From the NCBI GenBank assembly GCA_000309945.1, contig CM001633.1, positions 1,708,292 through 1,772,291 on the forward strand: a stretch of DNA of 64,000 bases. The letters are read 5' to 3'. This document shows positions 1 to 64,000 of the stretch, in pieces. Position numbers and translations under genes: made by a program. Numbering within the stretch: the first letter of the stretch is position 1; every line of letters starts with the position of its first letter. Under the pieces are notes generated by a model that was given only the letters and a program-made list of their open reading frames with translations, was not told where the DNA came from and did no database searches. Source of the DNA: Leptolyngbyaceae cyanobacterium JSC-12. GTDB lineage: Bacteria; Cyanobacteriota; Cyanobacteriia; Leptolyngbyales; Leptolyngbyaceae.

Positions 1-92
1 CAGCGACAAAGGGCAGCATGATACGGCTACGGCTAACGTCTCCTACATTTTCTGCTTATCTTTTTCCTTTCTGGGTAACTTGCCAAGTCGTG
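1..92 (-). mobile_element. Terminal 92 bp of a DDE insertion sequence (copy 1)
   Basis: These 92 bases are identical to 62886-62977, the right end of the complete IS described at 61522-62977. They end in the same terminal inverted repeat (core ACTTGGCAAGTTACC on the opposite strand, last base 92). Bases 1-19 hold the first codons of the transposase, which runs leftward out of the window. The rest of the element lies before base 1. The copy has the same orientation as the second one, so the two are direct repeats about 62.9 kb apart. The first seven bases after the end (93-99) should be the right target duplication; its partner is outside the window. Confidence 0.9.
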
Positions 93-336
93 TTTGATTG
101 CTGAGTTGAACTTGAAATGGAAAAGGCGAGGACGAGCAATTCTTGGCGATGGTAGTGAGTGTGTTTTCAACGTCTACGAAGCGGTTGTAGTTTGGGATGA
201 CACCTTGCTAATCATTCCAGTAGACGAAGCTAATACAGAACCCCTGATTGGGATGTCGCTGATGGAAGGTTATGAGCTAAAAATACAAGTCTTTGAGGGC
301 GGTCGCATCGAACTCCGCAAAGCCAATACAGCTTAA
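93..336 (+). pseudogene. 3' remnant of a clan AA aspartic protease-like gene cut by an IS
   Basis: An open frame runs from the IS end to a TAA at 334-336, giving about 80 residues. Landmarks such as RRGRAILGDGSE, VFNVYEA and EPLIGMSLMEGYEL match, from family memory, the C-terminal half of the small (about 120 residue) retropepsin-like clan AA aspartic proteases of cyanobacteria. That half carries the second strand pair and the PLIGM(S/N)L motif. The N-terminal half with the catalytic DTG motif is missing and should lie beyond the IS, before base 1. The only start available is TTG at 94 with no convincing ribosome binding site, so this is read as a broken gene. Such genes often sit beside small toxin-antitoxin or nuclease genes; here the next gene, on the other strand, is a Uma2 nuclease. 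Confidence 0.7.
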
Positions 337-388
337 CAATACAGTAACCACACCTGAGAGCGGGGATTGTATAAACACAAAACGTCGT

Positions 389-1063
389 CTAGTTTTGAGC
401 CTGCCACCAAGTTCGTAATGCCTGCACTGCTACAACTTCATCCTCTTTTGCTTGCTCCAGGAACGTATAGAGTTGTGCTTTGGGGATGTTTGGAAACGTA
501 GGGCTGGATTCGACCTCGACATATACCCCTTCCTGAAGCTGGTAGATGCGCCAGACTTTACCATTAAACCGCCAAAATTCTGGGACTCCCAAGCTGGCAT
601 AGAATCGATTCTTGGCAATATCGGTGTGAGTAATGTCCACTTCGACCACCAGATCGGGGGGCGGATCTTGGCTAAGATCCACGTTGCGACCTTTGACTAG
701 GGGTTGATTTTGGATGTAATAGGCGTTGTCTGGTTCTGCCCCTTTGTTGAGTTGTGGATAGTTCATCGTAGTTGAACCCATTGTTTTGACTCGCAACCCC
801 ATCAGTTCAACCAACGTCAAAATAAAGCGTTCAATCAAGCGTCCGGCAAACTCGTGATCTTCTAGAGGCACGGTAATCTCCAACACGCCGTCGTCATAGG
901 TCAATCGTGAACCACGAGATTGAGGCAGCGCATCCAAAATTTGCAAGTACGCTTCCCAAGACAACCCTCTTAACACAACGCGCTGTTCGCCAACAGGTTG
1001 CAATTCGGCTTTGGGTTCGGGTGCCGCCGTTCCTTCGGAGTTGCGCTCTGTACTAATTGCCAT
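389..1063 (-). CDS. Uma2 family (DUF820) putative restriction-like endonuclease
   Basis: This is a member of the Uma2/DUF820 family, very abundant in cyanobacteria, with a PD-(D/E)XK nuclease fold. The sequence shows the family pattern: an early region with RLTYDDGVLEI, then AEPDNAYYIQN, then PPPDLVVEVDIT, which supplies the acidic cluster (Asp, then Glu-x-Asp) expected at the active site, followed by Lys/Arg-containing IAKNRFYASLGVPEFWR. The biological role of the family is not settled; nuclease activity is inferred from the fold. The ATG at 1063 is preferred because AGGAG lies 8 bases upstream. An ATG at 1096 would add 11 residues but has no visible Shine-Dalgarno sequence. The gene converges on the aspartic-protease remnant and follows the amidotransferase-like gene by 57 bases. 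Confidence 0.85.
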   Translation of the reverse strand: MAISTERNSEGTAAPEPKAELQPVGEQRVVLRGLSWEAYLQILDALPQSRGSRLTYDDGVLEITVPLEDHEFAGRLIERFILTLVELMGLRVKTMGSTTMNYPQLNKGAEPDNAYYIQNQPLVKGRNVDLSQDPPPDLVVEVDITHTDIAKNRFYASLGVPEFWRFNGKVWRIYQLQEGVYVEVESSPTFPNIPKAQLYTFLEQAKEDEVVAVQALRTWWQAQN

Positions 1064-1120
1064 CTGCTCCGCTCCTGCCCTCAAAACATAGCTCATTCTA
1101 AATTATTAATGGTTATAATG

Positions 1121-2518
1121 TTACTCTTGCATTCCCTCGTACAGGAGGCGGGCAAACAGACGTGCTCCATCGTCGGTTTTCAGGCGGGCATAGGTGGGTG
1201 GTTCAGCCATGCCAACCGTTCGTAAATCAGACAATAGTTCTGGATGAAATTGACAGGTGAATGATCGCCGCACCAATTTACTTTCAAAATCCTTATAGAT
1301 GATGCAAGTGGCGGAACATTCAGTCACAATTTCATCCCCGATCGTGGTGGAACACAAGATCTCAATCGCATCGGGTAATTTCAATAACCATGCCAAACGG
1401 CTGCCTGCCAAGGTTGAGCGGTGGGGAATGATGGCATCGTGCAATAAGCGGTATGCCCAGTTCGCAAACAAAATCGCTTCTTCGTTGACTTTATCCGAAT
1501 GGAACATGGCGATATTTACTTCTCGCTCATACTCGATCGCCGTGTCAATCACTCCTTCATATTCATCCGCCGTGATTTCATGAGCGCTGATGAGTTCCTG
1601 CGGAATGCCCAGTGCCTCGCCATCTGGTGATTGATAATGATGCAGGCGGCGATCGCCCACTTCCTTATGTTCATTCGGACCAACGGCAAATTCAGGATGA
1701 TCCCAGACTTCCGCAATCACATGTCCATTTCGCTTCGTAATTTTGAGAGAACTCCCAACTGTTTCGATCTGCCGACAAACGCGCTGCAAGGACTTCAACA
1801 TCTTGCTATTCCCGTCTCTGGGCAAAGACTCTATGTTCAGAACCTGCTGCACGGCGCGTTTAATCAGATTGATGTGTCCCTGCGCGGCTAATTGATGTCC
1901 TAAACAGATAAATAGCGCTAGAGCACTGGTTGGCGATCGCGAGATCAGCAGCTTTTCCACTAGACCATGGAGATCGCTGAGAGAACAGTTCGCCCCATCA
2001 AACGTAGACGCATCCCGTACCGATGGATCACCCCCTTCGACCACAACCGCTAATCCAGATGTAATCAGCGGCACCACCACATCCGGATCGAGCAGCCCAG
2101 ACTCCCACAGGGGAAATAAGATCGAATCACAATCGGCAATTTTTTGAGCAATGTAGGCAACATTCAGCGATGCCCGCACTGCTTCTCCTAGCAGATTCTT
2201 TCCTACATGCTGCCACGGTTCAATAATGGCGATCGCATTCCGAAATAACACAGGATGCTGCATCAAAAATTCCAGGTCAGCCTGGGACTGGATCACTTTC
2301 TCCAGCGGCGTGCCATTGCCCCAATCGAATTTGGCATTTTCGGTTAGCAGCGACTCATCGGGCAACGGATCCGGTGAGTGGCGATCGGCAAGGAATTGAC
2401 CCAGCAACACATGCACCGATTCGAAATCAGAATCTCCCTCGCTTAAATAACCTGGACGCGATCGCCAATGTCTGGAGGCATCGGGTTGCTGGGCAATATC
2501 AAGCCTGGATGGATTCAT
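1121..2518 (-). CDS. Unusual protein with class-I glutamine amidotransferase-like signatures
   Basis: A 465-residue cytoplasmic protein (from ATG 2518) that I do not recognise as a named enzyme. Two stretches resemble the class-I glutamine amidotransferase triad. FICLGHQLAAQ, near residue 205, looks like the nucleophile elbow of TrpG/GuaA-type domains (GxCLGHQ), with Cys205. TCQFHPELLSDLR, near residues 421-433, looks like the catalytic His-Pro-Glu segment, with His425 and Glu427. The spacing between them, about 220 residues, is roughly twice the usual value, so the domain would carry an insertion or be rearranged. The N-terminal 200 residues have no domain I can name. It is divergent from the sugar nucleotidyltransferase at 2700, sharing a 181-base promoter region. 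The amidotransferase assignment is motif-based inference. Confidence 0.6.
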   Translation of the reverse strand: MNPSRLDIAQQPDASRHWRSRPGYLSEGDSDFESVHVLLGQFLADRHSPDPLPDESLLTENAKFDWGNGTPLEKVIQSQADLEFLMQHPVLFRNAIAIIEPWQHVGKNLLGEAVRASLNVAYIAQKIADCDSILFPLWESGLLDPDVVVPLITSGLAVVVEGGDPSVRDASTFDGANCSLSDLHGLVEKLLISRSPTSALALFICLGHQLAAQGHINLIKRAVQQVLNIESLPRDGNSKMLKSLQRVCRQIETVGSSLKITKRNGHVIAEVWDHPEFAVGPNEHKEVGDRRLHHYQSPDGEALGIPQELISAHEITADEYEGVIDTAIEYEREVNIAMFHSDKVNEEAILFANWAYRLLHDAIIPHRSTLAGSRLAWLLKLPDAIEILCSTTIGDEIVTECSATCIIYKDFESKLVRRSFTCQFHPELLSDLRTVGMAEPPTYARLKTDDGARLFARLLYEGMQE

Positions 2519-2699
2519 AAGCGGCACCCGGAGAATAGTTGTTTTCAGAGGAAATTAGTCGAGGGAAGTCAGACCAATTCTTAACAGAATCACGGTTAAT
2601 GGAATGTCATTCAGCACACTGAAGGGGTGTAACTAATTCTCCATATCTGGCTATTGAAGTCATGACAGTGATTTTAACAGTACATAGAGTAAAAACTGT

Positions 2700-3521
2700 A
2701 TGTTGAACAAGCAGTTTCCTGAAGTGATTGGGATATTGCCCTGTGGGGGCCAGGCAACACGGATTGCGCCCCTACCTTTGAGTAAAGAACTTTACCCGAT
2801 TGGATTTCAACCGGGGCAGGATGGCAAACCACGCCCAAAAGTGGTGTGTCATTACTTGCTGGAGACAATGCGGCAGGGAGGGATTCGCAAAGCATTTTTG
2901 ATTCTGCGCTCGGGTAAGTGGGATATTCCCGCCTATTTTGGGGATGGGGAACGGCTGGATATGAATTTGGGGTATTTGATTATGCGATCGCCCCACGGCG
3001 TTCCCTACACGCTCGATCAGGCATATCCCTTTGTGCAGAATGCCTTAGTTGCCTTGGGATTTCCTGATATTTTGCTGCAACCACGGGATATATATGCTCG
3101 CCTGATTGAGCGCTGGCAACAAACCCAACCCGATGTGGTATTGGGGCTATTTCCCTGCGATCGCCCTCAAAAAGCTGGAATGGTCGATTTTGACCCAGAT
3201 GGCAAAGTCAAGCTAATTCTCGAAAAACCGCCACAGACCAATCTCACCTTCATGTGGGGCGTGGCATTGTGGACACCCAATTTCACCCAATTTCTGCATG
3301 ATTACGTAGCGCAGATTGAACAAGCATTTAGCCTTGCCGCTACCAGCGAAACCCTTCCCCGCAAAGAAATTCCTATTGGGGATGTGATTCAAGCTGCGAT
3401 CTCGGCTGGCATGAGGGTTGAGGCCGTCCCTTTTGAACAAGGTAGCTATCTCGACATCGGCACACCAGACGATCTAGTTCAAGCAGTTCAACAATACAGT
3501 CAGGAACCCAGAGGATTCTAG
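2700..3521 (+). CDS. Sugar-phosphate nucleotidyltransferase (NTP_transferase family)
   Basis: 273 residues with the N-terminal Rossmann-like nucleotidyltransferase signature. ILPCGGQATRIAPLPLSKEL (about residues 12-31) is a variant of the GGxGTRLxPxTxxxPK loop that binds the NTP; the usual Gly-Thr-Arg is Ala-Thr-Arg. Later features are a proposed catalytic/metal Asp near FPCDRPQKAGMVDFDPDG, EKPP, and near the C-terminus a YLDIGTPDDL segment typical of glucose-1-phosphate thymidylyl/uridylyltransferases (GTP..D). It probably activates a hexose-1-phosphate for polysaccharide synthesis. The nucleotide and sugar cannot be told from sequence alone. It starts with ATG and is transcribed away from the amidotransferase-like gene. 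Confidence 0.8.
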   Translation: MLNKQFPEVIGILPCGGQATRIAPLPLSKELYPIGFQPGQDGKPRPKVVCHYLLETMRQGGIRKAFLILRSGKWDIPAYFGDGERLDMNLGYLIMRSPHGVPYTLDQAYPFVQNALVALGFPDILLQPRDIYARLIERWQQTQPDVVLGLFPCDRPQKAGMVDFDPDGKVKLILEKPPQTNLTFMWGVALWTPNFTQFLHDYVAQIEQAFSLAATSETLPRKEIPIGDVIQAAISAGMRVEAVPFEQGSYLDIGTPDDLVQAVQQYSQEPRGF

Positions 3522-3599
3522 ATTTAGATTTTGGTCATCGGTCATTGGTGATTCTGCCATTGCCCATTCTCTGTTTTCTAATCCCCTTTCCTTCCCGAC

Positions 3600-3857
3600 T
3601 CATTTTTCTAACCTCACTGCATACCACTGCATAAACTGTCCTGGAGCCACATCAAAATCGCAACAGGCTTCCAAAAGATATTTGGCTTGTTCCTGAATGG
3701 TGGGAAAACGTTGCAAATCTCGCGGCAGATCATTTTGCCGATTCGCCAGAACAGCTTCTAACCGTTCAAGTAACTCCGCAGCGCTCAAAAATTGTTCTGG
3801 CTGATTCGGCTCTAGCAGAACAAACGTGTCGCTCTCGTACAGTCTGGGGTCTACCAT
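3600..3857 (-). CDS. CRR7-like small protein (NDH-1 related)
   Basis: 85 residues from ATG 3857; a TTG six bases upstream is less likely. The sequence contains VLLEPNQPEQFLSAAELLERL, LPRDLQRFPTIQEQAKYLLE and QFMQWYAVRLEK at the extreme C-terminus. From memory these match the cyanobacterial and plastid family CHLORORESPIRATORY REDUCTION 7, needed for assembly or stability of the NDH-1 complex that drives cyclic electron flow. The protein has no membrane segment, so a stromal/cytoplasmic peripheral role fits. Length agrees with the cyanobacterial members. The downstream 78 bases to the nucleotidyltransferase contain GGTCAT-like short repeats, and the two genes converge. Confidence 0.6.
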   Translation of the reverse strand: MVDPRLYESDTFVLLEPNQPEQFLSAAELLERLEAVLANRQNDLPRDLQRFPTIQEQAKYLLEACCDFDVAPGQFMQWYAVRLEK

Positions 3858-4463
3858 ACTCAATTCTTTTAGCGTTGATTCGTTATTATTTATTGTCTCA
3901 GGTTTGGATTTTTAACGAAAAAGACTTCTGCTTGTGGAAAGTGTCGGACTAAATGGTGTCAATCTCTAAACATTTTCAAAGTATGAAAGGGGTTCTTCCG
4001 GATGCGAGTGTTGGTGCTGTGAAAAGCGATCGCATTCTTCCTAAAATAGGACACTCCTTTTAGGGTTAGAAACCTACGAGGAGGAATGATCACAATTATT
4101 CTGGCAGTGGGTGAAGCACCTGTTAAAATATCAGGCTGCCATCTATCATGACGATTTTTAGTTTGCCGAGCGCCATTGTTCGCAGCGAGTTCAGACCCGA
4201 TTTTGCAGCTTTAATCGCCAGATAGTTCTTGCCTTCAGGTAAGGGAGCTCAAAATATTTTCGGTCTGTTTTTAAAAAGCAGGCTACAGTATAGCTGTATG
4301 CAGTTCCACTAATTAGGATTATTATTTTAAATGTCTAAAGTGCTTGAATAAAATGCTCAAATTAGCTGCTGTTTTTGCATCGTTCTTAGGAACATTTTGG
4401 GCAGTTCTGGCGACAAAAGATATGAACGCACACAGCAAACACAGAATTAGTGAGGGACGTGAA
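3858..4463. other. Intergenic region, about 600 bp, no recognised gene
   Basis: No convincing coding region was seen between the CRR7-like gene and the small exported protein. It is AT-rich, with one GCGATCGC (4026-4033). A short inverted repeat, TACAG-tatag-CTGTA, lies at 4284-4298, about 170 bases before the next start, and could mark a promoter or operator. GAGGAGGAATG near 4078 looks like a ribosome binding site with a start, but no credible protein follows. Confidence 0.5.
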
Positions 4464-5060
4464 ATGACATCCTCTTTGAAAGTTTCCAGAGCGATCGCAG
4501 CAGTTTCAGCTCTAACTGCATCTTCCATTCTTTTGTCTGGCGGGATTGCTTCTGCTCAATCTGTTAATTCGGTAACGAATACCGATGTTGTTATTGTGAA
4601 TAGTGGCAATGCCAATGGGTTTGGTGGTGCCTACATCGGGGCAGGCCCCTCCGGCAGCGTCACCAATGGTGGGCAAGCAAACACGTCCGCTTTGTTTGGT
4701 GGCAATATCCAGGGACGGATCAACATTCCCAACACCCCCATCTCCGCACGAGGCAGCGTATTGTTTGGTCCTAACAATGCCGCGATCGTTCCTATGCTGA
4801 CCTATGATGTTCCGGTTGCTAGAAATACGAACGTTTACGTCGGTGGTGGCTACTCCTTCGTGGAAGACAAACAAAGCTTTGGAGTGAAGAAGAATACGCC
4901 CATTGGCAACAAGAATGCTCCTGTTGTAGTTGTAGGAGCTGAACACAGTGTTACTCGCGACATTGTAGTATATGGTGATGTGAAGTTAGGGATTAGAGCT
5001 TATGAAAACAGCCCAGCCTCCGCTGTCAACCTGACCGCAGGTGCTGGCTATCGCTTCTAA
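4464..5060 (+). CDS. Small exported protein, probable outer-membrane beta-barrel-like
   Basis: 198 residues from ATG 4464, preceded by TGAGGGA; longer upstream starts at 4344 or 4422 lack this signal. Residues 1-31 form a Sec signal peptide: a basic start (TSSLKVSR), a hydrophobic core, and a cleavage region ending GGIASAQS. The mature part is rich in Gly, Asn, Val and Ser and alternates polar and hydrophobic residues. It ends in LTAGAGYRF, with a terminal aromatic residue as in outer-membrane beta-barrels sorted by BamA. I do not recognise a named family. Location in the periplasm or outer membrane is inferred from the signal peptide and the last residue. Monocistronic by context. Confidence 0.65.
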   Translation: MTSSLKVSRAIAAVSALTASSILLSGGIASAQSVNSVTNTDVVIVNSGNANGFGGAYIGAGPSGSVTNGGQANTSALFGGNIQGRINIPNTPISARGSVLFGPNNAAIVPMLTYDVPVARNTNVYVGGGYSFVEDKQSFGVKKNTPIGNKNAPVVVVGAEHSVTRDIVVYGDVKLGIRAYENSPASAVNLTAGAGYRF

Positions 5061-5494
5061 GTTGAACCCAGTCTACAACTGCATCAGGTGACGTAAACCA
5101 CGTCCAACTCAAGAACTGATGGTTTCTCTGAGGAAAAACTACGGCTTTGGAGGAGGACAAGGTTTATATCCGTTTCTTGATCCTTTAACGAACCCCCTTG
5201 TGGTTTCCATTGAGCAAGAGGAATACACTGGGGGGTTATTTCATGCATATCCACTCCCCATCCCTACAAAAGTGGAAAATCGCCTTAAAGGTTGTTCAGA
5301 TTTTCTAAGAACAGGGTAGGGTTCAAGGGGGAGTGCTACGATGAAGAGTATTCGGCAAATCCCGATAGGTTTACAGGGGATCGCTTGCCGTCATGCCTGA
5401 GTCTACCCAGTCAATGAATTGTGCTTTAGGCTGGGTTGCCTGGCAGGTAAGACATCTCGTAGCCTATGATTCTTCATCCATTTGTGCAGTTCCG
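5061..5494. other. Intergenic/leader region upstream of sulfite reductase
   Basis: About 430 bases without a credible gene. An open stretch at 5119-5319 has no family resemblance, and its codon use looks random. AGGGTTCAAGGGGGAGTG near 5318-5335 is purine-rich. The reading frame of sulfite reductase stays open upstream of 5495 to 5393, but those 34 residues lack family similarity, so this part is taken as leader. Confidence 0.4.
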
Positions 5495-7438
5495 ATGGTT
5501 AATACTTCAGCACCCACAGACGTTCGTAAAGTTTCAAAAATTGAAGCGCTTAAAGAGCGCAGCAATTTCTTAAGAGAACCAGTTGCCTCTGAGCTTTTGT
5601 TAGATACGACTCATTTTTCAGAAGATGCGATTCAGATTTTGAAGTTTCACGGGTCTTATCAGCAAGATAACCGGGACAATCGCATTAAAGGACAAGAGAA
5701 AGATTACCAATTTATGCTGCGGACTCGTAGCCCCGGTGGGTTTATTCCACCAGTGCTATACCTGACGCTTGATCGCCTGGCTGATGAGTATGGTAATCAT
5801 ACCCTACGAGCCACTACTCGCCAGGGATTTCAGCTTCACGGCATCTTGAAAAAGAATTTGAAGGCAGCGATCGCGGCGATCGTTCGCAGCATGGGATCAA
5901 CGCTAGGAGCATGTGGGGATCTGAACCGCAATGTGATGGCTCCCCCCGCCCCTTACAAGAATCGCCCAGAATACCAATACGCCTGGGAATATGCCAATAA
6001 TGTGGCAGATTTACTTACGCCACAGACTGGAGCTTACTACGAGATCTGGCTGGACGGCGAAAAGGTGATTTCAGCCGAAGAAAATCCAGAGGTGGTCGCG
6101 GCACGGCAACGCAATGGCAATGGCACTATCTTTCATGATTCACCAGAGCCGATTTATGGCACCTACTACATGCCCCGCAAGTTCAAATGTGCAGTCACAG
6201 TGCCAGGTGATAATTCCGTTGATTTGTTTTCGCAGGATGTCAGCCTGGTTGTAATTACAGACCAATCAGGAGAATTGCAAGGCTTCAACGTTTATGCAGG
6301 GGGTGGATTGGGACGGACTCATGGCAAGGAAGACACCTTTCCCCGAGTAGCAGATGCCATTGGCTATGTCGATAAAGCCGATGTCTATGACTTGATGAAG
6401 GCAATTGTGGCAACCCAGCGGGATTATGGCGATCGCGGCAATCGTCGCCATGCCCGGATGAAATACCTCCTGGAAGACTGGGGGGTGGAACGCTTCCGTG
6501 CCCAGGTAGAAGAATACCTGGGTAAACCTATCCACCCGATGAAACCCACGCCCAAATTTGAGTTTCTCAATTTCCTCGATTGGCATGAGCAGGGAGACGG
6601 CAAATGGTTCCTCGGCATCTCTATCGAAAACGGGCGAGTTAAGGACGAAGGTGATTTTCAACTCAAAACAGCACTGCGAGAGATTGTGCAAACCTTCCAC
6701 CTGCCCATGCGGTTAACACCCAGCCAAAATGTCTTGCTGTATGATATCAACTCTGCTGACAAAGACACTATCCAGCAAATTCTTGATCGCTATGGTGTGC
6801 AGCGCCCTGCCCAGATCGACCCAATCGTAAGGGATGCAATGGCATGCCCTGCCTTACCAACCTGTGGATTGGCAACGACCGAGTCTGAGCGTGTGATTCC
6901 CAGCATTTTGGCACGCATTCGGGCATTGCTCGATCAGGTAGGGTTGCCCGATGAACATTTTATTATTCGGATGACAGGCTGCCCCAATGGATGCGCTCGT
7001 CCCTATCTGGCAGAACTGGCGTTTGTGGGGAATGGTCCCGGCATTTACCAGGTTTGGGTAGGGGCGTCTCCCAATCAAGACCGCCTTTCCAAGGTCTATG
7101 TGGAAAAGATGCACGTCGATGCACTAGAAACCACGTTGGAACCTGTGTTTGCCTTTTTCAAAAATGCCCGTCACACGGGTGAACGTTTTGGTGACTTCTG
7201 CGATCGCGTTGGAGTGGAAGCAATCCAAGCATTTGCAGCAACCTATCAACCAGGGGGTTTTGCCACAGTATTGGAAGAACCCACGAGTAAGGTACCTGCT
7301 ACAAGAAAGGTACGGCGACGGGTGACTGTGCGAGAGGATATTTACGTGCGCTTGCAAGCAGCCGCAGCCAAGCATGGTAAACCCATTAGCCATCTGGCAA
7401 CCGATGCAATTGAGGCGTATCTCAAAACACTGACCTGA
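5495..7438 (+). CDS. sir: Ferredoxin-dependent sulfite reductase
   Basis: 647 residues catalysing six-electron reduction of sulfite to sulfide with ferredoxin, a step of assimilatory sulfate reduction. The siroheme/4Fe-4S ligands are visible as Cys451-x5-Cys457 and Cys496-x3-Cys500 ([11 protein letters not shown] and [12 protein letters not shown]). Earlier conserved blocks include [25 protein letters not shown] and [16 protein letters not shown] 5495 ([11 protein letters not shown]...) is chosen because residues further upstream lack similarity. The last roughly 45 residues form an extra tail: a basic stretch, then [20 protein letters not shown] and a helix ending EAYLKTLT, resembling a ribbon-helix-helix DNA-binding module. 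RsmE starts 3 bases after the stop, so the two are probably co-transcribed. Confidence 0.95.
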
Positions 7439-7440
7439 TT

Positions 7441-8214
7441 ATGCTGCAGCGTATTGTGGTGGATCCTGCCCATATCCACCCACCCACGGTCAGTCTCACC
7501 TCTCATCAATACCATTACCTATCGCGCGTGTTGCGGCTGAAACCTGGCGATCACTTCATTGTCATGAATGGGCAGGGATGTTCCTGGCTTGCCATTTTGC
7601 AGGATTCTCCAACTTCTGAGGGATTTCAAGCCCAGCTTATTGAAGCGATCGCCACTCAAACTGAACTGCCTGTTTCTGTTACGTTGGTCATCGCCCTGCC
7701 CAAAGGAAATGCCCTGGATGATGTAGTGCGACAAGCTACGGAGTTAGGCGTGACCTGTTTTGCTCCAGTAATCAGCGATCGCACCCTGCTCAACCCTAGT
7801 CCTCAAAAACTGGAACGCTGGCGACGCATTGCCCAGGAAGCGGCTGAACAGTCCGAACGACAACAGGTTCCCACCATTCTGGAACCTATTTTGTTCACTG
7901 AACATCTCCAGAAAGTCATCCAGTTTTCTCCGTCCAACCCCCATTACTTCTGCGTTACCCGCTATCATGCTCCCCTTTTCCTCCCTCGCCTCCTAACTTC
8001 TAACTCGTTCCCTTCTGCCCTTTCTGTGGCAATTGGTCCTGAAGGCGGCTGGACAGAACCAGAAATCGCCGCTGCGATCGCCGCAGGCTACCAACCCGTT
8101 TCCCTAGGTGCTCGGATCTTACGAACGGTGACTGCCCCAATCGTTGCCCTCTCGTTGATCACTGCTGTGTACGAAGGGGGTATGGTAAATCAGGGAATAG
8201 GGAATGAGAAATAG
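7441..8214 (+). CDS. rsmE: 16S rRNA m3U1498 methyltransferase RsmE
   Basis: 257 residues of the SPOUT superfamily. It methylates N3 of U1498 in the 16S rRNA decoding centre with S-adenosylmethionine. Evidence: an N-terminal PUA-like region (QYHYLSRVLRLKPGDHFIVM), then the trefoil-knot motifs IGPEGGWTEPEI (about residue 198) and LGARILRTVTAPIVAL (about residue 222). The position often occupied by Glu in RTET is Val here. Between the domains, near residues 180-193, a Pro/Leu/Ser linker (LPRLLTSNSFPSALS) is encoded by a pyrimidine-rich repeat-like stretch. The C-terminal ten codons read into a GGGAATAGGGAATGAG repeat. It lies 3 bases after sir. Confidence 0.93.
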   Translation: MLQRIVVDPAHIHPPTVSLTSHQYHYLSRVLRLKPGDHFIVMNGQGCSWLAILQDSPTSEGFQAQLIEAIATQTELPVSVTLVIALPKGNALDDVVRQATELGVTCFAPVISDRTLLNPSPQKLERWRRIAQEAAEQSERQQVPTILEPILFTEHLQKVIQFSPSNPHYFCVTRYHAPLFLPRLLTSNSFPSALSVAIGPEGGWTEPEIAAAIAAGYQPVSLGARILRTVTAPIVALSLITAVYEGGMVNQGIGNEK

Positions 8215-8228
8215 GGAAAGAGATCGAG

Positions 8229-9299
8229 ATGCTTGATCAAGTGGCAGCAGCATTTGAACGCCATGATTATGAAACAGCAAGCCAATTGCTGCGGGAATTG
8301 GTGAAACAAGCACCACATGATCCATGGGTAAAGCTATATGTTGGGCGTTTGCAAGAAGCATCTGGTAGAGGGAAGGCAGCCGAGCAAATTTATCGGCAGC
8401 TTTTGCAACAAAGTACAAACTCTAAGCTGGTTTCTCAGGCACGGCAGGGATTGCAACGGGTTACGACCCAGGAACAACCACGGCAGCAACCCGCTATCGC
8501 CCAGGCAACGGCACAACCCAGCAGCCAGGAACTAGGGTTTTTGATTTTGGAAGCAGTAATGGCAGAAGCGCGGACTGAGATAGGGCAGCGACTTGCCCAA
8601 TTGCTTAAGACTGATACTTACACAGCAAGAGGGTTACTGCCCAGTCGAGGATGGCGACTGTATCGAACTGGAACAATTGAAGAACTTGCATTGTTTGGGC
8701 AGGCGTTGCAACAGGCTGGAGTTTCTGCGTTTTGGGCTTCGCTGGCAGAACTGCAAAGCATCCAGGTGTTTCAGGTGAACTACATCCAAGCGCTACAACC
8801 TAAAGCTACGATTGTTTGCCGGAATCAGACGCATCAGGTAGGAATGCTGAGTTTTGAGTGGTCAGAAGTGCAGCAGCGTGTTGAGGGCTTGCTCCCGCTG
8901 TTTTCACAGGTGGTGGATCTGGGTTATCGCGATCGCCTGGAATGGAAAGAACACATTGAAGACTATGCCCACTTTTATGACCTCCACCTGCCAGCCAAGC
9001 GTTGCATTTTGCGATTGCACGATGGCAAGTATGACTTTCACCAGGGCATCACGGCACAAGAGCACCACGACACCATTCGTCAACGCTGGAACGAGTTAAT
9101 CACCATCATGAATCAAGCGATTCCACCCAGCCCTATCCAGTCAGAGTTCACAATTTTTTCCGAAAGTACGAGCGATTTTGCCACAGCACTGGAACGATTA
9201 CCATCCCATATGTTTTTGTCTCGCTCATCAGACTGTCATCTCGATCCAGCTTTTCATCTCTACAGCTGTTTAGCTTTACTAAAGCTGCGACATACCTAA
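8229..9299 (+). CDS. TPR-containing conserved cyanobacterial protein
   Basis: 356 residues starting at ATG 8229, 15 bases after rsmE. Residues 1-75 form one or two tetratricopeptide-like helix pairs (ERHDYETASQLLRELVKQAP, then LQEASGRGKAAEQIYRQLLQ). A Gln/Thr/Pro linker (about 78-98) leads to a 250-residue domain with a repeated theme of LLPSRGWRLYRTGTIEELALFG and RCILRLHDGKYDF. I do not recognise that domain. No signal peptide or membrane segment is visible, so it is probably cytoplasmic and a scaffold or regulatory protein. It seems to end the sir-rsmE transcript. Confidence 0.75.
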   Translation: MLDQVAAAFERHDYETASQLLRELVKQAPHDPWVKLYVGRLQEASGRGKAAEQIYRQLLQQSTNSKLVSQARQGLQRVTTQEQPRQQPAIAQATAQPSSQELGFLILEAVMAEARTEIGQRLAQLLKTDTYTARGLLPSRGWRLYRTGTIEELALFGQALQQAGVSAFWASLAELQSIQVFQVNYIQALQPKATIVCRNQTHQVGMLSFEWSEVQQRVEGLLPLFSQVVDLGYRDRLEWKEHIEDYAHFYDLHLPAKRCILRLHDGKYDFHQGITAQEHHDTIRQRWNELITIMNQAIPPSPIQSEFTIFSESTSDFATALERLPSHMFLSRSSDCHLDPAFHLYSCLALLKLRHT

Positions 9300-9343
9300 G
9301 ACCTAATCCCTAAGACCTATCCTTACGCCTGCAACGAATTTGC

Positions 9344-10099
9344 CTAACCCTCACGAATTTGTTGCCGCAGTTGCTCCATTTCAGCATCGACTTCAGGGGT
9401 ATTCAATTGACTTGAAGGAAGTTGGGCAGATTGGCTTCCAGGCAACCCTTGTCCAGACTTCATCGCAACGAGTTCAGCTTCAATATCATCCGCCTGCCCC
9501 AGTTGCTCAAAACGTTTTTCCAAATCATCCATTCCCAGTTCAGCAACTGCCTCTGCCTGCGCTTCCATCTGTACTACCTTTTCCTCCATCCGCTCAAAGG
9601 CTTGCATAGCGCTACCCGTACCCACATTCCCCAACATCTCATTAATTTGCTGCGTTGCTTTAGCAGAACGGGCACGGGCAATGTAGAGGTCTTTCTTGGT
9701 CTTGGCTTCCGAAATTTTGTTTTCCAGCTTCATCATGTTCTGTTTAAGCTGGGCAACCACAGTGAGTTGCTGATCAAGCTGGGTCTTCATTGCGGTAGCA
9801 GTTTCCTGATAGGACTTACGCCGGGTCAACGCTTCCCGTGCCAGCGTATCATCTCCTTTTTGGATCGCTAGTTGCGCCCGCCGATACCACTCATCTGCAG
9901 TACTGAGTGCCTGGGAATACTGGCGTTCCGTGCGTTTCTGGGTGGCGATCGCCTGCGCTACCGCCTGCCGCAACTGGATCAAATCTTCTTGCATATCCAG
10001 CACCACCTGCTCCAGAATTTTCTCTGGATCTTCGGCATTGCTGATCAAGCTGTTGAGGTTAGCACGAATTACTCGCCAAATTCGGTCAAAAAATCCCAT
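9344..10099 (-). CDS. PspA/IM30 (Vipp1) family membrane-remodelling protein
   Basis: 251 residues, almost entirely coiled-coil helix. It starts with the amphipathic membrane-binding helix MGFFDRIWRVIRANLNSLIS, followed by AEDPEKILEQVVLDMQEDL, both diagnostic of the PspA/IM30 family (ESCRT-III-like). Further conserved blocks are LENKISEAKTKKDLYIAR and AFERMEEKVVQMEAQAEA. The protein protects or remodels cytoplasmic or thylakoid membranes by forming rings and filaments. The region after about residue 215 (Ser/Gln linker, then a short helix PEVDAEMEQLRQQIREG) resembles the extra C-terminal helix of Vipp1. Sequence alone does not settle PspA versus Vipp1. An upstream AGGAGTATG gives a clear start. 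The SPOR gene ends 75 bases upstream on the same strand. Confidence 0.92.
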   Translation of the reverse strand: MGFFDRIWRVIRANLNSLISNAEDPEKILEQVVLDMQEDLIQLRQAVAQAIATQKRTERQYSQALSTADEWYRRAQLAIQKGDDTLAREALTRRKSYQETATAMKTQLDQQLTVVAQLKQNMMKLENKISEAKTKKDLYIARARSAKATQQINEMLGNVGTGSAMQAFERMEEKVVQMEAQAEAVAELGMDDLEKRFEQLGQADDIEAELVAMKSGQGLPGSQSAQLPSSQLNTPEVDAEMEQLRQQIREG

Positions 10100-10173
10100 G
10101 ACATACTCCTAATAGGGCGTGGGAAATAACCTTTTCCCAATACTACCCTACCTTTCTAGAGAATCGTCCTCCC

Positions 10174-11625
10174 TCATGGCTGATAAACCTCGGCAGGAAT
10201 GCCCTGTTGCCGGAGACTTTCTGCCTGAGATTTCGCAGCAGCCTCATCTTGATAGGAGCCAAACTGAACTTTTGCTCCATCTGAATAATTTTTAACATAA
10301 GCATCTGGAACCTTTCGCCGAGCTTCTTGCAAAGCTGCATCGCTGGTATATGGGGTAACGACTTTATAACTGGATGGTTTGCTCAACGGGGAGGCAGTGA
10401 CAGTCGGTGAGGCGGGCGGTAGGGGGGTGCGATCGCCCAGAGGCGCAGGAGCCGCACTTCTAGTAGGCGCAGGCTGCACAGGTTTTACCGCGGGCGGGCT
10501 TGGATTCTGGACTGGTGGGGCGCTGTAGGTGCGAACAGGGGGAGGGGGACTGTAACTTCGGGTAGGCGCAGGGTTATAAGCTCGGGCAGGTGCAGGGTTG
10601 TAAGGAACAGATGGAGCTACCGGAGCAGGATTAATCGAGGGTGCTAGCTTACGAGGACTGGGCACATCACCGGAGGGCAGAACTGGTTCTGGAGCCGTTT
10701 CATTGACCTGAGGAGGGGCAACAGGAACAGCCGGAGGAGCGGAATTACTTGAGCCTGTAACCCTGCCAGATGCTCCCAAATTTGCAGGAGTTGTTGCAGT
10801 TTTAGCCTTGAGAGATGATTTGGCAGGCGACGGATGCACCACGTTAGGCGCGATCGCCCCATCTTCTAACTGAATTGTTCCTAATGAACCAAGACTCAGC
10901 TCTGGAAACTCTTGGTTAGCAAGATTCGGCTGGGGCAGCCTCGCAGAATCACTAGGTGTCGAGCCAGAGCTAGTAACGGCTTCAGAGCGGTTGAACAACC
11001 GACTCACGCTAGATGGATTCATAATCACAAACCCAAACATCGCACTCGACAATAACAGCAGCAACATTGAACCCACTCCTAGCGGTGTGAGTAAACTCTG
11101 CATAAAGCCCTGCTCTGCCTGAACACTGGCTTCTTCTTGAGACAACGCTCGTAATAGCTCTTCAGATGACTCCAGATAATCATCTGGGCTACTATTCATT
11201 GCTGCTGCCAAATCAGATTCGTCTGCAACTTGGGTAGCATATTGCTGGGCAAGCTGCCTTAGTTCGGAACTGGAACTGGAAGACTCCAAATTCTCCTTGT
11301 TCACCGGGATTTCTGCAAGAGGCGGAACAATCACAGTTGGATGAAATCCAGCCGCAGATGAGGATGGTAGCGGAATATCGGGTGCATCAGTTGGCATTAA
11401 CTCCAGCACAGTTGATACTTTTTTATGCGCAGGCGGGCGGGGTTGATAAAATGCCTTACCCAATGCACGTTGCCGCCGATAACGAATTAATTCATCTTCC
11501 AGTCGCACATCAACATGGGTAAGCGCATTCTGCAACACTGGATGAAGAGCATATTTTGCAGAAGCACTGTGAGAAGCAAGCTGGGCGGTTCGAGCCGGTG
11601 ATTGTGCTATGGAAGATTGACGCAT
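10174..11625 (-). CDS. SPOR-domain membrane protein, proline-rich
   Basis: 483 residues. The start ATG at 11625 is fixed by AGGAG seven bases upstream. Order of parts: an acidic and Ser-rich cytoplasmic region (about 1-170); one membrane helix around residues 175-200 (LTPLGVGSMLLLLLSSAMFG...); a long Pro/Ala/Ser/Tyr-rich linker with repeated units such as PAPARAYNPAPTRSYSP; and a C-terminal SPOR-like domain of about 65 residues (VKNYSDGAKVQFGSYQDEA ... LRQQGIPAEVYQ). SPOR domains bind denuded glycan strands of septal peptidoglycan, which suggests a role in cell division or wall turnover. The topology (cytoplasmic N-terminus, periplasmic SPOR) is inferred. Confidence 0.85.
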   Translation of the reverse strand: MRQSSIAQSPARTAQLASHSASAKYALHPVLQNALTHVDVRLEDELIRYRRQRALGKAFYQPRPPAHKKVSTVLELMPTDAPDIPLPSSSAAGFHPTVIVPPLAEIPVNKENLESSSSSSELRQLAQQYATQVADESDLAAAMNSSPDDYLESSEELLRALSQEEASVQAEQGFMQSLLTPLGVGSMLLLLLSSAMFGFVIMNPSSVSRLFNRSEAVTSSGSTPSDSARLPQPNLANQEFPELSLGSLGTIQLEDGAIAPNVVHPSPAKSSLKAKTATTPANLGASGRVTGSSNSAPPAVPVAPPQVNETAPEPVLPSGDVPSPRKLAPSINPAPVAPSVPYNPAPARAYNPAPTRSYSPPPPVRTYSAPPVQNPSPPAVKPVQPAPTRSAAPAPLGDRTPLPPASPTVTASPLSKPSSYKVVTPYTSDAALQEARRKVPDAYVKNYSDGAKVQFGSYQDEAAAKSQAESLRQQGIPAEVYQP

Positions 11626-11874
11626 GGTATAACTCCTAACCAATTCCTCATCCAGTCACCCTGATCCACAACTGCTACAAGGAAACACTAAATCTGGAGC
11701 AGCAAGTAGACAAAACAAACAACTTAACGCTATCACTGTAGCAACTTTTGTAAGACAGTGGTAGATTTCGTTCAGTATTAACCCAATCGGCTGAATTTGA
11801 GTAGCGATTGAACCAAAGTTATACACTTCTTTACTGAAATCGAGCTAGATTTCTTCTAAGTTTTCGAGGTCGCT

Positions 11875-12438
11875 ATGCCCCTGCAACCACTCAATCAAGT
11901 ACTTGGTGCCGTACAAAATTCCCATATTCGTCAAGAGCAGCGGCGATTTCAACAACTGCTGGAGGTTTGGGAAGATGTAGTTGGTCCAGTGGTTGCCGCA
12001 CAAACTCGACCTCTCACTCTCCAACGAGGTGTGTTAAAAGTAGCCACGTCTAGTGCTGCATGGTCACAAAATTTGGTTTTTGAACGGCAGCGAATTCTGG
12101 ACAAACTCCATCAAGTGCTACCCCTCAAAATTACCGATATTCGATTCTCGCCGGCTCAATGGCGCAATACCCAATCCACTGCTTCCTTTCCAGGAGAACA
12201 TTATCAAGCTGAACTCTGGCGATCGCATCCCAGTCGCCTCTCTAATCCAGAGGTAAAACAACCATTGCCAGATCAGCAAACACCAGCCAATGCGGTTGCC
12301 GCATTTCAAAGTTGGGCATTGGTCATGCAGTCGCGATCTCGCACTCTGCCGCTCTGCCCAGAATGTCACTGTCCCACTCCGGTGGGAGAACTTGAGCGCT
12401 GGCACGTTTGTTCATTATGTGCGGCTAAACGCTGGTAA
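11875..12438 (+). CDS. dciA: DciA (DUF721) replicative-helicase loader with C-terminal zinc ribbon
   Basis: 187 residues. The N-terminal ~95 residues carry the DUF721/DciA core: WEDVVGPVVAAQTRPLTLQRGVLKV followed by SSAAWSQNLVFERQRIL. DciA is the ancestral loader of the DnaB helicase in most bacteria, including cyanobacteria. After a Pro/Gln-rich linker, the C-terminus has Cys161-x2-Cys164 (plus Cys166) and Cys179-x2-Cys182, spaced as a small zinc ribbon (CPECHCPTPVGELERWHVC). Start ATG 11875 gives the expected MPLQPLNQVL opening. It is divergent from the SPOR gene across 249 bases and stands alone on its strand. Confidence 0.88.
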   Translation: MPLQPLNQVLGAVQNSHIRQEQRRFQQLLEVWEDVVGPVVAAQTRPLTLQRGVLKVATSSAAWSQNLVFERQRILDKLHQVLPLKITDIRFSPAQWRNTQSTASFPGEHYQAELWRSHPSRLSNPEVKQPLPDQQTPANAVAAFQSWALVMQSRSRTLPLCPECHCPTPVGELERWHVCSLCAAKRW

Positions 12439-12895
12439 ATGCCTGGTAGTTTTGGGAATTGAACAATGGAGATTTGTAGCTAAAGATATGGAGATTTGTA
12501 GCTGAGGATTCCGTAATTGTCCCTGATTATTTTTAGTCAAAATTTAAACCGCTGCAAAATCTACTGAAACTTACGGATACAGTTCACAAAATTTGAACGT
12601 TACGATCGCGAGCATTAGCGCATTTCTTTCAAAAAGCTCGCTTCTAGTTTTGCTTGATCCCTATCTGTTTTTTGCGGAAAACAGGTCTGTTTTGGCAAAT
12701 CCACCTTAGTCCAATCTGTCTACAGATGATTTCCATTCAATGAGATTCTGAAAAGAATCTAAACCTGACTTTTGGGAATAAATCGCCCAAATCAAGGCAA
12801 CAGGATGACTTCAGGACATCGTGCAGCGAAAGCGGATAAAAACCGTTAGAGAAAATGGGGATCAGTTGCCATACTTGGTTTGAGAGATCATTTAT
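12439..12895. other. Intergenic region without recognised gene
   Basis: About 457 bases between dciA and the small Cys-rich gene. Directly after dciA there is a short duplication of ATGGAGATTTGTAGCTA (about 12465-12502). A CTGTTTT-ttgcgg-AAAACAG hairpin at about 12665-12684 is followed by GTCTGTTTTGG and could be a weak terminator of dciA. No coding potential was judged credible on either strand. Confidence 0.4.
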
Positions 12896-13207
12896 ATGAG
12901 AACCATTTCCTCCTCCATCTCCTCGTGTCGTCACTGCCAGTTTTATTTCCCTGAGGGGCGTCGTGGTGGACATTGCAAAAAACTCAACGTGTCGGTAAAA
13001 AGTTGTTGGACTGCTTGTAGTTTGGCGACGCCGCCATTTGCTGCAACCTGGAAGGAACTTGAAAGTATTACAGTTTGGAAACAAAAAGTGCTATTGCAAG
13101 AAGAAGTCGCTTTAACAGTTGAGGCAACCCTCAATGCGGATTTGCTAGCAGAAAACCGCCCTACTGTCGTCATGGTTAGCCCTCAACTTAGCACTTCTTA
13201 CGTTTAG
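12896..13207 (+). CDS. Conserved small cysteine-rich cyanobacterial protein
   Basis: 103 residues. The N-terminal half has Cys11-x2-Cys14, Cys27, Cys37 and Cys41 within [16 protein letters not shown]...CKKL and [13 protein letters not shown], a spacing suitable for a metal site or Fe-S cluster. The C-terminal half is an acidic, helical/strand tail with no known motif. From memory, similar proteins with the CRHCxxYxPEGRRGGxC pattern are widespread among cyanobacteria and remain unnamed, so I give no function. Its stop overlaps the end of menB by 4 bases in convergent orientation. ATG 12896 is the first start in frame; no strong Shine-Dalgarno is seen. Confidence 0.75.
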
Positions 13208-14037
13208 GGCAACCAGGGATATTTGCGAAAATTAGGCGATCGCTTTTCTAAAAAGGCTTGTTTTCCTTCCGAGCCTTCTTCAGTCATGTAGTAAAGCATT
13301 GTGGCATTCCCTGCCAGTTCTTGGAGTCCGGCTTGCCCATCACAGTCCGCATTAAAGGCGGCTTTGAGGCAACGAATAGCAATTGGGCTTTTCTCCAAAA
13401 TCTCCATTGCCCACTGAATTCCTTCTGCCTCCAGTTGTTCCACTGGCACCACACAGTTCACCAGACCCATCTCTAGTGCCTGCTCAGCGTTGTATTGGCG
13501 GCACAGGTACCAGATTTCGCGAGCTTTTTTTTGCCCCACAATCCGAGTAAGGTAACTGGCTCCAAACCCGCCATCAAAACTGCCCACTTTGGGACCTGTT
13601 TGTCCAAACACAGCATTATCTGCAGCGATCGTTAAGTCACACAAAATGTGCAGTACATGCCCGCCACCAATCGCATACCCTGCAACCAAGGCAATCACCA
13701 CTTTGGGCATCGAACGAATCAACTTTTGCAGATCCAGCACATTCAAGCGCGGCACCCCCGCCTCATCCACGTATCCTGCCTGCCCCCGCACAGTTTGATC
13801 GCCCCCCGCACAAAAAGCGTACTTGCCATCAGTATGAGGACCGGCACCTGTGAACAATACAACCCCTATCTGCCGATCTTCCCGCGCATCGCAGAAGGCA
13901 TCGTAGAGTTCAACGATCGTTTTGGGACGAAAGGCATTGCGTTTATGGGGACGGTTAATGGTGATTTTGGCAATCCCATCTGCCTTGTGATACAGAATAT
14001 CTTCGTAGGATTTGGCAACTTGCCAGTTAACTTGCAT
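13204..14037 (-). CDS. menB: 1,4-dihydroxy-2-naphthoyl-CoA synthase MenB
   Basis: 277 residues of the crotonase superfamily. It closes o-succinylbenzoyl-CoA to 1,4-dihydroxy-2-naphthoyl-CoA in phylloquinone synthesis. Seen in sequence: the crotonase oxyanion-hole segments FCAGGDQ and [17 protein letters not shown], then [16 protein letters not shown], characteristic of MenB, and the C-terminal [12 protein letters not shown]. The ATG at 14037 is chosen ([14 protein letters not shown]); upstream frame residues are not conserved. The start lies inside the last codons of menD (11-base overlap), which indicates coupled translation in a menF-menD-menB operon. Confidence 0.96.
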
Positions 14038-15787
14038 AGGGATGAATCGAAATAGTGTCAGCAAACGTACCTAAGTTATTTTGCCGCCATTGGGCATCCG
14101 CTTTGCGATCGCAGCGTAGTTCCAACACCCGAACCCCTACCTCTGGTAAGGGATTCAACGATGTTTCCAACTCCTCCCAAGCCGTGATCAACTGATGTTC
14201 TACACCATAGGTTTTGCAGAGGTCTGCAAAATCAACGGATTGGGGCATTGCGAAAAAGGTTTCAAACGGTGGATCAAATTGGGCAATTGGCAACATTTCA
14301 AAAATACCGCCGCCGTTATTGTTGATTAACAGAATGGTAAGGTGCCCTACAAAGTGTGGAAGCAGCAGGAACCCATTTGTATCATGTAACAGTGCCAGTT
14401 CTCCAGTCAGCATCACGGCTGGCGATTGTCGATGGGCAACGCCTAATGCCGTGGAAAGGCTGCCATCAATGCCATTGGCTCCCCGATTGAAGTAAGGTTG
14501 AATTTGCAAGTTCCCCGCGCGCCAGAAGAATTCCACATCTCGTACTGGCGTGCTACTACTAATAAACAGTGGGGTGTTGGGTGGCAGGCAGGTAGAAAGC
14601 ACCCAAGCAGTTTTGCCTTCAAATAGCTCACTTGTTTCCTGCATAGTACGGTCAACGGCTTGCCGCACCTGAAGTTCTGCCTGATTCCACAATTCCAGAT
14701 AGGGACTGGTGGGTACAGGCTCAATCGTAAGCCAAACAGCTAACAGTTCTACCGTGAATGGAAAATGGGTGGTTTTGCTATGTAGCGGGTCAAGGTTGCG
14801 ATCGCCCGGATCAATAATCCATTGTTGTGGCTGAGTTTTAGCAAGCCAAGTACGGAGTTGCTTGCTAGTAGGCATTTCCCCAATCCGAATCACGATCTCT
14901 GGAGCCAGTTTTTCGGCAAGGGCGGCGTTGCGCAGAATCAAATCATACGTGGTTACTAGATTAGGCACCTGATTCGCATAATTCCGCAAAGGAGATAGTC
15001 CTTCTGCTAATACCGGAAAGCCCAGGGTTTTGGAAAGATGGGCAATCGCAGCTACATAAGCCTGAGGGGAAACAGGCTGAGCAGGTCCCGCAATGATAAC
15101 ACCATGGGTGGTAGCAGGGAGAGAGGGCAGGGAAAATGAGGGGGAGGGAAGGGGGGAGGGAGAAAGGGAAGGGGAGAGTCCACTAAAGAAACTGGCTTCG
15201 TTAAAGGTGAGAGCTTGAGCTTGGGCATGTGCTTCTGGCAGAGGCGCGAGGGGATCGCGGAAGGGCAGATTCAAATGCACCGGACCAGGAACAGGAAATA
15301 AGGTACGTTTCCAGGCATGCACAATGGTTTGCCGGAGATAATCCAGCAGGGTGGGGTGGAGGGAAGGAAGTGCCAGTTCTGTATGCCAGTTAGGAAAGGT
15401 GCCATACAGTTTGTGCTGATCGATCGCTTGTCCGGCGTTGCAGTCGCGCAGTTCCGGCGGGCGATCAGCCGTCAAGACCAACAGAGGGACTCGACTTTCT
15501 CGCGCCTCAATCACAGCGGGATAAAAATTGGCTCCTGCTGTGCCAGAGGTGCAGATTAAGGCTGCGGGAAGTTTTTGTTGACGAGCAAGCCCTAATGCAA
15601 AAAAGCTGGCAGAGCGCTCGTCCAATACAGGAATGGCTTCAATCTGGGGATGATTGGCAAAGGCGATCGCCAACGGGGCAGAGCGTGACCCTGGACAGAC
15701 AACGGCATTTTTTAGCCCTAGCCGATGTAAGGTTTCTACCAGGATGGAAGTCCAGATAAGATTGGTATTCGTAAAATCAATCGGCAT
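14027..15787 (-). CDS. menD: 2-succinyl-5-enolpyruvyl-6-hydroxy-3-cyclohexene-1-carboxylate synthase MenD
   Basis: 586 residues, a thiamine-diphosphate enzyme that joins isochorismate and 2-oxoglutarate. The start ATG at 15787 gives [20 protein letters not shown], then [19 protein letters not shown] and [17 protein letters not shown], the typical MenD N-terminal domain. The ThDP-binding C-terminal domain shows TALGVAHR and the [18 protein letters not shown] metal-binding block. An unusual linker near residues 203-224 ([20 protein letters not shown]) is encoded by a nearly pure pyrimidine tract in the sense strand and looks like inserted repeat DNA between domains. It starts 22 bases after menF and overlaps menB. 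Confidence 0.96.
15117..15178. repeat. Purine/pyrimidine-rich low-complexity island inside menD
   Basis: The + strand is almost only G and A (runs such as GGGGGAGGGAAGGGGGGAGG), giving a C/T sense strand for menD that codes for a Ser/Pro/Leu linker. It resembles decayed heptamer-type repeats found elsewhere in the window (menE, WD40 gene, URC4-like gene). Confidence 0.6.
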
Positions 15788-15809
15788 GAAAGAGTGGGGA
15801 GTGGAGTTT

Positions 15810-17258
15810 TTACACAAGAGCAGCTAACAGCGCTTGCAGTTTTAACTGGATTTCCGATAGTTCTCGCTCTGGATCTGACCCAGCGACAATCCCGGCTCCA
15901 GCAAACAGACGAGCGCGACAACCATCAATCAACGCAGACCGGATTCCTACTGCAAATTCTCCATCGCCCCGATGATTAATCCAACCGATGGGGGCAGCAT
16001 AGAGCGATCGCTCAAACGGTTCATAGCGGCAAATTTCTTTGCAAGTTATCTCACGTGGCATCCCAGCAACCGCAGGCGTGGGGTGAAGTGCTGCCAGAAT
16101 ATCCAGCAAATGCACTGATGCCGGAACCGTTGCCCGAATCGGCGTATGCAAATGTTGAATGTTAGAAAGTTGCAACAGCCGCAGAGGAGAACGTTCGGGG
16201 ACAAGTCCCAGATTGGACAATTGACGGGTAATAAAATCCACCACAACTTGATGTTCGTAATTGTCCTTGTCACTGTTCAACAGAGCATGTGACAAAGCCA
16301 CATCTTCATGGGTCGTTTGCCCCCTAGGAGCAGAACCAGCCAGCGCATCAGAGACCAACTGCCGATTTTGAACACAGACCAACCGTTCAGGACTTGCCCC
16401 TACAAAGGATTGTCCACGCCCGTTATTCACCGAAAAAATATAGCAGTCCGGATATAAACTGCGCAGGTTATTGAGAGAATGGGCTGGATGAAATGGCACA
16501 GGGGAACAGACATCTACTGCATGAGCCAAGACAATTTTGTTAAACTGATTCGCTTGAATCGACTGCAATGCTGAGCGCACTGATTGCTTAAACGCAGTAG
16601 TTGTTCCAACATCCTGTTTGGATAACAATTCCAACGGCTGTGTTGGCGGAGTAATCCAGTCATATGCAATCGCTTGAATTTGTTGTAAGCTCTGCCAGAG
16701 CACTTCAACCATTGATGGGAGGTCAGTACCTGGCTCAAGCATCAGGTTTCTCACTACGATACAGCTTTGATTGTGATCAACAATTTGCCATTTAGGTAGA
16801 AAGCAAGTTGCACTGGGAAACGTGGAATCTCTTGTATAGACTGTTTTTTCCTGGAAAGAAAAGTGACAAAAAAAAGCGGGTCCGGCAAAGAGAGACCTTA
16901 AATTCCCTGCAACAACAATGCGAGATAAAGTAGTATGAATAAAATGTTTGATTTGAGTAAAGCGTTGGCTACTTTCTGTGTGAAAACGTAAAACAGAATC
17001 AATCGCTGCGATCGCAGTTCGTTGAGACTGAGAAAAATAATTCCTGCTTGCTTCTTGTTTTTCAAAATAAACATTGAGCTGATTCGTTGCTGCCAGTTCA
17101 TTGAAAATTGCAAGCACATCAACAGCAGGAATTTCAAAGGTCAAACTTATCAATTGGGAGCTATTTTCATCTATCAAACCATGTTGATATGGAAGTAGAA
17201 ATTGATAAACATCCCGTTGATTTTGAAATAGTTGATTGCAATACTGTGTAACTGCCAT
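15810..17258 (-). CDS. menF: Isochorismate synthase MenF
   Basis: 482 residues of the chorismate-utilising enzyme family (isochorismate synthase/anthranilate synthase component I). It converts chorismate to isochorismate, the first committed step to phylloquinone. The C-terminal half is clear: [36 protein letters not shown]-type sequence ([17 protein letters not shown]), [24 protein letters not shown] and GRFAVGIR-like [15 protein letters not shown], with [14 protein letters not shown] at the end. The N-terminal 200 residues are more divergent, as usual for cyanobacterial MenF. The start is ATG 17258, first gene of menF-menD-menB, facing menA across about 220 bases. Confidence 0.95.
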
Positions 17259-17482
17259 GTAATAAAAGACAACACAACTTGATACCCAGTATAGGTCTGC
17301 GAATTCCCCTACGGAAGCTCTTAACAGCAGGTATCCAAAGTAGTTTGACTGATAAATGTAGCAATTGTTAATTATGTTTCAAAATTTAAACGGTTACGTC
17401 ATCGTTTAGGCTTGGGAGCCGCAACATCCTAAAATGATGAAGCCTCCTAGCGTTAATTTATACTTTTTAACATTTGCTGACA

Positions 17483-18385
17483 ATGGCTACAGGAACGGTT
17501 GATCACCCAGTGAACAAAACACTTTGGCTAGCAGCGATTAAGCCGCCAATGTATAGCGTTGCAATCATGCCAATTTGGGTCGGTTCTGCAGTTGCTTATG
17601 CAGAGACAGGCATTTTGAATACGGTTGTTTTTTTCACCTTTTTATTGTCTGCCATTCTCATTCTTGCCTGGGAAAATCTCAGTAATGACGTATTTGACTC
17701 GGAAACGGGCGTGGATGTCAATAAAGCCAACTCCGTAGTCAATCTGACGGGTAACAAGTCTCTGGTGTTTTGGCTGAGTAATGCCTGTTTAGGGCTGGGC
17801 TTGTTGGGCATTGGCGTGATCGCATACTGGCAACAAGACCTTACCGTAATTGGGCTGATTCTGCTGTGTTGCGCGATCGGCTACATCTATCAGGGACCGC
17901 CCTTTCGCCTCAGCTATCAAGGGCTAGGGGAATTTCTTTGTTTTTTCGCCTTTGGACCAATCGCCTTTGCCGCTGTTTCTTACAGCCAAACCAAAGGCTG
18001 GTCAGTTACAAGCTTTGCGGCCTCAATCATCATTGGTATTGCTACCAGTTTGATCCTATTTTGCTCTCACTTCAACCAGGTCAATGATGATGCTGCTGTT
18101 GGTAAGAAAACTCCTGTTGTGCGGTTGGGGACTCAACGCGCAGCCCAACTGCTTCCCTGGATTTGCAGCAGTGTGTATGGGTTGACTTGCTTGTTTGTTT
18201 TACTCAAGCTGTTGCCTGTTTGGACGCTGCTCGTTTTCGCGAGTGTCCCTTATGCTCGCAAACTCTGCCATTGCATCTGGACTCAACATCACCAACCGGA
18301 AACCTTACTTTCTTGCCGTTTTATTGCAGTTGCTTTTCATTTTTGGACAGGGCTGATGTTGGGGATAGGGTTTGTGATGGGATAG
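17483..18385 (+). CDS. menA: 1,4-dihydroxy-2-naphthoate phytyltransferase MenA
   Basis: About 300 residues, an integral-membrane UbiA-family prenyltransferase that attaches the phytyl chain to dihydroxynaphthoate. Sequence: LWLAAIKPPMYSVAIMPIWVG at the start, the Asp-rich motif NDVFDSETGVD (first DDxxD-like site, residues about 70-80) with K/N-rich context, YQGPPFRLSYQGLGE, and a second acidic site HFNQVNDDAAVGKKT, separated by about eight hydrophobic helices. ATG 17483 is chosen over one 9 bases upstream because MATGTVDH starts a typical N-terminus. It heads menA-menC-menE, divergent from menF; the region between must hold both promoters. Confidence 0.95.
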   Translation: MATGTVDHPVNKTLWLAAIKPPMYSVAIMPIWVGSAVAYAETGILNTVVFFTFLLSAILILAWENLSNDVFDSETGVDVNKANSVVNLTGNKSLVFWLSNACLGLGLLGIGVIAYWQQDLTVIGLILLCCAIGYIYQGPPFRLSYQGLGEFLCFFAFGPIAFAAVSYSQTKGWSVTSFAASIIIGIATSLILFCSHFNQVNDDAAVGKKTPVVRLGTQRAAQLLPWICSSVYGLTCLFVLLKLLPVWTLLVFASVPYARKLCHCIWTQHHQPETLLSCRFIAVAFHFWTGLMLGIGFVMG

Positions 18386-18425
18386 AAATAGGAAATCCTA
18401 CAGGCAGTGCCTTCTTCTCAATGCA

Positions 18426-19367
18426 ATGGGAAACAGATTTGAGTTTCGTCCTTATCGACGTCCGTTTCGACAACCATTAAAAACAAGTTATGGAGAGTGG
18501 CGCGATCGCACGGGGATTTTCCTGAAACTAACGACTGAGAATGGTCGAGTAAGTTACGGTGAGATTGCGCCGATTCCCTGGTTTGGCTCTGAAACATTAG
18601 AGCAGGCAGTGCAATATTGTCAGCAGCTTCCAACAACTCTGACTTCAGAGGTGATTCTGTCCATTCCCACTTCGTTACCCGCTTGCCAATTTGGGTTTGA
18701 GTCTGCCTGGGAAGCGATGAATCGTAAGATAGACCAGCCCCAATTGCCTCTCAGCGCTTTATTGCCTGCGGGAGCAACCGCACTTTCTGCCTGGAACCCA
18801 TTGTGGGCAGCGGGGTATCGCACCTTTAAATGGAAAATAGCTGTTGCCGACTTTCAGCAGGAAGTGGAGTGGTTTGAATGTCTAAGCCAACAATTACCTG
18901 CTGAAGCCAACTTGCGACTAGATGCTAATGGTGGATTAACGATTGCACAGGCAGGGAAATGGTTAGAGGTGTGCGATCGCCATTCGGTGGAATATTTGGA
19001 GCAACCCCTCCCCCCTCAGCAATTTAGAGACTTGTTGGCACTCCAGGCAAATTTCTCAACTCCGATCGCCCTGGATGAATCGGTAGCAACCCTGCAACAG
19101 TTACAAAACTGCTATGAGCAGGGATGGCGTGGCGTAGTGATTATTAAGCCTGCAATCGCGGGTTCTCCGGCTCACCTGCGGCAATTTTGCCAAACCCATG
19201 CCGTTGATGCGGTGTTTTCCTCCGTGTTTGAAACAGCGATTGGCCGTTGGACTGGACTACAACTGGCAGCCGAACTAGGCAATCGCAATCGCGCCGTTGG
19301 TTACGGTACGGCTCACTGGTTCGAGTATGACCCACAGGATTTTGACACTTTATGGCAAACCCTTTAG
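18426..19367 (+). CDS. menC: o-Succinylbenzoate synthase MenC
   Basis: 313 residues of the enolase superfamily, dehydrating SHCHC to o-succinylbenzoate. The active-site set is visible: catalytic Lys pair in TFKWKIAVADF, metal ligands Asp in LRLDANGG, Glu in VEYLEQPLPP, Asp in IALDESVATL, and the second catalytic Lys in VVIIKPAIAG. The N-terminal capping domain begins FEFRPYRRPFRQPLKTSYG. It lies 40 bases after menA and overlaps menE by 16 bases, so the three are read as one operon. Confidence 0.95.
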   Translation: MGNRFEFRPYRRPFRQPLKTSYGEWRDRTGIFLKLTTENGRVSYGEIAPIPWFGSETLEQAVQYCQQLPTTLTSEVILSIPTSLPACQFGFESAWEAMNRKIDQPQLPLSALLPAGATALSAWNPLWAAGYRTFKWKIAVADFQQEVEWFECLSQQLPAEANLRLDANGGLTIAQAGKWLEVCDRHSVEYLEQPLPPQQFRDLLALQANFSTPIALDESVATLQQLQNCYEQGWRGVVIIKPAIAGSPAHLRQFCQTHAVDAVFSSVFETAIGRWTGLQLAAELGNRNRAVGYGTAHWFEYDPQDFDTLWQTL

Positions 19368-20902
19368 CACTGCTACAACAGCGCTCTAAGGAGAACTGGC
19401 TAATTGGATGTAACAGCCAGGAACTTACTGCGATCGCACATCAAATTCACCAAACCCTGACCCAACAACACCCTCAGCTTTCTCACCCACCAATTATCTT
19501 CCTGGCAGAGCCTGATCCTGTTCACTTCCTGGCTTCCTTTATCGCCGCCTGTTCCATTTCTTGCCAGCTTTTCCTTTGCAACCCCAATTGGGCAGAGAGT
19601 GAATGGCATCAGCTTTGGGAATTGGCGATACCGGATGTTGTTTTGGGAAATGGAAGAAATCAGGAATCAGGAGTCGGAAGTCGGGAGTCAGGGGATGGCG
19701 AAAGTGGGGAATGGATGAGGAAGCGAGTACCTGAAATTCCATCCACCGTTCGGCTAAACATTTACCCCGAAGACTATTCATCTATTCATTCATCTTCCCT
19801 ATCTTCCCTACCTCCCCCGTCCCCTATCCCCCATCCCCTCATCCTAATTCCCACAGGTGGCTCCTCCGGCAAACTGCGCTTCGCAATTCACACCTGGGAT
19901 ACATTAACCGCCTCTGTTGAGGGATTTCGTCGTTATTTTGATGTTGATCAAGTCAATTCCCTGTGTGTGCTGCCGTTGTATCACGTTAGTGGGTTGATGC
20001 AATTTCTGCGATCGCTGCTCTCCAATGGCAAATTTGCGATCGCCCCGTTCAAATCCCTGCAATCCGGCAATCTGCCCCCCATCCATCCCCCAGACTTCTT
20101 CCTCTCCCTGGTCCCCACCCAACTCCATCGCCTGCTCATTCCTCCCTCTTTCCCCTCTTCCCCCCACCGTCCAGCCCCTAGCCCCTTCCCGTCTCTTCCC
20201 CACTTCAAAACCATTCTCCTCGGTGGTGCCCCTGCGTGGACTAAATTACTCGACACTGCCCGCCAGCATCATCTGCCCCTCGCGCCCACCTATGGCATGA
20301 CAGAAACAGCTTCCCAAATTGCCACGCTCAAACCTGCGGACTTTTTGCAGGGGAGAACGGGATGCGGTCGGGTGTTACCCCATGCAAAGGTGGCAATTCA
20401 GGATAAAGATGGGAAGATCCTGACGGCTGGGCAGGTGGGGCAAATTGTCATTCAATCCAAATCATTGATGCTGGGATATTTTCCCAATCCAAAACAACTG
20501 CAAGCATGGGTAACCGAGGATTTGGGTTTTCTGGATGAGGAGGGCTATCTTCACATTTTGGGGCGACGAGACGGGACGATTATCTCCGGAGGGGAGAATG
20601 TGTATCCAGTGGAAGTGGAGTCGGCAATTTGGCAGACGGGGTTGGTGCAGGATGTGTGCGTGGTGGGAATGCTTGATCGCGATTGGGGGCAGGTTGTCAC
20701 AGCAGTCTATGTCCCTACTTCGGCGGGAAGTAGGGAGGCCTTAAAGGCAGCGATCGCACCGTTACTCAGTCGTTACAAACAGCCCAAACATTGGATTGCC
20801 GTGGAACAACTACCGCGTAACAGTCAGGGCAAGCTTAATCGGTTGGAGGTAATGCGCTTGCTGTCTGCTTATCGTCCCACTGATGCAGCCACTGATGCAT
20901 GA
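19352..20902 (+). CDS. menE: o-Succinylbenzoate-CoA ligase MenE
   Basis: 516 residues of the acyl-adenylate-forming superfamily, activating o-succinylbenzoate to its CoA ester. Motifs: P-loop LIPTGGSSGKLRFAIHT (about residue 167), YHVSGLMQF, GGAPAW, PTYGMTETASQIATL, then DLGFLDEEGYLHILGRRDG, IISGGENVYPVEVE and the C-terminal lysine in RNSQGKLNRLEV. Three low-complexity stretches interrupt it. Residues about 103-126 come from GAGTCGG-type repeats, about 146-167 is Ser/Pro-rich, and about 260-286 is Pro/Ser/Phe-rich; the last two are pyrimidine tracts in the sense strand. The 3' end overlaps menI, on the other strand, by 68 bases. Confidence 0.95.
   Translation: MANPLALLQQRSKENWLIGCNSQELTAIAHQIHQTLTQQHPQLSHPPIIFLAEPDPVHFLASFIAACSISCQLFLCNPNWAESEWHQLWELAIPDVVLGNGRNQESGVGSRESGDGESGEWMRKRVPEIPSTVRLNIYPEDYSSIHSSSLSSLPPPSPIPHPLILIPTGGSSGKLRFAIHTWDTLTASVEGFRRYFDVDQVNSLCVLPLYHVSGLMQFLRSLLSNGKFAIAPFKSLQSGNLPPIHPPDFFLSLVPTQLHRLLIPPSFPSSPHRPAPSPFPSLPHFKTILLGGAPAWTKLLDTARQHHLPLAPTYGMTETASQIATLKPADFLQGRTGCGRVLPHAKVAIQDKDGKILTAGQVGQIVIQSKSLMLGYFPNPKQLQAWVTEDLGFLDEEGYLHILGRRDGTIISGGENVYPVEVESAIWQTGLVQDVCVVGMLDRDWGQVVTAVYVPTSAGSREALKAAIAPLLSRYKQPKHWIAVEQLPRNSQGKLNRLEVMRLLSAYRPTDAATDA
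19661..19695. repeat. STRR-like degenerate heptamer repeat inside menE
   Basis: Consecutive imperfect copies of GGAGTCA/GGAATCA/GGAAGTC type units (CAGGAATCAGGAGTCGGAAG onward). Such heptamer tracts are known in cyanobacteria as short tandemly repeated repetitive sequences. Here the tract stays in frame and codes for Gly/Ser/Glu-rich residues of MenE. Confidence 0.7.
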
Positions 20903-21281
20903 ACTCTGGTAAGGGGCGGCGCGATCGCGGTTTCACTTGAATACAGACATGTCGAGTCAGCGCCTGGCTCAAAGGCTTCTCCAGGTTACCTTCTCCAAAT
21001 AGGTGATACTGAATTTCAAACTCAGAGTTTTTGAGTTGGGTGACACTCAGGTGGATTTCTAAGCGATCGCCGCAAACCATCGGCTTAAAAAAATCCACAC
21101 TGGCATGGACAATAGGGATGGCAATCTCCGAGCCAGAGAAAAAGGTTTTCAGATCAATCCCTGCGGACACTAACGAGGCTTCGTAAGCTTCATGACACAT
21201 CGCCAGCACATTCGCAAAATACACAACACCTGCCGCATCCGTATCTTGAAAGCGCACAGTTCGCGAATAAACAAACGGCAT
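20835..21281 (-). CDS. menI: 1,4-dihydroxy-2-naphthoyl-CoA thioesterase (MenI)
   Basis: 148 residues from ATG 21281, a hot-dog-fold acyl-CoA thioesterase. The N-terminus RTVRFQDTDAAGVVYFANVL contains the catalytic Asp (residue 15) of the 4-hydroxybenzoyl-CoA thioesterase family, and the TDAAGVVYFAN pattern matches, from memory, the characterised cyanobacterial DHNA-CoA hydrolase (Slr0204 type). Position beside menE supports this. Its start codon overlaps the stop of the preceding methyltransferase (TGATG), which implies translational coupling. Its last 68 bases lie antisense to the 3' end of menE. With menF, D, B, A, C and E this supplies nearly the whole route to phylloquinone apart from menH, the quinone-ring oxidoreductase and the final methylation. 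Confidence 0.9.
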   Translation of the reverse strand: MPFVYSRTVRFQDTDAAGVVYFANVLAMCHEAYEASLVSAGIDLKTFFSGSEIAIPIVHASVDFFKPMVCGDRLEIHLSVTQLKNSEFEIQYHLFGEGNLEKPLSQALTRHVCIQVKPRSRRPLPEFMHQWLHQWDDKQTASALPPTD

Positions 21282-22021
21282 CAAAAGCTAACCTTCAAAA
21301 GCTGAAAAATGTCTCCAGAGTGAGTTTTCACAACTTTGCCGCCTGCCGCCTGGATCACCTTTTTCCAATCAGTGAGCAGTTCCAGATAGACTTCTGCGCC
21401 CATATAAGTTTCCAAAATTGCCCAATTTTCGGCAGTCGCCAACTCAGAATCCACCACATCAAACACAAAAAATCCACCCGGTTTCAATACCCGCTTGACT
21501 TCTGCCAGTACCAATTTCCAGTAATCCAGAGCGTAATAACAACTCACTCCAGTGGAAATCACCAAATCAAATTGAGCTGACTCGTAATTCAACTGGTGGG
21601 CAGGTGCTAGCTGTACCCCTTTGAACAATTTTGAGTTGAGTTGAGGTCCACGAGAGTTTAGCAAATCCCGGGCAATAGTGCTAATTTCTTGTCCGTAGAA
21701 GATGGCGTCCCATTCTCGCCAGGCATAGATGAGAAACCCCACGCCACAGCCAATATCGAGACAGCGTTGATTTTTCTGCGGTTTTGCCAGTTGCCAGAAA
21801 GGAGAAGTCAGCTTTGCCTGAAGCAGTCCCGCATCCCGTTCCTGATAGATGGGCATCGCCTTCACTTCATCTGGCAAGTCTGGGGTTGTGCCTGAATATT
21901 CTCGATTAAAGCGGGCAGCAACGGTAGCAATCTGGCTGTCCCAATCGGGGCGATCGCGCAACACCCCGAAGCCACTATCAAATGCAGCATCGGATAACCC
22001 ACCTGAGTGTTTGCTTGCCAT
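21281..22021 (-). CDS. Class I SAM-dependent methyltransferase coupled to menI
   Basis: 246 residues. A Rossmann-fold methyltransferase with motif I CLDIGCGVGFLIYAWREW, motif II-like FDLVISTGVSCYYALDYW and the post-motif VLKPGGFFVFDVVDSE. It does not show the UbiE/MenG signature, so I do not call it the demethylphylloquinone methyltransferase, although its stop overlaps the menI start (TGATG) and it lies in the phylloquinone cluster. Substrate unknown. About 80 N-terminal residues precede motif I (PIYQERDAGLLQAKLTSPFW), which could be a substrate-binding lid. Start ATG 22021. Confidence 0.8.
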   Translation of the reverse strand: MASKHSGGLSDAAFDSGFGVLRDRPDWDSQIATVAARFNREYSGTTPDLPDEVKAMPIYQERDAGLLQAKLTSPFWQLAKPQKNQRCLDIGCGVGFLIYAWREWDAIFYGQEISTIARDLLNSRGPQLNSKLFKGVQLAPAHQLNYESAQFDLVISTGVSCYYALDYWKLVLAEVKRVLKPGGFFVFDVVDSELATAENWAILETYMGAEVYLELLTDWKKVIQAAGGKVVKTHSGDIFQLLKVSF

Positions 22022-22213
22022 GACAGAATGAGTGACGTGCGATCGTGGACAAACAGTTAGGGCTACAGCCGTGAAGAAAGCAAATCTAACGACTTCACGA
22101 CTATCACACTCTAAACAAATTATCTGGTAAATTCCAGATTAATTTCTCCGTTGGCTGTCTTTACAACCGTGATGATTAACCAGACTGATTTAGACAATCA
22201 TGCCTGACTTGCC

Positions 22214-22396
22214 TTACTGACCCTTGAGCACTTTGTTGAAGTTTTGTCGGTAAGATTTATTCGCAATGACTAAAATCGGCCACAGCAACGCCAGGGGCAA
22301 GCGACCTTGACTAAAGTTAGTCCGCTTAAACCCTGTCCAAAATTTCCAGACACCAAATCCGTAAACAGCGAGCGCCAACAAAACCACAATTTTCAT
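22214..22396 (-). CDS. Small conserved membrane protein (60 residues)
   Basis: A 60-residue protein with one N-terminal hydrophobic helix (MKIVVLLALAVYGFGVWKFW) and a second hydrophobic stretch (LPLALLWPILVIAN) before a basic tail. AAAGGT precedes the ATG at a proper distance. Similar short proteins recur in cyanobacterial genomes, from memory without a name. It probably sits in the thylakoid or plasma membrane, with a positively charged cytoplasmic linker (FKRTNFSQGR). No function can be given. It lies between the menI unit and the nucleotidyltransferase fusion, divergent from the latter. Confidence 0.7.
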   Translation of the reverse strand: MKIVVLLALAVYGFGVWKFWTGFKRTNFSQGRLPLALLWPILVIANKSYRQNFNKVLKGQ

Positions 22397-22641
22397 AGCT
22401 GACCTTTTAACTTGATAAACACATATTCACACATCTGCAACTGTTCTATCCTACTCACAGAGATCGGTTAGGCTGCAACCCTTATGTAACAAGCTGTTTA
22501 CAGTCAACACTCCATCCAGAACATTGTCTCCCGGAGGAGCACAGAGAATTCGATCTCCCGTCACAATAGAGGTGTTTGCTGAACGATGAGCTACTAACAG
22601 TTGTAACTCCTATAAATAAGTACCAAATAAAGGGAGAATTT

Positions 22642-25185
22642 ATGCGAGCAGTTTTAATGGCAGGAGGGTCTGGAACTCGCCTCAGACCCCTTACGTGCGA
22701 CCTCCCCAAACCGATGGTGCCTGTGCTTAACCGCCCGATCGCCGAGCACATCATTAATTTACTGCGGCGTAATGGCATTGATGAAGTGATTGCCACGCTG
22801 CATTACTTGCCCGATGTCATGCGCGACTATTTTCAAGACGGCAGCGAGTTTGGCATCCAGATGACTTATGCGGTAGAAGAAGACCAGCCACTGGGAACGG
22901 CAGGCTGCGTCAAAAATATTGCCGAATTGCTGGATGATACATTCTTGGTGATCAGCGGAGATAGTATTACTGATTTTGATCTGAGAGCCGCGATCGCGTT
23001 TCATCGATCACACAACTCCAAAGCCACCCTGGTACTGACGCGAGTTCCCAATCCCCTAGAATTTGGGGTCGTGATTACAGATGAAAATTACCGCATTCGG
23101 CGCTTTTTAGAAAAACCATCCAGCAGTGAAATTTTCTCCGATACAGTCAATACAGGCACCTATATCCTGGAACCGGAAGTCCTAAACTATTTACCCCCCA
23201 ACCAGGAAATGGATTTTTCCAAAGACCTGTTCCCGTTGCTGCTGCAAGAAGGGGAACCGATGTTTGGTTATATTGCGGAGGGGTATTGGTGTGATGTGGG
23301 TCATCTGGATGCCTACCGCGATGCTCAATACGATGCCCTTTACCGCAAAGTCAGGCTAGATAGTCTGTATGAGGAACGGATGCCAGGAGTGTGGGTGGGG
23401 CAAAACACCTATATCGACCCCAGTGCCCGAATTGAGGCACCTGTGATGTTAGGCAACAATTGCCGGATTGGCCCCCGCGTTCATATTGATGGCGGTACTG
23501 TGATTGGCGACAACGTCACAGTTGGGGCAGATGCCAACCTGAAGCGACCGATTATCTGGAATGGGGCGATTGTAGGTGAGGAAGCCCACCTGCGAGCCTG
23601 TGTGATTGCTCGTGGAACCCGTGTTGATCGCCGTGCCCATGTCCTAGAAGGAGCAGTGGTCGGACCCCTGTCATCGATTGGCGAAGAGGCACAGGTGAGT
23701 CCTGGGGTGCGGGTATGGCCTAGCAAAAAGGTTGAGCCAGGGGCAATTCTCAACATTAACCTGATCTGGGGACATGCTGCCCACCGCAACCTGTTTGGAC
23801 AACGGGGTGTATCGGGTTTGGCAAATGTGGATATTACGCCAGAGTTCGCCGTGAAGTTAGGGGCGGCTTACGGCTCTACCCTCAAGCCTGGTGCTCAGGT
23901 AACGGTTTCTCGTGATCAGCGCACAATTTCTCGCATGGTGTCGCGATCGCTGATTGCAGGTCTGATGTCAGTGGGGGTGAACATTCTCAACCTGGAAGCC
24001 ACAGCTATCCCCGTGGCGCGATCGCTGGTACCCAGCCTTTCCATTGGCGGCGGCATTCATGTGCGAGTACATCCTGATCGCCCAGACTATATTCTGATTG
24101 AATTTTTTGACCACAAAGGCATTAATATTTCCAAAGCCCGCGAGAAGAAGATTGAAGGTGCTTATTTCAAAGAAGATTTTCGGCGTGCTCAAATCCACGA
24201 AATTGGCAACATGGCTTATGCAAACCAACTGATCGACACCTACGGTATCAGTTTTGAACGCCATCTGAACGCGGAGGCAATTCGCCATAGCAGTTCCAAA
24301 GTTGTGATTGATTATGTCTACGCTGTGTCTGGAGCCGTTCTGCCACAAATTCTTGCCAAGTTTGGGTGCGATGCCGTTGTGCTTAATGCCAGCCTGAATC
24401 AGGCTGGACCCAGTAATGCTGATCGTGAAGCGCTTCTGAGTCAGCTTGGACACGTAGTAGAAGCCCTAAAAGCGACGTTTGGAGTACAAGTGTATGCTAA
24501 CGGGGAACAATTGATTTTAGTTGATGAATCGGGTAGCCCTATTCGAGGGGAAATGCTGACAGCGTTGATGACGGAACTGATGATGACACAACATCCGCGT
24601 GGCACGGTTGTGGTACCTGTTCATGCCTCTAGTGCCGTAGAGCAAATCGCCCGTCGCCATGATGGACGAGTGATTCGGACGAAGGCAAACCCTACCGCGT
24701 TGATGGAAGCCTGCCAAACCAATAGCAACGTGGTGTTAGGTGGCAGCGGTGACATGGGCTTCATCTTCCCGCAACTGCATCCTGGTTTTGATGCCATGTT
24801 TTGCATCGCCAAAATTATTGAGCTATTGACGATTCAGGAGCGATCGCTGGGACAGATTCGGGCAGATTTACCCCGGATTAACCACAAAACCTATACAGTA
24901 CGCTGTCCCTGGTCGGCAAAAGGGGCATTGATGCGACAATTGGTAGAAACCCATCCTGTGGAATGTTTAGAATTGGTAGACGGAGTAAAAATCTTCGACT
25001 ATCAAAATGATGGCTGGGTGCTGATTCTACCGGATGCCGGAGAGCCACTCGTCCACATTTTTGCCAATAGTACTGATCGCGGCTGGGTCGATGAAACTCT
25101 GCGCGAGTACCGCATTCGTGTTCAGGAGTTCGTTGATCAAGAACAGGAGACGGAAGAAGTCTACGCCGAGAGTTCACTGTACTAG
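22642..25185 (+). CDS. Mannose-1-phosphate guanylyltransferase/phosphomannomutase-like fusion
   Basis: 847 residues in three parts. Residues 1-235 are a nucleotidyltransferase (MRAVLMAGGSGTRLRPLT, PKPMVPVLNRP, VISGDSITDFDL, EKPSS, GYWCDVGHLDAY). Residues 250-370 are left-handed beta-helix hexapeptides (MLGNNCRIGPRVHIDGGTVI). Residues 380-847 are an alpha-D-phosphohexomutase-like region. It probably makes GDP-mannose or another NDP-hexose for surface polysaccharides. In the mutase-like part, where active enzymes have TASHNP with the phosphorylated Ser, the sequence at residues 474-483 reads VRVHPDRPDY, so mutase activity is doubtful. ATG 22642 follows AGGGAGAA; a 22-residue extension from 22576 is less likely. 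Confidence 0.88.
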   Translation: MRAVLMAGGSGTRLRPLTCDLPKPMVPVLNRPIAEHIINLLRRNGIDEVIATLHYLPDVMRDYFQDGSEFGIQMTYAVEEDQPLGTAGCVKNIAELLDDTFLVISGDSITDFDLRAAIAFHRSHNSKATLVLTRVPNPLEFGVVITDENYRIRRFLEKPSSSEIFSDTVNTGTYILEPEVLNYLPPNQEMDFSKDLFPLLLQEGEPMFGYIAEGYWCDVGHLDAYRDAQYDALYRKVRLDSLYEERMPGVWVGQNTYIDPSARIEAPVMLGNNCRIGPRVHIDGGTVIGDNVTVGADANLKRPIIWNGAIVGEEAHLRACVIARGTRVDRRAHVLEGAVVGPLSSIGEEAQVSPGVRVWPSKKVEPGAILNINLIWGHAAHRNLFGQRGVSGLANVDITPEFAVKLGAAYGSTLKPGAQVTVSRDQRTISRMVSRSLIAGLMSVGVNILNLEATAIPVARSLVPSLSIGGGIHVRVHPDRPDYILIEFFDHKGINISKAREKKIEGAYFKEDFRRAQIHEIGNMAYANQLIDTYGISFERHLNAEAIRHSSSKVVIDYVYAVSGAVLPQILAKFGCDAVVLNASLNQAGPSNADREALLSQLGHVVEALKATFGVQVYANGEQLILVDESGSPIRGEMLTALMTELMMTQHPRGTVVVPVHASSAVEQIARRHDGRVIRTKANPTALMEACQTNSNVVLGGSGDMGFIFPQLHPGFDAMFCIAKIIELLTIQERSLGQIRADLPRINHKTYTVRCPWSAKGALMRQLVETHPVECLELVDGVKIFDYQNDGWVLILPDAGEPLVHIFANSTDRGWVDETLREYRIRVQEFVDQEQETEEVYAESSLY

Positions 25186-25254
25186 TGATAGGTAGATGGG
25201 AATAGGGAGAGTGGGAAGAAAAATTGGTTCCCGATTCCCAATGTAAGCGTTCAA

Positions 25255-25587
25255 TTAAACTCTGAAGCGGCGGGTGAATAACAGTTTATAGCCAACCGCG
25301 ATCGCACCAAATGCCACCAAAAAGTTCCATAGACTGGTGGGCTTCAGAAAAACGCCACCCGTGAGGAAGACCAGAATCACACCAGCGGTGATCAAAATCC
25401 AGCCGAATTTGCCCGTTTGCTGGGGAAACACAATCAATGATACAACTCCGCCCATAATAGCCAATACCGACCCCATTGCGGGTAGGTTGCGCCAGAAGAA
25501 GGGCGAATAGTAGGTCGAAAACATAATGTTTTGACCGAGGACGTAAATTCCTGCAATGACAAACAAAATGCCCAACAACTTTTGCAT
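25255..25587 (-). CDS. Small membrane protein with four hydrophobic segments
   Basis: 110 residues from ATG 25587. Helices can be read at about 2-18 (KLLGILFVIAGIYVLGQNIM), 38-55 (MGSVLAIMGGVVSLIVF), 62-80 (FGWILITAGVILVFLTGGV) and 87-103 (WNFLVAFGAIAVGYKLLF), ending in a basic TRRFRV. Topology resembles DUF-type cyanobacterial membrane proteins with no known role. A longer reading from 25656 adds 23 residues without similarity. rsmI ends 75 bases upstream on the same strand, so the two may share a transcript. No function assigned. Confidence 0.6.
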   Translation of the reverse strand: MQKLLGILFVIAGIYVLGQNIMFSTYYSPFFWRNLPAMGSVLAIMGGVVSLIVFPQQTGKFGWILITAGVILVFLTGGVFLKPTSLWNFLVAFGAIAVGYKLLFTRRFRV

Positions 25588-25662
25588 AAGTGATTGTACG
25601 TGAGGTTTGCTGAATGATGTGGTCTGAATGAAAACATCAGGACGAACTAAGGTCATTCCAGA

Positions 25663-26532
25663 TCAATCTTTTGATTCAGGAATTGATAAAGCCAACTGGT
25701 AAATTTGGCGACGGGGCAGCGAGGTTTGTTGCGCCAGTTGGCGGCTTGCCTGGGAACGAGATAATCCTTGCTTCAGTAAATCCTGGAGTTCGGCAATCAG
25801 TACTGCTTGGGACAAAATTGGTTGGCTGAGTTCGGCTCCGGCAACGACGAGGGTATATTCCCCTGCAGGTTCGCGTTGGTTGTAGTGGGCGATCGCCTCT
25901 GCCAGAGTGCCGCGCCACATTTCTTCATGTAGTTTAGTAATTTCCCGTGCCAGCACAACTGGACGATCGCCACCAAATACACTGGCAATATCATCTAGCG
26001 TTTGCCGCAACCGATGGGGCGCTTCATAAAACACCAGCGTTCGGCTTTCAGCTTTCAGTTCTTCCAGGCGTTCTCGTCGGCGAGCGGGGCTGTTATTGGG
26101 CAAAAACCCTTCAAACACAAAGCGATCGCTGGGCAACCCCGACACCACCAAGGCAGCAATGGCGGCAGTCGGTCCCGGAATTGGCACCACTGGAATCCCT
26201 TCCTCCACGCATACTTTTACTAATTCATAGCCTGGATCAGAAATTCCTGGCATTCCAGCATCCGTCACCAGCGCGATCGCCTGTCCTTGTTGCAATCGCC
26301 GCACCATATCGGAAATGCGTGACTTCTGGTTGTGTTCGTAATAGCTTACCTGGGGCGTTCGAATCTGAAAGTGCTGGAGTAGTCTCCCCGTGTGGCGGGT
26401 GTCTTCCGCCGCAATCACATCCACCGATTGCAAAATTCGCACTGCCCGAAAGGTCATATCTTCCAGATTACCGATCGGTGTACCCACCAGGTAAAGCGTT
26501 CCTGATTTTGGATCAGATGGTGCATGTTTCAT
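25663..26532 (-). CDS. rsmI: 16S rRNA 2'-O-ribose C1402 methyltransferase RsmI
   Basis: 289 residues of the tetrapyrrole-methylase-like family. It methylates the 2'-hydroxyl of C1402 in the 16S rRNA P site. Motifs: LYLVGTPIGNLEDMTFRAV at the N-terminus, AAEDTRHTGRLLQHF, SYYEHNQ, LVTDAGMPGISDPGYELV, PIPGPTAAIAALVVSGLP, then FYEAPHRLRQTLDDI and the C-terminal ARQLAQQTSLPRRQIYQLAL helix. Length is normal for the family. Start ATG 26532. The gene stands between the small membrane protein and a decayed EEP gene, all on the minus strand. Confidence 0.96.
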   Translation of the reverse strand: MKHAPSDPKSGTLYLVGTPIGNLEDMTFRAVRILQSVDVIAAEDTRHTGRLLQHFQIRTPQVSYYEHNQKSRISDMVRRLQQGQAIALVTDAGMPGISDPGYELVKVCVEEGIPVVPIPGPTAAIAALVVSGLPSDRFVFEGFLPNNSPARRRERLEELKAESRTLVFYEAPHRLRQTLDDIASVFGGDRPVVLAREITKLHEEMWRGTLAEAIAHYNQREPAGEYTLVVAGAELSQPILSQAVLIAELQDLLKQGLSRSQASRQLAQQTSLPRRQIYQLALSIPESKD

Positions 26533-26624
26533 GGCAATTGTGTTCCAATAGGGGGCAAATCAAGCAACCGAGTTTTACCACAGGTCACAGCGAGTTTAGC
26601 GCCTTCTAACCATTGAGTTATTCC

Positions 26625-26990
26625 CTACAGTTTGAACTCAATGAAGATGGGTAGATGATCGGAGCCGATGTTGGAACCAACGTGGCGATCGCGGGTGGAA
26701 AAGTTTGAGCTGTGCAGGCAATGATCAATTGGAATTTGCAGAAAGGTGAGCAGGTTAGAATGCCAGGTGGGTTGGATGCCAAAGGCTGTTTGAGAGTTAA
26801 CCAAACTGCTATCTGCCTGCAGTTGACGAAACGCCAGCGCCCAGGGTGCATCGTTGAAATCACCAACCACAATCAGGCTGCGGTTCTGCTGTGGCTGGCT
26901 CCACTCTGCCAGAGCGGCAAATTCTTGCTGTTGATCGGCAATCGTTCCAGCGCTGCGAGGACGCATGAAATGGAAACACAGCCGTTCAAT
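26625..26990 (-). pseudogene. Truncated endonuclease/exonuclease/phosphatase (EEP) domain gene
   Basis: About 115 recognisable codons of the C-terminal half of an EEP-family protein. VVGDFNDAPWALAFRQLQ holds the GDFN metal/catalytic motif, and GSNIGSDHLPIFIEFKL is the terminal SDH motif with the catalytic His. The N-terminal half, which should contain the Asn/Glu metal ligands, is absent. Upstream the frame runs into a pyrimidine-rich tract and then the divergent PfkB kinase start. No start codon with a ribosome binding site fits. It looks like a 5'-deleted remnant, although the remaining part has no stop or frameshift, so the deletion may be fairly recent. Confidence 0.6.
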
Positions 26991-27112
26991 CGTGCGTCCG
27001 ACTATCTGTTGATAGTTCTTGAGTTTTGTCCAATTGCATTGATTCCAATCAACCAAACTTCGCCCTCTCTCACCTTCCCTATCCGCTCCACCTTCCTCCT
27101 CCCCCATTTCCC

Positions 27113-27973
27113 ATGCCCGGACTCTTCATCGGTCTAACCACCCTCGACTTGATTTATCGTGCCCCTCAACCACCTACTGCCAATCAAAAACTGGTGGCTA
27201 GCGATTACGTAGTTGCTGCTGGAGGCCCTGCCACAAATGCTGCTGTTACCTTCGCTTATCTAGGCAATGTGGCAACAATTTTGAGCGCGATCGGTTCACA
27301 TCCAATGACCCACCTCATCCTGGCAGATTTGCAGCAATGCAGAGTGCACGTGCGGGATCTGACTCCGGCAAAACTAGAGCCACCGCCAGTTTCGTCCATC
27401 ATCGTTACAGAAACAACGGGAGAACGGGCTGTAATTTCCATTAATGCAGTGAAATCACCTGTTGCGGCTGAGGCGATGCCAGCAGGAGTACTGGATGGTG
27501 TAGATGTTGTATTGATTGATGGACATCAAATGCAGGTTGGCAGCGTGATCGCTCAGCAGGCAAAGGCTCAAACCATCCCGGTTGTGATCGATGGTGGAAG
27601 TTGGAAAGATGGCTTTGAGTCTGTTTTACGATTGGCTGATTACGTGATTTGCTCTGCCAATTTTCATCCCCCTGGTTGCCACACTGAAACAGACGCGATC
27701 GCCTATCTGCAAAATCTCGGCGTTCCCCACATTGCCATCACTCATGGAGAAAAGCCGATCTGGTATAGCGATCACGGACAATCTGGCACCATTCCGGTTC
27801 CCATGATTCAAGCAGTTGATACCCTTGGTGCAGGTGACATTTTTCACGGGGCATTCTGTCACTACATTTTGCAATCTGGCTTTCTCAAATCACTGGAGCA
27901 AGCAACTGCAGTGGCAGCGCGATCCTGTCAGCAGTTTGGAACCCGTGCCTGGATGCAAGGAGGTAAGCAATGA
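27113..27973 (+). CDS. PfkB-family carbohydrate kinase
   Basis: 286 residues from ATG 27113 (MPGLFIGLTTLDLIYRAP). The ribokinase fold is shown by GGPATNAAVTFAYLG (substrate-side glycines, residues about 42-56) and the C-terminal signature AVDTLGAGDIFHGAFCHYIL with catalytic Asp in GAGD. Substrate is probably a sugar or nucleoside; sequence does not tell. An open frame extends 29 residues upstream through a C/T-rich repeat tract (CCTTCCTCCTCCCCC), and that reading is rejected because family proteins begin at FIGLTTLD. The gene is divergent from the EEP remnant and lies ahead of cysQ, which suggests sugar or sulfur metabolism but is not conclusive. Confidence 0.88.
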   Translation: MPGLFIGLTTLDLIYRAPQPPTANQKLVASDYVVAAGGPATNAAVTFAYLGNVATILSAIGSHPMTHLILADLQQCRVHVRDLTPAKLEPPPVSSIIVTETTGERAVISINAVKSPVAAEAMPAGVLDGVDVVLIDGHQMQVGSVIAQQAKAQTIPVVIDGGSWKDGFESVLRLADYVICSANFHPPGCHTETDAIAYLQNLGVPHIAITHGEKPIWYSDHGQSGTIPVPMIQAVDTLGAGDIFHGAFCHYILQSGFLKSLEQATAVAARSCQQFGTRAWMQGGKQ

Positions 27974-28104
27974 AGGTTGGTCGCTCTATGCTGTTGTGTT
28001 TTACTATGCGGTTTACCATGCTTCACCCCTAAACCTCGAAATCGGATTTGTTGAAGTGGTGGAACTGGAAAAACCAGGAAATTTCTGGATAGCAGGAACA
28101 ACGT

Positions 28105-28971
28105 ATGGCAATGACGCAAGAGGGGCAGTTTCAAGAATGGTTGGAAGTCGCGCGGAAAGTGGGCTGGGGAGCAGCGGATATTTTGCTCACGGCTGAACAG
28201 GCTGACTTGAACATTCAGCATGATGACGAAGGACCCGTAACCGCTGCTGATATTGCTGCCAACACATACATCGTGGACAATCTGCAAGCTCGCCTGCCAG
28301 ATTGCGGCTTTGCTTACCTCACGGAAGAAACCTTCAAAACTCAGCCCAAAAGCCAGCGACTCACTGCACCCTACGTTTGGATTATTGACCCCTTAGACGG
28401 CACGAAAGAATTTATCCAGCGTAGTGGCGAGTATGCAGTTCACATCGCGCTCGTGCATCAACATCGCCCGATTCTGGCAGTCGTGGCACGTCCTGCCATT
28501 GGGAAACTTTACTTTGCATCCTTGGGTGGCGGCACCTTTGTTGAACAGAGGGATGGAAGCATTGCCCCGGTTCACGTCTCGCAACGAACTGAGTTTGATG
28601 AACTAATTGTGGTGACTAGTCGCAGCCATCGCAGCGATCTCCTAAATCAACTTATGCAACAGTTCCCCTGCCAGACCCAAAAATCCGTGGGTAGTTTGGG
28701 CGGAAAGTTTGCTGCGATCGCCGAGCAAGAAGCGGATGTGTACGTGTCCCTTTCTGGCAAATCGGCTCCTAAAGATTGGGACCTTGCCGCACCAGAACTT
28801 ATTCTCACCGAGGCAGGCGGCAAATTTACTCGCTTCGATGGCACATCGCTACTCTACAACCAAAAAGAGGTCGCGCAATGGGGTGGCTTGCTTGCCAGCA
28901 ACGGTTCGCGCCATGAGGAATTGTGCGCCCAGGCAACGGAGATTCTAGCCAACAAACTTCTGAGTCCCTGA
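28105..28971 (+). CDS. cysQ: 3'(2'),5'-bisphosphate nucleotidase CysQ (inositol monophosphatase family)
   Basis: 288 residues. Metal-dependent phosphatase motifs are in order: EGPVTAADIAAN, LTEETF (Glu metal ligand), WIIDPLDGTKEFI (Asp-x-x-Asp-Gly signature, about residues 92-104) and the C-terminal PKDWDLAAPELILTEAGGKF with its Asp. The family dephosphorylates 3'-phosphoadenosine-5'-phosphate, a by-product of sulfate assimilation, or inositol phosphates. Placement in the same genome region as sulfite reductase is compatible but distant. Start could be the ATG at 28105 or 28111. It lies 131 bases after the kinase. Confidence 0.88.
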   Translation: MAMTQEGQFQEWLEVARKVGWGAADILLTAEQADLNIQHDDEGPVTAADIAANTYIVDNLQARLPDCGFAYLTEETFKTQPKSQRLTAPYVWIIDPLDGTKEFIQRSGEYAVHIALVHQHRPILAVVARPAIGKLYFASLGGGTFVEQRDGSIAPVHVSQRTEFDELIVVTSRSHRSDLLNQLMQQFPCQTQKSVGSLGGKFAAIAEQEADVYVSLSGKSAPKDWDLAAPELILTEAGGKFTRFDGTSLLYNQKEVAQWGGLLASNGSRHEELCAQATEILANKLLSP

Positions 28972-29020
28972 AAAACTCTTGCCAAACTTCAATTTTTCCA
29001 AGAACTCAGGACTTTGCAGA

Positions 29021-29054
29021 ATGATATCATCTTAATATTGTCAATCTGATATCA
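29021..29054. promoter_or_regulatory. Two palindromic TGATATCA half-operators upstream of the SPFH-RHH operon
   Basis: The 8-bp palindrome TGATATCA occurs at 29022-29029 (embedded in the 10-bp palindrome ATGATATCAT) and at 29047-29054. Centres are 25 bp apart, in the 125-base gap before the SPFH gene. Spacing and symmetry fit a dimeric regulator, perhaps the ribbon-helix-helix protein encoded by the second gene of the operon (autoregulation inferred). Confidence 0.4.
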
Positions 29055-29095
29055 CTTTGTTATCGTGAAGCTATCGACTTGACTAAAAGAAGGCT

Positions 29096-29989
29096 ATGAA
29101 TCAAATTTGTGAGAAAACTGCCTGGACGATGAATGGGCTGGGGATTGGTGCGATCGCACTAGGCGTGGCACTAGTGGGCGGCTTCATCATCACCCGTTCC
29201 ATCTCCATCACAGACAGCAACCTGCTCTACCCAATCACGTTTGAAGTTGGGTCTGCCCTGGTTGCGTTAGCAGGTTTATTGACACTGGGTTTATTTATCG
29301 TTCAGCCCAATCAGGCAGTCGTTCTAACTTTGTTTGGGCAGTATATTGGTACGGTTCGCGAACCGGGATTGTATTGGACCCTGCCATTACTTGTACAGCG
29401 GCGCGAAATTTCCTTGCGGGTGCGCAACTTCAACAGTGAACGGCTGAAGGTTAACGATGCTCAGGGTAGCCCCATTGAAATCGCAGCAGTGGTGGTTTGG
29501 CGAGTGGTGGATTCTGCTAAAGCCATTTTTGATGTAGAAACCTTTAGTGATTTTGTCGCTATTCAAAGTGAAACAGCATTGCGATCGCTAGCCAGCCGCT
29601 ATCCCTACGACATCTATGAATCGGAAGCGCAATCCCTACGGAGTAGCCCAGATGAGTTAGCAGAAGTGCTCAAGCACGAAACTCAAGCACGGCTGGAAGT
29701 CGCAGGAGTGGAAGTAATCGACGCCCGAATTACTCACCTGGCGTATGCTCCAGAAATCGCCCAGGCAATGTTGCGCCGTCAACAAGCAACCGCCGTAATT
29801 GCTGCCAAAGAGCGGATTGTGGAAGGGGCGATGGGGATGGTGGAAATGGCGCTGACTCGGCTGAGTGAACAGCGAGTTGTAGAACTGGACGAAGAACGCA
29901 AAGCGGCAATGATCAATAATCTACTCGTCGCGCTGGTATCCGAAAATTCCACTCAACCCATCATCAATGCAGGTACCTTGTATACGTGA
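29096..29989 (+). CDS. SPFH/band 7 (slipin-like) membrane protein
   Basis: 297 residues. Two hydrophobic segments near the N-terminus (about 13-33, 42-65) anchor it in the membrane. They are followed by [31 protein letters not shown], the start of the SPFH/prohibitin fold, and by [24 protein letters not shown] and [20 protein letters not shown]. The C-terminal part is a helix with [30 protein letters not shown]. The family forms ring-shaped scaffolds in membrane microdomains, often with a protease partner. The stop overlaps the start of the ribbon-helix-helix gene (GTGA). FtsH lies downstream but beyond a 400-base gap. Confidence 0.88.
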
Positions 29990-30165
29990 GCGAGAAGAAA
30001 AAGTTTTTACTCAGAATCGATCAGGAGTTGTATTCGGTGTTGGAGAAGTGGGCAGCCGATGATCTCAGGAGCGTCAACGCCCAGGTGGAGTACCTGCTGC
30101 AAAAAGCTGCCCAACAAGCCGGACGCTGGAAGAAGAAATCTTCCCAGGAGTCATCAGAACCGTAA
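29986..30165 (+). CDS. Arc-like ribbon-helix-helix protein coupled to the SPFH gene
   Basis: 59 residues starting with GTG at 29986, overlapping the SPFH stop by four bases. The sequence [20 protein letters not shown] (strand, then helix A) followed by [20 protein letters not shown] (helix B) is a typical Arc/CopG ribbon-helix-helix: a basic beta-strand that inserts into the DNA major groove, and two helices for dimerisation. The tail is Lys/Ser-rich. RHH proteins of this form are known, from memory, next to SPFH genes in various bacteria. Overlap implies translational coupling. A role in autoregulation through the upstream TGATATCA pair is inferred. Confidence 0.8.
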
Positions 30166-30319
30166 GCAGAGAGCACTAGCTCTTCCCAGCATTCGATCTC
30201 ATATCCCCAATCTCCAACCCAGCTAGAGGTTAGAATGGTAGCTTCCTAACTCTTTTTCTCATGAAGCAGATGTAGGATCAGTCCAGCTTTTTGATAGCAT
30301 TCCATCACCTTGTGGAAAT

Positions 30320-30757
30320 ATGCGCTCCTTGCAATCAATTGCGATCGCCCTTATCAGCTTCGCCAGCTTATCAGTTCCTGTGTCCGCCACTCAAATCACA
30401 CCTCCGATTGAATGTGGGAACGATTTAGATTGCTTTCTCAACGCCGCTAAAACCTGTACCCAGGCTCGAATTAACCCTAAGCGTTTGGGTTTTTCTCGCT
30501 CTGAGCGTCTGGAAATTCAGGGAATCAGCGATAACAAATGTCGCTATTACGCAGTGCAGTCCTCGATTCAGCATCGAGGGTTTGCCTGTCAGTTTTACAG
30601 CAACGAGGGACTGGTGTTATGGCTGGAAATGATCAGTCGGCGGCGGCAAGTGATTTATGATTCTCGCAAAGCAGAGAGCTTAAACCAAAAGAGCATTGGT
30701 CAACGCACCATCGAAACGATTAATGGAGAAGATGTGGGTGAATGTCTTTGGCGGTGA
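30320..30757 (+). CDS. Exported small protein with conserved cysteines
   Basis: 145 residues. Residues 1-23 are a Sec signal peptide (MRSLQSIAIALISFASLSVPVSA). The mature part holds several Cys: the segment PPIECGNDLDCFLNAAKTC, then DNKCRYYAVQ, GFACQFY and ECLW at the end. Six Cys fit three disulfides in the periplasm. No family is recognised. The gene starts at ATG 30320, about 155 bases after the RHH gene. Being monocistronic, it gives no hint from neighbours. Confidence 0.7.
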   Translation: MRSLQSIAIALISFASLSVPVSATQITPPIECGNDLDCFLNAAKTCTQARINPKRLGFSRSERLEIQGISDNKCRYYAVQSSIQHRGFACQFYSNEGLVLWLEMISRRRQVIYDSRKAESLNQKSIGQRTIETINGEDVGECLWR

Positions 30758-31158
30758 AGACCGAGTCAGCGTAATCTCTGCTAGCAGGCTGCTATAAACC
30801 TCTACTTGAATTCCCTGCTTTCTTGCCCTGGTTATCCATCAGGACAGATTTACAGGATAGATTTAAGGGATAACTCAAATCTACAAAAACCATTTCTCAG
30901 GTGTTTTGAAGGTTTTCTAACCTCTTAAAACAGTCTTGACAGACCATTAGTTGCTTCATTCCTGAAAAACACGTTAAATTTAATTAACAATTCGCATACA
31001 AATTTGGTTGGTTTAGTTACTGAACTTTCCTGGGTGGACCAGTGAGGTAGATGCTTAAGTGCTTATCAAACGGGCTTGCTCAGGCTTCTGGGACAGCTGA
31101 CCATAAGTTTACTGATATTCATATCGGTTTTAGAACCTGTATCTAGAGGGCGCGGTTT
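30758..31158. other. Intergenic region upstream of ftsH
   Basis: About 400 bases with no credible gene. It includes AT-rich stretches around 30950-31010 (TTAAATTTAATTAACAATTC) suited to the ftsH promoter. The last bases (AGAGGGCG, about 31146-31153) serve as ribosome binding site for ftsH. No clear terminator was seen for the upstream exported-protein gene. Confidence 0.45.
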
Positions 31159-33048
31159 ATGAAATTTTCTTGGAGAACAGCACTGTTGTGGGCATTGCCT
31201 GCACTGGTGATTGGATTCTTTCTGTGGCAAGGCTCATTTGCATCGTCTTCTCCAGCCAATATGGGCAGAAACGCGGCAAATACCCGGATGACTTATGGGC
31301 GCTTTTTGGAATACCTGGATGCTGATCGCGTTGTCAGCGTTGACCTGTATGACGGTGGACGGACGGCAATTGTGGAAGCGATTGACTCCGAATTGGATAA
31401 TCGAATCCAGCGGTTGCGTGTTGATTTGCCCGGAAATTCTCCAGAGTTAGTTGCTCGTTTAAGACAAGAAGCAATCCATTTTGATGTTCACCCTGTTCGC
31501 AATGATGGTGCCCTCTGGGGCTTGTTAGGTAATCTCATTTTCCCTGTGCTGCTCATCGGTGGACTGTTCTTCCTATTTCGACGGTCTGGCAATGTGCCTG
31601 GCGGTCCGGGGCAGGCCATGAGCTTTGGTAAATCCCGCGCCCGGTTCCAGATGGAGGCGAAGACAGGGGTCATGTTTGATGATGTGGCAGGAATTGAGGA
31701 AGCGAAGGAAGAACTGCAAGAGGTGGTTACCTTCCTGAAGAAGCCTGAGCGCTTTACAGCTGTAGGGGCGCGTATTCCTAAGGGAGTTTTATTAGTCGGT
31801 CCTCCGGGAACAGGGAAGACCTTGCTGGCAAAAGCGATCGCGGGTGAAGCGGGCGTGCCCTTTTTCAGTATTTCTGGTTCCGAGTTTGTGGAAATGTTCG
31901 TGGGGGTTGGGGCATCTCGCGTCCGTGATCTGTTCAAGAAAGCGAAAGAAAATGCGCCTTGCATCATCTTTATTGATGAGATTGATGCAGTTGGTCGTCA
32001 ACGTGGTGCCGGTATTGGCGGCGGCAACGACGAGCGCGAACAAACCCTGAACCAGTTGTTGACTGAGATGGATGGGTTTGAAGGCAATACAGGCATCATT
32101 ATCATTGCGGCTACGAACCGCCCTGATGTCCTGGATGCTGCATTACTGCGCCCCGGACGCTTTGATCGTCAGGTTACAGTGGATGTTCCCGACATTAAAG
32201 GACGGCTGGAAGTCTTAAAAGTGCATGCCCGTAACAAGAAGTTGGCGAGTGAAGTGTCTCTAGAAGCGATCGCTCGTCGGACTCCTGGTTTCTCTGGAGC
32301 AGACCTGGCAAACTTGTTGAACGAAGCAGCAATTCTCACAGCGCGGCGGCGTAAAGAAGCCATTACCATGTTGGAGATTGACGATGCCGTTGATCGCGTG
32401 ATTGCTGGGATGGAAGGCACTCCTCTGGTAGATAGCAAAAGCAAGCGATTGATTGCTTATCACGAAATTGGTCATGCCATCATTGGTACACTTGTGCGTG
32501 ATCATGACCCGGTTCAAAAGGTTACATTAATTCCTCGTGGTCAAGCCCGCGGCTTAACCTGGTTTGCTCCCAGCGAAGAGCAGATGTTGATTTCCCGTTC
32601 TCAGATCCTGGCTCGAATTCAGGGCGCATTGGGTGGACGAGCAGCAGAGGAAGTGGTGTTTGGCGATGCTGAGGTTACGACTGGAGCCGGGAATGACTTA
32701 CAGCAAGTAACGGGTATGGCTCGTCAGATGGTAACGCGTTTCGGGATGTCTAATCTGGGACCGCTTTCGTTAGAAGGGCAATCTTCAGAGGTTTTCTTGG
32801 GACGCGACTTAATGGTGCGCTCTGAGTATTCTGAGGAAATTGCCTCTCGCATTGATGCTCAGGTTCGTTCTATTGTTGAACATTGCTACGATGAGGCTCG
32901 CCGGATTATTCGTGAGAATCGAGTTGTAATTGATCGGCTAGTTGATCTGCTAATCGAGAAGGAAACAATTGACGGTGAGGAGTTTCGCCAAATCGTTTCT
33001 GAGTATACAGATATACCTGAAAAAGAGCAGTACACTCCACAGTTATAA
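31159..33048 (+). CDS. ftsH: ATP-dependent zinc metalloprotease FtsH (FtsH2-like)
   Basis: 629 residues. Two N-terminal membrane helices (about 5-23 and 118-138) flank a lumenal/periplasmic domain. The AAA+ module has Walker A GPPGTGKT (214-221), Walker [12 protein letters not shown] and the second region of homology [20 protein letters not shown]. The zinc site is HEIGH at residues 435-439, followed by the third ligand region in [18 protein letters not shown]. The start [20 protein letters not shown] and overall pattern match, from memory, cyanobacterial FtsH2 (Slr0228 type), which acts as a hetero-hexamer in photosystem II repair. A terminator follows immediately. Confidence 0.97.
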
Positions 33049-33075
33049 TCTCGAAACTCTCAGTAAGTAGACGAA

Positions 33076-33106
33076 CGGGGATGACGGCACATCATCCCTG
33101 TTTTTG
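33076..33106 (+). terminator. Rho-independent terminator of ftsH
   Basis: Stem GGGATGA (33078-33084) pairs with TCATCCC (33092-33098) around a 7-base loop, followed by TGTTTTTG. It lies about 30 bases after the ftsH stop. Confidence 0.8.
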
Positions 33107-33232
33107 TGATGATTGAAAGCGCCCCTTAAAGCTCTTGTTCCCGATTAACTGACAAATCTTTTCTTGTACTAGCGCGGTAAGGCTAAAATGCAGGTAAAGA
33201 GCAAAGAAGTATCTTACGATGCTTCATCCTGA

Positions 33233-33354
33233 TACCTTGCGAAAGAACTGGCAACTTGGCAGCAGCAGCGCAACGCAGAACAGGAAGGTGTTGTTTGGCA
33301 CTTGACTACTCAAGCTGTAAAAATTGAGTTGCGTTGCCTTTCCCATAACTCAGA
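33233..33354 (+). pseudogene. Remnant of an IS630-type transposase C-terminus
   Basis: An open stretch without start reads YLAKELATWQQQRNAEQEG, then VVWHLTTQAVKIELRCL. The pattern ELATWxxxRNAEQ...W.FTT..A.IKL resembles, from memory, the end of IS630-family transposases. It is preceded in frame by a stop (33230-33232) and lacks the catalytic domain. No inverted repeats could be placed, so only a relic is claimed. Confidence 0.4.
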
Positions 33355-33402
33355 AAATTACACTTGTCGCACTAGTACATTTGGTTCTATCTGCTTACTT
33401 AG

Positions 33403-35196
33403 TTATAATTCAAACATCACACCATTGTGGGCTGTGAGATTAGGGTTGTAGTAAGGATCGCAATATTGCAGACTTTCAAAATAGCCTTTCCATTTGGTAT
33501 TCAAGTATTCCCACTCTTTAGGACGTAGTCCCGGAGCACGGCTGACTGATTCGTAATGCACCAGTTGGGCGTAGGGCGTTACCACATTGCGATAACCTGC
33601 TTGGTGTGCCTTCAAGCATAGATCCACATCGTTATAGTTGAGGGGAAATGTTTCGTCCATGCCGCCCAGTTCAAAAAACACCTGCCGCCGTATCATCAAG
33701 CAAGCTGCAGTGATCACCAGGTAATTGCGATTGACTAGATTGGAGAGAAAATAACCGGGGTGATCTCCCTCTGCTTCTCGAAAAGCGTGTCCGGCATTGC
33801 CATTGAGCACCATCACGCCTACATGCTGAATTCTGCCATCAGCAAAGAACAGTTTGGCTCCCACCGCTCCAATTTCGGCTTGTTGAGCAAACTCCAGCAT
33901 GGACTCTAACCAGTCGGGGGTAAGTACTTCCACATCATCATTGAGTAATAAGAGAATGTCTCCGGTCGCTGCCTGGGCACCTAAATTGATGCGTTGGGAA
34001 AAATTGAAGGGGTCGGCACAGCGCACCAGTTTTAAGTCATTCCCTTTTACAACATCTAAAACTAAATCGGGCACGTCATAGCCATCCACCAGCACAATTT
34101 CAAAATTACGGTAGGTGCTGCGATCGCGAATACTACGAATACACTGCTCTAGTAAACAAATGGTTCCAGTGGGTGTTTTCAGGGTTGCGCCACCACTAGG
34201 AATCACAATGCTGATCCGCGGATTGCCAAGAATCTCCCGCCGCACTCGAAAAAAACCCTCTCGCGGACCCGCCTCCACTCGCCCTGGATAAGGGCTGCGT
34301 GTCACCATTTCCTCCAAGGCTCGCCGTGCTGCTTCATACGCCCACGGTTTCGCTTCATGGCTGGAAGTCACCGATGCTGGAATCACCCGCCAGTGATAGA
34401 GAATTTTGGGAATGTGGTAGATGTTCCGTGTTTTCTCCACGACCCGCAGCACCAGATCGTAATCTTGAGAGCCATCAAACCCTGGACGAAATCCACCAAT
34501 TTCACGAATTAAGCGAGTGCGATATACCCCCAGGTGACAGGTATACATGCAGGCGTGAAAATAATCGGGTGACCAATCGGGTTTGAAGAACGGGTCAGTG
34601 CGTTTGCCTGCAGTGTTAATTTTGTCTTCATCGCTGTAGATGAAATCGGCATCGGGATGTTGATTAATCAGCTTGGCGTTTTCGTACAACGCTGCGATCG
34701 CCAGTTCATCATCATGATCCAATAGGGCAATATAATCTCCCGTCGCCAGTTCCAGCGCAGAATTGCTGGCAGCGACGATGTTGCCATTTTCTTCCCGAAA
34801 CACAACCTTAATCCGAGAGTCGAGGTTGCTGTAATAGGTTAGTAAAGGTTTGATATGGGAAGCGGTCGAAGCATCATCAGCGATACACAGTTCCCAATCA
34901 GGATAGATTTGGTGAATAACTGACTCAATCGCTTTCTTGAGCCATTGTTCTTCCACGTTATATACCGGAAGAATAACGGAAAATTTGGGACGGAACTCCC
35001 ACTCTGCAATTTCTTGCCTTGCCCGGGCAATCTGAGCAGGGCTCCACCTCTGCCGTGCCATCCACTGCTGATAAGTGAGCCGCTTGCGAAAGCGAGCCTC
35101 TAACCGGGCATAGACAAAGTGAATGAATCCTCGTGTTCCACGTTCACGCCAAGCCTGATACAGTTTGCTAAACTTCTTAAACAAAGCGGAAGACAC
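33403..35196 (-). CDS. Two-module GT2 family glycosyltransferase
   Basis: 597 residues with two GT-A domains in tandem. Module 1 (about 65-300): KFSVILPVYNVEEQWLKKAI, CIADDAS, and the DxD-like region ALLDHDDELAIAAL, ending YHWRVIPASVTSS. Module 2 (about 330-590): PRISIVIPSGGATLK, EIVLVDG, LLLNDDVEVL, and NYNDVDLCLKAHQAGYRNV. Proteins of this make-up lengthen O-antigen or other surface polysaccharide chains, one module per linkage. It is the last gene of the minus-strand sugar cluster and starts 52 bases after the preceding GT2 gene. Cytoplasmic side of the plasma membrane is expected. Confidence 0.88.
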   Translation of the reverse strand: MSSALFKKFSKLYQAWRERGTRGFIHFVYARLEARFRKRLTYQQWMARQRWSPAQIARARQEIAEWEFRPKFSVILPVYNVEEQWLKKAIESVIHQIYPDWELCIADDASTASHIKPLLTYYSNLDSRIKVVFREENGNIVAASNSALELATGDYIALLDHDDELAIAALYENAKLINQHPDADFIYSDEDKINTAGKRTDPFFKPDWSPDYFHACMYTCHLGVYRTRLIREIGGFRPGFDGSQDYDLVLRVVEKTRNIYHIPKILYHWRVIPASVTSSHEAKPWAYEAARRALEEMVTRSPYPGRVEAGPREGFFRVRREILGNPRISIVIPSGGATLKTPTGTICLLEQCIRSIRDRSTYRNFEIVLVDGYDVPDLVLDVVKGNDLKLVRCADPFNFSQRINLGAQAATGDILLLLNDDVEVLTPDWLESMLEFAQQAEIGAVGAKLFFADGRIQHVGVMVLNGNAGHAFREAEGDHPGYFLSNLVNRNYLVITAACLMIRRQVFFELGGMDETFPLNYNDVDLCLKAHQAGYRNVVTPYAQLVHYESVSRAPGLRPKEWEYLNTKWKGYFESLQYCDPYYNPNLTAHNGVMFEL

Positions 35197-35248
35197 GATT
35201 AATCACCTACAAGGATGCAATAAAAAATGAAGAATTAACTTGAGCAAT

Positions 35249-36157
35249 CTACTCAGCCGCAATCAAGGGATCAACAGGTTCAACATTAGAACCAAGCCAT
35301 TTGCGGAGTTTGTTCCAGCGATGCTGTGTTCGCCACCAGCAACTACTTTGCACCGTATCCGCGATTGCCAGCATCCGCAACTCAGTCTGATGCAACTTCT
35401 GGTGAGCTGTTTGGGCATCATTCCTCAGGTCAATTAAATGCTGAAACAGCACTTCAATGTGATCACTGTAAAGCGCTAGGTGATTTTTAAAGATTTGGGT
35501 GTAACTTTTCACCCAATGATCTTGCGTCATTTGCTGACTGCGAGAATTAGGCACTTCTCGATGGAAATACAACACCTCTGAGATTTGCACCACATCCCGC
35601 CCCAGTTCGATGAGCGATAGCCAAAAATCGTAATCCTCCCAGCCCCAAACCATATTTTCCTGGTAGCCTCCCACTTTTTCCCAGTCGGCTTTGCGATACA
35701 GGCTGGTATTAAAGATCATATTGCCCAGCAAGATTTCAGGAAAACTATAAGTTGGTAAATCAAAACGTCCATCTCGACTGCCAAATAGTTCTGCTTGAGA
35801 GTAAACAATCCCTACATTTGGGTCAGCCTCTAGGATGGGAACTGCTTTTTCGAGGAAGGTGGGTGCAATGCGATCGTCTGCATCAAGAGGAAGGATATAT
35901 CGCCCCTGCGATCGGGCAATGCCCTGATTGCGGGCAGATGCAGGACCCGAATTTTCCGTATGCAAAACTACAAGCTTGGGCTTTTCGTAAGCTTGTAGGA
36001 GCTGGGTTGTTGCTGGATCAGTAGAACCGTCGTTGATAACAATGATCTCAAAATCCGAAAATGTCTGAGCCAGCACACTATCCACAGCCTCATCAATAAA
36101 TTGCCCCTGGTTATAACAGGGCATAATGACTGAAACAGTAGGAGAGAACAAACTCAT
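35249..36157 (-). CDS. GT2 family glycosyltransferase
   Basis: 302 residues. GT-A fold signatures: VSVIMPCYNQGQFIDEAVDS, EIIVINDGSTDPATTQLL (nucleotide-sugar Asp) and YILPLDADDRIAPTFLEKA (DxD metal motif), followed by an acceptor-side region with MVWGWEDYDFWLSLIELG. The C-terminal 80 residues are mostly helical, with a coiled region (RNDAQTAHQKLHQTELRM). The start codon ATG at 36157 overlaps the stop of the preceding GT2 gene by 4 bases. Sugar donor and acceptor unknown; a role in the same surface polysaccharide is inferred from the operon. Confidence 0.9.
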   Translation of the reverse strand: MSLFSPTVSVIMPCYNQGQFIDEAVDSVLAQTFSDFEIIVINDGSTDPATTQLLQAYEKPKLVVLHTENSGPASARNQGIARSQGRYILPLDADDRIAPTFLEKAVPILEADPNVGIVYSQAELFGSRDGRFDLPTYSFPEILLGNMIFNTSLYRKADWEKVGGYQENMVWGWEDYDFWLSLIELGRDVVQISEVLYFHREVPNSRSQQMTQDHWVKSYTQIFKNHLALYSDHIEVLFQHLIDLRNDAQTAHQKLHQTELRMLAIADTVQSSCWWRTQHRWNKLRKWLGSNVEPVDPLIAAE

Positions 36158-36978
36158 ATTGTTTTGGGGTTTGCTTCAGGCGATGCCATGCTGTCTGTAG
36201 AGCGGTATCGTAATGGGTGACAAATAAACTGGGCGCTTGTCACAATTCCTACCTTATGCAGGGAGTAGCGAAATAGTAAGCCCAGAATTCCCAATCCATA
36301 AATCACACTCCCGACAAAGCTCAGGCTAGAAGCTTCTGGGAAGTATCGGGTTGGCACATGCACATCTCCAATTCGGAAGCCACCCGCTACGAACTGCGCC
36401 ACGATTTCCTGGTCAAAAATAAATTTGTCAGAATTCGCCAGGAAGTTCACGGCTTCTAGCGCTTCTCGACTGTATGCCCGATAACCTGTGTGAAATTCGG
36501 ACAACTCCAGCCCAAACACTTTATTCTCCAGCCAGGTTAAGAAGACGTTGGAGATATATTTCCACCAAGGCATCCCTTGTTTGAATGCCGATATACCTTT
36601 CATCCGTGAGCCAAAAACCACATCATACCGACCTTCCTGGATGGGACGGACGAGTTCTGGCAGCAGCGTAGGATCGTATTGATAGTCGGGGTGCACCATA
36701 ACAATAATGGATGCTCCATCTTTCAGGGCTTCCAGATAGCAGGTTTTTTGGTTGCCCCCGTATCCCAGGTTCCACTTGTGCGCAAACACCTTTAAGCCAA
36801 GCTGTTGCGCAATGTAGATAGTATCATCGCGACTACCATCATCGACCAAAATCACACTATCTACGGTGTCGTGTGGTAAATCATCGTAGGTGGTTTTGAG
36901 GGTTTTGGCTGCATTGTAGGCAGGCATTACTACCACGATTCGATGTTGGGTTTGAGTAACCGCAGGACTAGGGTTCAT
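36154..36978 (-). CDS. GT2 family, dolichyl-phosphate-mannose-synthase-like glycosyltransferase
   Basis: 274 residues from ATG 36978, preceded by GAGGAG, which decides this start over 37008. VVVMPAYNAAKTLKTTYDDL, SVILVDDGSRDDTI and IVMVHPDYQYDPTLLPELV are typical of polyprenyl-phosphate glycosyltransferases (DPM1/ArnC-type, GT2). ISVMKGISAFKQGMPWWKYI-like text (GSRMKGISAFKQGMPWWKYI) and EFHTGYRAYSREALEAV follow. A hydrophobic stretch near the C-terminus (SVIYGLGILGLLFRYSL) may lie at the membrane. It overlaps the methyltransferase before it by 11 bases and the glycosyltransferase after it by 4. Confidence 0.88.
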   Translation of the reverse strand: MNPSPAVTQTQHRIVVVMPAYNAAKTLKTTYDDLPHDTVDSVILVDDGSRDDTIYIAQQLGLKVFAHKWNLGYGGNQKTCYLEALKDGASIIVMVHPDYQYDPTLLPELVRPIQEGRYDVVFGSRMKGISAFKQGMPWWKYISNVFLTWLENKVFGLELSEFHTGYRAYSREALEAVNFLANSDKFIFDQEIVAQFVAGGFRIGDVHVPTRYFPEASSLSFVGSVIYGLGILGLLFRYSLHKVGIVTSAQFICHPLRYRSTDSMASPEANPKTI

Positions 36979-37684
36979 ACACTCCTCGAAGAATAAATTG
37001 GAACGCAAGCAAACCTTTGAACGTGGAAGCTAGAAACGCATTGAACTGATGGATAGGAAACAGAGGTTGCTTCTCTCCAAAGATGGGATGGACTAATGGT
37101 AATGGCACGGGTGTAACTCCCACTGATTGTATGCGGACACCGCAGTTAGCGCATAGTTGCTGTGCGGTTCGCAAGGTAAAAAACCGGAGATGGGTTCGAT
37201 CTAGAATGCCGCGGTCGCTGTATTCAAATCTGCCTAAGAGCAAATTGAGTCGCACATATAGATGGGCAACATTAGGCAGGGAAATGATAACTGGAGTGCC
37301 TGGTTTGGTATAACGCTGCAGTAAACCGATCAGTACGGTTTCAGGGTCGGGTAAGTGCTCCAGGACATCTGCCAGAACAATAGCATTAGGAGGCTGAATT
37401 GGGAGTATGAACGCTTGAGTCAGGTCGGCTGGATAAACCTCATCGTACTGCTGTCGGGCTTTCTCGGCTAAATCTGGATCTCGCTCGACACCAATTAAAT
37501 AAAAGTCAGAACTGGGAAGAAATTCTCTTAAAAAACCGGATGCACAGCCGATATCCAAGATGCGGAATGGGTTCAGGGAAGTTGCTGCCAGACGCCGAAG
37601 TTGCATCGCTATCTGAGCGTGGGATGAGAATCGATCTTGCTTCAGCAAATACGGGGAGTCCCCTTCCATAGCCATCACTTCCAC
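36968..37684 (-). CDS. Class I SAM-dependent methyltransferase of a surface-polysaccharide operon
   Basis: 238 residues. Motif I RILDIGCASGFLREFLP, an acidic strand-2 end (LIGVERDPDLAEKA), NAIVLADVLEHLPDPETVLI and PVIISLPNVAHLYVRLNLL identify a Methyltransf_11/23-type enzyme. From memory the same order is found in bacterial exopolysaccharide methyltransferases. The substrate is unknown; methylation of a sugar or capping of a chain is plausible from the downstream glycosyltransferases. It appears to be the first gene of the operon (37684 to 33403). ATG 37684 or ATG 37672 could start it. Confidence 0.82.
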   Translation of the reverse strand: MEVMAMEGDSPYLLKQDRFSSHAQIAMQLRRLAATSLNPFRILDIGCASGFLREFLPSSDFYLIGVERDPDLAEKARQQYDEVYPADLTQAFILPIQPPNAIVLADVLEHLPDPETVLIGLLQRYTKPGTPVIISLPNVAHLYVRLNLLLGRFEYSDRGILDRTHLRFFTLRTAQQLCANCGVRIQSVGVTPVPLPLVHPIFGEKQPLFPIHQFNAFLASTFKGLLAFQFILRGVYEP

Positions 37685-37815
37685 TCACACGCCGCCACTA
37701 AACTATCGCCACTCGCGATCGCAATAAAACCTGACTATACTTTACACAAGTTTGTTATCCCATCATGAAAAAATTATGCAGTAATAATAAACAGTCTTGA
37801 TCAAGTTTGAATTCT

Positions 37816-38199
37816 CTACTGGTCATTGCGTTCTCGTTCAGATAGAGAGGCTGGTGAGTTTAAGCGTTGCAACAGCAATTGAATGGCTAGTCCCAGTAGT
37901 CCGATCGCGGCAATTCCAAACACGCCCGTTCCCAATGTGGTCATGCCCACAACTAGCGTCCGCACGGCGGAAGAGATACGCTGAACAATCAAACTGGTGG
38001 ACTGGATTTTGTGCGCGGCAAATGACTGGGCGATCGCATGAGTCATTAAATACATGGCATAGGCAAGCACAGTTGCCAACATGCTACCGATAAGACATCG
38101 CAGGGGTGTAATTGGCGGGTTGTCTGAGTCAGACCTATCCGAGTTAGACTCACCAGAGGGCAGCGAAGGAGCTTCTACTGTGGGGGGAACCTCAGTCAT
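37816..38199 (-). CDS. DUF3082 family membrane protein
   Basis: 127 residues. A Ser/Asp/Pro-rich N-terminus is followed by ITPLRCLIGSMLATVLAYAMYL (helix 1), a conserved loop AIAQSFAAHKIQSTSLIVQRISSAVRTLVVG and a second hydrophobic region (GTGVFGIAAIGLLGLAIQLLL). This layout is that of DUF3082, found in cyanobacteria and plastids, function unknown. The gene lies between the glycosyltransferase operon and the STAS-transferase gene on the same strand, with gaps of over 100 bases on both sides, so it may be transcribed alone. Confidence 0.75.
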   Translation of the reverse strand: MTEVPPTVEAPSLPSGESNSDRSDSDNPPITPLRCLIGSMLATVLAYAMYLMTHAIAQSFAAHKIQSTSLIVQRISSAVRTLVVGMTTLGTGVFGIAAIGLLGLAIQLLLQRLNSPASLSERERNDQ

Positions 38200-38311
38200 G
38201 ATGGCGACGATGATGATTCATTCTTCCCCAATTCTCCTTTAATTTGTAAAAGATGCGATCACCTTTCCAGAGGTTCTGATCAGAATACTCCCGATAAATA
38301 CCTTATTCGAT

Positions 38312-39409
38312 CTACATTGCACCGGAATTCTTATTAAAGATAACCCAGATGGTTTTGAAGATTAGTTCAACATCATATCTCAGGCTCCAGTTTTCTTGAT
38401 ACCTCAGATCGAGCCGAACAATGTCCTCAAAATTCTTCACAGATGAGCGTCCATTCACCTGCCATTCACCCGTCATACCCGGTTTGATGTCCAACCGCTG
38501 CCACTGCAAAATCTCGTACTTTTCTACTTCATCAGGTGTGGGAGGACGAGTCCCCACTAGACTCATCTCGCCTTTTAGCACATTCCAAAATTGGGGTAAC
38601 TCATCCAGACTGGTTTTTCGTAAAAAGCGACCCACTCGTGTAATTCGAGGATCGTTTTTCGCCTTAAAAATAGCTCCTTCTGCCTCATTTTGCACCAAAT
38701 GCTTTTTTGCTTCGGCATCTGTGCACATCGAGCGAAACTTCCACATTTTGAAGCGCTTACCCATTTGGGAACAGCGTACCTGCCCAAAGAAGATTGGTCC
38801 AGGGCTGTCAAGCTTGATGGCGATCGCGATAAATGGAAATAGGATCGCTGTAATGATTAATCCAATTACTGCTCCCACTACATCCATTACTCGCTTCGGG
38901 ACAGATTTAACCGATGGATGAGTAATGAAGGGCTGTTCCTCTGGTTTAATCCGGCTGATCAACCGTTTTGGTGTAAGCTTGGCAACTGGTGAACTCAGGG
39001 ATGCAGTCGTCTCTCTGGGGGCACAATCGCTGGGTAGATTAGAGGCAGACGTTGAAGCAGAGGGTTTTGGAGCAGGTGGAGCTTGCTCAATCACAAAAAA
39101 CTTATCCAGGTCAGCCAGGGCAAGAGCTGACAACACTTGCTGAGAAACATTTTGCAAAACCAACTCAAACCCCTGTTTTTGAGCCAGCTTACGGCTTGCC
39201 ACTAATGCACCAATCCCGCTACTGTCCATGAATTTTGTTTCACTAAAATCTAACGAGACATGGGTCAGATCTGGATTGTTTTGACAGGCTTGCTGGAAAC
39301 TTTGCTTAAACTCCAACGCCTTCTTCACGGTAAAAACAGGCGGCATACTAATCCGGCAGGTTTTTTCCAGAATTGTGACTTGACAGTCGTTTCCGTTCGA
39401 TTCAACCAC
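38312..39409 (-). CDS. STAS domain fused to a polyprenyl-phosphate sugar-1-phosphate transferase
   Basis: 365 residues. Residues 1-105 form a STAS (anti-sigma-factor-antagonist) domain with THVSLDFSETKFMDSSGIGA. Ser63/Ser64 after Asp62 lie at the place phosphorylated in SpoIIAA-type proteins. A Pro/Ser-rich linker (106-160) leads to a bacterial sugar transferase domain: KRVMDVVGAVIGLIITAILF (membrane helix), SPGPIFFGQVR, KMWKFRSM, RITRVGRFLRKTSLDELPQF, GEMSLVGTRPPTPDEVE and RLDIKPGMTGEWQVNGRS. It starts polysaccharide synthesis by moving a sugar-1-phosphate to undecaprenyl phosphate. Most homologues have four or five N-terminal membrane helices; here the STAS domain replaces them. Confidence 0.9.
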   Translation of the reverse strand: MVESNGNDCQVTILEKTCRISMPPVFTVKKALEFKQSFQQACQNNPDLTHVSLDFSETKFMDSSGIGALVASRKLAQKQGFELVLQNVSQQVLSALALADLDKFFVIEQAPPAPKPSASTSASNLPSDCAPRETTASLSSPVAKLTPKRLISRIKPEEQPFITHPSVKSVPKRVMDVVGAVIGLIITAILFPFIAIAIKLDSPGPIFFGQVRCSQMGKRFKMWKFRSMCTDAEAKKHLVQNEAEGAIFKAKNDPRITRVGRFLRKTSLDELPQFWNVLKGEMSLVGTRPPTPDEVEKYEILQWQRLDIKPGMTGEWQVNGRSSVKNFEDIVRLDLRYQENWSLRYDVELIFKTIWVIFNKNSGAM

Positions 39410-39547
39410 AGTTCTAGCTCAACTCTGTAGAGGACAATTAGAAGAACAAAATCTCAGGCTATTGGCAGATTTCAGCACCGTCAACTCAGGTCACATCAGA
39501 CGTTTTAGCTTTGATATTACTCAGTTCAATAAAGCTTTGTCACGAGA

Positions 39548-39629
39548 AGTAACCAACTCTTAAACTAGATAACACGTCACGTCTTACACAAGTAACCAAC
39601 TCTTAAAAAACACGTCACGTCTTACACAA
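39548..39629. repeat. Two tandem imperfect repeats upstream of the STAS-transferase gene
   Basis: AGTAACCAACTCTTAAA followed by AACACGTCACGTCTTACACA occurs twice (39548-39590 and 39591-39629). The first copy carries a 4-5 base insertion (CTAGAT) relative to the second. The units lie between the SDR gene end and the STAS-transferase start, in its probable promoter region. Confidence 0.75.
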
Positions 39630-39660
39630 AGAATTGCAATTTGGGGTTTAGCAATACCCA

Positions 39661-40581
39661 TCACAAACTCTTTATATTGGTTTTTACGAACCTCCAGTCT
39701 TTTGCAACTTGGTCAATGCCATAAAACCGCTGCCAAAACCGATCTACTGCCCTAGTTGGCAGCACTTTTGTCAACAGGAACACCAGAAATCCACCCGCTG
39801 TTGCAGCAACGTATCGAGGACGGGGATGCTTTGCTTGCAAAACGTTAATAATTACCTCAGCCACCTGCTCAGATTTCCAGGCGGTTGCTTTGGTGCGTTT
39901 GTCTAATTCTCCAAAGGTGGCAAAAGCAGCTCGATAGGGGGTGTTTTGGGGGTCGGGCACCGCTGTTTCAATCTCATGTTTCACCACATCCAAAAATTCA
40001 TTGTGAACAGCCCCTGGTTCAACGACGCTGACCTTGATATTGAACGGCTCTAGCTCCATCCGCAGAGCATCACTCAAAGCTTCGAGGGCAAACTTGGAAC
40101 TACTATACAGTCCACCAAAGGGAAAGGCAGTTCTGCCACCGATGGAACTAATGTTGATGATTCTGCCACCGCCGCGATCGCGCATTGATGGAATCAGCGC
40201 TTGCGTCAGGGCAAGTGGACCAAATACATTCACCTCAAATTGCCGCCGACATTCATGGGGAGTCATGAGTTCCAATGGTCCCATTTGCCCATACCCAGCA
40301 TTGTTAATCAATGCATCCACCTGTCCGAACTGTTCCAGCGCTATGCGGGCAAGTGCCTGTCCCTGTTCCACCTGCGCAAGATCAGTAGGAACCACAAGGG
40401 TTTTTGCACCTGATTCTTGGCAAATAGCAGCCACCTGCTCTAGCTGCGCTTGACTACGAGCCGCTAACACAAGCCGAATACCGGGATAGCGAGTTGCCAA
40501 CATTTTTGCCAGAGCAGCCCCAATCCCAGTTGAGGCACCTGTGATTAGAACAACAGATTTGGCAAAAGGGGTAACAGCCAT
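39661..40581 (-). CDS. Short-chain dehydrogenase/reductase (SDR)
   Basis: 306 residues from ATG 40581. Classical SDR with the NAD(P) motif VLITGASTGIGAALAKML, NNAGYGQMGPLELM, catalytic Ser in INISSIGGR and the Tyr-x-x-x-Lys of LYSSSKFALEALSDALRMELEP. Arg in the strand-2 region (LAARSQAQLEQV) suggests NADP preference. The C-terminal 60 residues extend past the core and include a hydrophobic stretch (YVAATAGGFLVFLLTKVLP) that may attach to the membrane. Substrate unknown. Divergent from the ECF sigma gene over 176 bases. Confidence 0.88.
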   Translation of the reverse strand: MAVTPFAKSVVLITGASTGIGAALAKMLATRYPGIRLVLAARSQAQLEQVAAICQESGAKTLVVPTDLAQVEQGQALARIALEQFGQVDALINNAGYGQMGPLELMTPHECRRQFEVNVFGPLALTQALIPSMRDRGGGRIINISSIGGRTAFPFGGLYSSSKFALEALSDALRMELEPFNIKVSVVEPGAVHNEFLDVVKHEIETAVPDPQNTPYRAAFATFGELDKRTKATAWKSEQVAEVIINVLQAKHPRPRYVAATAGGFLVFLLTKVLPTRAVDRFWQRFYGIDQVAKDWRFVKTNIKSL

Positions 40582-40757
40582 GAAAGTGGTCACAAATGTG
40601 TTCAGTAATTGTTAGGTTTAACTTTACCGTGTCCGTTCTGGAAAATTTTCATTCTTCAGTATTCCCCAGTTATTAAAATTCCCAACGTTGGGGAATGAAC
40701 TTTTTAACCAACCATTCGGTCTAAGTTTGTGATTAACTAACCGGGTGGAGGATCGTT

Positions 40758-41342
40758 TTGCGGGTGTTTGTGGTGCAACCAGCATCAGACGGTAGCCATT
40801 CTGAAAATGATGACAGCGAGCTGGTGCAGCGGAGTCTCCAGGGAGATACGCAAAGCTTCCGGTTGCTCTATCAACGGCATCAGCAGCGGGTTAGAGCAAT
40901 CCTTTACCAGATTTGTGATGCATTCATGCTGGATGATTTGGTGCAGGAGGTATTTTTACGCGCCTGGAAGGGGTTACCCAAGTTTCGGCAGAATGCCAAG
41001 TTTTCAACCTGGTTGTACCGAATTGCCTGGAATGTAGCATCGGATCATCGGCAGGCAGCAGCGAAGGGGCGATCGCAATTGCAAACCCTCACAATCTATG
41101 CTTCTCTTCATCAAGAGTCTCCAGATGTTATGCATTTGCATTACCAGGACCTGGTACAGCGAGGACTGATCCACCTTAGTTTTGACCATCGCACCGTACT
41201 CGTCCTGCATGACTTAGAAGAAGTTCCCCAAAAAGAGATTGCTGAAATCCTGGAAATTCCGGTTGGAACTGTAAAATCTCGCTTATTTCATGCCCGTGCT
41301 GCTATGCGCCAGTTTTTGGAGAAAGAAGGAGTCCAACCATGA
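40758..41342 (+). CDS. ECF-family RNA polymerase sigma factor
   Basis: 194 residues. Sigma-70 region 2 is visible as SFRLLYQRHQQRVRAILYQI, then DDLVQEVFLRAWKGLPKFRQ and KFSTWLYRIAWNVASDHRQ. Region 4 is FDHRTVLVLHDLEEVPQKEIAEILEIPVGTVKSRLFHAR. Region 3 is absent, as in extracytoplasmic-function sigmas. The best start appears to be TTG 40758, with GGTGGAGGA just upstream; a GTG at 40764 is possible. The stop overlaps the start of the next gene by 4 bases, which fits a sigma/anti-sigma pair. Confidence 0.92.
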   Translation: MRVFVVQPASDGSHSENDDSELVQRSLQGDTQSFRLLYQRHQQRVRAILYQICDAFMLDDLVQEVFLRAWKGLPKFRQNAKFSTWLYRIAWNVASDHRQAAAKGRSQLQTLTIYASLHQESPDVMHLHYQDLVQRGLIHLSFDHRTVLVLHDLEEVPQKEIAEILEIPVGTVKSRLFHARAAMRQFLEKEGVQP

Positions 41343-41728
41343 ACTCATTTCCTGAAGATGACCACCAATTGAGTAAGTTCTTACAACAGAACCGTCCAAC
41401 AGTTCCGCCTGCTGCCGCGGATTTAGAAGAACGAATTTTAGCCATCATTGAAGAGACACCACAAGAAATGGCAACGCCTGAACGCTCTCGCCAGCGATCG
41501 CGGACTTTCCGACATCGAGGGATGTGGCTATTACCATCTGCCCTGGCGGCTGGCTTTGTGGCAACTGTAGTGGGGTATCAGTTTCTGATACCGCGTCAAC
41601 CAACAGAGGCAGAACTTGCAGAGTTAGAAACCTTCATTGAAACAACCTGGCAAGGAAATCTCGCTGAACAACCTACCAGCGAGTCGGAAGAATTGATTCC
41701 GTTACTGGATGAACCGCTCGTGAATTAA
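41339..41728 (+). CDS. Probable membrane-anchored anti-sigma factor
   Basis: 129 residues. An acidic cytoplasmic part (1-58) is followed by a single helix (WLLPSALAAGFVATVVGYQFL, about 62-82) and an acidic periplasmic tail of 45 residues. No zinc-binding HisCys motif is visible, so it is not a standard ZAS-type anti-sigma; the call rests on size, topology and a 4-base overlap with the sigma gene (ATGA). It would hold the sigma factor at the membrane until envelope stress. A Spy/CpxP-like gene follows, consistent with that role. Confidence 0.75.
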   Translation: MNSFPEDDHQLSKFLQQNRPTVPPAAADLEERILAIIEETPQEMATPERSRQRSRTFRHRGMWLLPSALAAGFVATVVGYQFLIPRQPTEAELAELETFIETTWQGNLAEQPTSESEELIPLLDEPLVN

Positions 41729-41768
41729 CACTATTTTTTCATTACCTAATTTTTGGAGACTCTGACCC

Positions 41769-42242
41769 ATGTTTGCTCGTTCGATGGCTGCGATCGCGAC
41801 ATTGTTGATTACCGTAGGAGGTACTGTTACCCTGACTGATGCGATCGTGCTGGCTGATTCTGCTCAAATTCCCTTACGACTCACCCAATCACAGCGCCGA
41901 CCTGCTCGTGCTGATTGGCTGCGAGAGCTTAACCTCAGTCAGGAGCAAGTTCAAAAAATTCAAGAGATTCGAAACCGTTATGAAGGGCGTTTGACTGAGC
42001 AACGGCAGGCAGTTCGGCAGGCTCAACAAGAATTGAAACAATTAATGGCAGGGAATGCTTCTGCTGAGCAGTTGCGTCCAAAATTTGACCAACTTCAAGC
42101 CTTGAAGCAGAAGTTGAGCGACACCCGTATGGAAAGTATGCTGGCAATTCGAGAAGTGTTGACCTCTGAACAACGCCAGCAGCTAAGTCAAATAATCAAG
42201 CAACGAGGTGGCAAACGCGATCGCATGGAGTCACCCTTCTAA
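41769..42242 (+). CDS. Periplasmic Spy/CpxP-like (LTxxQ) protein
   Basis: 157 residues. A signal peptide of about 30 residues (FARSMAAIATLLITVGGTV) is followed by a helical protein with LRELNLSQEQVQKIQEIRNRY and LTSEQRQQLSQIIKQRG. The two LSxEQ/LTxEQ-type motifs, each with a long helix, are the hallmark of the Spy/CpxP/ZraP family of periplasmic chaperones and stress sensors. It lies 41 bases after the anti-sigma gene and is probably the third gene of an envelope-stress operon, a likely target or feedback element. Confidence 0.85.
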   Translation: MFARSMAAIATLLITVGGTVTLTDAIVLADSAQIPLRLTQSQRRPARADWLRELNLSQEQVQKIQEIRNRYEGRLTEQRQAVRQAQQELKQLMAGNASAEQLRPKFDQLQALKQKLSDTRMESMLAIREVLTSEQRQQLSQIIKQRGGKRDRMESPF

Positions 42243-42311
42243 AGCCAAAGAGTAGGCAGTTTAACAGTATTCATGCCACTGTATAGCAGAAATTCTTTCT
42301 CTGCTACAAAG

Positions 42312-42464
42312 ATGTTGAGCGATGACCAAATTGGGCGATTGATTGCAAATCGTTACCAGCCCTTAGAACTGATTGGGGCAGGGTCAATGGGCAAGGTTTA
42401 TTGCGCTAGAGATGTGCGGTTGGTCAAAGATGTTGACGAGCAAACTTCCACTCTGCCTCTCTAA
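42312..42464 (+). pseudogene. 5' stump of a serine/threonine protein kinase gene
   Basis: From ATG 42312 the frame reads LSDDQIGRLIANRYQPLEL and IGAGSMGKVYCARDVRLV, the start and glycine loop of a Hanks-type kinase (GxGxxGxVY), then stops after about 50 codons. The VAIK lysine, catalytic loop and activation loop are missing. After the stop the DNA (42465-42720) is open in another frame with text unlike kinases. It looks like a deletion remnant. Confidence 0.6.
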
Positions 42465-42850
42465 GCCAGATTTTTCAGGATGGTTTAAAGCTTATTATTC
42501 TCAAACACCACGAACGTTTAAAGCAACTGCACCGAACCTAAAGGTACCTGAAAATTTGCAACGTTTGGTTATTGCTATTAGCCTAGCTCGCTGTTCTGAA
42601 ATTGGGCGGTATGGCGCAGATAGTCTATCTCGTCCTGCGACTAGATCGCTTCAATCCAGCATCGACCTACTAAAAACTCAATTTGAACAGGTCAGACGTG
42701 AGATTGAGAGGATAGCTTGAGCTGCATCAACTCAACAGGAAAACAAATTTTTAGATCAAACCACTCAAACCTATGACAATTGTCATCCGAAGCGGGGAGT
42801 TACCGGTCTGTAGCTGAGCAATAGCAAAGCCCCCTTTGGAGAATTTATTG
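42465..42850. other. Region after the kinase stump, unassigned open stretch
   Basis: A second frame is open from 42373 to 42720 and ends NLKVPENLQRLVIAISLARC, EIGRYGADSLSRPATRSLQS and TQFEQVRREIERIA. It looks like real coding sequence (helical, charged C-terminus) but has no start of its own downstream of the kinase frame, and no family is recognised. It may be the tail of a gene fused to the kinase stump by deletion. 42721-42850 appears non-coding. Confidence 0.35.
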
Positions 42851-43894
42851 ATGTCTAAGCACTATCTGATCTTTATTCACGGCATGGGTGAACCCCAAAA
42901 TCCTGATCAGGTGTTTGATCCTTCGTATGAGCAACTTTGGAATCGGTTATCTAAAAAATTTCAACATCAAACTGGCAATCTGTTTACATCCGACTTTGAA
43001 CCTGCTTACATCAATTGGCATCAAAAGCTGGGAGATGTTCCACAGAGTGTATCGGACGTGCAAACTCTGTTATTTGAGGATTGCTACCCAGAGCTAAAGG
43101 ATTATCCTAAGCAATCCCTCTTCCAACGCTTGGTTAAATTTGTACCTTACAAAGCTCACAGTTTTGCCACCTTTTTTTTGGGTGATGTGATTGCTTACGT
43201 GTCCAAAGATGTAAACTTGATTCGCCGCACCCTATGGGAACAAATTTGGTTTGGGCATGGCGAGTGGCAAGGACTGGAAAAGGTACTACAAGCTGACAAC
43301 GATGCAACTTATAGTATTGTGGCTCACTCCCTCGGTTCGGTGTTGGCGTTTGATTATTTGCATCACCTGTTTCAAGGGAATCCTGACGATTCTTACCTGC
43401 CCAAGCTAAACCAGGCAGAACGACCGGAGGATCGTCATCTGCAAAACCGAGAGCCACAGCGTGAATTACCTGATCCGACTGATCCCGTGATTTCGCCCTT
43501 GTTACAAGAACGTTTCCGTTACTTCTTTACGCTGGGGGCACCTATTGGATTATTCATGTTGCGAAATGGCACTTTATGGCTCAATGACAACCCATTCCAA
43601 AAAATCTTTAACCCAGTGCGGGGCTGCGATCGCGGATGGTACAACTTCTACGACCCAATGGATGCGGTTGCCTTCCCACTGACTCGGTTATTTGGGCGAA
43701 ATATAGGAAATTGGATCTGCAAGCTAGAGGATGTTTCACTTACCAATTTTGGCATTCCCCTCGCACATAGTCATACTGGATACTGGACGCACCGCAAGGT
43801 TGTGAGCAAAATGGTGGACGTGCTGAGTTCTTCCGTACCAACTCAACGTTCTAGTTCTACTGAATCAGTATCGGCAAAAGTCCAACTGGTTTAA
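42851..43894 (+). CDS. Alpha/beta-hydrolase-like protein
   Basis: 347 residues from ATG 42851 (MSKHYLIFIHGMGEPQ); a start at 42836 is possible. YLIFIHGMGEP holds the HG oxyanion region, and YSIVAHSLGSVLAFDYLHHL has the GxSxG-like nucleophile elbow as AHSLGS. A late His in PLAHSHTGYW (near residue 315) could complete the triad. Similar proteins are described as putative lipases/esterases of unknown substrate. No signal peptide is present. The next gene starts 68 bases downstream on the same strand, another hydrolase. Confidence 0.72.
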   Translation: MSKHYLIFIHGMGEPQNPDQVFDPSYEQLWNRLSKKFQHQTGNLFTSDFEPAYINWHQKLGDVPQSVSDVQTLLFEDCYPELKDYPKQSLFQRLVKFVPYKAHSFATFFLGDVIAYVSKDVNLIRRTLWEQIWFGHGEWQGLEKVLQADNDATYSIVAHSLGSVLAFDYLHHLFQGNPDDSYLPKLNQAERPEDRHLQNREPQRELPDPTDPVISPLLQERFRYFFTLGAPIGLFMLRNGTLWLNDNPFQKIFNPVRGCDRGWYNFYDPMDAVAFPLTRLFGRNIGNWICKLEDVSLTNFGIPLAHSHTGYWTHRKVVSKMVDVLSSSVPTQRSSSTESVSAKVQLV

Positions 43895-43961
43895 TGTGGG
43901 CGGGATGATGGAGCGATCGCTGGAACTCAGCAGTTGTCACTCTGGGAGGTACCCGGAAAAC

Positions 43962-44597
43962 ATGCCTCACTACATTTATCTGCATGGGTTCGCGTCAGGT
44001 CCCCAATCAGCAAAAGCACGGGATTTGAGCGATCGCTTCGCCAACCGCGGGATTACGATTTCTGTTCCTGACCTTAACCAAGGAGACTTCACTCACCTCA
44101 CTCTGACTCGCCAACTGCAACAGGTAGAAGCAGAACTTCCCCCAGTTTCCACCCCAGTTACTTTAATTGGCTCCAGCTTTGGCGGATTAACGGCTGCCTG
44201 GTTAGGACAAACCCAGCCGCAGGTAGAGCGTTTAGTTTTACTTGCCCCCGCCTTTGGATTCGTTGCTCACTGGTTACCACGGCTCGGCTATGAGCAAGTT
44301 CAGCAATGGAAGAACGAGGGCTTTTTGCCAATCTATCATTACGGCGAAGAAAAAATGCTACCAATTAGTTACCGATTTGCTGAAGATGCAGCTCAATATC
44401 GAGAGTCTGAGCTTCAACGTCCGGTACCAACCCTGATTTTGCATGGAAAACACGACGAAGTCATTCCGTTTGAATCAAGCGTTGAATTTGCCAGAACCCG
44501 TCCCTGGGTGAAACTAATCGAGGTGAACAGTGACCATGCGCTGACGAACGTCGGTGATCAGATTTGGCAGTCAATTTGCGAGTTCTGTGGGTTGTGA
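43962..44597 (+). CDS. YqiA/YcfP-type alpha/beta-hydrolase (esterase)
   Basis: 211 residues from ATG 43962. GGGAGGT sits 10 bases upstream and fixes the start; a longer frame begins at 43896 but lacks this signal. HYIYLHGFASGPQSAKA is the family's opening motif, TLIGSSFGGLTAAWLG the nucleophile elbow (Ser in GSSFGG), ILHGKHDEVIPFESS carries the Asp, and VNSDHALTN the His. The family shows carboxylesterase activity toward short acyl esters in the E. coli protein, from memory. It converges on sasA. Confidence 0.82.
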   Translation: MPHYIYLHGFASGPQSAKARDLSDRFANRGITISVPDLNQGDFTHLTLTRQLQQVEAELPPVSTPVTLIGSSFGGLTAAWLGQTQPQVERLVLLAPAFGFVAHWLPRLGYEQVQQWKNEGFLPIYHYGEEKMLPISYRFAEDAAQYRESELQRPVPTLILHGKHDEVIPFESSVEFARTRPWVKLIEVNSDHALTNVGDQIWQSICEFCGL

Positions 44598-44629
44598 GTG
44601 GATGGTGAGATGTTGCTAGGTAGAATCCT

Positions 44630-45925
44630 TTAATTTTGAAAAACGGGAAGGGTGAAGTGAAAACAACTACCCTGGTTTGAGGTGGAATCAACCCAGATGC
44701 GCCCATAATGTGCTCGAATGATGCGCTGGCAGAGGGATAGACCAATACCATACCCTTCCTTATCTTCATCTCGCTTCAAGCGATAGCGTTCTTCAAAAAT
44801 TCGTTCCTGATTTTCGATGGGAATGCCAGGCCCATTGTCACAAACGCTGATTTGTACTTTTTGGGTTGTTCGGTGCAGGGCAGAAAGCTGAATAGTGCCA
44901 CCAACAGGGGTATATTTCACAGCATTATCAATCAGGTTAATCAGCACTTGGCGGATGCGTTCCTGATCTGCTAGAACAGTGGGTAAATCGGATGGAATAT
45001 CTTTCTCGACGTGCAGGGCTTTGGCTTGAAAGCGCCCTTCCATGTGCTCCAACACATCTAAACACAATTGCCCTAAATCGAGCTTTTGGGGTTGAATTTG
45101 CAATTCTGTACCAGTGCCGCGTGCTGCTTGCAGAATGTCCGTAATCATTCGATCAATGACTCTGGTTTGGGTGCGGGCGTGTTTAAGCAATTGAAGTGTT
45201 AATGCTGGGGTGAGCCGCGACTCTGAACCATCTTTGGGGTTGTAGCCCATTTCCAAAGTTTCTAGAGCGATCGAGGCGGCTGTAAGAGGGTTTCGCAGAT
45301 CGTGTGCCAGCATGGAGATGATTTGATCTTTGAATTGGAGTTGATGTTGCAGTTCTTCTTTCTCCCGCCGTAACCGAAAGATTTCATCAGAAAGCTGAAT
45401 TTGTTCAACGGAGTGGGAAACGGATTTAACCAGCGACGGACTGTCTAAACGATCGCTGAGGTTCGCAGAAGTAATTTCTAAAGATGGCTGAGTGGTCGTA
45501 ACACCAACAGTGGAGGACTCTTCCCGTTGAGCCTGCACTGGCATTGCTAGCAATACTTTCTCACCAGTAGTCTCGCTCTCTGATGCCGCCTGGCCGGTTT
45601 TGGCGAGGTATTCTGCCGCCGAGCGTTGCCATTGAGGCCACCATTGCTTTAGCTGCTGTACCAGGTTACTGCCAGCCAGAGTTTGTCTGGGTTCTGGATG
45701 AATTTTAATCAGAGCTGGTGTGGCAATCAGCCGAAAATACTCGGCCAGATAGGGTTGTTCTGTCACATCAATGAACTGAACTTCAAAATCATACTCTTCC
45801 TTCAGATCTTTTAGCGCACTCCGAACCTGCCGCACTTGCTCCTTCGAACTTGGGCGTTTGTCTACAAACAGCAAAAGCTGTAATGGAGTGTCTGTATTTG
45901 TGTTTTTTTCAGGAGATACCTGCAT
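44630..45925 (-). CDS. sasA: Adaptive-response sensory kinase SasA
   Basis: 431 residues. The N-terminal 95 residues form a KaiB-like thioredoxin-fold domain ([20 protein letters not shown], then [20 protein letters not shown]), which in SasA binds KaiC. Then come a linker, a coiled-coil (about 175-200) and a HisKA domain with the phospho-acceptor His208 in [14 protein letters not shown]. The HATPase domain follows: [33 protein letters not shown] and [18 protein letters not shown]. No response regulator RpaA or kai genes lie nearby, which is common for sasA. It transmits clock phase to the RpaA regulator. Confidence 0.95.
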
Positions 45926-46132
45926 GCCTTGCCTCGACGGCGATTGATCACCGGTTCAGGCGTAACCCTAGCCCAAACGAACCTGCATTTTCCAAACCAA
46001 TTAACTGAAGCTTAATCGTACTTACAGTTGGTGTCCTTTATTAATGTCACAAAGTAGGTTGCAACGCAACAGACCTCTTACTTATAAGTGTACAGGTTAA
46101 ACCTATGCGATCGCGCCCCTGACCAGCGATCG

Positions 46133-47275
46133 TTAAGCCCGTAAGCGAAATAGCAAAAATTGCGTCACCTGCTGAGGATTGAAATTGTCATCACTGAGCA
46201 ATAACAAGCTGGCACTACCGTCAGGTAAACGTGGTCCCAACGTCATTCCTTCTAAATTATCCAGAGGAATGCCCAACTCCGTCAGATCAAGCAACAGTTT
46301 CTTGCGGATTGGCTGCACCCCAGTTAGCGAACCTTGAAAGGTTTCAATATTGATCGTATCAGTCGCTGCCCCAAATGCTAGTTGGTACAATTTCACAGTA
46401 AATCCCTTAGCACCAAACGATCGCTCCAGACTCAAAAAGTGCCCTCCTTGATCAATTGCCAAAAGTTCCGTCAACCCGTGGTATAGCGCTCCCTCTGGTG
46501 GCATTTCCATGGGATACAAATGCTCAGATACCAAGAGGGCATGGTCAGGATCGATGGAGTAATGCAAAACACGATTGCGAGCAGCTCCCTGCTGGGGATG
46601 ATCGGGCGAAGTGTCTTGCATTAAGGCTGATTCCGTTGCTGCAAACAGGCGGAAAGGCTCAATTGCCCCTGGACTGACGCTGCCCAGTGTCAATGATTCA
46701 AACCCTAAGTTATCCCCCACGCCTTGAACCAATTTGCCATCTTCGACTTTGGGTATATAGCGTTTGGGAATTGGCAGACTCCGTTTCCACCGTCCCGTTT
46801 GCAAATCAAATTCACCGACAAACGGTGAAATCTCTTGCTGAGGAATCCCTTCACTGGAAATAAACAATGTTCCCAATGGAGACAATGCAATTCCTTCAGG
46901 GTCTACTTTGCCTTTAGGATAGGGTTTTCCGTCCTCGCTGGTGATGGTCGTTGTGCTTTGAATCGTGACTGCTTGGATTTTGGGTGTTTTCGGATCAGTG
47001 GAGTCTAGAGCAAGTTTGAGCGTGTAAAAACGGGCAGGGGCAAAATCGCTGCGGTCATCCGAAATGGCGTAAAACAGGTCGCGCTGGCGATCATAGGTAA
47101 AGGCTGACAACCCGCCAACTGGAGTTCCCTGAAAGTCCATTTTGGGTAACCTGTACTCCCCTAAAAAATCCAGGTTTAGGTTCAAGAATATCCGCTCTTC
47201 AGCACTAACCTGGGGTAAATCACAACCTGCAATCAGGGGAATTAGCAAGATGACGAATGCAATCAGCCATCTCAT
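46133..47275 (-). CDS. Esterase-like/phytase-like lipoprotein (DUF, phytase-esterase fold)
   Basis: 380 residues from ATG 47275. The N-terminus is a lipoprotein signal peptide (MRWLIAFVILLIPLIAGC) with the acylated Cys at the end of the LIAGC lipobox. The rest matches the esterase-like activity of phytase family (a six-bladed propeller type): GGLSAFTYDRQRDLFYAISD, DPEGIALSPLGTLFISSEG, NLGFESLTLG and LDNLEGMTLGPRLPDGS. Likely attached to the inner face of the outer membrane or to the plasma membrane. Role in phosphate or ester scavenging is possible but not shown. Confidence 0.83.
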   Translation of the reverse strand: MRWLIAFVILLIPLIAGCDLPQVSAEERIFLNLNLDFLGEYRLPKMDFQGTPVGGLSAFTYDRQRDLFYAISDDRSDFAPARFYTLKLALDSTDPKTPKIQAVTIQSTTTITSEDGKPYPKGKVDPEGIALSPLGTLFISSEGIPQQEISPFVGEFDLQTGRWKRSLPIPKRYIPKVEDGKLVQGVGDNLGFESLTLGSVSPGAIEPFRLFAATESALMQDTSPDHPQQGAARNRVLHYSIDPDHALLVSEHLYPMEMPPEGALYHGLTELLAIDQGGHFLSLERSFGAKGFTVKLYQLAFGAATDTINIETFQGSLTGVQPIRKKLLLDLTELGIPLDNLEGMTLGPRLPDGSASLLLLSDDNFNPQQVTQFLLFRLRA

Positions 47276-47724
47276 TGGTTTGAATGTGCGATCGCCCACG
47301 TATCCTCCCACCCTAATTAACTCAATCCAGTTTCCCTTTGATTATCAGCGATCCCCAAAATTCTTAAAAACATCACTACGCCTATCAGAGTAATAACTAT
47401 TTCAAAGCATTCATCAGGAGATTTAGTACCTATCGATGTTTACAATGCAGACATGGAAGGGATCACGATTTCAACGGTTAGAATTCACGCGCTTCATTCT
47501 GGAGTGTCTGTTTTCCAAATATTTCAGACTCTTTGATCTACACTCTGTGTTGAAACTACAGTTTTAATGCTACGCCATCATTTCATCAGTAGGCGTTTGC
47601 CAGAGTTTTAACACATTCAAACAGCACGGGTTGCTGGCATTGACGCTCAGCGCTGCAACGTTGAGCGTAGCTGCTGCATGGTTTCCCGTGACTAGTCAGC
47701 CCCTTCATTTGTGTGAGGAATCCT
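47276..47724. other. Intergenic region upstream of the SLH porin gene
   Basis: About 450 bases between the divergent phytase-like and porin genes, which should hold promoters for both. Short translated stretches such as at 47631 are shadows of the porin leader. The ribosome binding site GAGGAA lies at 47715-47720. No RNA gene or repeat seen. Confidence 0.4.
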
Positions 47725-49608
47725 ATGAATACTTTGCGCTTTCAGTGGTTAGAGTCTATTGGTTGGCTGTCTTTGTGGTTGGGAACACTGGCAATCACGC
47801 CAGGCGCGATCGCCCAAACTATTAACTCTTCTATTGATCCAGCCACTCCTGTCTCTTCAGTTTCCCAGCTAGACCAGGAACTTCAACCAGCCTCACCCTC
47901 AATGGCACAGATTACGTCTGTGTCTCAACTATCGGATGTCAAACCTACAGATTGGGCATTTCAAGCATTGCAATCCTTAGTAGAACGCTACGGTTGCATT
48001 GTGGGTTACCCCGACAAAACCTATCGTGGCAATCGTGCTACAACCCGGTATGAATTTGCTGCGGGTTTAAATGCCTGCCTCGACAAAATTCAGGAACTGA
48101 TTGCCGCTGCTACGGCAGACTTTGTTCGTAAAGAAGATTTAGAAGTCGTTAAACGGTTGCAAGAAGAATTCGCAGCCGAGTTAGCTACCCTTCGAGGACG
48201 AATCGATGCCTTAGACGTTCGGACGGCAACCCTGGAAAAGCAACAGTTTTCGACAACAACCCGTCTGAGTGGAGAAGTCATCTTTAGCCTCTCAAGTGCC
48301 TATGGGGCTTACCCTGGTGGCAACCCTAGTTTTATTAACAACACCAATACCAATGTGTTAGGTGGTAGAACGCTGGTAAACCCAGCGGCTGGTAAGGATG
48401 CTGAAGTCGCGTTTAACAATCGTGTGCGGCTGAACCTGCTTACCAGTTTCTCTGGGAAAGACTTACTCATCACGGGTCTGCAAGCCTACAACTTTGGTGC
48501 TAGTTCCAGTGTTCTTACAGGAGCAAGGATTTTACCCAACACTGGCAACAGTTTGGCAAGTATCCTGGGGTATGGTGATGTGCTATTTGGTAGCTCCAGC
48601 AATGTTCGCCTCGGTTATGAAGCGCAGTTTCCCACCGTCAATCCTCAAAATCTTGCAGTTCAAGGTAGCAATAATTCTGTACAACTTTACAAGTTGCTGT
48701 ACATTTTCCCGGTAGCGAATCAGTTAACAGCGTTTGCAGGCACTAGTGCAGAAGTGTCTGATGCGTTTCCATCAATCTTACCCTGGGCAAATGAAGGACA
48801 GGGAGCCGTTTCACGGTTTGCTACCCTGCCAGCAGCGCATCGAGTATCAGGTGGAACTTCCCAAACTGGATTGGCATCGGCGGCGGGGTTTATTTTCAAT
48901 ATTGCAGAAGGCATTGATTTGCGAGCATTATATGGCAGCGTTAATGCAGCGCTACCTGGTAATGCAGGTTTTCCAGGTACACCGTTGGGAGCGGGCATTT
49001 TTAATGGTAGCTATGTGGTGGCAACCCAACTCACTCTGTCTCCTTCTAAGAATTTTGATATCGGACTGAACTATGCGCATAGTTACCACCAAATTAATAT
49101 TCTAGGAACAGGTTTATCAAGTGGAGACATTGGAGCTATCTTGTTCAACCCTACAGCGGCTGAACTCGCGAGAGGGGGTGGGATTCCGTTATTTGCGATC
49201 GCGGATCAGGGAATTCACCTGAACACCTTTGGGGCAAGCGTGGCATGGCGAATATCGCCTCAGGTAACCTTAGCAGGCTCTGCTACCTACATTCAAAGTG
49301 AACTTGTTAATGTCAATGCTTCCACCAACTTCCTGAGTTGGTTAGTGGGTGTGCAAGTCAAAGATGTATTGACAAAAGGCGGTTCGGCTGGGGTGATATT
49401 CGGTAGTCCTCTGCATCGAATTGGCACAGGTGGACGAGCGATTGATCCTGAAACGGCTACGCCTTACCAGGTGGAAGGATTCTTGAATATCCGTGTTTCC
49501 GACAATATCAGTATCACGCCAGGACTGTTCGTCATCTTCAATCCTGAAGGATTTGAGGCAAATCGCACGGTATATGTGCCAGTTGTGCGGACGACGTTCA
49601 CGTTCTAA
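47725..49608 (+). CDS. SLH-domain OprB-like carbohydrate/ion porin
   Basis: 627 residues from ATG 47725 with GAGGAA before it. A signal peptide ends near AITPGAIAQT. One S-layer homology domain spans about 70-130 (VKPTDWAFQALQSLVERYGC, then RATTRYEFAAGLNACLDKI). A coiled region (about 145-175) follows, and then the OprB-type beta-barrel to the C-terminal Phe (VYVPVVRTTFTF). In cyanobacteria this family is the major outer-membrane protein; the SLH part binds peptidoglycan-linked polysaccharide and the barrel passes small solutes and ions. It is monocistronic. Confidence 0.92.
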   Translation: MNTLRFQWLESIGWLSLWLGTLAITPGAIAQTINSSIDPATPVSSVSQLDQELQPASPSMAQITSVSQLSDVKPTDWAFQALQSLVERYGCIVGYPDKTYRGNRATTRYEFAAGLNACLDKIQELIAAATADFVRKEDLEVVKRLQEEFAAELATLRGRIDALDVRTATLEKQQFSTTTRLSGEVIFSLSSAYGAYPGGNPSFINNTNTNVLGGRTLVNPAAGKDAEVAFNNRVRLNLLTSFSGKDLLITGLQAYNFGASSSVLTGARILPNTGNSLASILGYGDVLFGSSSNVRLGYEAQFPTVNPQNLAVQGSNNSVQLYKLLYIFPVANQLTAFAGTSAEVSDAFPSILPWANEGQGAVSRFATLPAAHRVSGGTSQTGLASAAGFIFNIAEGIDLRALYGSVNAALPGNAGFPGTPLGAGIFNGSYVVATQLTLSPSKNFDIGLNYAHSYHQINILGTGLSSGDIGAILFNPTAAELARGGGIPLFAIADQGIHLNTFGASVAWRISPQVTLAGSATYIQSELVNVNASTNFLSWLVGVQVKDVLTKGGSAGVIFGSPLHRIGTGGRAIDPETATPYQVEGFLNIRVSDNISITPGLFVIFNPEGFEANRTVYVPVVRTTFTF

Positions 49609-49616
49609 AACCGTTT

Positions 49617-50906
49617 TCAAAACACGGTGCCATCGCTGGTGATCTGAATTGGGGGGATGCCGCCAGGACGCAGGTTGGCGGCAATTTTGCGTCCGGCTGT
49701 CCAGGTGCCCCCCTGCAACACTTTGACTAGGGGCAGGGTGGCAGCGTTCATGCCGAGTTGGGTACGAATAGTATCAGCGATCAGATCAAGACAGATGACT
49801 GTTAACGCCCGCCATTCCACGATCGCTTCTGAGTCTACTGGTTGAGGCTGTTGCAACAGGGTGGGGTCTTTCACCTGCAATAAGCCCAGGTCAATACATA
49901 GCCCCCCATTACGATATTCCGGTAATCCAGTCATTTCATCTAATCCGGTAATAGTCAAACCCAGTTCTTGCAGAGGCTCCAGCAGAGAATAAGTAAGCCA
50001 TTGGGAGAGTTTGTGGAAAGGAACAATAGTCGGGAATAGGGGATGGGAGATAGGAGATGGGGATAGGGCATGATGTTTGAGAGCAGAGTGAGTCCAGGTG
50101 TCCCCTAAGTTGATGCTGCCGAGAGTAAGCCGACCTGCCCAGATGTCGCTAAACCCGGTGAGAACTGCGTTTAGAACAGCGCTGGCAGAGAGAGTACCGT
50201 TTTGAGATTGGGCTTGCAGATAATTGACAAGGTTACTGGGGCGAGGTGGACTATGCCCAAACAGGTCTGGATATTGAGTAAGGGCAGTTCCCAACCGTTG
50301 CAGTAGGGCAACTCGTCCTTCTACACCCACAAGAGGATTAGTTGGGCTGACTTGAAACCCTTTTTCTAAGGTGGCTTGAGATAGGTTTTGCAAGGCGATT
50401 GCGTCTACTTGCAAGGCAGACTCAGATAAGCCAGACTCAGAACTGGAGAACAATCCATCACAGAACATCTGAAAGCTAGCAACGGCTAATCCTTCTGATC
50501 GCTGAAATACTTGTCCGGTGGAAGCTTCAATGTATTGCCAGGTGGCTCCAGCTCCGGCATCCAGCAAGACGCTGACCACTGCCAGATCCACCTTGGCTTT
50601 GGCGCGATCGCTGGAAGATAAATTTGCTAATCGGGCTTCTAGCTGTTGCAATCGGGATGCTCCCCCCACTTCAAAGTGCCGCCAGCGGCTATGAAAGGGT
50701 ATTTCCAGATCGGGATAATTTTCTCGAATGACTTGAAGCACGTAGTCAGCAGTTTTCTCCAGCCGAGCCAAATTCACTCGAAAATAGCGCAAGCGATCAG
50801 CGCAGGCAAGCTCAAACAGTTGACCACATCGCTCCCGAATTGCCTGAGGCGACCGCAAATAGGAGATCGCAGCTTGAATCGACTCTGTGGACTCAATCTC
50901 AGTCAC
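49617..50906 (-). CDS. URC4/Urg3-like protein (DUF1688), uracil catabolism
   Basis: 429 residues. Blocks AISYLRSPQAIRERCGQLFE, IPFHSRWRHFEVGG, LAVVSVLLDAGAGATWQY and LPEYRNGGLCIDLGLLQVKD, with a C-terminal VVKVLQGGTWTAGRKIA-like end, are those of DUF1688. That is the family of yeast URC4, needed for uracil use as nitrogen source. Its exact chemistry was not assigned in the work I recall. A Ser/Pro/Phe linker near residue 285 (LSPSPISHPLFPTIVP) comes from a pyrimidine-rich sense-strand repeat. The URC1-like gene ends 3 bases upstream, so both probably form an operon. Confidence 0.85.
   Translation of the reverse strand: MTEIESTESIQAAISYLRSPQAIRERCGQLFELACADRLRYFRVNLARLEKTADYVLQVIRENYPDLEIPFHSRWRHFEVGGASRLQQLEARLANLSSSDRAKAKVDLAVVSVLLDAGAGATWQYIEASTGQVFQRSEGLAVASFQMFCDGLFSSSESGLSESALQVDAIALQNLSQATLEKGFQVSPTNPLVGVEGRVALLQRLGTALTQYPDLFGHSPPRPSNLVNYLQAQSQNGTLSASAVLNAVLTGFSDIWAGRLTLGSINLGDTWTHSALKHHALSPSPISHPLFPTIVPFHKLSQWLTYSLLEPLQELGLTITGLDEMTGLPEYRNGGLCIDLGLLQVKDPTLLQQPQPVDSEAIVEWRALTVICLDLIADTIRTQLGMNAATLPLVKVLQGGTWTAGRKIAANLRPGGIPPIQITSDGTVF
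50031..50069. repeat. GGGATAGGGGATGGGA-type repeat island inside the URC4-like gene
   Basis: Successive GGGAATAGGGGATGGGAGAT and TAGGAGATGGGGATAGGG units on the + strand. The gene is on the minus strand, so its sense strand is pyrimidine-rich and codes for Pro/Ser/His residues. Confidence 0.6.
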
Positions 50907-50909
50907 TAT

Positions 50910-52184
50910 CTACTCCGTCAATGTACGTCCTTTCACGGTTGCCAGATCTTCTTCGGTTAACACAGCACCCTCCGTATAGTAGCCTGCCGCTTTTTTAGCC
51001 TCAATTTCCACCTGGGCATCAGCCGGAATCAGGTCCTCCGGAATAGGAATCCGTTCTACCACCTCAATGCCAGATTGGGTAATGGCGTTGTACTTCATAT
51101 TGCTCATGGAAATGAGGCGATCAATGCGAGTTACACCCAACCAGTGGAGAATATCAGGCATCAGTTCCTGAAAGCGCATATCCTGAACTCCTGCAACGCA
51201 CTCGGTTCGGGTAAAGTAAGCATCGGCGCGATCGCCCCCCTCTTGACGCTTACGAGCGTTGTAAACCAGAAACTTCGTCACTTCACCCAGAGCACGCCCT
51301 TCTTTGCGGAGATATACAATGATACCAACGCCACCACTTTGTGCCATTCGCACACATTCCTCAATGCCATGTACCAGGTAAGGACGACAGGTGCAAATGT
51401 CTGACCCAAACACGTCTGACCCGTTGCATTCATCATGAACTCGGACTGCTACAGATTTATTGGGGTCGGCAATGCTCGCAGGATCACCAAAAATATAAAC
51501 CGTTGAACCCCCAATCGGCGGCAGAAACACATGTAAATCAGGACGGGTTACAAGTTCTGGGAACATACCACCCGTTTGCTCAAACAAGGCACGGCGCAGA
51601 TCAGATTCGCTGACTCCTAATCGTCTGGCAATGCCAGGAAGATACCAAACTGGCTCGATCGCGGCTTTCGTCACAACCAAGTCCCCCCCCTCCTTCATAA
51701 TCTTGCCGTCTACCTCCAGTCGTCCTTTAGCAATGGCTTCTCCCAACTCCGGCATGTTGATGTGGGCTTTGGTAATCGCGATCGTTGGGCGAATATCGTA
51801 CCCCTTTTCGTAGAGCGATAGGTACACTTCTCCTACTAATGCCCCAAAGGGATCAAGCGACACAATTTTGTTGGGATCAGCCCAGGAAGGATGGGGACCG
51901 ATATGTTCAGCAGGAGAGGTGTTGGTTAAATCAGCACGGTGATCTGACTGAAGCTTGCCGCTGGCGATCGCCAACGCTCGATATACTCCATAAGAGCCGG
52001 AGTGAGTGCCAATCACGTTGCGATGGGAGGCATTGGAAAGAGTGCCAATGATGGGACCACGCTGGATTGGGTCGGCTTTGCCCCAGTGAATGGCGATCGG
52101 TTTTGGTCCAAACCGGGCAGGGTGAGAAGTCAAAACAATGTGCTTTGACTTTGAACCATTAGATCCATTTTTTTCACTCGCCAT
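50910..52184 (-). CDS. URC1-like GTP-cyclohydrolase-II-related enzyme
   Basis: 424 residues from ATG 52184. The C-terminal half is GTP cyclohydrolase II-like: VRVHDECNGSDVFGSDICTCRP keeps the zinc Cys triad (DVFGSDICTCRPYL), and GIIVYLRKEGRALGEVTKFL the catalytic Arg/Tyr region. The N-terminal half, with HPARFGPKPIAIHWGKADP and HINMPELGEAI, marks the URC1 subfamily rather than RibA. In the URC pathway, known from yeast and bacteria, URC1 opens the uracil (nucleotide) ring on the way to urea and 3-hydroxypropionate. It lies directly before the URC4-like gene. An uracil phosphoribosyltransferase and a urea-processing gene are not in the window. Confidence 0.86.
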   Translation of the reverse strand: MASEKNGSNGSKSKHIVLTSHPARFGPKPIAIHWGKADPIQRGPIIGTLSNASHRNVIGTHSGSYGVYRALAIASGKLQSDHRADLTNTSPAEHIGPHPSWADPNKIVSLDPFGALVGEVYLSLYEKGYDIRPTIAITKAHINMPELGEAIAKGRLEVDGKIMKEGGDLVVTKAAIEPVWYLPGIARRLGVSESDLRRALFEQTGGMFPELVTRPDLHVFLPPIGGSTVYIFGDPASIADPNKSVAVRVHDECNGSDVFGSDICTCRPYLVHGIEECVRMAQSGGVGIIVYLRKEGRALGEVTKFLVYNARKRQEGGDRADAYFTRTECVAGVQDMRFQELMPDILHWLGVTRIDRLISMSNMKYNAITQSGIEVVERIPIPEDLIPADAQVEIEAKKAAGYYTEGAVLTEEDLATVKGRTLTE

Positions 52185-52251
52185 AGATGCCCCCTTAAGG
52201 TCGATGAGGTGAGAAGTCAAAACTGACGTGATTCAATTGGAATTTTTTAGC

Positions 52252-52272
52252 TTAGCAACTATCGATTGCTAA
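52252..52272. promoter_or_regulatory. Inverted repeat upstream of the URC1-like gene
   Basis: TTAGCAA (52252-52258) and TTGCTAA (52266-52272) form a perfect 7-bp inverted repeat with a 7-base spacer (CTATCGA), about 70 bases before the URC1 start. It could be an operator. No known regulator motif is recognised. Confidence 0.45.
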
Positions 52273-52370
52273 AAGGGTGTTTGGCAGATCTTTGATAAGG
52301 CAAAATTCAGAAGCATTTTAGATGCAGATGTGAGATTCTCAGATTTTGGGTTGGGGTGATAGCAACATCT

Positions 52371-53504
52371 TCAATCTTCAATCTTCAATCCCACCTGATT
52401 CTCCTGCCACTGTCGCAAGGCTTCAATGATTTGCAGGTTGGCCTTAGGAAAGGGAAACTGATCAATTTCTGCCAGGGTGACCCAGCGAATTTCATCGCAT
52501 TCAATCGGCTGGGGATCACCGCTGAGATGGCAACAATGGTGAACGTTGAGTGTGACGTGGAAATGGCTGTAGGTATGATCTACCACAATCAAGCGATCGC
52601 CCACCGCAATTTCAATTCCCAGTTCTTCGCGAATTTCTCGCTGAATACAGGCTTCGATGGTTTCATCAGGCTCTACTTTACCACCAGGAAATTCCCACAT
52701 TCCGCCGAGAAGCCCACTCTGTTTGCGGCGATCAATCAAAACTTGTCCCTGATTATTCCAGATCACAGCCACACCAATAATTTTGCGGGGAATAGGAGTC
52801 CGAGTTTCAGTCATGGGAAGTTCAGCTTGAATACCTAAAGAGTAGGCACGGCAATAAGATTGCCAGGGGCAGCGATCGCAGGCAGGTTTATGGGGTAAGC
52901 AAATAGTTGCACCTAAATCCATCAACGCCTGGTTAAAATCCCGGGGATGCTCAGGATCAAGCAGGGTTTCTGACAAGTGCCAGAGCTGAGCGATCGCTTT
53001 GCTAGGAGGAATCTGAAGGGCAACTAACCGCGCCAGTACCCGCTTTACATTACCATCTAAGATAGCTACAGGTTGGTTAAATGCTGCACTGAGAATGCCT
53101 CCAGCAGTAGTTCGTCCAATTCCTGGCAACCTCATTGCTGCCTGCAAATCAGCCGGAAATTTTCCATCATAGCGAAGCACAATCTCTTGAGCAGCTTTGT
53201 GCAAATTGCGGGCACGAGCATAGTAACCCAACCCCTGCCAAAGTTTCAAAACATCTTGCTGCTCGGCATTTGCCAGGGCTTCAATGGTGGGAAATCGACT
53301 TAGCCAACGATTATAAAAAGGGATCACAGTTTTGACCTGGGTTTGTTGCAACATGATCTCCGATATCCAGATGGCGTAGGGATCATGGTTCTGTCGCCAG
53401 GGAAGGGTGCGCCCATATTGGGAATACCAGGTGAGGAGGGAGGAGCGGAGGGACGTGGGAGAGAGGGAAAAGGAAAGGTCTATTTTTCTGGAGCAGTTTG
53501 CCAA
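52371..53504 (-). CDS. mutY: A/G-specific adenine DNA glycosylase MutY
   Basis: 377 residues. It removes adenine opposite 8-oxoguanine. The glycosylase domain has WISEIMLQQTQVKTVIPFYN (catalytic Glu), the helix-hairpin-helix RLPGIGRTTAGGILS, the catalytic Asp in AILDGNVKRVLARL and the 4Fe-4S loop Cys-x6-Cys-x2-Cys-x5-Cys (CLPHKPACDRCPWQSYC). The C-terminal Nudix-like domain, which recognises 8-oxoguanine, has GGMWEFPGGKVEPDETIEAC and REIREELGIEI. The first 25 residues are Ser/Leu-rich and overlap a purine-rich tract of the + strand, so the true start may be internal. Confidence 0.95.
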   Translation of the reverse strand: MANCSRKIDLSFSLSPTSLRSSLLTWYSQYGRTLPWRQNHDPYAIWISEIMLQQTQVKTVIPFYNRWLSRFPTIEALANAEQQDVLKLWQGLGYYARARNLHKAAQEIVLRYDGKFPADLQAAMRLPGIGRTTAGGILSAAFNQPVAILDGNVKRVLARLVALQIPPSKAIAQLWHLSETLLDPEHPRDFNQALMDLGATICLPHKPACDRCPWQSYCRAYSLGIQAELPMTETRTPIPRKIIGVAVIWNNQGQVLIDRRKQSGLLGGMWEFPGGKVEPDETIEACIQREIREELGIEIAVGDRLIVVDHTYSHFHVTLNVHHCCHLSGDPQPIECDEIRWVTLAEIDQFPFPKANLQIIEALRQWQENQVGLKIED

Positions 53505-53521
53505 AAAATCCCTCCTTACTG

Positions 53522-54388
53522 TCAGGATGGCATTTCCCAGCCTAAGCGGGTGGGCTGTTCATACACACGTTTGAGAGTGTTGAGGTCGCGCGCAGAAATC
53601 TTTGCCGGATTACGAACCTGCGATGCATACAAGGCATCCGTTGGTTGGGGGCTATGTCCCCAGATTCCAAGAGCATGCCCTAATTCGTGCCGGGCGGCTG
53701 CCTGTAAATACTCGATTGCCTGATCTGGACGAATGTAGATAGTCATACGATGTGCCAGTTGAGGCTGGGCATTGGGAATAGGCTTTTTAGCGTACAGTTC
53801 AAATCGAGTTTCAGCAGAACGAGCACGCAGAATTGGCAGGGGAGGGGGTTTTTCAGAAGTTGCTGTTTTAGCAGTGTTGACGGCATCTTGGGCACGATCG
53901 CTTAATCGAATAGGTGGTGTAGAGCGAAGGATAATAATGTCTGCATTTTCTTGAGTAACTTGCTTTAAGGGCAGGTAAGCATTCCATTCTTGAATCGCTT
54001 TTTCAACTGCTACTACCCAGGTTTGTGCTCGTCTTGCTGTGAAGGAATTGGCGTTATCCACTTCTGTTGGTGGCTGAACGTAAACCGTGATCGGAAAGGT
54101 AGACCAGATTAAGGCTCCCACGATCGCAGGTCGAACCTGTTCAAAGTAATCGCCAGACTGGTTAGGATCAAGCCATTGGGAGAGCTGGCGGGGGAGGGGA
54201 TGTGGGCGAGGTGGGGGAAGTTTGGCAAGAAGGTTTTCTAGAGAGGATGTGGAAGGTGGGGAAGCAGGACGGGCAAAGGTGAGCAGGGGGTTGATGAAAG
54301 GAATTATTAGAGTAATGCAAAAAGCGATCGCTGCAATAAGGAGCGATCGCTCTTGACTAAAACGCCAGTGTCGCTTAATCTGCTTCAT
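53522..54388 (-). CDS. Secreted matrixin-like zinc metalloprotease
   Basis: 288 residues. An N-terminal hydrophobic segment (about 15-38, SLLIAAIAFCITLIIPFINP) could be a signal anchor or signal peptide. A Pro/Arg-rich part follows, then a metzincin-like domain with the zinc motif HELGHALGIWGH (HExxHxxGxxH, about residues 236-247) and downstream RDLNTLKRVYEQP. Catalytic Glu is present and the downstream Met-turn is not obvious. It resembles M10-type peptidases in cyanobacteria. Periplasmic or extracellular action is inferred. The mutY gene starts 17 bases downstream on the same strand. Confidence 0.8.
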   Translation of the reverse strand: MKQIKRHWRFSQERSLLIAAIAFCITLIIPFINPLLTFARPASPPSTSSLENLLAKLPPPRPHPLPRQLSQWLDPNQSGDYFEQVRPAIVGALIWSTFPITVYVQPPTEVDNANSFTARRAQTWVVAVEKAIQEWNAYLPLKQVTQENADIIILRSTPPIRLSDRAQDAVNTAKTATSEKPPPLPILRARSAETRFELYAKKPIPNAQPQLAHRMTIYIRPDQAIEYLQAAARHELGHALGIWGHSPQPTDALYASQVRNPAKISARDLNTLKRVYEQPTRLGWEMPS

Positions 54389-54410
54389 CCTTCATCCAGG
54401 AATGGCACAG

Positions 54411-54635
54411 CTATATCGGTAAGCTAAGGACAACAGTTAAGCCCATGAAGAAAACTGTGAGTACCCAGGTCACCCGGTTAAGGGTTAATTCAGCACTCTT
54501 GGTACTGGTAAAGAGCTGAGCTTGCCCACCCAGGCTTCCCAAACCATCACCTTTGGGGCTGTGAAGCAGCACTACTATGATTAAGCCCACTGCCGAAAGA
54601 ATCCAGATTGTTTTCAGAACCAGTGTCAGCGCCAT
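54411..54635 (-). CDS. secG: Preprotein translocase subunit SecG
   Basis: 74 residues from ATG 54635 (MALTLVLKTIWILSAVGLII). Two membrane helices (about 4-24 and 52-72) and the connecting motif VVLLHSPKGDGLGSLGGQAQ with TSAELTLNRVTW are typical for SecG, the small stimulating subunit of the SecYEG channel. Length is usual for cyanobacteria. An upstream extension to 54671 adds 12 residues without similarity. It follows gpmI by about 120 bases on the same strand, and the metalloprotease starts 22 bases after it. Confidence 0.93.
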   Translation of the reverse strand: MALTLVLKTIWILSAVGLIIVVLLHSPKGDGLGSLGGQAQLFTSTKSAELTLNRVTWVLTVFFMGLTVVLSLPI

Positions 54636-54757
54636 AACAGATGTTTGATTGAATATTAAGGACTGAAGCAAGTTGCCATCAAAAATCCAGCCAGTCTACA
54701 CAAAGACCGCTTCTCTAGTCTAAAAGCAAACGCCCAGGAAAATCCATCTACAATAAC

Positions 54758-56356
54758 TTACCGTACCAGACGAACGGGAGTCCGGGCTGGGTTCACGCCA
54801 AACTCCGCGGGAAGAAACATGGAATGCCCAGTCATCTCTGGAGGTTGGGGCAGTTTGAGAATTTCTAGGATGGTGGGAGCAATATCTGCCAAACGACCAT
54901 CAGAGCGCAGACGAACTTCAGTTCCGTGTCCCGGAATTTTCCGACCTTCTCCCTCTACCAGGATAAATGGGACTGGATTGGTCGTATGAGCCGTCCAGGG
55001 GTTACCGTTTTCATCCCACATCACTTCAGCATTGCCATGATCTGCAATGATGATGGTGGTGCCACCTGCACGAATCACACTTTCTAAGAGCCGCCCCAAG
55101 CATTTATCAACAGTTTCCAATGCTTCTACTGTTGCATCCATTTTGCCCGTGTGCCCTACCATGTCAGGATTGGCGTAGTTAATCACCACGAGTGAATAAA
55201 TGCGTTTTTCGATTGCCGCGATCGCTACATCAGTCACCGCATCAGCAGACATGGAAGGAGCACGATCATAGGTTGCAACTTGCGGACTGGGAATCAGTTC
55301 TCGATCTTCACCTTCAAAGGGTTCTTCAATTCCGCCATTGAAGAAATAGGTAACGTGAGCATACTTTTCAGTTTCAGCAGTGCGGAACTGGCGTAGCCCA
55401 TGTTTGGCAATTACTTCACCCAGGATGTTGGTCAAGTCTTGAGGCGCAAACGCCACTGCAACTGCCAGGTTGGGATCGTATTGGGTAAAGGTGGCAAAGG
55501 AAAGGGGTTGAATCAACTCCCGTTCAAAGCCTTGAAAATTGGGATCTACGAATGCCTGAGTTAGTTGACGGGCGCGATCTGGGCGAAAGTTAAAGAAAAT
55601 CATGCCATCCCCTGGCTCAACGGCTCCTAGTGCAATTCGGGTTGGCACGATGAATTCATCTGTTATACCTGCTTCATAAGAAGCCTCGATGACCTCTAAT
55701 ACAGAGCGCCCATCCACGTTCTCATCTTGGGTCATGACATCGTAGGCTTTCTGGACACGCTCCCAGCGACGATCACGATCCATGCTGTAGTAACGACCGC
55801 TGAGCGTCACGATCTGACCAACACCAACCTGGTCTATGTACTCCACAATTTGCTTCACATAGCCCTTGCCAGACTCGGGTAAGGTATCTCGACCGTCTGT
55901 AATCACATGAATACAAACATTCTGTAACTGTTGGTCTTTCGCCAGTTCCAGCAGCCCAAACAGGTGGGTGAGATGGGAATGAACCCCTCCATCGGAGCAA
56001 AGCCCCGCCAAATGCAGTTTGCCGTTGTTCTGTTTAACAGTTTGGCAAAGTTTTACCAGGGCTGAATTGCTCAGAAGTGTGCCGTCTTCGACGGCATCCG
56101 AAATTCTCACTAATTCTTGTGGCACAACTCGCCCAGCACCAATGTTCAAGTGTCCTACCTCCGAGTTGCCCATTTGACCGTCGGGTAACCCAACATCCTT
56201 ACCAGAGGTACGAATTGTTGTGTGGGGGTAGGCTTGCCAGAGGCTGTCAATAATGGGTGTCTTCGCTGCCATAACGGCATTGCCGTCGGCATCTTCGCGA
56301 TAACCCCAGCCATCCAAAATAACGAGTACTACAGGAGAGACAGGCGCTTGCGCCAT
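54758..56356 (-). CDS. gpmI: 2,3-bisphosphoglycerate-independent phosphoglycerate mutase
   Basis: 532 residues from ATG 56356. It interconverts 3- and 2-phosphoglycerate in glycolysis. The alkaline-phosphatase-like domain shows VVLVILDGWGYRED, the phosphoserine region MGNSEVGHLNIGAGR (Ser about 66), and later the metal ligands in NYANPDMVGHTGKMDAT, IIADHGNAEVMWDENG and TTNPVPFILVEG. The insertion domain (about 85-310) carries HVITDGRDTLPESG and SGRYYSMDRDRRWERVQKAY. Two manganese ions are expected. Full length, no disruptions. The next element upstream is an IS200-like insertion. Confidence 0.96.
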   Translation of the reverse strand: MAQAPVSPVVLVILDGWGYREDADGNAVMAAKTPIIDSLWQAYPHTTIRTSGKDVGLPDGQMGNSEVGHLNIGAGRVVPQELVRISDAVEDGTLLSNSALVKLCQTVKQNNGKLHLAGLCSDGGVHSHLTHLFGLLELAKDQQLQNVCIHVITDGRDTLPESGKGYVKQIVEYIDQVGVGQIVTLSGRYYSMDRDRRWERVQKAYDVMTQDENVDGRSVLEVIEASYEAGITDEFIVPTRIALGAVEPGDGMIFFNFRPDRARQLTQAFVDPNFQGFERELIQPLSFATFTQYDPNLAVAVAFAPQDLTNILGEVIAKHGLRQFRTAETEKYAHVTYFFNGGIEEPFEGEDRELIPSPQVATYDRAPSMSADAVTDVAIAAIEKRIYSLVVINYANPDMVGHTGKMDATVEALETVDKCLGRLLESVIRAGGTTIIIADHGNAEVMWDENGNPWTAHTTNPVPFILVEGEGRKIPGHGTEVRLRSDGRLADIAPTILEILKLPQPPEMTGHSMFLPAEFGVNPARTPVRLVR

Positions 56357-56468
56357 ACAAACTAGCCCTTCCAAAGTAATTTCTACGAAATCATAGCATT
56401 GCGACTGGTATTGTCGGGTCAGCAGGGTTACGCGACCTGAAAATTGTCATCGGATCTTCAATGAACTA

Positions 56469-56968
56469 CCCCGCTGCAAGCAGACGGGGTATCAGAATCA
56501 AAAAAGAGTAAGCTGCTCATCTCGGTGTAGCTTGAGATATTCGTTACCCTGATTTTTGACGTAGTTCGCAATCATCCCTTCATCCCCGTGTTTCCCAACT
56601 GTACTTGCAAAATAGCCATCACTCCAAAACTCTCCACCCCATAGCTTTTGCTTCACCTGAGGACAACGCCGAAACACTTCCCTTGCGGTCAAACTCTTGA
56701 TCATTTTGACCAATTTGGTCACGCTGTATGTCGGCACCGATTGGACTAAAAAGTGCACATGGTCTTTGTCTACACCGATTTCTATAAATTTAATCTCGTA
56801 GCGTTTCTCAATCTCCAGGCAAACTTCTCGCAAAACTTCATCGACCTGTTCATCAAACACAGCCCGCCGATACTTTGCTGGAAACACAAGGTGGTATAGC
56901 AAAACCGTAACGTTATGACTTTTGTGGATGTACTCGCTCATCCCTGCATTTTACGCTGCAGAGCAGCG
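56469..56968 (-). mobile_element. IS200/IS605-like element with terminal hairpins (single tnpA)
   Basis: The tnpA gene is bounded by two imperfect palindromes that share sequence: CCCCGCTGCAAGCAGACGGG-like at 56469-56489 and CGCTGCAGAGCAGCG at 56954-56968. IS200/IS605 elements end in such hairpins and have no inverted repeats or target duplication. Exact termini cannot be fixed without other copies; true ends could extend a few bases on either side. It sits between gpmI and the ABC-F gene and breaks neither. Confidence 0.75.
56498..56941 (-). CDS. tnpA: IS200/IS605 family Y1 transposase TnpA
   Basis: 147 residues. HUH-type single-strand transposase: the His-hydrophobic-His motif is DKDHVHFLVQ, and the catalytic Tyr is in EFWSDGYFASTVGKHGDEG. 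Conserved N-terminal block NVTVLLYHLVFPAKYRRAVF. No tnpB (accessory) gene follows, so the element belongs to the IS200 type. It is intact and probably active. Start ATG 56941 and stop 56498 lie just inside the hairpins. Confidence 0.93.
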   Translation of the reverse strand: MSEYIHKSHNVTVLLYHLVFPAKYRRAVFDEQVDEVLREVCLEIEKRYEIKFIEIGVDKDHVHFLVQSVPTYSVTKLVKMIKSLTAREVFRRCPQVKQKLWGGEFWSDGYFASTVGKHGDEGMIANYVKNQGNEYLKLHRDEQLTLF

Positions 56969-56995
56969 GGGAATTGACCCATAGAGATTAAAGAA

Positions 56996-58711
56996 TCACG
57001 TTTTCGTGGCTTTGCGGGCTTTTTCTTTTTCCTTTTGCTTAGCACGTTTTGCCTCAGCTTTTGCCACTTTTTCAGCTTCGATCGCCTTTAAGCGAGCATA
57101 CTCTTTTTCCTCGGCAATTTTATCTAAATAGTAATGGTAGTCACCCCGGTAGAGGCGTAGTTCTCCATCTCGAATTTCCACAATTTTATTGGCAACCTGG
57201 GAAATGAAGTAGCGATCGTGGGAAATGATGATGGCAGTACCATCATAGTTCTGCAATGCCTCTTCCAACATTTCTTTAGCTGGAATGTCGAGATGGTTAG
57301 TTGGCTCATCTAGCATCAGCAAATTGGCAGGGCGCAGCAGCATTTTCGCCAGAGCAAGCCGGGCTTTTTCGCCGCCGCTGAGAGCCTCCACTTTTTTGAA
57401 TACGGTGTCATTGCTGAAGAGAAAGCGTCCTAACAAAGTGCGGACTTCTTCGTTCGTCCAGTCGGGCACTTCGTCATGAATGGTTTGCATTACAGTTTTT
57501 TGGAGATCCAGTGCTTCTGCCTGATTTTGCTCAAAATAACTGGGGATTACGTTATGTTTCCCCAGTTCCACGATCCCATCGGTGGGCTTTTCCATGCCTG
57601 TGATCAGGTGTAGCAGAGTGGATTTACCTGCACCATTGGGACCTAAGATAGCGATGCGATCGCCCCGTTCAACCAACAGTTCCGCCCCCAGAAACAGAAT
57701 TTTTTCGCCGTAGGTATGGGTTAAATCTTTGATGATTACCACTTCTCGTCCACTGCGAGGAGCGGATGGAAACTTAAATCGCAGCGTCCGCACTCCATCT
57801 TCGGGGGCTTCGATGCGCTCAATTTTTTCTAGTTGTTTTTCGCGACTTTTTGCCTGAGTACTGCGGGTAGCGCTGGCACGGAAGCGATCAACAAATGCCT
57901 GTTGCTTTTCCAGTTCTTTTTGTTGCCGTTCATAGGCGGCAAGTTGGGCATCGCGATTTTCTTCTTTTTGCTGCAGGTAAGCTGAATAGTTTCCTAAATA
58001 GGTGGTAGAAATGCCACGCTCGGTTTCAACAATTTGGGTACACAGTCGGTCTAAAAACTCCCGGTCGTGAGAGACGATTACCATCGGTGTATCGATGCCT
58101 TTGAGGTAAGTTTCGAGCCATTCAATAGTTTCGAGATCCAAATGGTTCGTCGGTTCGTCTAACAGCAAAATGTCGGGTTCTTGCAGCAAAATTTTGCCTA
58201 AACTCATGCGCATTTGCCAACCGCCACTGAAAGCACTCACGAGGCGATCGCCATCTTCTGAGTCAAACCCCAGTTCAGGCAAGATTTTCTCAATTTTAGA
58301 ATCCAACCCATAGCCATCCATCGCTTCAAACTGACGTTGCAGCCTGTCCATTTGGTGAATTAACTGATCCAGGGTGTCGGGATCTGCTGTTTCCATATCC
58401 CGATGTACCTGAGTCAGTGCTTCGTGAACTGCATTGGCTTCTTTAAATGCCCGCCAAAATTCTTCCCGCACCGTGCGACCGGGATCAACTTCAAACTCCT
58501 GCGTCAGATAGGCAATTCGCAAACTAGCAGGACGGATGACTTCACCGCTAGTAGGTTCAATTTCTCCTGCAATAATCTTGAGTTGGGTGGATTTTCCAGC
58601 GCCGTTCACGCCGACTAAACCGATGCGATCGCCGGGTTTCACTTCCCAATTAACATCTTTCAAAACTTCCCCCGTGGGATAAATTTTGCTGATATGTTCC
58701 AGGCGTAGCAT
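56996..58711 (-). CDS. ABC-F family ATPase
   Basis: 571 residues, two ATP-binding cassettes in one chain. Cassette 1: Walker A GLVGVNGAGKSTQL, signature LVSAFSGGWQMRMSLGK, Walker B DILLLDEPTNHLDLETIEWLE. Cassette 2: ILGPNGAGKSTLLHLI, VEALSGGEKARLALAKMLL, NLLMLDEPTNHLDIPAKEML. Between them is the charged P-site interaction linker (QQKEENRDAQLAAYERQQKE and on). The C-terminal tail is rich in Lys/Glu/Ala. ABC-F proteins act on the ribosome (EttA/Uup types) to aid translation or resist antibiotics. No membrane domain. Start ATG 58711. Confidence 0.93.
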   Translation of the reverse strand: MLRLEHISKIYPTGEVLKDVNWEVKPGDRIGLVGVNGAGKSTQLKIIAGEIEPTSGEVIRPASLRIAYLTQEFEVDPGRTVREEFWRAFKEANAVHEALTQVHRDMETADPDTLDQLIHQMDRLQRQFEAMDGYGLDSKIEKILPELGFDSEDGDRLVSAFSGGWQMRMSLGKILLQEPDILLLDEPTNHLDLETIEWLETYLKGIDTPMVIVSHDREFLDRLCTQIVETERGISTTYLGNYSAYLQQKEENRDAQLAAYERQQKELEKQQAFVDRFRASATRSTQAKSREKQLEKIERIEAPEDGVRTLRFKFPSAPRSGREVVIIKDLTHTYGEKILFLGAELLVERGDRIAILGPNGAGKSTLLHLITGMEKPTDGIVELGKHNVIPSYFEQNQAEALDLQKTVMQTIHDEVPDWTNEEVRTLLGRFLFSNDTVFKKVEALSGGEKARLALAKMLLRPANLLMLDEPTNHLDIPAKEMLEEALQNYDGTAIIISHDRYFISQVANKIVEIRDGELRLYRGDYHYYLDKIAEEKEYARLKAIEAEKVAKAEAKRAKQKEKEKARKATKT

Positions 58712-61065
58712 CAGTAATCTCCAGCGAATTGGTTAGGCACGCCTTGACTTTAACAAAGTTTAATGATCCCTGACGAGGGGGGAACCCAGGTTATTCCACT
58801 GCACCCAGCGATCGGAGGGTGGCTTTTTGAGCATCGGTCAATCCTTTAATCCCAGCTATCTTCATGCCTTCATAGGGACGTGGATTTTGTAACACACGCA
58901 AGCATTTTCCTAATTCCACATCCCACAGGCGCAATGTGCCATCCTCACCGCCGCTAATTAGCGTTTGTCCATCAGGAGTCAACGTAATCGCCCAGACTCG
59001 ATTCGTATGTCCTTCTAGAATCCGGAGACACTCGCCAGTGTTGGCATTCCAGATCTTGACGGTATTTTCTGCATAACTGCCTAAAAGCAGGTGTCCTGTT
59101 TGCTGGAAGAAGGGGGACCGGAACGAGCTAAAGACCAGAGAGCGCTGATGATCTCCATTGTTTGTTAGCGTTCTCAAGCAACGTCCTGTTTTTAGATCCC
59201 AAATGGCAATCGTACGATCGCCACTACTGCTGGCAAGCCAGATGCCATCCGGGCTAAATGCAATTGTCTGGACGCGGCGAGTATGCCCTTTCAAATTTTG
59301 AATGCATTCTCCAGTGAGAGTATTCCAGAGTTTGATTGTTTGATCATCGCTACTGCTGGCAAGAATGCATTCCTCGTCGTTGCACTGGCTAGGGCTAAAG
59401 GCAACAGACCAGACATGGCTATCATGTCCGTGAATCGTTTTGAGACAACGTCCAGTGTTGACATCCCACAGCCGAATCGTTTGGTCAGAACTGCCACTGG
59501 CAAGCCATTTCCCGTTGGGACTAAAGGCGATCGCGTGAATCCAATCAGTGTGTCCTTTCAGAAGATTGAGACAGTTTCCAGTTTTGCTGTCCCATAGACG
59601 GATCGTTTGATCGGTGCTGCTACTGGCAAGCCATCGCCCGTCTGGACTAAAAGCCACTCCCCACACTTCGTTGGTATGTCCCTTGAGGGTCTGCAGGCAT
59701 TCGCCAGTATGCAGATTCCAGAGCCGAACGGCGCGATCGCTATGTCCGCTGGCAATCAGTTGAACCGATTCCTGGTCGCCAGAGTTAGGAGCACAGGCAA
59801 CAGCGAGAACAAAATTGGTATACCCTCGCAGGGTTCTCAGGCAATCTCCTGTATGAGGATTCCAGAATTTTACGGTTTGGTCGGCGCTGCCACTGGCAAT
59901 CCATTTTCCACTGGGATGAATCGCAACCGAACGAACGTGTCCTGTGTGCCCATGTAACGCATCAAGACATTGCCCTGTCTGCTCATGCCAACGTCTGAGT
60001 GAGCCATCTTCGCTGGCAGTGACTAGTTCAAACCGTGAGCGATCGCCTTGCACCGTGGGCAGGTAGGCAAGGGAACGCACAGATCTGGTATGTCCAGTGA
60101 GTGTGCTGAGGCACTTCCCAGATGAGATTTCCCAAATTTTGACGGTGCAATCGCTGCTGCCGCTTGCTAGATGGGTTCCATCAGGGCTGAATCCTACAGT
60201 ACGAACATGGCTGGTGTGTCCTATTAACGTTTGTAGACAGGTTGCCGTTTGTATCGCCCATAGTTTGAGGGTGGCATCATCACTACCACTGACAAGAAAG
60301 CTACTATCGGGGCTAAAAGCGATCGCGCAAACCCAATCATCATGGGCTTCAATCGTTTGGACACAGGCTCCAGTTACAGGATTCCAAAGTTTAATCCTTC
60401 GGTCTGCGCCGCTTGTAGCTAGCAATCGTCCATCTGGGCTGAAGGCAACCGCAATCACCCATTCATCATGCCCTTTCAAGGTTTTGCTGCATTGCCCAGA
60501 TGCCACATCCCACAGTTTCACTACATTGCCAAGACTACCGCTGGCAAGGATTTTGCCATTGGGACTAAAGGCGATCGCACAAACCCAATTTGTGTGTCCT
60601 TTTAAGGTCATTACCTTTTGATGATTGGCAACGCGCCAGAGATGAATGTTCCCAGCAGAGTCACTGGCTGCTAGCAATGTGCCATCAGGACTAAAGGCAA
60701 CAGACCACACAGCCCCTAAGGATTCCAGAAAAACAGAGCGGATGATTTCAGCATTTTCTAAATGAACGTGATGCAAATTAGTCGCCTGAAACTGCGCCTG
60801 CCGAATGGTGAGGTTGGAAAGATCGAGTTGTGTCAGATCAGCCTCAAGATGACGCAACAGATTGAGCAAATTGCCTGCTGCATACCCCGGAAGTGGCTGA
60901 GAAGCCGCCGCTAGCTGAGATAATAGGTCGCGGCAACGCTGCTCCACGGCAAGGGGCGATCGCAATAATGCCAGCAAACGCTCTGCTAGAGGAGCTAAAA
61001 TCAAGCGTGTCTGACTGTCGCAGATGTAGTCTTTTGCGGTTGCTTTCAGCAAAGCATGCGTTTGG

Positions 61066-61120
61066 AGCAGGGGGACGGGGGATAAGGGAGATGGAGAAGA
61101 TGGTGAAGTAGGCGAGGATG
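61066..61120. repeat. Purine-rich repeat island within the WD40 gene
   Basis: GGGGGACGGGGGATAAGGGA followed by GATGGAGAAGATGGTGAAGT. In the sense strand of the minus-strand gene it codes for a Ser/Pro linker between the NB-ARC part and the WD repeats. Same character as the islands in menD, menE and the URC4-like gene. Confidence 0.55.
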
Positions 61121-61514
61121 CAAGGATTTCGCGGCTAACTTGCTCGATCAGGCGATTGGTGACGTACTCCATCACAACAGGCTGTTGGGTAAAGCCGTCT
61201 GGGGTCGTCTCAATCAAGAAACGATGCTTTAGGGAGCGCAGAATACTAGGGAGTTTTTGGCGAGAAATGGGGCAGAGAATATCATCCCGCAGTTCGCTAA
61301 AGGAGGTCACTTCCCGATTAATCGCAATCCAATACATGACTTCTTTTTCCGTAAAAGACAGCCGATTGAATTGGCGATCAAGCAGGTCTCGAATGTCATC
61401 GAATACAAGCGTGCCGAGGACATTCAAAAACTCGGAGATGTTGCTGTTAAAGATTTCCTGAATAGCAGCGGCAACCATTTTGAGTGCCAGGGGATTGCCA
61501 GCGTAGTGCTGGAT

Positions 61515-61521
61515 TAAAGTA
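61515..61521. repeat. Target-site duplication, left copy
   Basis: TAAAGTA, matching 62978-62984. Removing the IS plus one copy restores the host reading frame without change. Confidence 0.9.
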
Positions 61522-62977
61522 CACAACTTGGCAAGTTACCGAAGTAGAAAAAACGATCGCCAATCAACTGGGGAGGAGAGCTTGTAAAATCTGTTCATTT
61601 GTATGTCCGTGAGAACATCGCGTCACAATGAATTGCAGCAAATCATCAAAGGCTTGACGAGTGAGGGTATAGAGCTTCTGTCCCACCGTTTGCTTGCCTT
61701 GAGCAAACTCAAATCGTTCAGATTGTGCGCCAGAACAGGCAGTCCGTTGCAGAATCGACTGCGCCACGCAACTAAGACGGAAGTGACGGTTGACCGCTTC
61801 CTCGTTCCGCACCTGAGCCGACTCTAGCCCGGTGTGCTGTTTGCTCACCTCATGAAAGACCTCGCAGGACCATCGATAACTCCAAGTCTGCATGACTCGC
61901 CCACTTTCCCAATGCAACGCATCGGTGAGCAGGAAGCGAGGTGGGTCTTGTAAATCTGCTTGCTCGTGGACGATGACCAATCGCTTGCGTCCAAACTTCT
62001 TGAGGCGCACGACTTTGGTAAATGCCCAAATCGGTTTCGTTTCGCCGTTGCGGCAAGTGACTTGAATCGGGCGAAAGCTCTCTGGGTGATGGATTCTGAG
62101 TTCTAAACCAATCGCATCTACCCGTTGCCATTGGTCATTCCACAAGATGTTGCGAGAACTTTCAACTTCACTCACCCAGTGTTTTCCTGCGGACTCAATC
62201 ATGGTGGTTAACTCAACGGTCAACACCCCATTGTCAAACGCATAATCGGCGGTGGGAAATTGTCCTTCCGCTTCCACTTGGCGCACAATCTCGACGGCAA
62301 TCTCGGTGCGTTTGCGATACTCCAATCGATTCTTGTGATAATGCAACATCTCAATCAGTCGTTCTCGCACTTGGTCTAAATCGTCATAGTGGGATTTTGC
62401 CGTCACCTTCAGATACTCCCGTTCTGCCACTGAAAAATCTGGAAACTGCACCACCACGTCAATCCCATCAATTAGGTGGCGGTTCGCAATCGTCGCCGTC
62501 ACCACCGTTTGAAAGCAACTCATCCGATGTTCCACATAATCATAGGATCGCTTCACCCCAAAGATCTGCTTGCCCCAATCGTGATGGCTGAGCGTCCAAT
62601 CCAGACTGATGACTTCTCGCCCTCGCCCCTGATGCTCTTTGGCTATCACAGCACGATGATGGGACATTAACTCTGAACTCCTCCAGCCCGCCTCAAACAC
62701 CGCTGCGTGCATCGCTCTTCGTCCGCCGACCTCCCCACCTGCTACCCATTGTCCGGCAATCCCTTGCAAGGTTTTGTTCTCACTCAACAGCAATCCGGTC
62801 ACATAGCGACTCACCTGCTCAAAGCCTGCGCCTCGGCAGAACAGGTCTCGATATTTCCCAAACTCTTGAGCAATCGTCGATGGCACAGCGACAAAGGGCA
62901 GCATGATACGGCTACGGCTAACGTCTCCTACATTTTCTGCTTATCTTTTTCCTTTCTGGGTAACTTGCCAAGTCGTG
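61522..62977 (-). mobile_element. Complete DDE insertion sequence, 1456 bp (copy 2)
   Basis: The ends are inverted repeats: CACAACTTGGCAAGTTACC at the left and CACGACTTGGCAAGTTACC read inward from the right, differing at one position in 19. The element carries a single transposase gene and is flanked by TAAAGTA on both sides. If the outermost bases are counted as part of the repeat, the duplication could be read as 5 bp; 7 bp is the simplest. The 92-bp right end is duplicated at the window start. Confidence 0.95.
61564..62904 (-). CDS. DDE transposase of the insertion sequence
   Basis: 446 residues. Catalytic acidic residues fit an IS4/IS701-like DDE transposase: first Asp in REVISLDWTLSHHDWGKQIF, second in TADYAFDNGVLT, and the Glu region in WSCEVFHEVSKQHTGLESAQ (Tyr/Trp..E..K spacing). 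YRWSCEVFHEVSKQ is the distinctive C-terminal signature. The family call is tentative, because IS701 members usually duplicate 4 bp and this element seems to duplicate 7. The reading frame is complete, so the element could be active. Start ATG at 62904. Confidence 0.88.
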   Translation of the reverse strand: MLPFVAVPSTIAQEFGKYRDLFCRGAGFEQVSRYVTGLLLSENKTLQGIAGQWVAGGEVGGRRAMHAAVFEAGWRSSELMSHHRAVIAKEHQGRGREVISLDWTLSHHDWGKQIFGVKRSYDYVEHRMSCFQTVVTATIANRHLIDGIDVVVQFPDFSVAEREYLKVTAKSHYDDLDQVRERLIEMLHYHKNRLEYRKRTEIAVEIVRQVEAEGQFPTADYAFDNGVLTVELTTMIESAGKHWVSEVESSRNILWNDQWQRVDAIGLELRIHHPESFRPIQVTCRNGETKPIWAFTKVVRLKKFGRKRLVIVHEQADLQDPPRFLLTDALHWESGRVMQTWSYRWSCEVFHEVSKQHTGLESAQVRNEEAVNRHFRLSCVAQSILQRTACSGAQSERFEFAQGKQTVGQKLYTLTRQAFDDLLQFIVTRCSHGHTNEQILQALLPS

Positions 62978-62984
62978 TAAAGTA
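62978..62984. repeat. Target-site duplication, right copy
   Basis: TAAAGTA, matching 61515-61521. On the minus strand it supplies the last bases of His, Thr and Leu codons (...W-H-T-L) of the interrupted STAND gene. Confidence 0.9.
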
Positions 62985-64000
62985 TGCCATTCTGCATCCG
63001 TGGCAACAAATGTTCCCTTGGATGCAAAAATTGCCTGACCTTCTTGATCAGATAGTCCAGTCAGTTGCAGCGATCGCACTGGCAAGGTAACTCCTTCTTT
63101 CCATGTAATGAGATCAGGTTTTTCGCGACTGGTTAGCAGTACACACCCCTCGTGAGGCAGGTCGCTCAGGCAGTCGAGCAATTCCAGGTACCCATTCTCG
63201 CTCGTTTCCCCTGCACTTGCTTCATGACACGACAGCACGGACTCTGCATTATCCAGAATGATCAAGCAGCGTTGTGTTCGGAGATACTCTATTAACCGTG
63301 TCATGCGATTATGGCGATCGCTGGGTAAGGTTGCCTCGGTTTCGGCTCCATCTGATAAAAACTGAATCAGGCTACCCAGAAGCGCTTCAATTGGGGGAGC
63401 ATTTCGTAACGATCGCCACACAATCGCATCAAACTGTGCCTCAACCCGATGTGCCAGCATTACTGCCAGCGAAGTTTTACCCATTCCCCCCATCCCCAAT
63501 AGGGCAATGAGGCGGCAGCGAGCCATAGAGGCGGTGTCGGAGCGATCGCCCACTATCCACTGTTCTAGCGTTGCCAGTTCTTCAGTTCGTCCAGTAAAAC
63601 TTGAAACATCTGGGGCTTCTGCCAAATCCTGGCGCGCATTGCGAGACCTGATGATTTGAGCAGACGTCGCACTGTTGCAATGTTGTTGTGCCCAACGCCG
63701 CACCACCGATTGCACGTTCTTTTTATTGACGCGCACTCCTAACAGATGCGAAAGCGACTCCCACAATTGAGAACCAACGTTCTTCACATAATCTGTCGTG
63801 TAACCAAACTGATCTGCAATTTGCTCATAAGTCCAATCCTCCCAGGCGTGCCGAAACACTAACTCTTGTGTATCGTTAAGCGTGACTTGACCCAGAACAC
63901 TATCCAGAACAGACAGAGCTTCTTCAATTGTCATGGCTGAACACCCTGAACCCAACAGGAACATCCAATGGTGGTGGCTTCACAAAAGGGTAGAAATGTT

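Follow-up and report, generated by a model that had tools for sequence, protein, structure and literature searches.

The window analyzed here is a stretch of 64,000 nucleotides from the cyanobacterium Leptolyngbyaceae JSC-12 (contig CM001633.1, positions 1,708,292 to 1,772,291), and the gene on which we focus lies on its reverse strand (Table 1). The initial annotation had described the product as a STAS domain fused to a sugar-1-phosphate transferase (PGT), and this description was borne out by Pfam, by fold matches and by the existence of a conserved family with the same architecture. Pfam recovered both the STAS domain (PF01740, 48.4 bits against a cut-off of 22.6) and the Bac_transf domain (PF02397, 229.9 bits against a cut-off of 27), and the NCBIfam model TIGR00377 (ant_ant_sig) reached 44.7, which is under its cut-off of 53.45. 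By sequence as well as by fold the STAS part matched SpoIIAA, RsbV and TM1442, and the PGT part matched PglC and WbaP in the PDB. The AlphaFold2 model of the fusion (pLDDT 75.7, pTM 0.63) is unreliable in the linker that joins the two parts, where pLDDT values lie between 40 and 56 in blocks of 10 residues from residue 111 to 160. This linker is longer than in nearly all relatives, with residues 123–155 facing gaps in 45–46 of the 47 rows of the alignment; at its end T163, H164 and S166 are kept in all 47 aligned fusions.

Table 1. Features of the fusion gene and its surroundings, in window coordinates
Feature	Position	Strand	Remarks
STAS-PGT fusion gene	38312..39409	-	intact ORF of 365 aa, GTG start, stop codon included, no internal stop
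STAS domain	39086..39319	-	Pfam aa 31-108; fold about aa 10-110 in the model
Ser63	39221..39223	-	candidate phosphoacceptor in MDSSGIG (aa 61-67), from alignment
Linker	38918..39076	-	aa 112-164; ends in conserved THPS
Long helix of PGT core	38807..38902	-	aa 170-201; single long helix in the model
Bac_transf / monotopic PGT catalytic core	38336..38896	-	aa 172-358, PF02397
Asp269-Glu270	38600..38605	-	presumed position of PGT catalytic dyad
DUF3082 protein, next gene downstream	37816..38199	-	PF11282, 105.5 bits; not a kinase
Co-directed run	33403..37684	-	methyltransferase and three glycosyltransferase genes
Methyltransferase	36968-37684	-	
GT2	36154-37008	-	
GT2	35249-36157	-	
Double GT2	33403-35196	-	
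Sigma-70 family factor, two genes upstream of fusion	40758..41342	+	Sigma70_r2 68.4 bits, Sigma70_r4_2 53.6 bits
Two imperfect 32-nt direct repeats, upstream of fusion	39547..39621	.	81% alike, spacing 43

D269 and E270, which we take to be the catalytic Asp-Glu dyad of the PGT, are invariant in the 47 fusions, the copy in the window included. Only the STAS domain and the linker precede the core: PF13727 was not listed for the fusion at E-values up to 10, the NCBIfam models for WcaJ, WbaP and EpsZ all remained under their cut-offs, and TIGR03025 fell just short of its own (293.6 against 295.55). Small PGTs of the PglC type are described as consisting of the catalytic core only (PMC10942596, available portion), and these and the large WbaP/WcaJ enzymes, neither of which is described with a STAS domain, have the same monotopic core fold. 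The enzyme encoded in the window is a small core-only PGT with a STAS domain, lacking the four-helix bundle and the PF13727 region of the large WcaJ/WbaP type. It had been suggested that the STAS domain takes the place of the usual membrane helices; this applies to the additional helices at the N-terminus of WcaJ/WbaP-type enzymes, which are absent, but not to the long helix of the core, which is retained. Judging from the PglC/WbaP-type fold, the retained helix would be the membrane-embedded helix of the core, and the fusion as a whole is the probable starter of the synthesis of a surface sugar polymer.

An examination of the ORFs and Pfam matches of the window revealed no kinase or phosphatase adjoining the fusion. 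The run of genes co-directed with it may represent glycan genes, whose link to the fusion is putative. On the other side lie a short-chain dehydrogenase gene and, beyond it, the gene for the sigma-70 family factor, whose proximity makes a transcriptional role possible at this locus. An ORF of 129 residues overlaps the sigma factor gene and runs on behind it (40758-41728 on the forward strand jointly); it has no Pfam match, and one hydrophobic stretch was seen in it by eye, as in an anti-sigma factor. A search of the 112 further fusion loci (25 with a flank of 1.5 kb) recovered no relative of either the sigma factor or this ORF.

Distribution of the fusion and conservation of its STAS domain

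The best 80 loci of one species-genome scan contained at least 46 further full-length fusions; the initial annotation had proposed a search for other STAS/transferase fusions in cyanobacteria. A chance fusion or an assembly artefact, which we considered for the copy in the window, can be rejected on this count. All but one of the 46 carry cyanobacterial titles, and the fusion is a conserved, mainly cyanobacterial family. When 291 genomes of the phylum were searched, the fusion profile matched 69 of them (E-values up to 1e-115), a number that may miss some fusions as these were scored among the best 7 candidates per genome, and which includes one genome (G201) with the STAS and PGT parts in different frames.

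The single exception among the 46 titles is the gammaproteobacterium Rhabdochromatium marinum, whose fusion (L043, 8001-8957) is 53% identical to that in the window and has no RsbW-like kinase gene of the type described below adjoining it; the best match to that kinase in this genome scored 37 bits (G023). It was possibly transferred from cyanobacteria. In two further loci, L198 (6253-7286) and L086 (951-1948), the latter on a contig binned as Chloroflexaceae, the STAS and PGT parts are encoded in different overlapping frames with a kinase gene behind them, which is a frameshift in the gene or in the assembly. Other variants extend or divide the architecture. A 718-residue ORF in L203 (G219, 6224-8380, reverse strand) combines a GT28 C-terminal domain, an Alg14-like domain, the STAS domain and Bac_transf, and would combine the switch with the first and second sugar-transfer steps in a single polypeptide. 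L010, L050 and L053 have genes for separate proteins, Alg13/Alg14-like as judged by eye, upstream of their fusions. In Scytonema NIES-4073 (L063, 7394-8633) and Nostoc T09 (L070, 7477-8612) a stand-alone STAS protein with the motif DTSGLS or DSSGLT is encoded directly 5' of an unfused PGT, and these pairs are possibly a split version of the fusion. Behind the fusion of Trichormus sp. NMC-1 (L031, 9204-9782) lies a low-complexity ORF with 18 copies of GDGEMGRW, which is probably a DNA repeat array and not a gene.

STAS switch domains of the SpoIIAA/RsbV kind normally control bacterial gene expression. The serine of the D-S-S/T/A-G motif that is phosphorylated in SpoIIAA, RsbV and TM1442 aligns with Ser63 of the fusion, and on account of this alignment Ser63, and not Ser64, is the candidate phosphoacceptor, which narrows the earlier proposal that had named both serines of DSSGIG. 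Ser63 is present in all 110 non-identical STAS domains collected from fusions, a set in which 25 domains come from loci with a flank of 1.5 kb and those of L086 and L198 from frameshifted genes. The second serine is found in 108 of the 110, with cysteine in the other two, and the following glycine likewise in 108. In the alignment of 47 fusions, which includes the copy in the window, Ser63 is again invariant, and position 64 is serine in 45 and cysteine in two. A degenerate STAS domain lacking the conserved serine, the outcome that would have spoken against a switch, can be rejected for these relatives.

Kinase and phosphatase genes beside the fusion

Of the 46 related fusion loci, 11 have a gene for an RsbW-like kinase, here termed K1, 3' of the fusion on the same strand, counting a weak match of 94 bits in L050, as compared to none of the 33 loci from the same scan in which the PGT lacks a fused STAS domain (Fisher p 0.002). 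L086 has such a kinase gene, too. Pfam assigned HATPase_c_2 to the two K1 examples tested (PF13581, 83 bits in L036 of Microcystis), and the best PDB match of the profile of linked kinases was Bacillus subtilis RsbW (51 bits), followed by SpoIIAB (23 bits). Across the phylum, at least 30 of 77 fusion places, among them the frame-split one in G201, have K1 on the same strand no more than 1 kb downstream, and at least 20 of these within 100 nt; at two more places K1 is convergent or 2.5 kb off, respectively. At 46 of the 77 there is no K1 within 1 kb on either strand among the listed places. These counts, which used all 150 listed kinase places, are lower bounds set by the limited length of that list and by its E-value cut-off, and a subset chosen by eye gave the same result. 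For the 25 fusion loci with a flank of 1.5 kb, the absence of a kinase means little. One locus, L044 (8929-10122), carries two different K1 kinases in tandem 3' of a single fusion.

The co-occurrence extends to whole genomes. The K1 profile matched 96 of 291 phylum genomes (E-values up to 1e-20), apparently the same set as that searched for the fusion, and K1 was found in 65 of 68 genomes with a fusion versus 31 of the 223 others, raw counts in which shared ancestry and genome size are included and in which G201 is counted among the 223. Four fusion copies (L199-L202) have drifted motifs, DSSAII or DSSGVV, and K1 is missing from their loci; three of the genomes (G046, G102, G119) have no K1 anywhere at the cut-off, and the fourth (G106) has K1 beside its other, intact fusion copy. 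As far as can be read from these sequences, the drifted copies fit a kinase switch.

In family f7 the fusions with the highest scores, which fall together with named Nostocales loci, have no K1 nearby among the listed places and nevertheless keep Ser63. That the main f7 copies maintain the fusion without a linked kinase, among those places, is what one might see if the STAS domain were structural, dimerizing or anchoring the PGT in place of the dimerizing N-terminus of WbaP-type enzymes, or if it bound a small molecule, with no phospho-switch in either case. The extra N-terminal domain of WbaP is indeed described as stabilizing the dimer and responding to UMP (PMC10942596, available portion). 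We accord this explanation a small chance, as it leaves aside both the strict conservation of Ser63 and the kinase that repeatedly adjoins fusions and was not found near unfused PGTs. The linked kinases also make phosphorylation a simpler reading than a small-molecule STAS domain of the SulP-like kind.

A SpoIIE-type phosphatase completes the set in nine loci (L038, L041, L048, L123 and L188-L192), in which fusion, K1 and phosphatase are clustered. In L038, L041 and L048, which form one group, and in L188 the phosphatase gene directly follows K1, and PAS domains precede the phosphatase domain in both proteins tested (L038 of Laspinema and L188). L190 has a response-regulator phosphatase 3' of K1. 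In L189, L191 and L192 the order is fusion, K1, a stand-alone STAS gene and then a phosphatase on the opposite strand, and L123 is arranged in the same way. The initial annotation had proposed a search for linked HATPase_c (RsbW-like) or PP2C genes and would have taken the lack of any partner as a sign against its reading; both types of gene were recovered, K1 from clusters of the relatives and the SpoIIE-type phosphatase from some of these.

The stand-alone STAS genes in these clusters need further consideration. They follow the kinase in L189, L191, L192, L123 and L125, and lie beyond the phosphatase in L038, L041, L048 and L188. Two STAS partners per kinase are the expected look of a competition, and raise the prospect that information flows in reverse: the fused STAS domain would be a membrane-tethered decoy, with the state or membrane position of the PGT setting how much kinase is captured, such that the initiation of polysaccharide synthesis reports to the kinase and, through it, to a sigma factor or a different STAS protein. 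The sigma-70 factor gene two genes from the fusion in the window would be in keeping with this. However, many linked clusters (e.g. L016, L036, L170, L180) have no second STAS gene among their mapped neighbors, the sigma factor has no relative in the other 112 fusion loci (the 25 short-flanked ones included), and a decoy would not have to be joined covalently to an enzyme whose catalytic residues are all conserved. We consider this direction of control quite improbable, and retain the kinase as regulator of the fusion.

Candidate partners in the genome of JSC-12

Searching the genome of the window with the profile of linked kinases detected three kinases with 166, 73 and 27 bits. The 166-bit match, which is the K1 of this genome, is encoded at 1068334-1068753, 0.68 Mb from the fusion at 1.747 Mb. 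It stands head-to-head with a phosphatase combining Response_reg and SpoIIE domains, and the pair adjoins a gene for a hybrid histidine kinase of 1271 residues with an Hpt domain. Over almost its entire length the phosphatase shares 55–62% identity with those of L189-L192 and L197. In L197 (G239) such a head-to-head pair is situated near a fusion, with the phosphatase about 1.1 kb and the kinase about 2.5 kb away, and this locus is a bridge between the head-to-head pairs and the linkage with the fusion. The module of JSC-12 is, from these comparisons, probably split, with the enzyme at 1.747 Mb and the kinase and response-regulator phosphatase at 1.068 Mb.

Pairs of K1 and a response-regulator phosphatase are present, too, in genomes in which the search detected no fusion, among them G086 from the same family as JSC-12 (L225, L226), and some lie close to a stand-alone STAS gene (L226, L229). 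It follows that such pairs have other targets as well, and that the partnership of the fusion with the pair at 1.068 Mb is a matter of inference. The STAS domain may hence be an orphan in this one genome, with the pair serving another STAS protein and the fusion being unregulated or under a different kinase, a situation compatible with kinase control in the family at large. It is brought to mind by the lack of linkage in the window, by three genomes of the same family (G086, G211, G315) that have K1 and no fusion at the cut-off among the best 7 candidates per genome, and by the eight STAS matches in the genome, which leave seven besides the fusion as potential partners of K1. In the kinase tree, moreover, the K1 of JSC-12 falls among mostly unlinked kinases, a placement of weak support (85, open fork) in a tree where L120, L123 and L125 were entered as unlinked despite adjoining a fusion. 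Against these points, the DSSGIG motif is intact, this K1 resembles the linked kinases much more closely than do the other two kinases of the genome, and the five fusions nearest by path to that of the window are all kinase-linked. The last observation comes from a weak fusion tree with many open forks and an outgroup that does not hold together, and both trees serve as hints only for this reason. On balance we regard an orphan STAS domain in JSC-12 as somewhat unlikely. Across the family the partner-switching module has good support; in this genome it is putative.

A proposed switch and its relation to known systems

We think it fairly likely that the fusion is a priming small monotopic PGT for surface polysaccharide that is placed under post-translational control by a partner-switching pair. 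In this scheme the role of RsbV or SpoIIAA would fall to the fused STAS domain; the RsbW-like K1 would bind this domain and phosphorylate Ser63, and the SpoIIE-type phosphatase, driven by its response-regulator or PAS sensor part, would remove the phosphate. The phosphorylation state could then determine how active or how accessible the PGT is, and the output of the module would be a committed enzyme of glycan synthesis and not a sigma factor. Our guess is that the unphosphorylated STAS domain represents the ON state, which we favor by analogy as this state is reported for SypA and suggested for HmpV (PMC8256260). We infer the phosphorylation of Ser63 and its effect on the PGT, the nature of the polysaccharide made, and which partner serves the fusion in this genome. 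The idea, already voiced in the initial annotation, that the first step of polysaccharide synthesis is under partner-switching control gains support at the sequence level from the invariant serine, the kinase at 30 or more of the 77 fusion places and the nine clusters with a phosphatase, even as the copy in the window is without a linked partner.

The RsbU-RsbV-RsbW and SpoIIAA-SpoIIAB-SpoIIE systems share with the present one a STAS domain with a phosphoacceptor serine, an RsbW-like kinase and a SpoIIE-type phosphatase, clustered in some genomes, and differ from it in that here the STAS domain is fused to a membrane enzyme. Two systems related to polysaccharides are closer in theme. HmpU, HmpV and HmpW of Nostoc punctiforme are the phosphatase, STAS protein and kinase of a hormogonium motility and polysaccharide locus, and in Vibrio fischeri the STAS protein SypA and the serine kinase SypE control polysaccharide-dependent biofilm formation (PMC8256260, available portion). 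By these descriptions, on which our comparison is based, HmpV and SypA are STAS-only proteins, the former with no known target and the latter with a target reported as unknown, whereas in the fusion the STAS domain is joined to an enzyme and the presumed target is covalently attached.

A STAS-glycosyltransferase architecture as such is already known: according to a review, all4160 of Anabaena sp. PCC 7120 codes for a glycosyltransferase whose N-terminal part is a STAS domain (PMC8256260, citing Wang et al. 2007). Heterocyst envelope polysaccharide depends on all4160, among other genes, and its expression is down in sigC and sigE mutants (PMC4390870). The available portions of these two sources mention no kinase or phosphatase partner, and the architecture common to all4160 and our fusion is known from description and not from sequence. 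An Anabaena-like genome (G072) has three fusions, none of them at the place interpolated for all4160, a rough estimate from gene numbering relative to ntcA and hetR in a genome that is not necessarily that of PCC 7120. As for the enzymes, the small PGT CapM is cited as being activated through phosphorylation by a kinase, and PGTs are presented as gatekeepers that are likely regulated in pathways whose regulation is little understood (PMC10942596, available portion). A survey of titles and the beginnings of abstracts, mostly of papers outside subscription, uncovered no report of a kinase or phosphatase linked to a STAS-PGT fusion. What appears to be new, accordingly, is that familiar partner-switching parts are combined with an enzyme as the fusion partner of the STAS domain, where other systems have an output that is transcriptional or unknown.

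Taken together, we lean, if only slightly, towards a widespread cyanobacterial partner-switching module in which an RsbV-like switch is welded to a committed enzyme of surface polysaccharide synthesis as its output, instead of acting on a sigma factor. If this is true, an environmental signal could pass directly through a histidine kinase to a response-regulator phosphatase and on to the STAS-PGT, and slime production would start or stop within minutes, with no need for transcription. Through the additional STAS genes that several clusters contain, a single kinase would then be able to tune the PGT together with a second output. How cells ration the shared lipid carrier through the first enzyme of a glycan pathway is a largely open question, which a covalent STAS switch with an adjoining kinase would reduce to a two-protein system in vitro. 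The fusion would also represent a concrete type of target for STAS systems such as those of SypA and HmpV, with their targets described as unknown, and may offer a handle on the polysaccharides of cyanobacterial slime, sheaths, blooms and heterocyst envelopes.
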